37,768 nt of DNA from Clostridia bacterium (GTDB lineage Bacteria; Bacillota; Clostridia; Peptostreptococcales; Acidaminobacteraceae), in NCBI GenBank assembly GCA_016938815.1, contig JAFGTX010000008.1, positions 1 to 37,768 on the forward strand. Reading direction: 5' to 3'. The notes below the pieces were generated by a model that made no database searches, was not told where the DNA came from, and was given only the letters and a program-made list of their open reading frames with translations. The translations under genes were made by a program, and so were the position numbers. Positions 1 through 37,768 of this stretch are shown piece after piece (position 1 is the stretch's first letter; each line of letters begins with the position of its first letter).

Positions 1-1337
1 CGCATGATAAAGGCAATGATTAGAATCGTTGACGTACCTGTCAAAACAAAAGGCTTTTGGTTGTATGTTAATACATAACCCAAACCAACAACTGTTCCCG
101 GAATCGCTATAGATAGCATGGTCGTAAAGTCCAAATACAAGCGACCAGGGAATTTCTTTCTAACCAGTAGAAAGGCAATCAACATGGAAATGAGTCCAGT
201 GATTGGTGTAGAAACCAGCGCCAGTTTCAAGGTATCGACAATTGGCTTGATGCCTAGGTCGAATACGTATTTGTAATGATTTAACGTCAGGGAGTAATCC
301 ACACCCCAAAGTTTAATGAAGGTACCGATAGGAATTAAAACATACATCATGGCCACAAAGATACTGATAACCGCCACTGAAATCTGTAGTGGCTTCACGA
401 TTTTCGGATCGTCGATTAGCTCACGCTCTCTTGATACTTTACCGGTCACCGTGATGTAAGACTTCTTACCGATATAGAATTTCTGTACCATGAAGGCTGC
501 AATAGAAATGATCAAGAGAATAATCGCTAGTGCCGTCGCACCACTCATATCCAAACTGCCAATCCCCTGCATATAAATCTGAACCGCCATGGTGGTATAG
601 TTGCCACCGATTACCATCGGGTTACCAAAATCGGCAACGGATTGAATAAAAACCAATAAGCTGGCGTTAGCAATCCCAGGCACCATAAGCGGCAATGTAA
701 TTGTCTTAAAAACTTCCCATCTTGAAGCGCCCAAATCTCTTGCCGCTTCTTCTACAGACGGATCGATTTGCTTCAGCAAACCAACCAGCATCAAATAAGC
801 TACTGGAAAGAAGGTCAACACCTGAACCAAAACAAGTCCATGAAAACCATATATATCTGCATTCTTCATGCCTAGTAAGCCCTTTGTTATTAAACCTACA
901 CGGCCGAATAATAAAATAGCCGATAAACCTATTAAAAAAGGTGGGGAGATGATCGGCAAAATCGCGATTGTTCTCAGCAACTTTTTATTACCCATTTTCA
1001 CATAGGCGGCCGCGTAGGCAAATAAGAACCCAATAGCAGTAGACAACACACTTACGACAATCCCTAGCTTAAGAGTATTAAAAATAATGTCCTTGTTATA
1101 ATCTAATCTGAAAATCTCACTATAATGATGGAAGGACAGTTGTCCTTCGTAAATGAAACTTTCACGTAAAATATTAGCTAGCGGAAATACAATAAACATG
1201 GTCACTACGGTCAGCATCGTCAAAATCGATGCCAGAAGAATCGGATCTTTCATAATGTTTTTTAATCTTTCAACCTCCGTAATCCAACGGATTTTAGAGA
1301 GGTTTTGGTCTTTTATTGTTTCCGATTTTTTACTCAT
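1..1337 (-). CDS. Iron(III)-type ABC transporter permease, two-domain (3' end outside window)
   Basis: Inner-membrane permease of a binding-protein-dependent importer, FbpB/AfuB-like (family recognition). I read about 445 codons on the minus strand from ATG at 1337, after the ribosome site GAGGAG. The frame is open to the window edge, so the C-terminus is missing. The N-terminus is hydrophilic, followed by several membrane segments. The ATPase-contact EAA loop of the first permease half is visible around residues 193-215 (EEAARDLGASRWEVFKTITL). A second set of membrane segments begins after a charged linker near residue 300, which is the fused two-domain layout of iron permeases. It lies just downstream of the binding-protein gene, separated by a terminator-like hairpin. 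The substrate could be another ferric or small-ligand complex; the ATPase gene would be expected to the left of the window. Confidence 0.85.
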   Translation of the reverse strand, partial: MSKKSETIKDQNLSKIRWITEVERLKNIMKDPILLASILTMLTVVTMFIVFPLANILRESFIYEGQLSFHHYSEIFRLDYNKDIIFNTLKLGIVVSVLSTAIGFLFAYAAAYVKMGNKKLLRTIAILPIISPPFLIGLSAILLFGRVGLITKGLLGMKNADIYGFHGLVLVQVLTFFPVAYLMLVGLLKQIDPSVEEAARDLGASRWEVFKTITLPLMVPGIANASLLVFIQSVADFGNPMVIGGNYTTMAVQIYMQGIGSLDMSGATALAIILLIISIAAFMVQKFYIGKKSYITVTGKVSRERELIDDPKIVKPLQISVAVISIFVAMMYVLIPIGTFIKLWGVDYSLTLNHYKYVFDLGIKPIVDTLKLALVSTPITGLISMLIAFLLVRKKFPGRLYLDFTTMLSIAIPGTVVGLGYVLTYNQKPFVLTGTSTILIIAFIM

Positions 1338-1378
1338 ACAAACTCCTCATCTATACAAACTCTCATCCTGTTTCTTTT

Positions 1379-1411
1379 AAAAAAGTGTCTTTCAATAGAA
1401 AGACACTTTTC
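1379..1411 (-). terminator. Terminator/attenuator between binding protein and permease
   Basis: A perfect 13-bp stem (1381-1393 with 1398-1410, loop of 4) is followed on the minus strand by a run of T. It sits 10 bases after the binding-protein stop and before the permease start. It probably lowers permease expression relative to the abundant binding protein. Confidence 0.85.
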
Positions 1412-1420
1412 TTTAATCGT

Positions 1421-2521
1421 CTATTCTGTTGGTAGTGTTGTTTTAGTCAACTCCATGAATTTCTCTAAAAATGCACTTCTGTTATCGCCAGCCCAAACAA
1501 AATCGTAATCGATTAACGCTGTATCTTTAAGCGTCATCGCTTGCTCCGGTGGGTTAGCATTCTTGTTAGTCAAGAATTGGTAAGAGCCAACTGTTTTACC
1601 AAGTTCTTGAGCTTCTTTAGAAAGTGCCCAGTCTACGAACATTCTAGCAGCTTCTTGGTCAGGACCGTCTTTGATGATACCTACAGCACCAATCTCATAA
1701 CCTGTACCTTCTTCTGCAGTTGTAAAGATAAGATCCTTATAACCTTCTTCTTGATATTTAATCGCGTCATGTAAGAAGCCGATAGCAATCGGTGCTTCGC
1801 CCATACCAACCATTCTACCTGGTGCAGAACCTGATTTTGTATATTGACGTACTTGCTCGTTGAATTTTTGTAAGTATTTAAAGCCTTCTTCTTCGCCTTT
1901 TAATTGAACGATTGTTGCCAAGAAGTTATATGCAGTCGATGATGAACCTGGATGGGCAATAACGATGTTACCTTTGAACTCAGGTTTTAAAAGGTCATCC
2001 CAAGTTTTTGGCAATTCCAAGTTATTTTCTTCCAACCATTGCTTGTTACCTTCGATACCGAGGTATCCTGAATAAATACCAGTCCAAGCGCCATCTGCAT
2101 CTTTGAACTGATCTGGAATATTTACAGCTTCAGGTGAAATGTAGTGTTCAAGCAAACCTTCGTTGTCTGCATTGATGAAAGTCAAAGCACCACCACCGTA
2201 CCATACGCTTGCTGATGGGTTTTCTTTTTCAGCTTGAATTCTAGCGAAAATTTCGCCACCACTCATTCTAACCATTTCTGTCTTTACGCCGGTTGCTTTT
2301 TCAAACTCTTTAACCGCCATAAGTGCATGGTCTTCCATAAGACCTGCGTAAACTGTCAATTTAAGATCCTTTTTAGTTTCAACAGGTGTCGCATCTGTAC
2401 TTTCTGTGCTTTCAGTACTTTCTGCGCCTGTCGCTTCAGGTTCTTCCGCTGGCTTTGAACAACCTGCAAACATACCCATAGATAAAACTAAAACTAGTAA
2501 CAATGCTACTATTTTTTTCAT
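1421..2521 (-). CDS. Iron(III)-type ABC transporter substrate-binding lipoprotein
   Basis: Extracellular solute-binding protein of the ferric-ion-type family (COG1840-like), 366 aa. A lipoprotein signal peptide is visible: charged MKK, a hydrophobic core, and lipobox FAGC with Cys21 as the lipid anchor. A Glu/Thr/Ser-rich linker (about residues 25-50) leads into the periplasmic-binding fold starting near KKDLKLTVYAG. The sequence ASVWYGGG and the PGSSSTAYN segment resemble iron-binding family members. It is first in the unit, followed by the permease, as usual for importers. The ATG follows a purine-rich AGGGGGAAAC ribosome site. Ligand identity cannot be settled from sequence; ferric iron is the family default. 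Confidence 0.85.
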   Translation of the reverse strand: MKKIVALLLVLVLSMGMFAGCSKPAEEPEATGAESTESTESTDATPVETKKDLKLTVYAGLMEDHALMAVKEFEKATGVKTEMVRMSGGEIFARIQAEKENPSASVWYGGGALTFINADNEGLLEHYISPEAVNIPDQFKDADGAWTGIYSGYLGIEGNKQWLEENNLELPKTWDDLLKPEFKGNIVIAHPGSSSTAYNFLATIVQLKGEEEGFKYLQKFNEQVRQYTKSGSAPGRMVGMGEAPIAIGFLHDAIKYQEEGYKDLIFTTAEEGTGYEIGAVGIIKDGPDQEAARMFVDWALSKEAQELGKTVGSYQFLTNKNANPPEQAMTLKDTALIDYDFVWAGDNRSAFLEKFMELTKTTLPTE

Positions 2522-2567
2522 CTTGTTTCCCCCTATTCAAATTTACGTACTGATTCTTACACTTTGA

Positions 2568-2573
2568 TTATAT
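2568..2573 (-). promoter_or_regulatory. Possible -10 element for the ABC importer
   Basis: A TATAAT hexamer lies on the minus strand about 46 bases upstream of the binding-protein ATG. A TTGACA hexamer lies only 9 bases upstream of it, too close for normal spacing, and no good -35 is seen at 17 bases. This is therefore only a candidate promoter. Confidence 0.35.
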
Positions 2574-2631
2574 CGGGGATTTGTCAATTTGTATTTCCCA
2601 AATTGCTTCAAAACAAAACGGCAACCGCCTG

Positions 2632-3894
2632 TTAAATAAGACCAAAGAATATTTTGATGATGTAGGCGACCACCGTGAAATCCACTTCACCCATACCTAC
2701 TTTGTAGAAGCCTAAACTGCGCATCTCTGGCTGAAGTACCAGTGGTAGCAAGCCAATGATCACCCCAAATAGGGTTGCCGCCGTCACCGCGCCGAATTTG
2801 CCGCCCTTGAGTTCACCGTAAATCCCTGCCGCAGAACCACTGAAGAAGCAAATCGCCGACGATGGAATCACAACATAGAGGCTATAGCTTCCAGCAAGAA
2901 GCATTGCCGCATAGCCGCCGATCATACTAAATACAAAGCCCAGCAACATGGCATTTTGACGATGTGGAAACAAAATAGAACAGTCCAGTGCCGGCACAGC
3001 ATCCGGAACAATCTTATCCGCAATACCGCGGAAAGAGGTCATGATTTCCTGAACCAGTACCCTTACACCGGATAAGACGATGAAGACCCCCGAAGAAAAA
3101 ATCAATGCCTGTTTAATGGCAAAAATAACGTAATGGGTATTCAGCGTCACATCTTCCGCATAAGTTTTTCCCGCAATCAAAGAGCATAGGACAAAAATGA
3201 TGATCATACTCAGCGTGGTCACAAACATATTATCAGCAAAGACGCCAGGCATCTTCTTTTCCTTAACCCCATCATCCTTGGATTTGAATTTGGCAAAGCC
3301 CTCACCTATTTTGGCGCTTAATAAGAAGCCAAGGGTACTGAAATGCCCTACCGCCACATTATCCTTCCCTATGATTTCTCTGGTATAGGGCTGCAAAAGC
3401 GATGGCAAAACACTCATCAAGACACCAAGAATACTACCACCAAGCGCAATCGCCCATCCCGCGCTGAAATCCAAATAGGTGAAAATAATCGCCAACACAC
3501 TGGACATATAGATGATTTGATGTCCTGTCAAAAAGATATATTTGTATCGTGTCGTTTTCGCAACAACGATATTCACCAGCATGCCAACGAGCATAATGCT
3601 GTAGAGAAGACTGCCAAACTTAATTTCCGTATAGGCTGCCAATCTCTCGTTACTCGCTAAAATACCGATTAATTGAAAACTTCTCTGAAAAAGATAGGTG
3701 AGGCTCATCAGCGCCTCGGAAATAATTTCGCCGCCAATGCCCATCAAGGTCACGCCAACCGCACCTTTAACCGCTGAACTAAAAGTGGATTGAAAAGACT
3801 TTTTTTGCAGAAAACATCCCAGTGCAATATAGAGAGAAATGATTAAGAAGGATTGCTTGAATATATTGTTAATCAAATCAGTATAAATTGCCAT
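2632..3894 (-). CDS. PTS IIC component, ascorbate (UlaA/SgaT) family
   Basis: Membrane channel of a sugar phosphotransferase system, 420 aa with about ten hydrophobic segments. It is recognised as UlaA/SgaT-type from overall character and from its pairing with a small stand-alone IIB. E. coli UlaA is somewhat longer, about 465 aa. The ATG at 3894 follows TTTGGAGGTGTTGC and overlaps the IIB gene by 17 bases, so the two are co-translated. The IIA function is supplied by the C-terminal domain of the regulator encoded just upstream. Despite the family name, the substrate may be another acidic sugar or sugar-like compound; no catabolic enzymes of the ascorbate pathway (UlaD, E, F, G) are in the window. 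Confidence 0.85.
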   Translation of the reverse strand: MAIYTDLINNIFKQSFLIISLYIALGCFLQKKSFQSTFSSAVKGAVGVTLMGIGGEIISEALMSLTYLFQRSFQLIGILASNERLAAYTEIKFGSLLYSIMLVGMLVNIVVAKTTRYKYIFLTGHQIIYMSSVLAIIFTYLDFSAGWAIALGGSILGVLMSVLPSLLQPYTREIIGKDNVAVGHFSTLGFLLSAKIGEGFAKFKSKDDGVKEKKMPGVFADNMFVTTLSMIIIFVLCSLIAGKTYAEDVTLNTHYVIFAIKQALIFSSGVFIVLSGVRVLVQEIMTSFRGIADKIVPDAVPALDCSILFPHRQNAMLLGFVFSMIGGYAAMLLAGSYSLYVVIPSSAICFFSGSAAGIYGELKGGKFGAVTAATLFGVIIGLLPLVLQPEMRSLGFYKVGMGEVDFTVVAYIIKIFFGLI

Positions 3895-4162
3895 GCAACA
3901 CCTCCAAAGCCGATAGTAATTTCGCTTCTAATTCATACCCATCCAAAATGTCATCCAAGCCTATTTTGATGCCGGGCTTTTCAATCATGCTCACGATATA
4001 ATCCGCTCCAATGAATAAATCAGCGTCTTCCGACTGGGCGGTAAATAGATCTGTATTATCTATAGTCGCCTGAATACCATGTTTTTTTATAAGCGCTATG
4101 GTCTCCATGAGTAAAAAATGACTGCTGCCTAAGCCCATGCCGCACACCACTAATATTTTCAT
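3878..4162 (-). CDS. PTS IIB component, ascorbate/galactitol type
   Basis: Small cytoplasmic phosphocarrier of 94 aa. The phosphorylated cysteine lies in the N-terminal P-loop KILVVCGMGLGSS (Cys8), the classic signature of lactose/galactitol/ascorbate-type IIB proteins. It receives phosphate from the IIA domain and passes it to sugar carried by IIC. Its ATG overlaps the stop of the regulator gene (4-base overlap) and its 3' end overlaps the IIC gene. A clear GAGGAGGGC ribosome site lies inside the end of the regulator gene. Confidence 0.9.
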   Translation of the reverse strand: MKILVVCGMGLGSSHFLLMETIALIKKHGIQATIDNTDLFTAQSEDADLFIGADYIVSMIEKPGIKIGLDDILDGYELEAKLLSALEVLHGNLY

Positions 4163-6264
4163 AGCAAGCCCTCCTCAAATTTTCGTACCCACGTCTCCAA
4201 AGCTTTATAGGATTTCAGGCTCAGTAGTGTATCCACATGCTCCTGTTTTCGAATCATCTGCATAAAAATATTCAAAGCTCTCAAATGTGATATTTCATCT
4301 TTATTGGATAGCATAAAAATGAATTTTACCGGATCATTTTTAGGATTGCCAAAAGGGATCGGTTTTTTTAGCACGACAAGGCTCAAGCCCACATCGATGA
4401 CCCCATCCTCAGGTTTGGCATGTGGTATTGCTATATAAGGGCGAATCACGCTATAGGCTTTGAAGGCTTTGTTATTGGCTTTCATCGCCTCTGGATAAGC
4501 TTCGGTGATATAACCATGTTCCATCAAAGGGCGTGCTGCAATATCAAGTGCTTCCTCCCATGAATCCACCTCGACACCTAGCTGAACACGATCCCTTGAA
4601 AGCAAATCATACATGGTCAAATCATTTCTTTCCACCTGAGGATCGATGATGCTCTTAAGTTCCTTTTTCAAGTGAGCCGGCGAAATGACTGTACAATATT
4701 TCTCCACGACATTCATGATGGCCTTTAAATCGATATCCTTTTTCTCTTGAATATGCCTTTTTTTTCTAAAATACTGATTCAATTTTTCTATATCCCGATC
4801 ATCCAGCAAAGGATTGACAACCACCACAGGCAGGCGTTCGTCCTCGATAGCAATGGTCGTAACGACAACATCTCCTAGAAGTTCCTCTTGTCTTTGATAA
4901 CCTGCATAACTGTAATAGCCGACAATATCCAAATCCTCAAATTCATCTTTGAGTCGAGCTTCCAGTATACGCACTGTCGCCATGCCTGCGTTACAGACTA
5001 AGACAGCCTTGCTTCGATCGCGATTGATTTCCTGACGGCTAAAATAACCTTCCATGACACCACCGAAATGAAGTGCAATGAAGCCTATTTCTTCATCGGG
5101 TACAATGACATGAAGGGACTGAGATAAATACATACAGGCTTTACTCGCTGCATCGTAGTACTGAGAAAACTTCAATTGGATCTCACCGAGCAATTTATTA
5201 CTGATGCCGATACCGTAACGCATACGATAAACTGCTGGTTCTAAGTGCAGTAAAAGCCCTCGCGCCAGCTTTTCGCGTTCCGAAGTCAAAAGTTCTACTT
5301 GTTGGTCCTGTTCCATAATGATAATCATTCGATCGATGATTGCCTTCAGATTGGCGACGCGATCATCAAAAAAATTGACAGATTCCTGTTTGAATATTTT
5401 ATTGGTCAGCAGATACATGCTGATATAGGCCTTCTCCATATCGTTTTCAAGAAAAGCCAGCGGTTGGTCTATAAGATGCTGACTGAGGACTTTGTACTCG
5501 TTGGAAAGCTTTATGGTTTCATACTGATAGGGTTGCAAAGTCACCATATGCCCCATGGCATAGCGTACCGCACTCAGCTGCATCACCATGGCAATCGTAT
5601 GGATGCTCGTATCGGTGTAAACCCGTTTCAGCCTGTCTTGAAGTCCCTCTATCAGGTGTCGCTTATCCTCTAAAGCCTTTTCATCAAATACCGCTTCCCA
5701 ATTTTCTACTTGCCATTTGTCTAGGTAAGATTTTTTCTGAACCAACTCGACGAAAAGTTGTCTTTTGTGAAACTCAGTAGCTTCCAAATGCATGCCGATC
5801 TTACGCTTACGTACCAGACGGCAACGATCATCATGCAAAAGTTCATCCAATTTTTTTATATCTTCAACGATGGTGTTCTTACTAAAGCCAATATCATCGG
5901 CAATATCTTGAATGGATATTGGTATTTCCTGTTGCAGTAGGAAGAACAAGATATGATCGAGACGCTCTTCCTGATTCATGATATAGGACTGACGATCTTC
6001 ATTACTCGCCTCCCATAGGACGCGGTCCTTCTGCAACAAATCCCCTACGAAGCGGATGCCATTGACCTTTGACCGGTTGAGACTAGGAATGCGCTCTTTG
6101 TTCAAATAGTCATCGATGGCATTTAAATCGTTGCGTAGTGTCCGCTCAGATACATCGTATTTCTCAATCAAATATTGATAGTCCACTTTTTCTTTTTCTA
6201 GAATAATATCCCGTAATATTTCCGATTGTCGCTTTTTGATAAGGAAAACCCCTTCCGATTTCAC
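4159..6264 (-). CDS. PRD-containing transcriptional regulator with PTS IIB-like and IIA domains
   Basis: BglG/MtlR/LicR-type activator of about 700 aa. From the N-terminus: a helix-turn-helix (KKRQSEILRD to ERTLRNDL), a second Mga-type HTH (ISIQDIADDIGFSKNTI), two PRD domains, a IIB-like domain with Cys in VCNAGMAT, and a type-2 IIA domain with the phospho-His in IAIPHAKP. PRD2 keeps histidines (LLLHLEP, IALHFGG); PRD1 seems to lack the usual one in YISMYLL. It is translationally coupled to IIB and IIC, so it probably controls this PTS according to substrate and phosphorylation. The start is uncertain. The open frame runs back to 6324 through a terminator and a -10 box. GTG at 6264 is the first conventional start below the -10, but the best ribosome site (GAAGGGG, about 6250) points to a position near KKRQSE that has no ATG, GTG or TTG. 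Confidence 0.85.
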   Translation of the reverse strand: MKSEGVFLIKKRQSEILRDIILEKEKVDYQYLIEKYDVSERTLRNDLNAIDDYLNKERIPSLNRSKVNGIRFVGDLLQKDRVLWEASNEDRQSYIMNQEERLDHILFFLLQQEIPISIQDIADDIGFSKNTIVEDIKKLDELLHDDRCRLVRKRKIGMHLEATEFHKRQLFVELVQKKSYLDKWQVENWEAVFDEKALEDKRHLIEGLQDRLKRVYTDTSIHTIAMVMQLSAVRYAMGHMVTLQPYQYETIKLSNEYKVLSQHLIDQPLAFLENDMEKAYISMYLLTNKIFKQESVNFFDDRVANLKAIIDRMIIIMEQDQQVELLTSEREKLARGLLLHLEPAVYRMRYGIGISNKLLGEIQLKFSQYYDAASKACMYLSQSLHVIVPDEEIGFIALHFGGVMEGYFSRQEINRDRSKAVLVCNAGMATVRILEARLKDEFEDLDIVGYYSYAGYQRQEELLGDVVVTTIAIEDERLPVVVVNPLLDDRDIEKLNQYFRKKRHIQEKKDIDLKAIMNVVEKYCTVISPAHLKKELKSIIDPQVERNDLTMYDLLSRDRVQLGVEVDSWEEALDIAARPLMEHGYITEAYPEAMKANNKAFKAYSVIRPYIAIPHAKPEDGVIDVGLSLVVLKKPIPFGNPKNDPVKFIFMLSNKDEISHLRALNIFMQMIRKQEHVDTLLSLKSYKALETWVRKFEEGLL

Positions 6265-6280
6265 TTTCTTATTAATTAGC

Positions 6281-6286
6281 ATTATA
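6281..6286 (-). promoter_or_regulatory. Promoter -10 for the PTS regulator operon
   Basis: TATAAT on the minus strand lies directly after the T-run of the upstream terminator. A recognisable -35 is weak because the terminator stem occupies that position. Transcription would start near 6274, which argues against translation starting at 6324 or at the ATG at 6282. Confidence 0.5.
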
Positions 6287-6287
6287 C

Positions 6288-6318
6288 CAAAAAAAAATCT
6301 TCCACGCTTGTGGAAGAT
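6288..6318 (-). terminator. Terminator of the 15-gene molybdenum hydroxylase operon
   Basis: A perfect 9-bp stem (6297-6305 with 6310-6318, loop GCTT) is followed on the minus strand by nine T. It starts 10 bases after the last XDH gene, so it closes the large operon. Confidence 0.92.
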
Positions 6319-6327
6319 TCCCAAAAT

Positions 6328-8619
6328 TCAATGTTTTCTAATACCCTGCCATACACTTTCTGATGAGATTGGCAAACGCCTTATACGAACACCTAAGGCA
6401 TTTTTGATTGCATTGGCAATGGCAGCCGGTGGTGTATCTGAACCGATTTCTCCTACTGATTTGGCACCGAATGGACCTGATGGTTCATAGCTCTCAACAA
6501 ATGAAACATCTAGATTCTTGATTTCCATCCGAGTCGGCACTTTGTACTTCATAAAAGAACCATTGATCATGTGACCTGATGCCGTGTACTTCATCTCTTC
6601 AAAAAGAGTCATGCCGATGCTCTGAACGAGCGCACCTTCTACTTGGATGCGTGCCAGATTGGGATTGATGGTCGTCCCACAGTCCACTACAGCAACATAA
6701 TTCAGTACAGTTACTTTTCCGGTCAGTGTATCCACTTCTACCTCTGCGCCACCAACCATATACGGTGGTGGTGATTTTTTACCCACGTAGGAGCCACTGG
6801 TCACCAATTGTTGTTGATGTTCAGAATAAAAGAGCAAGGTGGACAAGTCTTTCAGAGTAATCGTTTCATCGCCACAAATCAGCTCTTCTCCGTCAAACTG
6901 CACTTCTTGTGAGCCGAAATGCTGCCTGCCTGCTTCCAAGATAGCTTCCCTCATACGCTGGGCGGCAATAATCACACCATGGCCAGAGACGTAGGTCGTA
7001 CTAGAGGCATAGGCACCCGTGTCAAAGGGTGTTAAATCGGTATCGGAGGAGTAAACAATAATGTGCTCTACCGCAACACCCAGTGTTTCCGCTGCCATCT
7101 GAGCCAAAACCGTATCTGAACCCGTACCCAAATCTGTCGCCCCAATCATTAAGTTGAAAAAGCCGTCATCGTTGAGTTTTAAAATTGCCGAACCCATATC
7201 AATATAGGGAATACCTGATCCCTGCATTGCAAGAGCAATACCGACCCCCCTTACATATCGGTCGTCCACTTGCTGCCTTGGGTATTTTTCATGCCAGTTC
7301 AGTTTTTCCAGACATTTTGCCAGACAGGTATCCAACTTACAAGACTCGATGGTCATGGCCGTCCCTTCCTTGCCCTCGCCCATAATCTCGAAGATCTTCG
7401 AAGTTTCATGCTCTACCATCATGTTCTTTTTCCTGAGTTCAACCGGGTCCACCTTTAAAAGCTCTGCCAGTTCGTCCATGGCCGATTCCAAGGCAAAATT
7501 GCCCTGTACGGCGCCATAGCCTCTAAAAGCACCTGCTGGTGTCTTGTTGGTATATACCACGTCGCCACTGAAAGCTACTGCTTCTACCTTATTGTAAAGC
7601 GGCAACGTCTTGGAGCCTGCAACCATCAGTACCGTCAAGGCATGCTCGCCATAGGCACCCGTATTGGATAGTATATTCATATCAATGGCTTTAATATCAC
7701 CATCCGTTGTAGCGCCGAGCTTGATATCCACCCGCATCTCATGGCGTGTATAGGTTGACTCAAAAACTTCCCGTCTCGTATAAACGATTTTAGACGGCAG
7801 CTTAGTTTTCATAGTGACAAGCGCCACGTAGAACTCTCCATGAATGGCTTGTTTTCCTCCATAGCCACCTCCGATTCGCGGTTTGATGACGCGAATTTTA
7901 GACAAAGGTAACCCTAATGATTTACCAATGATGCGTCTAACATGAAATGGTGTTTGGGTCGCAGTGATGATGTTCAAACGATCTTGAAAATCATAATAGG
8001 CCGTTGCAGCATGTGGTTCGGTCATTGCATGGCACTGCTGTTGGGTATAATATTGACCTTCGTAAACGACATCGCAGGTCTTTAGAGTCTCCTTTACGTC
8101 ACCAATTTCCATGCCATAACTGGCCGCCAGATTTTTCTCCGGTTCATGACCAATCGGGAACATGCTTCGAGTGCCATCGCCATCATGCACTCTGATTTTC
8201 GAATCCTTCGCCAACTCAAAATCCAGTACCGGTTCAATGATGCGATAAGTGACTTCAATCCGCTTCATGGCCGCATTGACTGCTTTTTCAGTTCGACCTG
8301 CAACCACCGCTACAGCATCACCGACATAGCGTACGTATTGATCCAAAATTTTATGGTCATAAGGGGAAGGTTCCGGATACCCCTGGCCAGCCCTTGAGAA
8401 AATAACATTTGGCACGTCTTCATAGGTCAATATGCAAGCAATGTCGTGTAACGCTTCAGCCTTTGATTTATCAATAGACATTATTTCAGCATAGGCATGA
8501 GGACTTCTAAGCACTTTGACAATTAGAGCATTATCATCTGCCAGATCATCTGTAAAAGCTGGTCTTCCAAGAACTAACCCCATGCCGTCCACCTTTGGAA
8601 TCGACTTATTGACTTGCAT
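6328..8619 (-). CDS. Xanthine dehydrogenase-family molybdopterin-binding subunit (second enzyme)
   Basis: Large catalytic subunit of a molybdenum hydroxylase, 763 aa, which adds water-derived oxygen to a purine or other N-heterocycle. N-terminal XDH domain I begins at GRPAFTDDL. Cofactor motifs follow: GGGYGGKQ, the Arg-containing GAFRGYG, and near the C-terminus GAKSVGEIG with the expected catalytic Glu. Substrate specificity cannot be read. The E. coli relatives are XdhA and the XdhD catalytic part. It is the last of three overlapping subunit genes (FAD, FeS, Mo). I chose ATG at 8619, eight bases after GGAGGT; an in-frame GTG at 8625 is too close to the ribosome site. It lacks a fused FeS domain because that is a separate gene here. 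Confidence 0.9.
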   Translation of the reverse strand: MQVNKSIPKVDGMGLVLGRPAFTDDLADDNALIVKVLRSPHAYAEIMSIDKSKAEALHDIACILTYEDVPNVIFSRAGQGYPEPSPYDHKILDQYVRYVGDAVAVVAGRTEKAVNAAMKRIEVTYRIIEPVLDFELAKDSKIRVHDGDGTRSMFPIGHEPEKNLAASYGMEIGDVKETLKTCDVVYEGQYYTQQQCHAMTEPHAATAYYDFQDRLNIITATQTPFHVRRIIGKSLGLPLSKIRVIKPRIGGGYGGKQAIHGEFYVALVTMKTKLPSKIVYTRREVFESTYTRHEMRVDIKLGATTDGDIKAIDMNILSNTGAYGEHALTVLMVAGSKTLPLYNKVEAVAFSGDVVYTNKTPAGAFRGYGAVQGNFALESAMDELAELLKVDPVELRKKNMMVEHETSKIFEIMGEGKEGTAMTIESCKLDTCLAKCLEKLNWHEKYPRQQVDDRYVRGVGIALAMQGSGIPYIDMGSAILKLNDDGFFNLMIGATDLGTGSDTVLAQMAAETLGVAVEHIIVYSSDTDLTPFDTGAYASSTTYVSGHGVIIAAQRMREAILEAGRQHFGSQEVQFDGEELICGDETITLKDLSTLLFYSEHQQQLVTSGSYVGKKSPPPYMVGGAEVEVDTLTGKVTVLNYVAVVDCGTTINPNLARIQVEGALVQSIGMTLFEEMKYTASGHMINGSFMKYKVPTRMEIKNLDVSFVESYEPSGPFGAKSVGEIGSDTPPAAIANAIKNALGVRIRRLPISSESVWQGIRKH

Positions 8620-9070
8620 TACCACACACCTCCAAATATTTCAAAATTCCCCTGTGTTGCCCTTCATAGCCTGAACAACGACACATATTGCCAGCCAAGT
8701 AATGTTTGATGTCGGCCAGCGTCGGATTCCTAAGTTCATTTTTCATGGCATATACAGCCATTACGAGTCCAGGAGAACAAAAACCACATTGTTCCGCGCC
8801 TTCTGCAGTGAGATAGGCACCGATTCTTCGTGCTTCCTCTTGTATACCCTCAACGGTTAATACCGATTTTCCTGCCGCACGTACCGAATAATAGGAACAG
8901 GACGGTACCAATTTACCATCTACAATAACAGAACAGATGCCACAAGAAGTCGTATCACACCCCCGCTTCACGCTTTTGAATCCAAGGCGTCTCAGCGTGT
9001 CTAAAAGCATTTCATCCGGCTCTACCAAGGTTTTGAACTGAATATCGTTGACCGTCAACTCTATTTCCAT
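8606..9070 (-). CDS. Xanthine dehydrogenase-family [2Fe-2S] subunit (second enzyme)
   Basis: Electron-transfer subunit of 154 aa with two [2Fe-2S] clusters. The plant-ferredoxin-type N-terminal cluster shows GCDTTSCGICSV plus a later Cys. The C-terminal helical domain shows QCGFCSPG and CRCSGYEG. It passes electrons from the molybdenum centre to FAD. It overlaps both neighbours (FAD gene by 10 bases, Mo gene by 14), as expected for a co-translated complex. The start ATG follows AAGGGGGTG. Confidence 0.93.
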   Translation of the reverse strand: MEIELTVNDIQFKTLVEPDEMLLDTLRRLGFKSVKRGCDTTSCGICSVIVDGKLVPSCSYYSVRAAGKSVLTVEGIQEEARRIGAYLTAEGAEQCGFCSPGLVMAVYAMKNELRNPTLADIKHYLAGNMCRCSGYEGQHRGILKYLEVCGNASQ

Positions 9071-9807
9071 TCAGACACCCCCTTAAAGGCATCATCGATT
9101 AAGGCTTCCGCCAAGGCCTTTCTATAATCACCGCTGGCTCTATTGTCGCCACCAAAAGAAACGTTCTTCAGCATCTCTTGAATATCTTTCTCGCTTGTCG
9201 CTTTGCTTTTTACAAGAATGGGACCACCAGGACGAGAGCCGATACCGACACACCATTCATCACGATAGGACACAGCCACACTAATCAATGAAAAATCCGT
9301 ATAGACCGATTTAAAACACATGAAATTACTTTTTCCCAACTTGGGAACAATAACCTCTATGAGGATGTCCCTAGTAGGATGTTCCTCCTCCAGATAAGCT
9401 TCTATAGCGACTTCACCAGCTTTATAAAATACCAATTTCGCTCCCAGTGAAAGAAGTGCTGTGGAAATATCTGAAAAGGGATATCGTCCGCAAATGCTAC
9501 CACCAACCGTCGCAACGTTTCTAAGGCCAATGCCGCCAATCTGACATACCGATCGTTGTAACGCCTGTGGCAAAACGTCTCCTGTCTCGATTTCCCGTAA
9601 GGTCGTCATGGCACCAATTTTGACAAGATTGCCCTCATCCTTGACGTAGTCAAGCGCCAATAAACTTAAATCAATGACACAGGGGACTTCCCGCTTTTGC
9701 AGTCGCAAAAAGACACCGCCAGCCATCAATACGCTTTCTTTATTATCTACATAGGCCGAGTATGCTTCCGATAAACTGCTCGGTCTCAACATTTTTTCAA
9801 TCTTCAC
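9061..9807 (-). CDS. Xanthine dehydrogenase-family FAD-binding subunit (second enzyme, YgfM-like)
   Basis: FAD subunit of 248 aa of the CO-dehydrogenase/XDH medium-chain family. FAD pyrophosphate-binding segments are visible at about residues 28-35 (LMAGGVFL) and in GLRNVATVGGSICGRYPFSD. The C-terminal FAD_binding_5 tail (GGDNRASGDYRKALAEALI) is complete. GTG start at 9807 after AGGAGGGATTGGC. The order FAD-FeS-Mo differs from the first enzyme in this operon (Mo-FeS-FAD), so the two complexes look like separate acquisitions rather than a recent tandem duplication. Confidence 0.88.
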   Translation of the reverse strand: MKIEKMLRPSSLSEAYSAYVDNKESVLMAGGVFLRLQKREVPCVIDLSLLALDYVKDEGNLVKIGAMTTLREIETGDVLPQALQRSVCQIGGIGLRNVATVGGSICGRYPFSDISTALLSLGAKLVFYKAGEVAIEAYLEEEHPTRDILIEVIVPKLGKSNFMCFKSVYTDFSLISVAVSYRDEWCVGIGSRPGGPILVKSKATSEKDIQEMLKNVSFGGDNRASGDYRKALAEALIDDAFKGVSEWK

Positions 9808-9824
9808 GCCAATCCCTCCTCTCG

Positions 9825-10895
9825 TTATAAAACCCCGCTAATCGCTTTTGACGGGCATCGAGACTCACATAAGCCACAACGCATGCATTTCATTTTATTG
9901 ACGATCACTGTCTTTTGAAGACTCAATGCCCTTTCAGGGCAAATTTTTACGCACAAACCACAGTGTACACAGGCGTCATCGGAAATACTAGGATGATCAC
10001 CACCGCCAACTACCTCATAAGACAGAGACGTATGCCTTACATCTTCCATGCTTTCAAAATGATAGGTCTCTAAAACTTTGGGCAAGTGCTCTACAATTTC
10101 GTCATAAAGGCCACGCCCATTGATAAGGGCTGCAGAAAGCATTTGAACCAAATCCGCTCCTGCCAACATAAATTCTATAACGTCTTTTGCCGATTCAACA
10201 CCACCACAAGCGATGATCGGCAAATCCGGAAATGACTTACGAATATTCATCACTCGATTCAGGGCCACTGGCTTAATTGCAGGGCCAGATACCCAAGATT
10301 TCCCTCCATCGATGCCGATGGTTACCGACCGCTTTTCTAAATTGATGACCACGCCAGGTCCTAGTGAATTGACCGCAACAACACCACTGGCGCCACAATC
10401 GACAACATCTTTCACAAAACCCAAGTAATCGTCTATATGTGGGCTCAATTTAATGAAAACCGGCTTATCTGTACTGCTACAAATAGCTGTTACTAAGGAC
10501 TTCAATGCATCCCGATTGTAATGGGTGCTCACCTCAAAGAAATCCGCATAGGGATTTAACTTAGGCACCAATATATTCAAATCTTCAGCCGTATAACCCA
10601 CACTGACAATCAGAGGTTTTCTCAAGTCCTGCTTCAAGTTAGGGAGAATGTTTTCAACCCACATTTCATGGGGCAGCTCACTCCATAGTTCCGTGTTATG
10701 GACCATATGTCGGCTAGCGACAATACAGGGTTTGGCTACTTGTGCGCCGTCAAGAGAAATTGTCTTTGTAACCAGTCCTCCCACATCATGTTCGTTGAAA
10801 TACAACAAATTGTCCAAACTGTCTACAAGTGGTCCTGACGCGGGTAACAAGGGGTTATCAAATGTTAGTCCTAAAAGCCTTATGCTTAAATCCAC
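9825..10895 (-). CDS. PreA/dihydroorotate dehydrogenase-like flavoprotein with two [4Fe-4S] clusters
   Basis: About 356 aa. The N-terminal two-thirds is an FMN TIM barrel like dihydroorotate or dihydropyrimidine dehydrogenase (NPLLPASGPL; GGLVTKTISL; phosphate-binding IIACGGVESAKD and GADLVQMLSA). The C-terminus is a 2x[4Fe-4S] ferredoxin domain (CVHCGLCVKICP and CMRCGLCESRCP), the layout of NAD-dependent dihydropyrimidine dehydrogenase subunit PreA. Oddity: where the family has N-x-S-C-P-N/H with the catalytic cysteine, this protein reads EVSTHYN, with no Cys. The reaction is therefore unlikely to be standard dihydropyrimidine chemistry, or another acid-base residue is used. GTG start at 10895 after GTGAGGAGAG; it overlaps the end of ssnA. 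No PreT-like partner is in the window. Confidence 0.75.
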   Translation of the reverse strand: MDLSIRLLGLTFDNPLLPASGPLVDSLDNLLYFNEHDVGGLVTKTISLDGAQVAKPCIVASRHMVHNTELWSELPHEMWVENILPNLKQDLRKPLIVSVGYTAEDLNILVPKLNPYADFFEVSTHYNRDALKSLVTAICSSTDKPVFIKLSPHIDDYLGFVKDVVDCGASGVVAVNSLGPGVVINLEKRSVTIGIDGGKSWVSGPAIKPVALNRVMNIRKSFPDLPIIACGGVESAKDVIEFMLAGADLVQMLSAALINGRGLYDEIVEHLPKVLETYHFESMEDVRHTSLSYEVVGGGDHPSISDDACVHCGLCVKICPERALSLQKTVIVNKMKCMRCGLCESRCPSKAISGVL

Positions 10896-12160
10896 GGTTC
10901 TCTCCTCACTTTCTCCCAAAGGGCTTCCGTTTTTTCATAGGGGCCTGAAAAACCCTCCAACAACAGAAAATGTTCTATCTTTTTCTTGCCTTCTATGAAT
11001 AGATGACGTGGTCTCAAATTGTCATAAACGCCATAGAAAATATGAGCGAAAACATTGGCTTCATTCATCGGCGTGGGTGCTTTGTAATCAATCAGCATCA
11101 TATCGGCATCGTAATCCGCTTCAATACGCCCTACTTTATGACCCGAAACCTGACCATAATAGACGTAAGATTGTATAATATGATGCCTGATTTCATCCAG
11201 AGAGATGCCTGACGGATCTCTCATCTCATTTTTCCCTAGGTAGTAAAGGTCTTGCCATGCCCGTGCGATATTGACGCCTAGGCCATCCGTTCCGACCAGT
11301 ACCCCTATGTTATGACTTCTGAATTTTTCATATTTAAAGCTACCAACAGCATTGTTCATGTTAGAACTCGGATTGATAGCGACATAACACTTGTTCTGGG
11401 CCATAAGTGCGGCCTCTTCATCGTCAATATGGACACAATGTGCCAATAATGACCCCGGATTCAGCAAATTGTAACGTCCCAGTCGATGTACCACGGACAT
11501 ATGATGCTTCGACAGGGTTTTATCTTCATCCATTGTACTTTCGGCCACATGAATATGTATTGGTGTTTCTCCCAAAACTTTTTCCACACGACTCAGGGTT
11601 TCGTCACTCAATGTCATCGAAGCGTGCAAGCCAAAAAGACCGTCCCCGTTTGCAATGCCTCTCAAATTTTCTTCTATACAGTGATCAACATTGAAGCGGT
11701 CACTGGTTTCAAAACAGAAAAGCCCCTTCATGCCTAACGTCTCTTTGATACCTTTTCTCAGGGCCTCAAGGCTTCCATCAATAGCACCACTGGCATTGTG
11801 GTCGATCACAGCCGTCACACCGGCACGCAATGAGGCTTCCCCATAGCGCACGGCACTGGCGAACAAATCTTCCAGTGTCAGCTGACGGTCAAAGCGCCAC
11901 CAGAGGTCTTCTAAAATTCCTTTGAAATCTTTTGGTTCTGCATCTATAGCAAGACCTCTAACAAGGGTGGAATAGATATGGGTATGAAAGTTAATCAGTC
12001 CCGGTAAGAGAAGCATGCCCTGTCCGTCAATGATCTCCAGCTGATCCGTTTTGAAATTTTTCATGGACCCCACCGCCACGATCTGCTTATCGAAAATGAC
12101 GTAACTCGACGGGTGATACGCTAGGTAATCATAAATTGTAACATTGATGATCGCTTTCAC
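10886..12160 (-). CDS. ssnA: SsnA-type amidohydrolase (chlorohydrolase/aminohydrolase family)
   Basis: Metal-dependent deaminase or amidohydrolase of the TrzN/AtzA-guanine deaminase-like group, 424 aa. Metal and catalytic motifs are visible: NFHTHIYS, a His in HVAEST (about residues 208-213), LLAHCVHID, and the Asp of VGTDGLG. SsnA homologues occur in the E. coli purine/Se-XDH island and in anaerobic urate gene clusters; the exact substrate is not settled. GTG at 12160 is chosen because it follows TAGGAGGCG with good spacing; the longer frame to 12193 would begin inside hyuA without a ribosome site. It overlaps the end of hyuA by 32 bases. Confidence 0.85.
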   Translation of the reverse strand: MKAIINVTIYDYLAYHPSSYVIFDKQIVAVGSMKNFKTDQLEIIDGQGMLLLPGLINFHTHIYSTLVRGLAIDAEPKDFKGILEDLWWRFDRQLTLEDLFASAVRYGEASLRAGVTAVIDHNASGAIDGSLEALRKGIKETLGMKGLFCFETSDRFNVDHCIEENLRGIANGDGLFGLHASMTLSDETLSRVEKVLGETPIHIHVAESTMDEDKTLSKHHMSVVHRLGRYNLLNPGSLLAHCVHIDDEEAALMAQNKCYVAINPSSNMNNAVGSFKYEKFRSHNIGVLVGTDGLGVNIARAWQDLYYLGKNEMRDPSGISLDEIRHHIIQSYVYYGQVSGHKVGRIEADYDADMMLIDYKAPTPMNEANVFAHIFYGVYDNLRPRHLFIEGKKKIEHFLLLEGFSGPYEKTEALWEKVRREPWI

Positions 12161-13454
12161 AATAACGCCTCCTAATATACCGACCTTTGCCACCTAAAAA
12201 AACGCCGTCCTTCACCACAAAGTTTCCTCTGGAGACCGTTGACTTGATTTTCCCTTGCAAGACCAGACCCTCGTAAGGCGAATAATCACAAGACGAATGT
12301 CCACTGTCTACCACGGTTGTTCCTTTAGGATCAAAAAGAACCAAGTCTGCATCCATGCCTATATCCAGACACCCCTTTTCCTGCAGTCCGAATATTTTCG
12401 CAGGTCTACAGGTGAAATGATCAATCACTTCGTCACCATAAAGGGTGTGCATCAATAAAAATGAGTACTCGATACCGCCGATGCCTTTCGGTACCTTTCC
12501 GGCTCCCTCGTATTGTAGCTTTTCGGCAGCCATAAAAGGACAGTGATCCGTACCTATTGTCGATAGACGATGCAACTGTTTTCGAAGTTTATACTGTTCC
12601 TCTTCCGATCTCAGGGGTGGTGCCAGTAAAAACTTTCTGCCATCCCTGCCCTTAAAACTTTGATTCGTCAGATAGAAATACTGCGGACAACTCTCCAGGA
12701 AAATGCGCTTACCCAGTAAATCGCTATAACGCTTTGCCATCATTTCTACGGTGCTCCCGGCCGATGTATGGACGATATAGAGACAGCCTTTTTCATAGGC
12801 GGCTATTTCAGCGAGTTTAGCCACTGCACTCATCTCAGCCAGCACAGGTCTTGCCTCTTCAAAGCTTGCAACCTCCTCATGAGCCGTATTGACGAGCTCA
12901 TCGTTTTCTGAATGGGCCATCAAGAGCATGTCCGTGCCAAGAATGGCTGCAATGATTTCATCTGAACACTTTCTATCTGAATCAGAATAGGTGGTGAAAA
13001 CCTTGACGCTGTTGATACCGCGATTGTAGGCCTTAGACAGCAATTCCGGTATTTCATTCAAGGCCTTGAAATTGCCAAGTGTCAAGTGAAAACTGTAATC
13101 AAGACAGGCACCTTCAGCCTCCTTCAATCGGCGTTCCATGACCGTTTGAAATTCAGACAAGGTCTGAATGGGGTCTAAAAAATCCAGTATGGTGGTAACG
13201 CCGCCAAAGGCAGCCGCACATGTCCCTGATTCAAAATCATCTGCCGAGGTGAATTCTCCGACATTCAAAGCCATATGGACATGAGGGTCTATAAAGCCCG
13301 GCATAATCTTCAAACCGCTGCAGTCAATGACTTCTGCTGCTGTTTCGATAGCTTCCGTGATCAGGGCAATTTTATCAGCACTTATGTAAATATTGCGCCT
13401 AAAGAAATGACCTTCCACGTAAATATCGCCGTTGAGGAATCCTATATCGTACAT
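12129..13454 (-). CDS. hyuA: HyuA-type dihydropyrimidinase/hydantoinase
   Basis: Cyclic-amide hydrolase, 441 aa, hydantoinase/dihydropyrimidinase branch of the amidohydrolase superfamily. Metal ligands: the GFIDPHVHM His pair (about residues 55-61) and the probable carbamylated lysine in INSVKVFTTYS. Later ligands are in AHSEND, IVHTSAG and STIGTDHCPF (Asp). It would open a heterocyclic ring such as a hydantoin or dihydropyrimidine produced from purines. It sits between ygeW and ssnA, partners also seen in the E. coli island. ATG follows GGAGGCATAG. Confidence 0.87.
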   Translation of the reverse strand: MYDIGFLNGDIYVEGHFFRRNIYISADKIALITEAIETAAEVIDCSGLKIMPGFIDPHVHMALNVGEFTSADDFESGTCAAAFGGVTTILDFLDPIQTLSEFQTVMERRLKEAEGACLDYSFHLTLGNFKALNEIPELLSKAYNRGINSVKVFTTYSDSDRKCSDEIIAAILGTDMLLMAHSENDELVNTAHEEVASFEEARPVLAEMSAVAKLAEIAAYEKGCLYIVHTSAGSTVEMMAKRYSDLLGKRIFLESCPQYFYLTNQSFKGRDGRKFLLAPPLRSEEEQYKLRKQLHRLSTIGTDHCPFMAAEKLQYEGAGKVPKGIGGIEYSFLLMHTLYGDEVIDHFTCRPAKIFGLQEKGCLDIGMDADLVLFDPKGTTVVDSGHSSCDYSPYEGLVLQGKIKSTVSRGNFVVKDGVFLGGKGRYIRRRYCESDHQCYNL

Positions 13455-13472
13455 CTATGCCTCCATCCTAAT

Positions 13473-14435
13473 CTATATGGTCAGTGCCATCACCGCTTTA
13501 GCCGTATGCAGGCGATTTTCAGCTTCCTGAAAAACAATGGAATGCGGTCCATCGATGACCGAATCATCCACTTCGTTGCCGCGATCTGCAGGCAAAGCAT
13601 GCATATAGCATACCCTGTCACTTGCAAGAGCCATGCGCGCCTCTGTACATTTCCAATCCTTGAATAATTCTATGTCGACATTTTCCTGTTTTGAACTCCA
13701 TGAGCCCCAGTTTTTAGGAATGACCACGTCCGCATCTTTAAAAGCCTCATCTATATCGTGAGATATTTTAAAGCTACCGCCACTCGCCAGTGCGTTGGCC
13801 TTTGATTCCTCAATCACCCAGTCTGGCAATTCAAAACCTTCCGGATAAGCCAAAGTAACGTCCATTTTATAGCGTGTGAACAACAAGCACTGGGTCAAGG
13901 GTACGCTAATCGGTTTTTTGTGACTGGTTGCATAAGCCCAAATGATAGAAACTTTTAGGCCCTTGGTATCCTCAAATTTTTCCTTGATCGTCATTAAATC
14001 CGCCACGCCCTGCATCGGATGATACAAGTCGCATTGTAGGTTCATAACCGGCCTCGACGCGTATTTTGCCATCTCAGTAATGTATTGATTGCCTACGCCC
14101 CACACGCAATGACGACAGGCGATGCCATGTCCGTAGCTGGATAAAATTGTCGCCGTATCCTTGGCGACTTCGCCGTGGGCAATCTGCATCGTCCCCGTAT
14201 CCAAATAATTGGCGTGACCACCTAGCTGTGCAATACCCGCCTCCATGGAATTTCTCGTTCTGGTAGACTGCTCGAAGAACATGAGAAAGATGGTTTTATA
14301 AGGCAAATAGGGTGTCGGAACATCCATATAGAATTTGCGTTTCAAATCCCCTGCAACATCCAGCAGCAAATTGATTTCATCGTTGCTCCAATCCCTCAGC
14401 GTAATAAAGTGTTTTCCTTTCAACTTACCGTTCAT
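13473..14435 (-). CDS. ygeW: YgeW-type knotted carbamoyltransferase
   Basis: Member of the aspartate/ornithine carbamoyltransferase superfamily, about 320 aa. The carbamoyl-phosphate loop STRTRNS (about residues 58-64), LYHPMQGVADL and the C-terminal MHALPADRGNEV are visible. The segment KPISVPLTQ followed by MDVTLAYPEG resembles YgeW rather than anabolic OTCase. E. coli YgeW is longer (about 396 aa). In a catabolic island it would run toward carbamoyl phosphate, hence ATP, but substrate is unproven. ATG at 14435 is chosen because GGAGGTG lies 7 bases upstream; it overlaps ygeY by 11 bases. YgeX, the usual neighbour in E. coli, is absent here. Confidence 0.85.
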   Translation of the reverse strand: MNGKLKGKHFITLRDWSNDEINLLLDVAGDLKRKFYMDVPTPYLPYKTIFLMFFEQSTRTRNSMEAGIAQLGGHANYLDTGTMQIAHGEVAKDTATILSSYGHGIACRHCVWGVGNQYITEMAKYASRPVMNLQCDLYHPMQGVADLMTIKEKFEDTKGLKVSIIWAYATSHKKPISVPLTQCLLFTRYKMDVTLAYPEGFELPDWVIEESKANALASGGSFKISHDIDEAFKDADVVIPKNWGSWSSKQENVDIELFKDWKCTEARMALASDRVCYMHALPADRGNEVDDSVIDGPHSIVFQEAENRLHTAKAVMALTI

Positions 14436-15648
14436 TTTGAAACACCTCCATATAGACTTTAGGCAGTAAAGCATATTGCTTTACCGCATCTTTCAATTCT
14501 TTCTTCGATATCTTCTCATTGGGTGCATGAGCTTCTTCTTCATGTCCCGGTCCAAATCCGATGCAAGGTATGCCATGCATCCCCATAATCGCGACACCGT
14601 TGGTGGAAAAAGTCCATTTGTCAACGATTGGCGCTTCATCAAAAAGGCGCTCATATGTGGTCACCATGGCCCGACAAATAGGATGTATCCCTGGAATCGT
14701 CCACGTTGGGAAATAGCAAGGTACCTGTTTCACATAGCCGGTATAAGATGGTCTGCTATAATCATACATTTCAACCGTAGCACCTGAAGTCGCGACACTT
14801 TCGAGCCCCTCAATCTCAGCCATAGCAGATGCAGCAGTCTCTCCAAATGTCAAACGACGATCCACGGAAATCCAGCATTTATCGGAAACTGCACACCGCG
14901 ATGGCGATGAAGAAAAGACCTCCGAAACCGTCAAACTGCCTTTCCCTAGAAAGTCATCGCTGGTCAAACGAAGATTCAAAGCTTCTAACTCCTTGAGGAT
15001 CGCTGCCATTTTGTAAATGGCATTATCGCCTCTTTCAGGTGCAGAACCATGAGCACTGACACCTTGCACGCTCACCTTGATTTCCATACGTCCGCGATGG
15101 CCTCTATGTATCCTCAGCGCTGTCGGTTCAGTCAGTACAACAAAATCCGGTTTAATGATTTCTTCATCCAGAATATATTGCCAGCAAAGACCATCACAAT
15201 CCTCTTCCTGAATTGAACCGACAACCCAAAGGGTCACCGCTTCGCCCAAGTCCAACTCTTTGATAGCTTTTCCCGCATAAACCGCTGCTGCAAAACCGCC
15301 TTCCTGATCGCTGGCGCCACGTCCATAAATGTAGTCCTCATCTTCCTTACCCTTGAAAGGATCGAATGTCCAGTTGCCCGCTTCACCCACATCTACCGTA
15401 TCAATATGACCATCGAACACAATCACAGTTTTTCCACGACCAATACGACCAAGGACATTTCCCATTTCATCCACTTTGATCTCTTCATAGCCAAGGCTCT
15501 CCATCTCCTCGACAATACGCTTAACAAGAGCCTTTTCGTGGCAACTGGTAGAAGGAATTTCAATCATATCTCTAAGAAAACGATGCATTTTGTCTTCAAC
15601 CGTCAAAATATACCTCTCTAATTTCTTTCTATCCGATTCATGTTTCAT
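14425..15648 (-). CDS. ygeY: YgeY-type M20 peptidase/deacylase
   Basis: Zinc-dependent M20 family hydrolase (ArgE/DapE/carboxypeptidase G2 group), about 407 aa. First metal motif FDGHIDTV with its Asp; ASDQEGG carries the bridging Asp; IQEEDCDG the catalytic Glu pair; LTEPT another ligand; and GFGPGHEEEAHAPNE the final His. This matches the selenium-metabolism-linked YgeY family of E. coli purine islands. ATG at 15648 follows GGTGA at proper spacing; an in-frame GTG at 15660 has no separate ribosome site. It overlaps the end of the NTPase gene. Confidence 0.87.
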   Translation of the reverse strand: MKHESDRKKLERYILTVEDKMHRFLRDMIEIPSTSCHEKALVKRIVEEMESLGYEEIKVDEMGNVLGRIGRGKTVIVFDGHIDTVDVGEAGNWTFDPFKGKEDEDYIYGRGASDQEGGFAAAVYAGKAIKELDLGEAVTLWVVGSIQEEDCDGLCWQYILDEEIIKPDFVVLTEPTALRIHRGHRGRMEIKVSVQGVSAHGSAPERGDNAIYKMAAILKELEALNLRLTSDDFLGKGSLTVSEVFSSSPSRCAVSDKCWISVDRRLTFGETAASAMAEIEGLESVATSGATVEMYDYSRPSYTGYVKQVPCYFPTWTIPGIHPICRAMVTTYERLFDEAPIVDKWTFSTNGVAIMGMHGIPCIGFGPGHEEEAHAPNEKISKKELKDAVKQYALLPKVYMEVFQNER

Positions 15649-16171
15649 TAATCGCTTCACCGCCTTCTATCTGAATCAATTGATAAGCCTGTATGTCGAA
15701 TTTTTCAACAACTTCTCCAATCAGCGCTTTTCGAACCACTAAATACAGATCCCAAGCTTCGTCATCCTTAGCATCCTTGACCACCGATGATTGTTGCAGC
15801 TGAATGGCCACCTTCACTTCTTCGTAAAAGACATCGTTCATCAGCTCCATCTGTGCAATCTCGTCGATCACCACATTAACAGAAGCTTTTAAGGCTCGGC
15901 GAAGCACCGTCTTTCCAAAAGCAATCCCTTCTCCTAGGAATAAGAAGTCACCCAGTCGTTTATCGCCACTGCTCTCACATAGGTTATCGTCATTGACAAT
16001 AAACCGCTGGCGCTCGCCACTTCCCAAATGGTATAACTCATAACCTAAAAAATTATCCTCATCAAATGCCTTCATGCTCAAAAAACCGTCACAGGGCTCC
16101 AGTTCTTTGATTTTATGTTTCAAATAGGTCGTTTTCCCCGCATTTTTTTGACCCGTCACAATTTTAATCAT
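15638..16171 (-). CDS. P-loop nucleoside-triphosphatase, probable molybdenum-hydroxylase cofactor chaperone
   Basis: 177-aa P-loop NTPase of the THEP1/DUF265-like type. Walker A is VTGQKNAGKTTY at residues 5-16 and the Walker B-like acidic strand is VNVVIDEIAQMEL. The start ATG overlaps the xdhC stop (ATGATTAA arrangement), so the two are translationally coupled. Position between XdhC and the catabolic enzymes, together with MocA, suggests a role in inserting or activating the molybdenum cofactor, possibly the slot that YqeC fills in E. coli. That role is inference; only the NTPase fold is read from sequence. Confidence 0.7.
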   Translation of the reverse strand: MIKIVTGQKNAGKTTYLKHKIKELEPCDGFLSMKAFDEDNFLGYELYHLGSGERQRFIVNDDNLCESSGDKRLGDFLFLGEGIAFGKTVLRRALKASVNVVIDEIAQMELMNDVFYEEVKVAIQLQQSSVVKDAKDDEAWDLYLVVRKALIGEVVEKFDIQAYQLIQIEGGEAINET

Positions 16172-16916
16172 CCGCCGACATATCCTCCACGTGATTGATC
16201 GCGTATTTTTTTGCAATAATCTGAGCAACGATGGCAATCCCTATCTCTGCAGGTGTACCACCACCTAAATTAAGTCCAATAGGGCTGTAAAGTGCATCCG
16301 GCACCTTGCCAACCTCATCTTTCAAGCGCTGCACCAGTTCCTTGCGTTTCTTTTTCGATGCCAACATGCCCAGATACTTAGGCAAAACTGGTAACTGCAC
16401 GATCGTTTTGAGCACTTGATAATCAGTCTCATGAGAGCTGGTGGCCAGCACGACATAAGATTCTGGTGTAATCAATGCCTGTACCACTTCATGATAATCT
16501 CTGTAATAAGAATCATAGGGAATCCCCGTAGGGCACACCGGGTCAATCACAGCAACTTTAAAGCCAGTCCCCTCCAGTTTCTTGATGACCTCTCTACCTA
16601 CATTGCCTGCTCCGAACACTAATACAGAAGGATTCGGTTCATAATATTCATAGAATATCTTAGCCGAACCGCCGCAATCTGATAGGTCGTAAATTAACAT
16701 TTGGTTCTCGCCTGATGCCATGATTCTTTGGCAAGTCTTGATGATTCCCGCTTCCAGTGCGCCTCCGCCAATAGTGCCATAGCGCGTGCCACTACTGGAA
16801 AGTAGAATCTTCCCACCCAAAACCACCGGTCCATCACCTGATTTTTCCACAACCGTTGCCAAAACGCAGCATTTTCCAGCATCCAGTTCCTTCAATAACC
16901 CCTTGAAAATATCCAT
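16164..16916 (-). CDS. xdhC: XdhC/CoxI-family molybdenum cofactor maturation protein
   Basis: 250-aa accessory protein that binds and delivers sulfurated molybdenum cofactor to XDH-type enzymes. The N-terminal XdhC/CoxI domain includes GTIGGGALEAGI; the C-terminal Rossmann domain begins PSVLVFGAGNVGREV (about residues 95-110) and ends with SPIGLNLGGGTPAEIGIAI, a strong family signature. ATG at 16916 is preceded by GCGGGTGATG. It is encoded between the membrane protein and the NTPase. Confidence 0.9.
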   Translation of the reverse strand: MDIFKGLLKELDAGKCCVLATVVEKSGDGPVVLGGKILLSSSGTRYGTIGGGALEAGIIKTCQRIMASGENQMLIYDLSDCGGSAKIFYEYYEPNPSVLVFGAGNVGREVIKKLEGTGFKVAVIDPVCPTGIPYDSYYRDYHEVVQALITPESYVVLATSSHETDYQVLKTIVQLPVLPKYLGMLASKKKRKELVQRLKDEVGKVPDALYSPIGLNLGGGTPAEIGIAIVAQIIAKKYAINHVEDMSADD

Positions 16917-16928
16917 CACATCACCCGC

Positions 16929-17519
16929 TTATAGGGCCACATTGACAGCAAGAGCGATCATTAGGGTCATCAGTGCAAATGCTGGCTTAACGGTGATGCG
17001 TTTGTATGGCACACCTTTAACCAAGGCATAAATAAGTACAGCGTTAACAAAAGAATCAACGACCAAATAGCGAGCAATACCCAAAATACCTGTTGAAAGC
17101 AATCGCATCTCCGCACCGGAAAGGCTCTCGATCAAAACCAGTGCAATAAAACATAAACGCCAACCAATACTGGCTGAAAAAGCCTTAACAAAGACATCCT
17201 TGTTGATTGCGGTTATGAAAATCGTTACGGCAACACCTTGAAGAAGGATGGCGATTGCAGGATTGATGACTTTAATCGCCAGCACATTTGGCATAAAGAA
17301 GTCCGCGCACTTGATTGCCGCCGCTACCAGTGCTATGTAGATTGGAGAACGCTTGTCCTCTGTCTCGATCATACCTCTTCGCATAAAGTAAGCACCGATC
17401 GGAAACATGACGAATCCTGTATAAGGCACCAAGAGCAAATGCATCAAATAGCCTAAAGTGGCTTCGATACCACCCCAAAGTGCACCGTAAAATAGAATTT
17501 TCGTGTTTTTTTCGTTCAT
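16929..17519 (-). CDS. Unknown polytopic membrane protein in the XDH operon
   Basis: 196 aa, very hydrophobic, with about six or seven membrane segments and short loops (for example MRRGMIETEDKRSP). I do not recognise a characterised family. The size and the repeated Ala/Ile/Val spans recall small transport components such as ECF S-subunits, but no diagnostic motif is seen. Start and stop are tightly coupled: its ATG shares one base with the stop of the FAD gene, and xdhC starts 12 bases after it. The location suggests a role linked to the first molybdenum hydroxylase, such as substrate uptake or membrane attachment; this is inference. Confidence 0.75.
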   Translation of the reverse strand: MNEKNTKILFYGALWGGIEATLGYLMHLLLVPYTGFVMFPIGAYFMRRGMIETEDKRSPIYIALVAAAIKCADFFMPNVLAIKVINPAIAILLQGVAVTIFITAINKDVFVKAFSASIGWRLCFIALVLIESLSGAEMRLLSTGILGIARYLVVDSFVNAVLIYALVKGVPYKRITVKPAFALMTLMIALAVNVAL

Positions 17520-18343
17520 TACATAACCTCCCTCAAATAATAGTCAATCAAACGACATGCAATTTCTTCTCTGTATACCTTCGTAGAACGTTTATCATCG
17601 CTGGCTGCCATTCTATTTTTATAAGCTGCCACCAAGCTGGCTACATCACCATTCATCAGTAACTGCAGTTCCGCTTCGCGCGATCGGATGGGCACGTCAT
17701 TAACGGCGCCTACCACCACCCGTATATCCTCCATAGAGCTTTCACCGACTTTGAATAAAACATATACAGAAAGCTTGGATAGAATACTGGCTTTTCTAAG
17801 ACCTGTTTTTCGGTAAAAGAAGCCATCGTAATTTATTTTTGGAATGCAAATCTTCTCCAGAATTTCGTTGTGCTGCAATGCCGTATGGTATTTGCCCTGA
17901 ATAAAATGCTCTATAGGTAGCCGCCTAACGCCGTGCACACTCCGAAGCACCACTTCTGCATCTAGGGCAAAAAATACCGGGATGCTATCACCGACACTGG
18001 CATCGTTGACCACGTTGCCACCAATGGTCGCCAGATTTCTTATAGACGGCGTTGCCATCTGAGCGATAGGTGCCTTGATATATTCCGGTAAAATCGCTGA
18101 CTGCGCCACTTCATTTTGTGTTGTACATGCCATAATCTCATAATGGGTTTCCGTTTCTATAATGCCTCGTAAACACGCCAAATGGGATAAATAGATAATC
18201 GCTTTGTCAAATCGCCTTTCTGCGCCTTGCCACTGCCTTTTTCGAATCATAAGGTCCGTTCCGCCGGCAAAAACGTAGTAATCACCTTGATCAAGGTAAG
18301 TCAGCAATTCTTCGAGGCTGTCTGGACGAATATTTTCTATCAT
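17519..18343 (-). CDS. Xanthine dehydrogenase-family FAD-binding subunit (first enzyme)
   Basis: 274-aa FAD subunit. Flavin-binding stretches VFAGGTDLMIRKRQ (about residues 22-35) and IRNLATIGGNVVNDASVGDSI are clear, and the C-terminal domain ends normally. It receives electrons from the FeS subunit and passes them to NAD or another acceptor. GGAGG lies upstream of ATG at 18343; the gene overlaps the FeS gene by 4 bases and abuts the membrane protein gene. Confidence 0.92.
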   Translation of the reverse strand: MIENIRPDSLEELLTYLDQGDYYVFAGGTDLMIRKRQWQGAERRFDKAIIYLSHLACLRGIIETETHYEIMACTTQNEVAQSAILPEYIKAPIAQMATPSIRNLATIGGNVVNDASVGDSIPVFFALDAEVVLRSVHGVRRLPIEHFIQGKYHTALQHNEILEKICIPKINYDGFFYRKTGLRKASILSKLSVYVLFKVGESSMEDIRVVVGAVNDVPIRSREAELQLLMNGDVASLVAAYKNRMAASDDKRSTKVYREEIACRLIDYYLREVM

Positions 18344-18810
18344 AAATCTTCAACCTCCTCAAAGACGCGTTTTACCGCTTCAAGTATGGTCTGATAACCC
18401 GTACAACGACAAATGTTCCCGGAAAGGCCTTCTCTGATTTCTTCATTGGTCGGATGTTTATAACGCCTTACCAAATACTCCGTCGCCATGACCATACCCG
18501 GTGTGCAAAAGCCACACTGCACAGCCCCTGCCATGACAAAAGCGTCTTCGATAATCCGGTAGCGCTTCGTCTGAGCTAGACCCTCAATGGTCTGCACTTC
18601 TTTTCCTATCACGCTGTTCATCGGCACCAAGCAGGAGTTCACCAGTTCACCATCGAGAAAAACGACACACGCACCACACTCGCCTTCACCGCAGCCTTCT
18701 TTGGTACCTGTAAGACCAAAGTCTTCTCTAAGCACATCCAGTAGCCGTCTTGAAAGAGAGGTTTCAAGGGATACTGCTTTACCATTTAAAATAAATTCAA
18801 CGTTTCTCAT
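18340..18810 (-). CDS. Xanthine dehydrogenase-family [2Fe-2S] subunit (first enzyme)
   Basis: 156-aa protein with CGEGECGACVVFLDG for the N-terminal cluster and VQCGFCTPGMV plus ICRCTGYQTI for the C-terminal cluster. All eight expected cysteines appear present. Overlaps of 14 bases with the Mo subunit gene and 4 with the FAD gene show one co-translated complex. ATG follows GGAGGTGACAAGAA. Confidence 0.94.
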   Translation of the reverse strand: MRNVEFILNGKAVSLETSLSRRLLDVLREDFGLTGTKEGCGEGECGACVVFLDGELVNSCLVPMNSVIGKEVQTIEGLAQTKRYRIIEDAFVMAGAVQCGFCTPGMVMATEYLVRRYKHPTNEEIREGLSGNICRCTGYQTILEAVKRVFEEVEDL

Positions 18811-20893
18811 TTCTTGTCACCTCCAAAAGCATCTCTGGTGTCACGGGTATCTGGTAAAGAGATTTGCCTATGGCGTCTGCCACCGCCGAAGCCACTGCCG
18901 GCGCCACCGCCACAAGGGTCAACTCGCCCACCGCTTTGGCCCCATATGGCCCATCCACATATTTATTTTCAATCCAAATAGCCTGCATTTCAGGAATATC
19001 GCTGGCTGTCGGTACAGTATAGGATTCAAAGGAATCTTGAAGGACCTTGCCATTTTTTGATACCATTTGTTCCATGAGTCCGTAACCCAAACCTTGTACC
19101 ACGCCGCCATGTACTTGTCCTAGGAATAATCCTTCATCAATTGGAATCCCAACGTCGTAAACGCCGTAAATATCCGTGCAGGTAATCTCGTAAGTCAGGG
19201 GGTCTACCGTCACTTTTGCCAACACAGCCGACCAAGAGTAAGCCATATAGGCGTTACCAGTCATCGTCTCCTGATCCCATATCACGTAATCTGGCTGCTT
19301 GAAATGTTCGGTAATGGTGATTTCTTCATCCGTCTTCATATGCGCTTTCAACTGTTCTGCCGCTTTATACAATAAATTACCGACCACCATGGTTGTCCGT
19401 GATGCCACGGTTGGACCTGAATCCGGTACACAGAAGGTATCTGGGTCCTCGTAAATGACATCTTTGATACCTATATCCAATACAGACGCCACAATTTTCG
19501 AAAGTGCCGTCTTGGCGCCCTGCCCCATTTCCACATTGGAAACCAAGATTTCCACCTTGCCATCCTGTCTTTTTTTAAGTTTGACCACAGCCTTGATATG
19601 TTCCGCTTCGCCGCTACCTGTAAAACCACCGCCATGAGGTACAAACGCGACGCCAATACCTGTATTCGGCGCTTTATCCTCCTTTAAATCCTGATAACCG
19701 CTAAAGGCTTCCAGCCGATCCGCCATTAAATCCAGATAGATGTCTTCGTTGAATATCCCACTTGTTGAAGTAATCATGCCTTTCTTCACGAAATAAGCCC
19801 TTCTGAACTGAATGGCATCTACTTCAAGTTTGTTCGCCAATTGGTTCATATGCTGTTCCAAGGCAAACATGGTCTGTGGTGCGCCAAAGCCTCTAAAGGC
19901 CCCGGTAAAAATATTATTGGTGCGCACAATCCGTCCTCTGACCCTAACGTTTTCAAAAGCGTAGCAACCTGTCAGCGTAAACATGGCCCTTTGCAGAACC
20001 ACATCAGAAAGCCCCAGATAAGGGCCTGCATCCAGATCAATCAAGCAGGACATGCCCACAATTTTACGGTCTTTCAAATAAGTTTTTATTTGAACCTCGG
20101 AAGGATGTCTTTTTGTGGTATAAGTCACATCTTCCCGCCTGTCAAAAATCAAGCGTATGGATTCCCTGATTTTTAATGCTGCAACTGCGACCTGACAAGC
20201 CAGCAACGATGGGTATTCTTCCTTACCTCCAAAAGCGCCACCAGTCGCCACTTGTACCACCCGAACATGGTTCTCGTCATAACCTGTGCAGTGCATCAAG
20301 GCGTTTTTCACGTAGTATGGGCATTGCATGGAACCATATACAGTCACGACGCCCTCTTCCACACAAGCAACAACCCCTTGTTTTTCCATGTAAAGCTGCT
20401 CTTGGTAGCCTGTCCTGTAGGTACCTTCAAAAACCTCATCGTAATCCATGGTCTCAATAGATCCTTTCACGAAGGTATGGTCTTCAAAGACATGGTTGGC
20501 ATCCTCTTTCACGTCATTCATGTCAAAAACTGCAGGCAGACCTTCGTAAGTCACCTCAATGCCCCTCATAAAATCAATGATTTGATTCTTATCCTTGCTC
20601 ACAATCAAAGCAATCGGTTCACCGATATAGTTCACTTCATCCTTAGCGAATACGGGCATATCATGTTCAATCATCGCAACGTCATTATGGACCGGTACAT
20701 CATCAGCGTCGATGATGAAGATGCCATCCACTGGTTCCGGATAGCGAATGCCTGTAATACGCCCTTTAGCCACCGTACTCCTGAGCGTCCTAGCATAGTG
20801 CAAGTTTTCAAAAGCGATATCTTCTATGTATCGCGTCTTGCCACTAATCTTATCTCTTGTATCCACACGTGCTACTTTATCTGTAATCCGCAT
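18797..20893 (-). CDS. Xanthine dehydrogenase-family molybdopterin-binding subunit (first enzyme)
   Basis: 698-aa catalytic subunit. N-terminal domain (RVDTRDKISGKTRYIEDI) and cofactor motifs GGAFGGKEEYPS, GAFRGFGAPQ and VEMGQGAKTAL are present, with catalytic Glu in GAKAVGELTL near the C-terminus. It is shorter than the second enzyme (763 aa) and clearly divergent, so the two should differ in substrate. The MocA-XdhC neighbourhood is that of selenium-dependent purine hydroxylases, but selenium use cannot be read from this protein because it would be a cofactor, not selenocysteine. ATG at 20893 follows AAGGAGG and overlaps mocA by 17 bases. Confidence 0.92.
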   Translation of the reverse strand: MRITDKVARVDTRDKISGKTRYIEDIAFENLHYARTLRSTVAKGRITGIRYPEPVDGIFIIDADDVPVHNDVAMIEHDMPVFAKDEVNYIGEPIALIVSKDKNQIIDFMRGIEVTYEGLPAVFDMNDVKEDANHVFEDHTFVKGSIETMDYDEVFEGTYRTGYQEQLYMEKQGVVACVEEGVVTVYGSMQCPYYVKNALMHCTGYDENHVRVVQVATGGAFGGKEEYPSLLACQVAVAALKIRESIRLIFDRREDVTYTTKRHPSEVQIKTYLKDRKIVGMSCLIDLDAGPYLGLSDVVLQRAMFTLTGCYAFENVRVRGRIVRTNNIFTGAFRGFGAPQTMFALEQHMNQLANKLEVDAIQFRRAYFVKKGMITSTSGIFNEDIYLDLMADRLEAFSGYQDLKEDKAPNTGIGVAFVPHGGGFTGSGEAEHIKAVVKLKKRQDGKVEILVSNVEMGQGAKTALSKIVASVLDIGIKDVIYEDPDTFCVPDSGPTVASRTTMVVGNLLYKAAEQLKAHMKTDEEITITEHFKQPDYVIWDQETMTGNAYMAYSWSAVLAKVTVDPLTYEITCTDIYGVYDVGIPIDEGLFLGQVHGGVVQGLGYGLMEQMVSKNGKVLQDSFESYTVPTASDIPEMQAIWIENKYVDGPYGAKAVGELTLVAVAPAVASAVADAIGKSLYQIPVTPEMLLEVTRNEKR

Positions 20894-21458
20894 GCTGAAA
20901 CCTCCTTAATGCCGCCTCATAATCGTTCAGGGTGTCTATATCCAACAAAATCCCCTTATCCGCCACATTGACATAAGTCACCTGCCGATCCTTAATGAAA
21001 TCTCGCATAGTTTGATAACCGGTGTTCTGTAAACAGGTCTCGATATATTGACCCGCCACTAAGATCGGATGACCTGACCGCCCTCTGTAAATTGGAATGA
21101 CGACTTCATCTTCCGTCTTCAGCATTTGTTCATAAACCTCAGCCTGCACCAAAGGATAATCCCCAGGACTCATAAAAAAACGATCACATTGAAGATGGGC
21201 AAGTCCACATTTTATGGATGAAAACATGCCTTCTTCATAGTGCTCATTGATCACCAATACTACTTTTGGATAGCACGCACAAATAGGCACCAACAATTCA
21301 TGTCGGTACCCACCAACCACAATGATGCGTTCGCAATACGCTTCCATTCTCTTAATGACGCGTTCAAGCACCGTACCATCGTCAAAAGGCAACGTCATCT
21401 TATACGACTGCGCTCTCGTCGATAATCCTGCTGCTAAAATCAGCCCCTCAATTCTCAT
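20877..21458 (-). CDS. mocA: MocA-type molybdenum cofactor cytidylyltransferase
   Basis: 193-aa nucleotidyltransferase of the MobA/MocA/IspD-like fold that would convert Mo-molybdopterin to its CMP form, as XDH-family enzymes require. The signature nucleotide loop LILAAGLSTR occupies residues 6-15, followed by KMTLPFDDGTVLERV; MSPGDYPLV carries the metal-binding Asp; GRSGHPIL is typical of MocA. It is the first gene of the 15-gene operon, so cofactor supply is co-expressed with the enzymes. ATG at 21458 follows GGTGGTGAG. Confidence 0.88.
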   Translation of the reverse strand: MRIEGLILAAGLSTRAQSYKMTLPFDDGTVLERVIKRMEAYCERIIVVGGYRHELLVPICACYPKVVLVINEHYEEGMFSSIKCGLAHLQCDRFFMSPGDYPLVQAEVYEQMLKTEDEVVIPIYRGRSGHPILVAGQYIETCLQNTGYQTMRDFIKDRQVTYVNVADKGILLDIDTLNDYEAALRRFQHADYR

Positions 21459-21644
21459 TTTTTTCTCACCACCTGCACAATTGTTAACCTTATACCCACT
21501 TTGTTTTAAGACAATGCATTTTAAGAGGCAATTATTTACAAAACATCAAGAATTATTTCCATTCCAAATCAACTGAAATTAGTGCATTTCTAGCAGAATT
21601 GTGGTTTAATATATATATCATAATAATTTTGAGGAGTGAACTAG
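21459..21644. other. Divergent intergenic region, mocA operon and small membrane protein gene
   Basis: AT-rich spacer of 186 bases that must carry the promoters of both the 15-gene operon (minus) and the 126-aa gene (plus). On the minus strand TATAAG lies about 30 bases before mocA, with TTGTCT 14 bases above it, short of ideal spacing. On the plus strand only a run of TA is seen. No riboswitch or clear operator was found. Confidence 0.4.
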
Positions 21645-22025
21645 ATGGATACGAAGATGATGATTATTTCCGTACTGATTGCTTTAGGAGGTAGTGCGGC
21701 TATAGTGCTCTATTACTATAGAAAGCGAAGCGCGGTTAAATTATATGAAGAGGTGTTTCAACAAGTACAAATGGTACCAAAGCAAAAACGTACGGGTTTC
21801 CTATTGATGATGTTCAGAGACAGTGTTTCAGCACAAAAGAACAAGAACAAGACACAATCTATGGCAAAATATTCAAACCCAAAATATGTCGAAGCACAAC
21901 TTCTTATGATGCAAAAGGCTTTGAAAGACAGAAAAGCGGTAAAAGACAAAACGACTAAAAAAGCTTTAATCATTTTTGACAGTTATATGAACTGGGAAAA
22001 GAAAAAACTAAGCAGCAGCAAGTAA
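21645..22025 (+). CDS. Small single-span membrane protein of unknown function
   Basis: 126 aa. Residues about 6-24 form one hydrophobic span (IISVLIALGGSAAIVLYYY) followed by a positive RKR stop, so the bulk should be cytoplasmic. The remainder is highly basic (many Lys) and predicted helical. I recognise no domain. GAGGAGTGAACTAG precedes the ATG, and a strong terminator follows the stop, so it is a real monocistronic unit. It is one of the very few plus-strand genes here. Confidence 0.75.
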   Translation: MDTKMMIISVLIALGGSAAIVLYYYRKRSAVKLYEEVFQQVQMVPKQKRTGFLLMMFRDSVSAQKNKNKTQSMAKYSNPKYVEAQLLMMQKALKDRKAVKDKTTKKALIIFDSYMNWEKKKLSSSK

Positions 22026-22040
22026 TCCTATTTAAAAAAC

Positions 22041-22087
22041 AAAAAAGCTATCAATCCGTTCAAAGAACAGATTTGATAGCTTTTTCT
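22041..22087. terminator. Bidirectional terminator
   Basis: Stem AGCTATCAA pairs with TTTGATAGCT, flanked by six A on the left and five T on the right. It serves the 126-aa gene (+) and the aminotransferase gene (-), whose stop lies 16 bases away. Confidence 0.9.
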
Positions 22088-22102
22088 TTCGGTAATTCTA
22101 TT

Positions 22103-23290
22103 TTATTTTTTGAACTCGTTAGCCAACTGTGTCCAAGCGTTCAAGGATCTTTCAATTTTATCGTATGAAATGCAATAAGACATTCTCATATAGCCAGGGC
22201 AACCAAATGCAGAGCCTGGAACGGCAAGCAAGTTGTATTTTTTCGCCGCTTGTACGAATGCCTTATCATCAGGAACCAAGGTCTTAGCAAAGAGATAGAA
22301 AGCACCTTCCGGTTTCGCACATTCAAAGCCTAAATCCAAGAGATGGTTGTAGAGCAAATCGCGATTTCGTTTGTAAACGTCTACCTCAACCGTTTCATCA
22401 AGACACTCTAAAATTACTCTTTGGAATAACGATGGCGCATTGGTATAACCGATGTTTCGGGTTGCATTGCTCAAGCAGATTTCCACTTCCTCTGCCTCAT
22501 CCATCTCAGGTGAAAATGCCACGTAGCCGATTCTTTCACCCGGTAGAGACAGGGATTTACTATAAGAATAGACACCGAAGGTATTCTTGTAGTAATTCAA
22601 CATGTAAGGTACGTCGATACCATCGTATACGATTTCTCTATAAGGATCATCCGAAACGATATAAATCGTGTTATTCATCTCAGCAGATTTCTTAGTCAGC
22701 AGGTCAGCCAATTCCTTGATTACCGCTTCTTTGTAAACAACGCCCGTTGGATTGTTGGGGCTGTTGATAATAACTGCTTTTGTCTTAGGCGTTATTGCCG
22801 CTTCAAGCGCTTTTGTATCAGGTTCAAAGGTACCCATTTTCGATGGTACCACGACAAGTTTACCTTGACAGTCATCAATGTAGTTTCCGTAAGGACCAAA
22901 GTATGGCGCAAAAGTGATGACTTCATCGTCTGGGTCTAGGATCGTCTTGAATACGATGCTAAGGCCGCCACCAGCACCCACTGTCATGGCCACGTTCTTG
23001 TATGTCAAGTTCAAACCATGCTTTTTATTCAGATCTTGTGCAATCCCTTCCCTAACATCTTCATAGCCTGAATTAGACATGTAGCCATGTATGTAATTTG
23101 GATCTTCATTATCTAAAATTTCTTTGATTACCGTTTTTACTTTCTCAGGTGGTTTAACATTAGGATTGCCTATACTAAAATCAAAAACATTTTCCGCACC
23201 GTGAATTTTAGCCAAACGGTTTCCTTCTTCAAACATCTGTCTAATCACAGAACTACCAGCAAGCGTTGCTCTCATCTTTTTAGATATCAT
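22103..23290 (-). CDS. Class I pyridoxal-phosphate aminotransferase
   Basis: 395-aa fold-type I aminotransferase, aspartate-aminotransferase group. SPNNPTG (about residues 177-183), VSDDPYRE with the pyridine-binding Asp, and the Schiff-base lysine in SYSKSLSLPGERIGY (Lys245) are visible, plus C-terminal PGYMRMSYC with the carboxylate-binding Arg. Start ATG follows TTTTGGAGGCGAAGAC. Amino donor is not predictable; aspartate, alanine or branched-chain amino acids are possible. It appears to be monocistronic, between two terminators. Confidence 0.9.
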   Translation of the reverse strand: MISKKMRATLAGSSVIRQMFEEGNRLAKIHGAENVFDFSIGNPNVKPPEKVKTVIKEILDNEDPNYIHGYMSNSGYEDVREGIAQDLNKKHGLNLTYKNVAMTVGAGGGLSIVFKTILDPDDEVITFAPYFGPYGNYIDDCQGKLVVVPSKMGTFEPDTKALEAAITPKTKAVIINSPNNPTGVVYKEAVIKELADLLTKKSAEMNNTIYIVSDDPYREIVYDGIDVPYMLNYYKNTFGVYSYSKSLSLPGERIGYVAFSPEMDEAEEVEICLSNATRNIGYTNAPSLFQRVILECLDETVEVDVYKRNRDLLYNHLLDLGFECAKPEGAFYLFAKTLVPDDKAFVQAAKKYNLLAVPGSAFGCPGYMRMSYCISYDKIERSLNAWTQLANEFKK

Positions 23291-23351
23291 GTCTTCGCCT
23301 CCAAAATTATAATATATATCATATTATTTAAAGCAATAGTCATGCCAAAAG

Positions 23352-23382
23352 AAGAATGAGCAATATGCCCATTCTTCCTCTT
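23352..23382 (-). terminator. Terminator after metF
   Basis: On the minus strand GAAGAATG pairs with CATTCTTC around an 11-base loop, followed by TTTT. It lies about 70 bases after metF and before the aminotransferase gene. Confidence 0.7.
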
Positions 23383-23450
23383 CAGCTACCCCTTCCAGAG
23401 TCTATTTTGTTTTAAAAAGTTGACGCCCTGTCAATAAAATTGGACAAAAC

Positions 23451-24341
23451 CTATAAAGAACTCGCCTTCAGGTTATTCCTGATATGCCCGATGTTGCCCA
23501 TAATGCGTTTTGCTGTATCGGATTTGTTCATCGTATAAAGGTGAATCCCCTTGATGCCCCATGACAATAAATCCGTGATCTGCTCCGTTGCATAAATCGT
23601 CCCCGCTTCTTTCAGCGCAACAGGGTCATCATGGTACTTGTTTAGAATTCGCGTGAATTTGCTCGGAAACTTACATCCGGAAAGTTCGACGATCTTGCTG
23701 GTCTGGTTCTTGTTCAGCACCGGTAAAATACCTGCGATAACAGGAATGTTGATGCCCTTCTTTTGAATCAGATCATAGTAATCGTAAAACAATTCATTGT
23801 CGAAGAACAATTGTGTAATCAGGAAATCGGCACCCTCATCCACTTTGCGCTTGAGATGCTCTATATCCTGTTCCAGACTGATCGCTTCAATATGCTTCTC
23901 TGGATAGCAAGCCGCGCCAATGGTCATATTTTCTGCTCTTCTGATGTGACGGATCAAATCCGATGCATAGCTGAAATTGTCCTTTAGGTTGGAGAAATCA
24001 AAGCTTTCGGGTATATCCCCTCTAAGGGCTAGAATATTGTCGATATTGGCCTTTCTCAGTTCACCAATGGTACTTTCCAGCTCGGTTCTGCTGGACGTGA
24101 CACAGGTCAAATGTGCGATGGACTCTATCCCATAATGGTTCTTGATCCTCGATGCAATCTCCACCGTTTTGTCTTTTGATGTACCCATGGCGCCATAAGT
24201 CACACTAATGAAATCCGGCTCTAATTCTTTTAATTCTTCTATGGTATTGAAGATACCTTCCAGCGAAGGGTCATTCTTGGGTGGAAAGACCTCAAAGGAA
24301 AAGGTATGCTGCTTACTCTCTATCAAATCTTTAATGCTCAT
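23451..24341 (-). CDS. metF: Methylenetetrahydrofolate reductase
   Basis: 296-aa TIM-barrel flavoprotein that reduces 5,10-methylene-THF to 5-methyl-THF, the methyl donor for methionine. N-terminal FSFEVFPPK (about residues 14-22) with the conserved Glu, then EPDFISVTYGAMG, ILALRGDIP, GAACYPEKH and FLITQLFFDN are all MetF signatures. ATG follows AACGGGAGGTATAA. It is the fourth gene of the SAM-riboswitch operon, pairing methyl-folate supply with homocysteine synthesis. Confidence 0.95.
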   Translation of the reverse strand: MSIKDLIESKQHTFSFEVFPPKNDPSLEGIFNTIEELKELEPDFISVTYGAMGTSKDKTVEIASRIKNHYGIESIAHLTCVTSSRTELESTIGELRKANIDNILALRGDIPESFDFSNLKDNFSYASDLIRHIRRAENMTIGAACYPEKHIEAISLEQDIEHLKRKVDEGADFLITQLFFDNELFYDYYDLIQKKGINIPVIAGILPVLNKNQTSKIVELSGCKFPSKFTRILNKYHDDPVALKEAGTIYATEQITDLLSWGIKGIHLYTMNKSDTAKRIMGNIGHIRNNLKASSL

Positions 24342-24358
24342 TTATACCTCCCGTTTCT

Positions 24359-25087
24359 CTATACGAATTCAAAGTTGCCCCAAGCGCCCATCTGATCATC
24401 TACGATGGCGATGACACCTGATATATCCTTGAATGTTCTGCTATAATTCAATACGTCCTTGATTTTGCTCTTATCGATGAGTAGATTGCCAAAAGCCGTC
24501 GCCGCCGCATCTGCAACCAGCGTATCTTTGGAAATGACCGTCACGGCATCACATTTGCCAAAACTCAATGAATGGCCCAGTTTTCCAGAAGAGGTGCATA
24601 TGCCAATCGGCAACTCATTCGAATCTATTTCTATGGACAGGTTGTTCACCTTGGAATGCGCCCCTCCATGAAGAAGCACACGTTTATTTTGAATGCTGTA
24701 AACGAAGAGATCGCCACCGTTCTCGATAATCAGTTCCTTCGTTTCTTTGTAAAACATCAATCCCAAATAGTGAGAAACAGCGCCGGCAACCGTCGCCATA
24801 GGTCCGACGCCAAGCTTTTTGGAAGCCTCTTTCATATGTTTGATGATCAAAGGGTCACTCGGCAAGACTTTAATCGGTTTTAAGCTGGCGTTGAATTCCG
24901 GGTAAATCTGGATATAAGCTTCAATGGTTTCGCGCAGCTTCTTCAATTCGACCTTGAGCACATCCTCCAAATCACCGTCTGTATAAATTTGAAGGTCTGA
25001 TTCAAAAATGGTGATATTGAAATTTTGAATTTGTTCTGGCGCTACATAACGTCTGTAATAGCGTTCTTCATAAATATCAGCTTTCAT
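24359..25087 (-). CDS. UPF0280 family (COG2122) protein, homocysteine synthesis accessory
   Basis: 242 aa, ApbE-like fold family. Segments MATVAGAVSHYLG, IIENGGDLFV and GICTSSGKLGHSLSFGKCDAVTV are characteristic. In methanogens a COG2122 protein has been linked genetically to homocysteine formation together with DUF39 and NIL-ferredoxin proteins; the gene order here repeats that association. I chose ATG at 25087 because it overlaps the ferredoxin stop (ATGAAAGCTGA), whereas the frame could extend to 25102. Exact reaction unknown. Confidence 0.85.
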   Translation of the reverse strand: MKADIYEERYYRRYVAPEQIQNFNITIFESDLQIYTDGDLEDVLKVELKKLRETIEAYIQIYPEFNASLKPIKVLPSDPLIIKHMKEASKKLGVGPMATVAGAVSHYLGLMFYKETKELIIENGGDLFVYSIQNKRVLLHGGAHSKVNNLSIEIDSNELPIGICTSSGKLGHSLSFGKCDAVTVISKDTLVADAAATAFGNLLIDKSKIKDVLNYSRTFKDISGVIAIVDDQMGAWGNFEFV

Positions 25088-25493
25088 GAGACACCACACC
25101 ATTGCTTATAGCCCTTGATGGACAGACCTTGATGCAGAGGTTGCAGCCAATACATTTGCTGTTTTGGAAGACAAGGGATTGCTCCTGATCAAGTGACAAG
25201 GCTTGAGACTGACATGCCGACGTACATAGACCACACTCTACACAAACCGCTCTATCCACTGTGATGGTACTGTTGATGAAATCAGCCAGTACACCTTCCT
25301 GTTCAACATATTCCAATCCGCGAGCAATATTTTCCGAACTGCCATCCACCTCTACGAAAAGTGAGCCTCTGAAGTTGAAGTCAAAAGACGCTTTGATGAT
25401 GTTGATTTTCAAATCATAATTCTTGATCAAGTTATATACAATCGGCTTGTCGCCTGTTGTGTTTGGAAAAGTAATTAGCAATTTTGATTTCAT
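25077..25493 (-). CDS. NIL domain / 2x[4Fe-4S] ferredoxin protein
   Basis: 138 aa. An N-terminal NIL domain (about residues 1-75, as in methionine transporter ATPases) is fused to a ferredoxin with CVECGLCTSACQ and CIGCNLCIKVCP, each followed by the fourth Cys or Pro in family fashion. The protein likely delivers electrons or sulfur for homocysteine formation by the DUF39 partner. Its ATG shares one base with the DUF39 stop. Confidence 0.9.
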   Translation of the reverse strand: MKSKLLITFPNTTGDKPIVYNLIKNYDLKINIIKASFDFNFRGSLFVEVDGSSENIARGLEYVEQEGVLADFINSTITVDRAVCVECGLCTSACQSQALSLDQEQSLVFQNSKCIGCNLCIKVCPSRAISNGVVSHES

Positions 25494-26644
25494 TATTCTC
25501 TCATCCCCTTTGTTGAACTGTTATGTGTAAATATCTTGATTGGTTCTTGAAGATAGAATTCACCATCTTTAATGGCCTGTTTCAATTTTTCTGCGATTTC
25601 GCGGGCTTTCTTTAAACTCGATGTCGGCGCCGTCTTGATCTTTTTACCATCAATTTCAACAGAACCCGATCTTAATTCACTATAGGATACTCTTGCCACT
25701 ACCGGTTTAGAACGTCTCGGTACGCTATAATCCACAACGTTTTGGAAAAGCTCGTCATTGGATACCGCCAACTGCTTAAGGAGTTCTTTATCCAATACCG
25801 GAATAGGAATCCCTACCCCCACGCTGAAAGAGGTGCCATAACCTTCGAATACCGCTGGACGAATATACTCTGGGTCCATCTCTTTAAGATTGCCCACCAA
25901 AGCCAGTGTGGCACCGCCACCCAGTGGAATACCGTTTTCATCTCTGTGTGTTGCCGAATTGAACTGAGTGCCTTCCCAAGCCACATAGCCCTGAGTACCG
26001 GCAAACCAGATTCTCGTCCCCATGCCGATTGTTCTGTAGTATGGATCGTTCAAAAGCGGGCTTAAGGTTCCTGTTGTCGCATAGTTGACATTGCCCCTGT
26101 TCTTTTTCAGCATGCCCATATAAGTGAATTTATGCTCATTCGACGTGTTAATCGCCGCATTGTAATTTTGATAGCAGTTACGAGGATTGTAAAGGTAGGC
26201 TTCGTTCAAATCCTCTAAACGCAATTTTCTACGAATCTCTTGATTAGGGTAACAATCCGTTCCCTTACCAGTGGCATGCAGTTCAACCTCCTTACCACGT
26301 AGCAAATCGTAAATAACATGGGCGCCACCATATTCATAGCCCTCAGTGATAGATTCTTCCGTAGCGCCAATAAAGGTATCGACCGCTGCCAAACCGCCAC
26401 TAACCGGTACATTGTTCAATGTGATTTTTTCCATTCTAATCGGTGGATCTGAATGCCCAAAATTAAGGAAGGCTCCTGACGAGCACATCGGTCCAAAGGT
26501 TGCTGTCGTCACAACATCAACCTGTTCAAAAACTTCATCTATACCTTTTGCCTTTACCATATCCACGATTTCCTCCGCCGATACGACAACAACTTCACCA
26601 GTTCTGATTTTTTCATTGATTGCTTCATACGTTCTCTTTTCCAT
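25493..26644 (-). CDS. Homocysteine biosynthesis protein (HcyBio, DUF39, COG1900)
   Basis: 383 aa. With sulfide, this family converts aspartate semialdehyde to homocysteine in anaerobes lacking the usual route. Two conserved cysteines are seen: Cys54 in GPMCSSGAFLNFGH and Cys131 in KGTDCYPNQEI, matching the positions I recall for the methanogen protein. A flavin- or substrate-loop-like IWFAGTQGYVAWEGTQ is present. ATG follows TAGGAGGTTAAC. It is the first gene of the SAM-I-controlled operon, and its first partner, NIL-ferredoxin, is coupled by a one-base overlap. Confidence 0.92.
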   Translation of the reverse strand: MEKRTYEAINEKIRTGEVVVVSAEEIVDMVKAKGIDEVFEQVDVVTTATFGPMCSSGAFLNFGHSDPPIRMEKITLNNVPVSGGLAAVDTFIGATEESITEGYEYGGAHVIYDLLRGKEVELHATGKGTDCYPNQEIRRKLRLEDLNEAYLYNPRNCYQNYNAAINTSNEHKFTYMGMLKKNRGNVNYATTGTLSPLLNDPYYRTIGMGTRIWFAGTQGYVAWEGTQFNSATHRDENGIPLGGGATLALVGNLKEMDPEYIRPAVFEGYGTSFSVGVGIPIPVLDKELLKQLAVSNDELFQNVVDYSVPRRSKPVVARVSYSELRSGSVEIDGKKIKTAPTSSLKKAREIAEKLKQAIKDGEFYLQEPIKIFTHNSSTKGMRE

Positions 26645-26684
26645 GTTAACCTCCTATGAATATTTCATTTGGCTTATCACTAAA

Positions 26685-26721
26685 AAAGCCCTTTGCTAAG
26701 CTATACGCTTATCAAAGGGCT
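26685..26721 (-). terminator. Second terminator between SAM riboswitch and hcy operon
   Basis: Stem AGCCCTTTG with CAAAGGGCT (26712-26720 and 26692-26686 side), extended inward by TAAGC/GCTTA across one A-G mismatch, then six T. It is an intrinsic terminator 40 bases before the HcyBio start, beyond the riboswitch's own terminator. Confidence 0.85.
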
Positions 26722-26737
26722 GGATTCGATATATCAT

Positions 26738-26768
26738 CAATACATACTGATGTATCTTATCTGTCAAA
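26738..26768 (-). promoter_or_regulatory. Possible internal promoter and palindromic operator
   Basis: TTGACA lies just after the riboswitch terminator on the minus strand, then 17 bases, then TGTATT (4 of 6 to consensus). The spacer and -10 carry the inverted repeat ATACAT-CAGT-ATGTAT, which could bind a dimeric repressor. A transcript from here would still meet the second terminator. Confidence 0.4.
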
Positions 26769-26778
26769 GTCATTTCAT

Positions 26779-26808
26779 AAAAAAAAGATTATCCCAAAGA
26801 GATAATCT
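26779..26808 (-). terminator. SAM riboswitch terminator (expression platform)
   Basis: GATTATC pairs with GATAATC around TCTTTGG, followed by eight T. The 5' arm TTATCTC can alternatively pair with GAGATAA from the aptamer P1 3' strand, giving the antiterminator; SAM binding would free the terminator. Confidence 0.85.
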
Positions 26809-26828
26809 GTTATACACCAAAATTGGCT

Positions 26829-26940
26829 TCTTATCTCTCAGGGCTTCTTTTCTTAGAAACACCTTGTAGGATTTAGCACCTTGGCTGTTGCCAGGTTGCC
26901 GGATTTCATAGGGCCTGTCCCTCCATCACTCTTGATAAGC
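26829..26940 (-). ncRNA. SAM-I (S-box) riboswitch aptamer
   Basis: On the minus strand the core reads CTTATCAAGAG, GATGGAGGGAC, GGCCC TATGAAATCCGGCAACC and AAGGTGCTAAATCC, ending in GAGAGATAAG that closes P1. These are the hallmark SAM-I segments (GGAGGGA, GAAxCCGGCAACC, GGTGCxAAxTCC). It controls the hcyBio-NIL-UPF0280-metF operon, so high SAM turns the operon off. Confidence 0.95.
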
Positions 26941-26957
26941 TTTATTAAATTATATGT

Positions 26958-26986
26958 AGTTTAACCTTTATACAAAGCCTTGTCAA
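26958..26986 (-). promoter_or_regulatory. Promoter of the SAM-riboswitch operon
   Basis: TTGACA (26981-26986), 17-base spacer, TAAACT (26958-26963), ending about 18 bases before the aptamer start. Sigma-70-type housekeeping promoter. Confidence 0.75.
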
Positions 26987-27143
26987 CACCTTTTCGATAT
27001 AAAAAAATGAAAAAAATATTATGAAAACGATTTCCTGCAATCTGCTTATTGCAATATCTAACGATTTATTTATTCGTAAAAAATCATGTCTCGGTTAAAA
27101 AATTTTAAGTTGTCAAAATATTTATTTTTTTTAATCTTTTCTG

Positions 27144-27172
27144 TTGACTTTTATGTTAACCCCTGTTATTAT
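27144..27172 (+). promoter_or_regulatory. Promoter of the T-box mini-operon
   Basis: TTGACT (27144-27149), 17-base spacer, TATTAT (27167-27172). Transcription would begin near 27179, just before the T-box leader. Confidence 0.75.
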
Positions 27173-27189
27173 TCATATTAATATATTTG

Positions 27190-27412
27190 AAAACGTTGAC
27201 GGAGACAGTCAATGGATGCTCTAGTTCCAGAGAGTCGGGCTTGCTGAAAACCGATACTATCATCTTTTGAAAATCACTCCCGAGTGAATCTTTGAACCTC
27301 AGTAGAAGATTCCGCTGACCGGCGTTAAGGTATTGAGCGATGTGTTAAGACACATAAGTAAGGTGGTACCGCGGGTAATCTCGTCCTTGATTTTTATCAA
27401 GGGCTTTTTTTA
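27190..27412 (+). ncRNA. T-box leader, probable isoleucine (AUC) specifier
   Basis: All T-box parts are seen. Stem I: GGAG near 27203 pairs with CTCC near 27276; distal CAGAGAGTCGGG and a CTGAAAACCGA counterpart (27239-27266). Specifier side: TTTTGAAAATCACTCC, read as GAA-A-ATC-A-CTCC, giving AUC followed by A. Stem II: GAATCTT with AAGATTC enclosing GAA and AGTAG. Stem IIA/B: CCGCTGACCGGCGTTAAGG. Antiterminator: AAGGTGGTACCGCGGG (27360-27375). Uncharged tRNA should relieve the terminator. The Ile call depends on register; AAT (Asn) and ACT (Thr) are less likely. Confidence 0.93.
27382..27411 (+). terminator. T-box terminator
   Basis: GTCCTTGAT pairs with ATCAAGGGC (27383-27391 and 27396-27404), followed by six T. 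Its 5' arm overlaps the antiterminator region, as in standard transcriptional T-boxes. Confidence 0.92.
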
Positions 27413-27526
27413 TTGGCTAAGTAAGCAGAACACCTGCTTCTACACCCACCCCGTGGTGGTATCTCTGTTGACACAACAAATATATGAAAAATTGTGCGAA
27501 TATTCTGAATTAAGGAGGTGACTTAT
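27413..27526 (+). other. 5' untranslated stretch between T-box and first small ORF
   Basis: 114 bases with two short hairpins (AGCAG-CTGCT near 27424; a CCAC/GTGG type near 27443-27460) and no T-run after either. A strong ribosome site AAGGAGGTG at 27512-27520 ends the stretch. No other gene is seen. Confidence 0.5.
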
Positions 27527-27709
27527 TTGAATCGAAACACGATGACGACTGTACATCACGTGTATAAGTACAATGAAAAGCAAGCTGCCAATCAGGGTCA
27601 AACGGCTTATACACCGGCAGTTACTGAAAGAAAAAACAGCTGTGTCAACGCTAGCATGCCCATGAATTTCTTTGGTGTGGGTCCTATGACGGACGAATTT
27701 GATTATTAA
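27527..27709 (+). CDS. T-box-controlled small protein 1 (60 aa), unknown
   Basis: Start TTG at 27527 lies 8 bases after a full AGGAGG; the GTG at 27518 is inside the ribosome site and ATG at 27542 has none. The 60-residue product has no signal peptide or membrane span, one Cys (NSCVNAS), is near neutral, and contains no Ile, Leu or Trp. It ends in MNFFGVGPMTDEFDY, which resembles part of the next peptide. I know no family. Possible roles are precursor peptide, regulatory peptide or toxin/antitoxin; no modifying enzyme, protease or transporter gene adjoins. Confidence 0.7.
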   Translation: MNRNTMTTVHHVYKYNEKQAANQGQTAYTPAVTERKNSCVNASMPMNFFGVGPMTDEFDY

Positions 27710-27732
27710 TTAAAATTTAGGAGGAATGACCA

Positions 27733-27873
27733 ATGACAATGTATCAAATGAATATGACAGAAGAGCAAACAATGGAAGAATACGAAGCTTCAAGGACCAA
27801 TTATTTCGGTACAACGATGTACGATGACGATTCACTGGACCAAGCGCTTAATGAATTTTTTCAGCAAGCCTAA
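27733..27873 (+). CDS. T-box-controlled small protein 2 (46 aa), unknown
   Basis: ATG at 27733 follows TTAGGAGGAATGACCA, a strong ribosome site, 23 bases after ORF 1. The product is strongly acidic (6 Glu, 4 Asp, 1 Arg), Met- and Tyr-rich, has no Ile or Cys and no membrane segment. Residues about 22-34 (TNYFGTTMYDDDS) match the tail motif of small protein 1 (MNFFGVGPMTDEF), suggesting a shared ancestry or common recognition by a partner. Too short for normal gene-calling thresholds. Confidence 0.7.
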   Translation: MTMYQMNMTEEQTMEEYEASRTNYFGTTMYDDDSLDQALNEFFQQA

Positions 27874-27903
27874 GGCAAAATAATCTGATAAGGGGGAATC
27901 ATT

Positions 27904-27966
27904 TTGGTAGACATTCTGGGCGATATTGAAGACCTCAGTGATATTGATCTCAAAATGACAAAATAA
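27904..27966 (+). CDS. T-box-controlled small peptide 3 (20 aa), unknown
   Basis: TTG at 27904 follows AAGGGGGAATCATT (spacing about 7). The 20-residue peptide MVDILGDIEDLSDIDLKMTK is acidic and has a regular D-I/L spacing that could make an amphipathic helix. Unlike its two neighbours it has three Ile. The stop TAA leads directly into the terminator. The ribosome site is good, but proof of translation is needed because of its length. Confidence 0.5.
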   Translation: MVDILGDIEDLSDIDLKMTK

Positions 27967-28010
27967 CAGCGTCGCTTTCACAATGCATGAAAACGACGCT
28001 GTCTTTTTTT
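27966..28010 (+). terminator. Terminator of the T-box mini-operon
   Basis: CAGCGTCG pairs with CGACGCTG (27967-27974 and 27994-28001), continued inward by TTTCA/TGAAA, then seven T. It may also stop minus-strand transcripts from orr, whose stop is 26 bases beyond the stem. Confidence 0.92.
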
Positions 28011-28025
28011 TATTTTATTATAGGA

Positions 28026-29084
28026 TTATTCGCTAACTTTTGTTACATATTCTGATGTCGCAAGCATTAATAAAGAACCATAGTCCACGCTAAATGATAA
28101 GATATCGCCTACTTGGTACTCTTTATCCGAGTGTGTAATATCTACAATCAAATGGTCGCTACTTGCGCCTAATATGTCTGTTTTTTCATCTCTTGGTACT
28201 AAGTCACCAGGACGTGCATCTTGTTGTCCGACAGCAACGATCGCACGCAACATTTTGCCTTTATCTTCAAAAGAAGGCACATTACCAAAGGCATCCATAC
28301 CGATTTCACCTTTAGGGAGTGAATCCTTTTCTTTAAGCTCTACAATTTGACCTTCTAGTGTAAAACAATCACTGTGAAGACCTTCTATAGGATGACCATA
28401 AGCAGTTTCTCTGCCCAGTACATAAGCTTCACCCGGTCTTAAGTTGGTAATACCTGTAGGAATTTGACCATTCTCAACAAGGTAATAACTGCTCGAATTA
28501 CCGCCTGAAACCATTTGAAGTTTGATGTTGAATTTTTTCTCAATCGCTGTCGCAATTTCAACCAATTCTCCAAGATTTGTCGTACTTGGGATAATACCAC
28601 CATAGCATGTCAAGTTAACACCTAAGCCATATAGGTTGATATTGTCCAGTTTAAGAATTTCTTCAACCGTCGCATCTACATCTTTAGGTAAAACACCTTC
28701 TCTTAAGTCACCAAGATCTACCATCAATAGGATATCATGTACCTTACCTGCTTTTTTGGCTTCCGCATCAATGGCTTTGATCGTTTTCAATTCCGAGTTA
28801 AAACTCAAATCTGCGTACTTCACAACTTCTTCAACTTCGCTAAGCATAGGAATACGAATAAGTACCTTTTTTGCATTCAAATCTTTAAGTTTCATAAGAT
28901 TTTTTACACGTGAATCCGCAAGCATCGTTGCACCACCATCTAAAACTGCTTGAGCAACCTTAGGGTCTGCACAAAAAACTTTAGTGACACACATGATATC
29001 AATATTCTTTTCACCACATCTCTTAGCGATAATTGATACATTCTCTTTGATTTTCTTAAGATCCGTTTTTAATACTGGATACAT
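28026..29084 (-). CDS. orr: Ornithine racemase
   Basis: PLP enzyme of alanine-racemase fold type III, 352 aa, the length of the Clostridium sticklandii ornithine racemase. PLP lysine is in MCVTKVF (Lys34); VDLGDLREGV, MVSGGNSSSYY and LRPGEAYVLGR are further cofactor-site segments. It supplies D-ornithine to the aminomutase. ATG follows AAGGGGAGGTAATGAA. Last gene of the ornithine operon. Confidence 0.93.
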   Translation of the reverse strand: MYPVLKTDLKKIKENVSIIAKRCGEKNIDIMCVTKVFCADPKVAQAVLDGGATMLADSRVKNLMKLKDLNAKKVLIRIPMLSEVEEVVKYADLSFNSELKTIKAIDAEAKKAGKVHDILLMVDLGDLREGVLPKDVDATVEEILKLDNINLYGLGVNLTCYGGIIPSTTNLGELVEIATAIEKKFNIKLQMVSGGNSSSYYLVENGQIPTGITNLRPGEAYVLGRETAYGHPIEGLHSDCFTLEGQIVELKEKDSLPKGEIGMDAFGNVPSFEDKGKMLRAIVAVGQQDARPGDLVPRDEKTDILGASSDHLIVDITHSDKEYQVGDILSFSVDYGSLLMLATSEYVTKVSE

Positions 29085-29130
29085 TTCATTACCTCCCCTT
29101 ATTTTATATCAGCGCTTGGCGCAGTATATA

Positions 29131-30501
29131 CTATATCTTCAAGCTTTTCTTCATAAGCAACAATGCCGCTTCTTTATTCTCTTTGGATAAGACACCAAGG
29201 GATGCCATGATATAATCGTTGTCAATCAAGACTTCTACCTGTATTGTCGGCAATAGTTTATGACCTTTGTTACTCAGTGGCACTTCTTTGATGATGTTGA
29301 CACGATTTGGCAATCTAGTCAATGCACCACCCGTGCCGACGATATATTTCACACTGGTTAGGTCCTTGCCTTCTGCCATGGATTTTTTCCCGCCGCCTTT
29401 GAAAAGGTCGCGATAGCCTCCTGCGTGTCGGTTAGCAGAAACGATCACAGCCTCTTTCGTCAGCCTTTCAACAAACTTGAACTGTGCCTCTGTCTTTGGA
29501 ATAGGTACGTGATTTTCAACCAAATCTCGCACCTGATCTGCTGAAAATTCCAACTGCTGCTGCAATTTTTCTTCGCCAATCAATTCGACGATATTGAGCA
29601 TGTTGACATAAACGCCTAAATCACCTTCAACCGTTCGCTTGGCAACCGGTTCGGGAGCAAGAAGTACCCGACTGACCTCTTCACTGCCTTCCGTTACCGA
29701 GTGGATGTCCGTTGTTGCCCCTCCGACATCAATGGTCACCAAATCGCCAATCTCCTCTTTAAGGACCTTAGACGCTTCCATAACGGCTCCAGGTGTTGGT
29801 ATGATTGGTCCATTGACCATTTCACGCACGTGGGACATGCCCGGCGCATGGATAATGTGTTCCTCGAAAGCATCCTGAATTACTTTTCTTGTTGGTTCTA
29901 CGTTAAGCATATCGATTTTAGGATAAACATTCTCCACGATGTAAAGTAAGTCGCGTTTGCCTACCTCTTCGAATATTTCAATGATTTCCTCATGATTGTC
30001 TATATTGCCGGCGTAAATTACCGGTACATTCATTTCAAGCCCTGCAATAACTTCAGCATTATAAAGTGCTGTATCCCGCTCACCGTGGTCTACGCCACCT
30101 GCAATAAGAATAATATTGGGTTTGATTTCCGTGATTCTTTTAACGTCTGTTCTTCTTAGTCGTCCAGCCGTCACCAAGTGGATATTGGCACCTGCACCGA
30201 GCGCTGCTTCCTTCGCCGCTTTCGCCGTCATGTCATACACCAGACCATGTACAGTCATTTTAAGGCCACCAGCTGCACTACTCGTTGCAATAAGTTCGTC
30301 GTATTCCACTTTTTCAACACCAAGATTATGAGCCAAATCTTCGATTGCTTTTGATAAACCGATGGTGACATCATCTTCTTTTACCGTGGTTGGCGATTGA
30401 CCCTGACCTACAAACTTTGGATCTAAGGTGTTCAAATCACTAAACGCATTAACAACAGTTGTCGTACTGCCAATTTCTGCTACCAAAATATCAAATTTCA
30501 T
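29131..30501 (-). CDS. GlmL/MutL-type ATPase, probable reactivating factor for the B12 aminomutase
   Basis: 456-aa actin/HSP70-like ATPase of the MutL/GlmL family, which is encoded next to B12-dependent mutases. N-terminal phosphate loop VAEIGSTTTV (about residues 6-15), LIAGGVDHGERDTA, and phosphate loop 2 VTIDVGGATTDIHS are visible; VGTGGALTRLPN is the adenosine motif. It presumably exchanges damaged cobalamin in OraE/OraS. ATG follows CTGAAGGAGGTCGC. An unusual long hairpin precedes it. Confidence 0.87.
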   Translation of the reverse strand: MKFDILVAEIGSTTTVVNAFSDLNTLDPKFVGQGQSPTTVKEDDVTIGLSKAIEDLAHNLGVEKVEYDELIATSSAAGGLKMTVHGLVYDMTAKAAKEAALGAGANIHLVTAGRLRRTDVKRITEIKPNIILIAGGVDHGERDTALYNAEVIAGLEMNVPVIYAGNIDNHEEIIEIFEEVGKRDLLYIVENVYPKIDMLNVEPTRKVIQDAFEEHIIHAPGMSHVREMVNGPIIPTPGAVMEASKVLKEEIGDLVTIDVGGATTDIHSVTEGSEEVSRVLLAPEPVAKRTVEGDLGVYVNMLNIVELIGEEKLQQQLEFSADQVRDLVENHVPIPKTEAQFKFVERLTKEAVIVSANRHAGGYRDLFKGGGKKSMAEGKDLTSVKYIVGTGGALTRLPNRVNIIKEVPLSNKGHKLLPTIQVEVLIDNDYIMASLGVLSKENKEAALLLMKKSLKI

Positions 30502-30519
30502 GTTGCGACCTCCTTCAGT

Positions 30520-30571
30520 TTTTTCGCTCTCTTAAAATTACCAATTAGAGTAACCTTAAGAGAGCGAAAAA
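30520..30571. repeat. 16-bp inverted repeat between oraE and glmL
   Basis: TTTTTCGCTCTCTTAA (30520-30535) pairs perfectly with 30556-30571 around a 20-base loop. On either strand the stem ends in A, not T, so it is not a conventional terminator. It probably acts in the mRNA to stabilise or process the oraE segment. Confidence 0.8.
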
Positions 30572-30607
30572 GCTCCAAATATGAAGCCTTTCCGCTATAA
30601 TTGCAGA

Positions 30608-32815
30608 TTAGTTACCTGCTTTTTCTTCCATTCTCTTAACAAAGAATGTCGCTACGTTGACACCTCTGTCATGTTTGCTAAAACCTTGATCCATACCGTT
30701 CTTAACTGCGATTTCAGGTGTAACCTGAGTACCACCTGCACAGATGATGATCTTATCTCTAACACCTTTTTCAACCGCATACTCATGAAGTCTCTTCATG
30801 TTTTTGTAGTGGATGTCATCATGAGATATGATTGTCGATGCAAGGATACAGTTTGCATTGTGCTCAATCGCTGCATCTACCAATTTTTCAACTGGAACTG
30901 AAGTACCAAGGTACTCTACTTCCATACCGTATTTCTCGATGCCGCCATGCTTGATGTCGATTACTTCTCTAAGACCAACAGAGTGTTCGTCTTCGCCAAC
31001 TGTAGCTGCAACAATTTTGATACCATGCTTTTCATTTAAAGCTCTGATTTCGTCGTCGCTCATTATTTCTGGCTCTGGTGGGATCTCAAGCTTAGCAAGA
31101 TCGATATCAAAGTCAAGAACACCTTTTACTTGGATTCTTGTACCTTCAGTTGGATGTAACACTTCTGAGTGAATAACTTCTGGATCTTGAATGTTCATGC
31201 CCTTAGCAAATTCAAGCGCCGCATATTCAGCAACACGTCTTTCAGTTGGTAAGAATAATTCAACAACAACGACACCATCAGCCAACCATTGAACTTCTGG
31301 TTTGATTTTCGATGTTGATCTGTATTCTTCTGTTTCAGCCATACGCACATTAACGTTATCGTTTTCATCCAATTCATCGATGTAAACGATTTTTTCAGGT
31401 TTTTCGAATGTACAACCGCCGATTAATGACGCTGGGTCATTGACTGCAGCTGGATCGTATTGAGCCACGTTGTTGTTACCAAAGTGAGCTGTAACTGGTG
31501 CCATGTAATCTGCATCTCTTTCGTATACTGTACCTGCACCTACACCGCCAGCGATTTGACGACCAATACCGTCGCCGTTTCTTTCAGGGTACATACCTGA
31601 GTCTACGAAGAACCCTTTTTCAACCGCTTCAAAGTAACCGCCTGCTTCGATGATTTCTTCCATATAAAGAAGTGCTCTCTCTTTAAGCTCTCTTGCTTGA
31701 TCTCTTAATGGGCCTTCTTTTTTAAGTTCAACCATTTGTAGTAATGAATCAAGACCTACTAATGTTTGTTTTGCAGTATCACATGCTTCGATGTTGTACA
31801 TATGCCAAGGCACGTTTCTACCTTCATCTGGTGTGATTGTCGATTGGATATCCGCACTTGTAAGTTTAGAGATTACCATGTTAAGAACATGTGTTACCGT
31901 TGCTTCTCTAGAAGAAGAAGTAACGTATTTCGTATTCATCTGTGCTCTCATTCTATACTCAGTGAATAAATCTCTAAGTGCAACTGCGTAAGGTAAGTCT
32001 AATTGTGTACATGGCGCTGGTGCTGATGTTGGAGGTACAGTTGATAAACAGATGTTTGATTTTTTCATACCAACTTTGTGAGAGAAAATCGCGTTAAGAC
32101 CATGCTGAACCATAAGTTCAGGCATAACCTTCCAAGCTTCTCTCGCAGTAGCGTTCGCATTGTGGGCACCGTCGATTTGAGCGATGTCAGCCCATGTCAT
32201 AACCGCTTTAGATTCAGCCGCATCAACAAATGATCTTACCATGTTAACGTTTCTGTAAAGTACGTTGTATTGAGGGTCTTGGTGAGCACCGTTAACGCCT
32301 TCTTCAGCGAACATTACCGCTACGTCTGGACCTGCAACGCCCGATACGTATGAATGGTAGTTAATTGGTCTACCCACTTCATCTTCGATCATATCACACG
32401 CTTTTCTATGTGCTCTAACTTGCTTTCTTGTAATTGGGATACCACCAATACCTTGAGGAGAACCTTCGATAAGGCCATCAAAGTGTGATTGTCCTGCCGT
32501 TCTAATTACCATGATATGGTCAGCACCATGCCAAGCAACCATTCTCATTCTTCTGATATCGTCTTCAAAACGGCCAGAAGCGATTTCTGTTGTAATCGAG
32601 TTATGTGGTTGCGGGTCGATGTCGCCAAAGTATTTATTACAAGGAATACCTACATAGTTGTCTAATGACGCCGAACAGTCGTTGTATGTGAAAGGACCGA
32701 TTTTTTGGTTTTCGATTTTCTCTCTCCAAACCCAGCCTCTTCTTCTTGGTCGGTAATTTTCCAAATCTTCTAGTATTGCTCTGACGTCCATTTTTTGATC
32801 TAGCTCTAATTTCAT
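30608..32815 (-). CDS. oraE: D-ornithine 4,5-aminomutase, large subunit
   Basis: 735-aa adenosylcobalamin/PLP enzyme that moves the 5-amino group of D-ornithine to C4, giving 2,4-diaminopentanoate. The B12-binding motif is DEHSVG near the C-terminus, with the cobalt-ligand His at about residue 611 and the PLP-binding Lys in VIDIKHGG at about 622. The 11-residue separation is that of the C. sticklandii enzyme. C-terminal Rossmann domain: ASTIISHDD and CAGGTQVTPE. ATG follows AAGGGAGGTAAGTAAAC. The adjacent OraS completes the enzyme. Confidence 0.96.
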   Translation of the reverse strand: MKLELDQKMDVRAILEDLENYRPRRRGWVWREKIENQKIGPFTYNDCSASLDNYVGIPCNKYFGDIDPQPHNSITTEIASGRFEDDIRRMRMVAWHGADHIMVIRTAGQSHFDGLIEGSPQGIGGIPITRKQVRAHRKACDMIEDEVGRPINYHSYVSGVAGPDVAVMFAEEGVNGAHQDPQYNVLYRNVNMVRSFVDAAESKAVMTWADIAQIDGAHNANATAREAWKVMPELMVQHGLNAIFSHKVGMKKSNICLSTVPPTSAPAPCTQLDLPYAVALRDLFTEYRMRAQMNTKYVTSSSREATVTHVLNMVISKLTSADIQSTITPDEGRNVPWHMYNIEACDTAKQTLVGLDSLLQMVELKKEGPLRDQARELKERALLYMEEIIEAGGYFEAVEKGFFVDSGMYPERNGDGIGRQIAGGVGAGTVYERDADYMAPVTAHFGNNNVAQYDPAAVNDPASLIGGCTFEKPEKIVYIDELDENDNVNVRMAETEEYRSTSKIKPEVQWLADGVVVVELFLPTERRVAEYAALEFAKGMNIQDPEVIHSEVLHPTEGTRIQVKGVLDFDIDLAKLEIPPEPEIMSDDEIRALNEKHGIKIVAATVGEDEHSVGLREVIDIKHGGIEKYGMEVEYLGTSVPVEKLVDAAIEHNANCILASTIISHDDIHYKNMKRLHEYAVEKGVRDKIIICAGGTQVTPEIAVKNGMDQGFSKHDRGVNVATFFVKRMEEKAGN

Positions 32816-32817
32816 GT

Positions 32818-33192
32818 TTACTTACCTCCCTTGAAGATTTGTACAGCGTCATCCCAATGCTTGCCTTCAATCATTTGAAGACCTGCATCTCTTACTGTAA
32901 TATTTTTTTCTTTAGAGATTCTGTAAACGATGTGGCCAACACCCTTACCCATTAAACCTCTGTCAATAGCCCCTTCAACAAGTGGCTTAGCTTCTAAGCT
33001 CGAGAAACCCATTCTAAGTAGTACTGAACGCTCTACCGATGGTGAAGTATGCGTTTTTGCAAGATCCAATAATGGATCAACAATTTTTTCAGCAAGTTCC
33101 CAGAATCTTGCCTTTAGTTCATCATCCGAAAGTGATTCCAGATGCTTTCTTCTAGTTAGAAAGTCATCTTCTCTTTTTAAATAACCTTTCAT
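32818..33192 (-). CDS. oraS: D-ornithine 4,5-aminomutase, small subunit
   Basis: 124-aa partner of OraE. ARFWELAEKIVDPLLDLAKTHT, SVERSVLLRMGFSS and GHIVYRISKE are recognisable OraS segments. It is helical and has no metal motif of its own. The stop is 2 bases before the oraE ATG. ATG follows TTGGAGGGATATA. Confidence 0.94.
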   Translation of the reverse strand: MKGYLKREDDFLTRRKHLESLSDDELKARFWELAEKIVDPLLDLAKTHTSPSVERSVLLRMGFSSLEAKPLVEGAIDRGLMGKGVGHIVYRISKEKNITVRDAGLQMIEGKHWDDAVQIFKGGK

Positions 33193-33207
33193 TATATCCC
33201 TCCAACC

Positions 33208-34617
33208 TTATTTTTCACTTAATTCTTTAAGTGTTTCTAACACGAATTCCTTAGACGTCTTTGTCTCTTCAACAAGGAACAAGATGTCTGCTTCTGAAAT
33301 ATCCGTTGTACCGACTTGATTCACAGCATTTTTAATCAATGATTTTCTGATTTTAACCATATCTAAATCGACTGCTTTAATCATTTCAGGATGACTTGGT
33401 AAAATAATATTTTCGCCTGGCACTTCCTCAGCAGGATTACCAAACTTAATTTCAATACCATTGTCTCTAGCAAATGACAATTGTGGTTGAACATGTTTAC
33501 CCGCGCCTGTGTATTCTGTCTCTTGTACAACGATGATTTGGTCTTCATCCATTTCCTTCGCGATACTGAACGCAGCTGCTAAAGAGGTATTCCCTGCCGG
33601 ACCTCTTTCAAGACCTTCGATTTGTGCAAGGGTTTCAGTCATATAGAATACCTCACCTTGCGCTACCGTTACATAACGGTCCATATATCTTAGTGGTCTC
33701 GCAGCCGATCTTGGCACGTCAGAACGGTCAGGCCATGTTGTAAATGGAATACCAAATCCTGTATGTCCTGTTGTAAATGATTTTTTATTGAATTGTGTAT
33801 CACTTGCCATGTGAAGACCTGACAAGTTTACAGAAGCTGCAACTACCTTACTGTCTGCACCTGCTTTTTTAAGACCTCTAGCAGTACCACTTAAATTACC
33901 ACCACCTGCGTTTGTACAAACAACCACATCAGGGTCTTTGCCAACACGCTCTCTCATTTGGATCGCCAATTCGTATCCAAGTGTTTCAACACCTGCAATA
34001 CCAAATGGTGTATAAAGTGACGCATTAAAGTAGCCAGTCTCTTCTAACATCAGTAAGAAAGAGTAAAATAATTCCGGACCTACAGTAAGCTGAACAACTT
34101 CAGCACCGTATGCTTCACACTTTCTCGCTTTTTCTACGATTTCAGGTTGACCTTTGTAAGTACTATCGTAACATTCTTGTACGATGATACATTTAAGGCC
34201 GTGCATTGCTGCTTGAGAAGCAACAGCCGCACCGTAGTTACCACTAGTTGCTGCAATAACACCCTTATAGCCCAGTTTTTTTGCATGGAAAACGGCATTT
34301 GCCGCTCTTCTTGCCTTGAAACTGCCCGATGGGTTAGCGCCTTCATCCTTTAAGAAAATTCTAGCGCCTTTGCCAGGAGCAGAACATTTTCTAGCAAGTG
34401 CTGTAAGATTTTTCAACTCATAAATTGGTGTATTACCAACGCCAGTTTCACCTTGAATTTTTTGCATTTCTTCTAAAGTGTAACCGGTTTCTTTCATCAT
34501 TTTTTCGAAATCGAAAGCAATGCTGCCTGACTCAAATACTGAATAATCAATGCCGATAGCCTTTTTCATGATTTCGTTTTTTCTGCCCATAACGGCTTCA
34601 TAACTCATATTACTCAA
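33208..34617 (-). CDS. ortB: 2-amino-4-oxopentanoate thiolase, beta subunit
   Basis: PLP-dependent protein of the threonine-synthase/cysteate-synthase-like fold, about 469 aa, that splits 2-amino-4-ketopentanoate with CoA to alanine and acetyl-CoA, with OrtA. PLP lysine lies in NPSGSFKARRA; ATSGNYGAAVA and TNAGGGNLSG are cofactor-phosphate and support motifs. Start: TTG at 34617, eight bases after GGAGG and overlapping the ortA stop (TTGAGTAA); GTG at 34626 would sit inside the ribosome site. Confidence 0.93.
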   Translation of the reverse strand: MSNMSYEAVMGRKNEIMKKAIGIDYSVFESGSIAFDFEKMMKETGYTLEEMQKIQGETGVGNTPIYELKNLTALARKCSAPGKGARIFLKDEGANPSGSFKARRAANAVFHAKKLGYKGVIAATSGNYGAAVASQAAMHGLKCIIVQECYDSTYKGQPEIVEKARKCEAYGAEVVQLTVGPELFYSFLLMLEETGYFNASLYTPFGIAGVETLGYELAIQMRERVGKDPDVVVCTNAGGGNLSGTARGLKKAGADSKVVAASVNLSGLHMASDTQFNKKSFTTGHTGFGIPFTTWPDRSDVPRSAARPLRYMDRYVTVAQGEVFYMTETLAQIEGLERGPAGNTSLAAAFSIAKEMDEDQIIVVQETEYTGAGKHVQPQLSFARDNGIEIKFGNPAEEVPGENIILPSHPEMIKAVDLDMVKIRKSLIKNAVNQVGTTDISEADILFLVEETKTSKEFVLETLKELSEK

Positions 34618-34918
34618 TGCTATCACCTCCGAATAAAATTTCTCTTAACTGCTTACCGATCTTCAAAAGTTCTGGCACATGATTACCAAAAGAATGTGCG
34701 TAAGTTGGGCCTACCTCTACTAATGTCCCTGTAACTTTTCTACCTGTGATTGTCTCGATTTCAACTTCTTCGCCTTTTTTAGCGGCTGCTTGTGCATACC
34801 CTTTTACCCACATTTCTAAAGGCACTTTTTTAGTGTCGTCAGGTACTTGTGGCGCTCTTTGTTCAGGCGTAAGAACGATGTTGTGTACCATTACCCAATC
34901 GCCTTTTTTCGCTTTCAT
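34610..34918 (-). CDS. ortA: 2-amino-4-oxopentanoate thiolase, alpha subunit
   Basis: About 102 aa. KGDWVMVHNIVLTPEQRAPQVPDDTKKVPLEMWVKG and GRKVTGTLVEVGPTYAHSFG are in keeping with OrtA. The small beta-rich protein is required with OrtB. ATG at 34918 follows AAGAGGTAATGAG; an upstream in-frame ATG at 34936 has a poorer site. It overlaps ortB. Confidence 0.92.
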   Translation of the reverse strand: MKAKKGDWVMVHNIVLTPEQRAPQVPDDTKKVPLEMWVKGYAQAAAKKGEEVEIETITGRKVTGTLVEVGPTYAHSFGNHVPELLKIGKQLREILFGGDSIE

Positions 34919-34958
34919 CTCATTACCTCTTTTCATTCTGTTAATACTGTCTATTGGA

Positions 34959-36005
34959 TTATTTTTCGATTAAGTCTCTTACGTCACCCATCATTGCTCT
35001 TGGCACTGGTAGGTCGATCATAGATTTTAAACCTGGTTTCGAATTGATTACGTGAGGAATCATGTTAACACACATAGCAATTGTTCCTAAACCACCTTCA
35101 ACTTCTGGTGTGATTGCCATGTTAACTTCTGGTGTTCCTTTAAGTGTGATGTAGTCACCAGTGTGTGTGCCTTCCATTTCAGGCTCAATTTGTTGAGGGT
35201 GGATCATGTCGATTTTAACTTGACCATCTACATAACCTTGACCTGTCATATTAACACCAGCTACGTCGCCAGCTGCAGCAAATCCGTATGGTGATTTTCT
35301 ATCAATTGTAGTTACGATTGGTTTCATTTGTTGTTCGAACTTTTCAACTTTCCAGCCGATAGCGTCTGCAATCATTGCTACTGATTCATGGAAGCCAACG
35401 TGACCAGCAAGTGATCCATCTTCAACGCCTTTGTTGAATGCATCAACTGTGATACCAACGCCTTGCTCTTCCATAACAGCAGGTCCGAATGGAGAAAGTG
35501 AGTTAACACGTTTTGCTTGGATTGATTCAACATCAGTCATACAACCTGTTAAACAAACTACCAATAAGTCCATGATAAGACCTGGGTTGATACCTGAGCC
35601 TAAAATTGTTACGCCATTTTCTTTAGCGATTTTGTCAAGTTCAGCCGCAAGTTCTGGCTGTTGTGCTTTTGGATATGACATTTCCTCTGCAGTAGAGATT
35701 ACATTTACCTTTTGCTCCAAGCAGTATTTAAGTCTTGGGAATGCATTTTTTGTGAATGAATCAGTTGCAGTTAATACGACGTCTACATTGCCGTTTTTAA
35801 CAACGTCTTCGATGTCTGCTTTGATGATTACGTCCGGTCTATCACCTTGCTCAATGCCTAATACTTCATACATGTTCTTGCCAACTCTTGATTCAGCTCT
35901 GTCACATACGCCTGTAACAACGATGCCTTTTTTTGTAGCAAGCATTTTAGCCATACCACTACCCATTGCACCGAATCCCCAAATAGCCACTTTTACATTT
36001 TCCAT
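34959..36005 (-). CDS. ord: 2,4-diaminopentanoate dehydrogenase
   Basis: 348-aa NAD(P)-dependent enzyme that oxidatively deaminates 2,4-diaminopentanoate to 2-amino-4-ketopentanoate. Rossmann motif WGFGAMGSGMAK at about residues 8-19, then CDRAESRVGKNM, and the dihydrodipicolinate-reductase-like C-terminus. ATG at 36005 is chosen from GGAGG 8 bases upstream; the longer frame to 36074 would begin inside the sigma-54 promoter region. First gene of the ornithine operon. Confidence 0.95.
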   Translation of the reverse strand: MENVKVAIWGFGAMGSGMAKMLATKKGIVVTGVCDRAESRVGKNMYEVLGIEQGDRPDVIIKADIEDVVKNGNVDVVLTATDSFTKNAFPRLKYCLEQKVNVISTAEEMSYPKAQQPELAAELDKIAKENGVTILGSGINPGLIMDLLVVCLTGCMTDVESIQAKRVNSLSPFGPAVMEEQGVGITVDAFNKGVEDGSLAGHVGFHESVAMIADAIGWKVEKFEQQMKPIVTTIDRKSPYGFAAAGDVAGVNMTGQGYVDGQVKIDMIHPQQIEPEMEGTHTGDYITLKGTPEVNMAITPEVEGGLGTIAMCVNMIPHVINSKPGLKSMIDLPVPRAMMGDVRDLIEK

Positions 36006-36050
36006 ATAAACTATACCTCCAAATATCATTTTCTTTCTGGCCATATATAT

Positions 36051-36067
36051 TGCAAGTTGAATGCCAA
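36051..36067 (-). promoter_or_regulatory. Sigma-54 promoter of the ornithine operon
   Basis: On the minus strand TTGGCATTCAACTTGCA matches TTGGCAN-N-TTGCA: GG and GC are separated by exactly 10 bases. It lies about 46 bases before the ord start, giving a transcript start near 36040. No -35/-10 sigma-70 pair is as good. Confidence 0.85.
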
Positions 36068-36130
36068 GTTCCATCTACCTTTCATTTTATGTATATAACT
36101 TTGTACAAAATTATCATTATATATCATTAA

Positions 36131-36196
36131 AAGCTAGCATTTACAAGCTAAGAGAAATTTTTTGAAAATTTTTGTTATTTTTTTAACTTGCAAGTT
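36131..36196. promoter_or_regulatory. Candidate upstream activator sites for the ord promoter
   Basis: A perfect 12-bp palindrome AACTTGCAAGTT (36185-36196) lies about 150 bases upstream of the predicted start, at enhancer distance. A direct repeat AAGCTA (36131-36136, 36145-36150) lies between. Either could bind the activator encoded next door; no binding data. Confidence 0.45.
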
Positions 36197-36230
36197 CCCT
36201 CCATTCCATCGGTCAAAATCCATTTCAAAA

Positions 36231-36277
36231 AACAAGAAAAGCAAAATATTTTGCACTTTGAGTGCAAAATATTTTGC
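36231..36277 (-). terminator. Terminator of the sigma-54 activator gene
   Basis: GCAAAATATTTTGCAC and its exact reverse complement (36241-36256, 36262-36277) surround a 5-base loop; each arm is itself mostly palindromic. On the minus strand TTTTCTTGTTTTTT follows, only 6 bases after the activator stop. Confidence 0.85.
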
Positions 36278-36283
36278 TTTTTA

Positions 36284-37693
36284 TCATTCTAACTCATATT
36301 TTTTCATTTTATACTGCAAATTCTGTCTCGAAATCTTTAAGACTTTTGATGTTTTGCTTATATTACTGTTATATTTCAGGAGCAAATCCTGAATCACTTG
36401 TTTTTCCAAGCTTTCAAGATAATCGTTAATACCGTTGGAGAGATCGATCCGCGTCTGCTGAGTCATATCCTGATTTTTTCTATGAGCCAGCTCATCCATT
36501 TTATGCGCCAAATGCTCTTTGGTGATGACATGCTCATCCATAACCATGTTCATGGCCGTTTCAATCATATTCTGAAGCTCCCTGATATTGCCCGGCCACG
36601 TGTATTCTTGGAATAATGCTTCTATATCCTTGCCAATCATCCAGACGTCTTTCCCCAGTTTCTCGTTATAAAGCCGTATAAAGTGCTCCGAAAGCATCTT
36701 AACATCATCCAATCGGTCTCTTAGACTTGGTATTTTGATGTTCACGACATTCAAACGATAAAAAAGGTCTTTTCTAAACTTACCTCTTTCAACGAGTTCA
36801 AGGATGTTTTCATTGGTGGTTGCAATAATCCTGACATCAACGATCACGTCTTTCGATCCACCAATCCTTCGGATATAACCTTCCTGTAGTACACGTAAAA
36901 GTTTGGCCTGCAGGGTGATACTCATGGAGTTGATCTCATCGAGTAGCAAGGTGCCGCCATTCGCTTGTTCAAAGAGTCCAGGCTTATCCAGCGCACCGGT
37001 AAAACTTCCTTTGACCGTTCCAAACAAAATACTTTCAAGTAAACTTTCCGGAAAGGCCGCACAGTTTTGGGCGATAAATGGTTTTTCGCATCGATCGCTA
37101 CCCGAGTGAACACTCTGGGCAAAGAGTTCTTTACCCGTCCCTGTTTCACCTTCAATCAAAACGCTGGAGTTTGACATGGCAGCGCGCTTAGCCATTTTTA
37201 TCGCTTCAAGCAATTTTTTGTTATTGCCTAAAATACTATCGAAATCATAGTAGATCGTACTCCGTTTCTTCGGCTTTTCCGGCTTCATCAGCCTTTCCTG
37301 AAGTTCTAAGATTTGCTCGGACATATTGTTGACATTTGTCAAGTTCTTAGCAATTTCAACAGCTCCAATCACTATACCCTCATGAAAAATAGGAAAAGTG
37401 GTATTCATGGTGGTGATTTTCTTGCCCTTCAGGTTAAGATAACTTTGCATCTCTTTATGTACGGATTTTTGCTGATTGATTGCCGATAACAAAGTACTGT
37501 TTTCTATTTGCCACGTTGGAAAAACATCGAGCAGGTATTTTCCAATTACCTGCTCTGATTCCAAACCTTCTATACGCTCCATAGCCTTGTTGTAGACTAA
37601 TGTCGTTCCATTTTTGTCAACAATATGAATCCCTTCTTCAACCTCCTGCAAAATATTTTGCATCGCTTGAATAATCAATAATTCGCGCTTCAT
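36284..37693 (-). CDS. Sigma-54-dependent transcriptional activator (PAS, AAA+, Fis-type HTH)
   Basis: 469 aa. N-terminal PAS sensor about residues 8-115 (EEGIHIVDKNGTTLVYN); AAA+ domain about 150-390 with Walker A GETGTGKE (182-189), sigma-54-contact loop GSFTGA (229-234, A to S against the usual GAFTGA), Walker B GGTLLLDE, FRKDLFYRLN and the PGNIRELQN segment; C-terminal Fis-type helix-turn-helix (NISKTSKVLKISRQNLQYKMKK). It lies just upstream of the ornithine operon, facing the same way, with a sigma-54 promoter between. It is probably the operon's activator; the PAS ligand is unknown. ATG follows TGAGGAAATAAT. Confidence 0.9.
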   Translation of the reverse strand: MKRELLIIQAMQNILQEVEEGIHIVDKNGTTLVYNKAMERIEGLESEQVIGKYLLDVFPTWQIENSTLLSAINQQKSVHKEMQSYLNLKGKKITTMNTTFPIFHEGIVIGAVEIAKNLTNVNNMSEQILELQERLMKPEKPKKRSTIYYDFDSILGNNKKLLEAIKMAKRAAMSNSSVLIEGETGTGKELFAQSVHSGSDRCEKPFIAQNCAAFPESLLESILFGTVKGSFTGALDKPGLFEQANGGTLLLDEINSMSITLQAKLLRVLQEGYIRRIGGSKDVIVDVRIIATTNENILELVERGKFRKDLFYRLNVVNIKIPSLRDRLDDVKMLSEHFIRLYNEKLGKDVWMIGKDIEALFQEYTWPGNIRELQNMIETAMNMVMDEHVITKEHLAHKMDELAHRKNQDMTQQTRIDLSNGINDYLESLEKQVIQDLLLKYNSNISKTSKVLKISRQNLQYKMKKYELE

Positions 37694-37714
37694 ATTATTT
37701 CCTCATTTCACGGC

Positions 37715-37768
37715 TTAGTAAACTGGATAGTTTTTGCAAAGTGCAAAGACATCTGCCTTGATTGCTTC
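37715..37768 (-). CDS. glyA: C-terminal fragment, probably serine hydroxymethyltransferase (cut by window edge)
   Basis: The last 17 codons of a minus-strand gene: EAIKADVFALCKNYPVY and TAA at 37715-37717. The ending K-x-(F/Y)-P-(V/L)-Y is typical of GlyA C-termini, but the fragment is short. It ends 21 bases before the sigma-54 activator ATG, so the two genes may be co-transcribed. Confidence 0.55.
   Translation of the reverse strand, partial: EAIKADVFALCKNYPVY

Follow-up and report, generated by a model that had tools for sequence, protein, structure and literature searches.

T-box leaders usually control genes for aminoacyl-tRNA synthetases, amino acid synthesis or amino acid transport. 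A small-protein counterpart is AT, the product of rtpA, which is a zinc-binding, Cys-rich protein of about 50 residues whose operon begins with a tiny peptide ORF. This anti-TRAP protein of B. subtilis is induced by uncharged tRNA-Trp (PMC7430163). In C. difficile, 26 T-boxes have been reported and none of them is located on small peptides (PMC11477304). The literature searched, whose coverage was partial, yielded no description of a T-box operon of small peptides. A separate line of work holds that proteins needed in starvation avoid the missing amino acid (Alves and Savageau 2005, discussed in PMC4209129), and this avoidance is described there for biosynthetic enzymes.

The operon considered here lies in a window of 37,768 nucleotides, meaning the whole stretch of DNA that was analysed, from a Clostridia bacterium of the family Acidaminobacteraceae. 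A previous sequence-only reading had placed at positions 27144-28010 a promoter, a full T-box leader, a terminator, three ORFs of 60, 46 and 20 codons, and a closing terminator, and all of these elements are confirmed. The promoter, recognized from its sequence, is strong and of the sigma-70 type (TTGACT-17-TATTAT with an extended TG; 27144..27172, plus strand, as for all operon features below). It is followed by an isoleucine-specific T-box leader (27187..27391) that matches Rfam model RF00230 with 130.4 bits (E=7e-29, gathering score 93) over model positions 1-219, which is the full length. The covariance-model search proposed by the earlier reading returned a complete leader.

Alignment to the RF00230 model identifies the specifier codon as AUC (Ile; 27273..27275) in the context GAAAAUCAC, which the T-box of this genome's ileS gene (L002) shares, and assigns the T-box bulge UGGU to 27364..27367 within the antiterminator. 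A UGGU bulge pairs with an NCCA end whose discriminator is A, and the specifier codon and the UGGN bulge of this leader appear to fit one and the same tRNA. The leader terminator (27383..27411) consists of a 9-bp stem (27383-27404) and seven T nucleotides. Its stem overlaps the 3' side of the antiterminator, and the sequence GUCCUU is common to both, so that the two structures are mutually exclusive. A small hairpin, CCACCCCGTGGTGG, is present between the leader terminator and ORF1 (27446-27459). The leader is closest in sequence to the ilvA and ilv/leu T-boxes of relatives, and may therefore have been acquired from an operon of that kind.

The closing terminator (27965-28003 with T-tail, feature span 27965..28011) can also be used on the minus strand by the convergent gene. 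No long ORF exists between the leader and that orr-like gene at 28026. The operon contains no synthetase, biosynthesis or transport gene, and only three small ORFs precede its terminator, as had been noted earlier. Judged by eye, the convergent region (28026-37693, minus strand) is an ornithine fermentation cluster of orr, chaperone, oraE, oraS, ortB, ortA and ord-like genes that sits behind a sigma-54-type regulator. On the other side of the operon, a SAM-I riboswitch (26828-26941, minus strand, 76.5 bits) is located upstream of a probable homocysteine-synthesis operon made up of DUF39-like (25493-26644), ferredoxin (25077-25493), UPF0280-like (24359-25102) and metF-like (23451-24341) genes.

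ORF1 (27527..27709) has 60 codons and a TTG start, contains neither Ile nor Leu, and ends with MNFFGVGPMTDEFDY. Its Shine-Dalgarno sequence is AAGGAGGTGA (27512..27521, spacing 5). ORF2 (27733..27873) has 46 codons and an ATG start, is acidic and free of Ile, carries the motif TNYFGTTMYDDDSLD, and is preceded by AGGAGG (27719..27724, spacing 8). ORF3 (27904..27966) has 20 codons, a TTG start, three Ile codons and the ribosome site aaggggg, and its stop codon adjoins the stem of the closing terminator. The strong ribosome sites previously claimed for all three are present before ORF1 and ORF2, whereas the site of ORF3 is weaker.

All three ORFs are coding-like. Read in frame, they score codon-usage log-odds of 0.23, 0.39 and 0.54 bits per codon, the last value coming from 19 codons only, compared with a mean of 0.36 and a 5th percentile of 0.14 for 141-base pieces of 33 long window genes. 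In none of the alternative frames, five per ORF, does the value exceed 0.03. No match was found in Pfam, NCBIfam, PHROGs or PDB sequences, and no relatives were found in viral contigs, plasmids or phages. Searching 394 genomes of the order with ORF1 by sequence alone gave no convincing match, and the weak tblastn matches in one genome (G001) and others were set aside as chance. AlphaFold models were poor (pLDDT 61 and 56) and hence unfit for a fold search. ORF1 and ORF2 do not resemble each other significantly (p=0.24), and their grouping as one family therefore depends on a short motif. Common ancestry of the two was set aside on this value and kept as a lead.

This genome has 25 T-boxes, and the other 24 all precede synthetase, amino acid biosynthesis or transport genes, as identified by eye from translations. 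These are pheS, ileS, serS, aspS, cysK, hisZ-like, leuA, trpB, cysS, argS, a GNAT gene followed by valS, alaS, two metG, thrS, trpS, leuS, glyS, trpE, argG, carA, an arginine-type ABC transporter, proS and tyrS. No ilvNC T-box is among them, yet one is present in each of five other genomes (G010, G011, G020, G024 and G055). The genome's own ilvA is intact at another place and has no T-box; its presence led us to set aside an ilvA gene deleted downstream of the leader. We examined 140 T-boxes of five relatives, and in nearly every case a long ORF is found within 250 bases. The remaining ones were inspected and are upstream of lysS, metG, alaS, ilvN-ilvC or similar genes, except for one in G024 (transposase-like ORF) and one in G010 (60-codon ORF before ilvN). 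The G024 example (L152, G024:C2:323910-324114) is at a contig end, and its transposase-like ORF (MGTKRVKKKKAKSLKLAYSFHVEIESRF...) follows the T-box by about 260 bases. Tandem T-boxes, Ile (AUC) and then Val (GUA), precede ilvN-ilvC at L224 (G024:C17) and L228 (G055:C30).

All small ORFs of the fetched loci were scanned for N[FY]xG near the C-terminus together with a ribosome site. Exactly eight ORFs were recovered, namely ORF1, ORF2, three homologs with sigma-B-type promoters that are described below, and three new ORFs in G021, G007 and G010. In G021 (genus g2, L077), a promoter, a T-box with an AUC specifier (93.3 bits) and a terminator precede a 49-codon ORF1-like ORF (1627-1776) ending in LNFFGAGRMDELF, with the C-terminal end NFFGAGRMDELF. 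A GTG-started ORF of 17 codons follows (MSDLPGDISRGTHDFKK), and its stop codon adjoins a further terminator, which gives the layout of the window operon minus ORF2. The G021 ORF resembles ORF1 with z=6.7 and p=3e-4, and the 17-mer shows weak similarity to ORF3 (p=0.055). G021 is the only other genome from which an ORF1 relative is known, and this relative surfaced only by following the orphan T-box.

In G007 (genus g8, L038), a T-box-like leader with an AUC specifier and a terminator precedes a 32-codon ORF2-like ORF (MTTKEREEMKKQALNSYANSNLNYFGTNSRRD; p=7e-4 against ORF2). This leader (1285-1460) has no Rfam match. The distal part of Stem I is wholly missing and AUC is located in a 6-base hairpin loop (CAAUCA), reflecting either an extremely short Stem I or a deletion, and the antiterminator and terminator are kept. 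After the 32-codon ORF (approximately 1594-1635) there is a ribosome site and an AUC-started frame, (I)ESDIGIIVLIS to TGA, and then a terminator. This frame is Ile-rich and ORF3-like in position. The third new ORF (G010, L225) has 60 codons, contains KCNFMGEAFEDEN and is preceded by a T-box with a CUC (Leu) specifier and followed by ilvN, ilvC, ilvB and leuA. It does not resemble ORF2 significantly (p=0.30) and the sigma-B paralog only marginally (p=0.05), and so it was not accepted as a family member and is kept as a lead.

An enzyme gene is absent from both of the other stand-alone Ile T-box operons (G021 and G007), which are independent cases. Together with the operon's own terminator, this indicates that no enzyme has been cut off downstream of the leader, an outcome that the sequence-only reading had named as grounds for abandoning its proposal. 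It had likewise named a lack of reading-frame conservation in relatives, and ORF2, ORF1-like and ORF2-like frames are found in other genera.

Homologs of ORF2 occur in G024 (Acidaminobacter sp. JC074), G055 and G010, three Acidaminobacteraceae genomes that represent two other genera. These homologs share 35-38% identity with ORF2 over most of its length (E 3e-5 to 8e-5, single-sequence), and the invariant core of the family is TxEE[YF]ExxxTN[FY][IF]G. A profile search of 394 genomes of the order and 391 of the class recovered only the four known members. The homologs run well beyond the motif, have the appearance of cytosolic helical proteins, and are stand-alone genes, none with a T-box. Each carries a sigma-B-type promoter, GTTTAN-N13/14-GGGTAT, 27-45 bases before the start region, and this promoter is absent at ORF2 in the window. 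The fetched loci, about 311 kb in all, contain just two more matches. Across whole genomes the pattern exceeds its reversed control by a factor of only about two, so that single sites mean little and the evidence is its presence at three of three homologs. An rsbV-rsbW-sigB operon is present in all three genomes and in the window genome, with the similar sites GATTA-N-GGGTAT (G024, G055), GTTTAT-N-GGGAAT (G010) or GTTTTG-N13-GGGTAA (window genome) upstream of rsbV. Control of ORF2 appears to have changed from a sigma-B-type promoter to a T-box in this lineage. An earlier guess that the operon encodes stress peptides fits these sigma-B-type promoters at the T-box-less homologs.

ORF1 and ORF2 together have no Ile in 104 residues, where 7.9 are expected (p=2.8e-4), and none of the 7943 stretches of this length in 33 long window proteins is Ile-free. 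Leu is low (2 versus 9.3 expected) and Met is high (9 versus 3.1 expected), and thus the composition bias is not confined to Ile. The four proteins under Ile T-box control (ORF1, ORF2 and the G021 and G007 ORFs) have no Ile in 183 residues, an outcome with a probability of 6e-7 at an Ile frequency of 7.6%. By comparison, 10 of 208 residues are Ile in the proteins under other control, namely the three sigma-B homologs and the G010 Leu-T-box leader ORF (Fisher p=0.002). The ORF2 core has Met or Phe where its homologs have Ile or Leu (TNFIGN to TNYFGT, T[LI]EE to TMEE). Ile does occur in the tiny last ORFs, with three in ORF3 and one in the G021 17-mer. The Ile-free composition fits proteins that are needed while isoleucine is lacking.

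Because the two main peptides are Ile-free and related peptides are found behind a like switch in two related genera, the operon looks like a small isoleucine-starvation response that has so far not been described. The sequence itself shows the leader with its specificity, the ORFs with their relatives, the absence of Ile and the promoters of the homologs, whereas induction by starvation, translation, the change of control and the regulatory role are inferred. By analogy with other T-boxes, uncharged tRNA-Ile would contact both the UGGU bulge and the loop that holds the AUC specifier, which would let the antiterminator form and RNA polymerase continue into the three small genes. Since ORF1 and ORF2 are purged of isoleucine, their translation could still proceed when this amino acid is missing. 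The products would then bind a cellular partner, with N-[FY]-F-G plus the acidic segment as the likely contact. We consider it reasonably probable that this is an isoleucine-starvation microprotein operon whose Ile-purged products are small regulatory or stress proteins acting in trans, and the small-peptide system for amino acid starvation suggested by the sequence-only reading gains support from the AUC specifier and from the relatives behind Ile T-boxes, with induction deduced from the leader. A more specific scenario, which we put forward tentatively, is that microproteins once under sigma-B control moved to an Ile T-box and were rid of all Ile, with ORF3 possibly reporting isoleucine supply.

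The sequence likeness to ilvA and ilv/leu T-boxes also permits a reading in which the leader is a relict that once drove ilvA or ilvNC. On this view the gene has since disappeared or changed place, and the small ORFs are remnants or leader ORFs that serve no purpose themselves. The T-box-less ilvA, the missing ilvNC T-box and the 60-codon ORF between such a T-box and ilvN-ilvC-ilvB in G010 are in keeping with this. However, codon bias and strong ribosome sites are retained in the ORFs, a terminator of its own ends the operon, and in two other genera the relatives that follow Ile T-boxes are Ile-free as well, making the relict reading unlikely. An origin of the leader in an ilv operon and a present function of the ORFs are compatible. 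The same G010 arrangement, where a Leu-type T-box precedes one transcription unit made up of a small CNFMG-containing ORF and ilvN-ilvC-ilvB, could point together with the Ile-specific control to an accessory or regulatory subunit of a branched-chain amino acid enzyme (e.g. acetolactate synthase or threonine dehydratase) encoded in a separate operon. Given the weak relationship of the G010 ORF to ORF2 and its paralog, and the location of the sigma-B homologs away from ilv genes, we find a subunit role rather improbable.

It is still less probable that isoleucine starvation makes the operon produce a pheromone or a RiPP, as a secreted signal or a modified peptide whose active part is the C-terminal NFFGxGxM. 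Small size and the C-terminal end conserved between ORF1 and its G021 relative would suit such a product, but no signal peptide or hydrophobic segment is seen, neither Pfam nor NCBIfam gives a match, and the ORF2 homologs extend past the motif. Moreover, ORFs beside the operon in the window, G021 and G007, judged by eye, include no maturation enzyme or exporter. The earlier guess of a precursor peptide fares poorly for the same reason, and the conserved part is C-terminal rather than N-terminal. Finally, T-boxes bind tRNA and the transcript is short with a terminator at its end, so the RNA itself might be the product, either a tRNA-Ile sensor or sponge or a small RNA, with incidental ORFs. A non-coding RNA would not be expected to show codon bias in frame, to have protein homologs in several genera or to encode Ile-free products, and this idea is very improbable.

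If the microprotein reading is correct, the operon represents a dedicated isoleucine-starvation response of a kind not described before, in which, across at least three genera, a T-box leader specific for one amino acid serves solely to express microproteins. The tiny Ile-containing ORF, whose stop abuts the terminator, could then sense isoleucine supply at the transcript end. The apparent change of promoter suggests a direct link of amino acid supply to the sigma-B stress response. In addition, the N-[FY]-F-G motif with its acidic segment defines a candidate contact, and one small family with and without an Ile T-box offers a clean test case for cognate-amino-acid avoidance. Genes of this kind fall below normal annotation length, which makes the T-box a handle for finding them.

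Several known systems resemble parts of this operon. Its leader architecture and AUC specifier are those of Ile T-box regulons (ileS, ilvA, ilvNC), but no synthetase, biosynthesis or transport gene lies behind it. With the sigma-B general stress regulon it shares ORF2 homologs that have sigma-B-type promoters, whereas ORF2 in the window is behind a T-box without such a promoter, and the protein family bears no established name. Avoidance of the missing amino acid by starvation proteins (Alves and Savageau 2005) is a further likeness. The bias is known there for biosynthetic enzymes, whereas here it concerns microproteins from which Ile is wholly absent. The closest functional parallel is anti-TRAP, where a transcription-attenuating T-box likewise yields a small protein rather than an enzyme. 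The specifier is Trp for AT and Ile here, and the Cys-rich AT contrasts with a single Cys in ORF1 and its absence from ORF2; Pfam and NCBIfam gave no match that would place the ORFs in the AT sequence family. Both operons include a tiny peptide ORF, which comes first for AT and last in the window. The best reading by analogy is that the window operon would work like anti-TRAP, which inhibits a regulator by binding to it, as a source of a T-box-induced small regulator.
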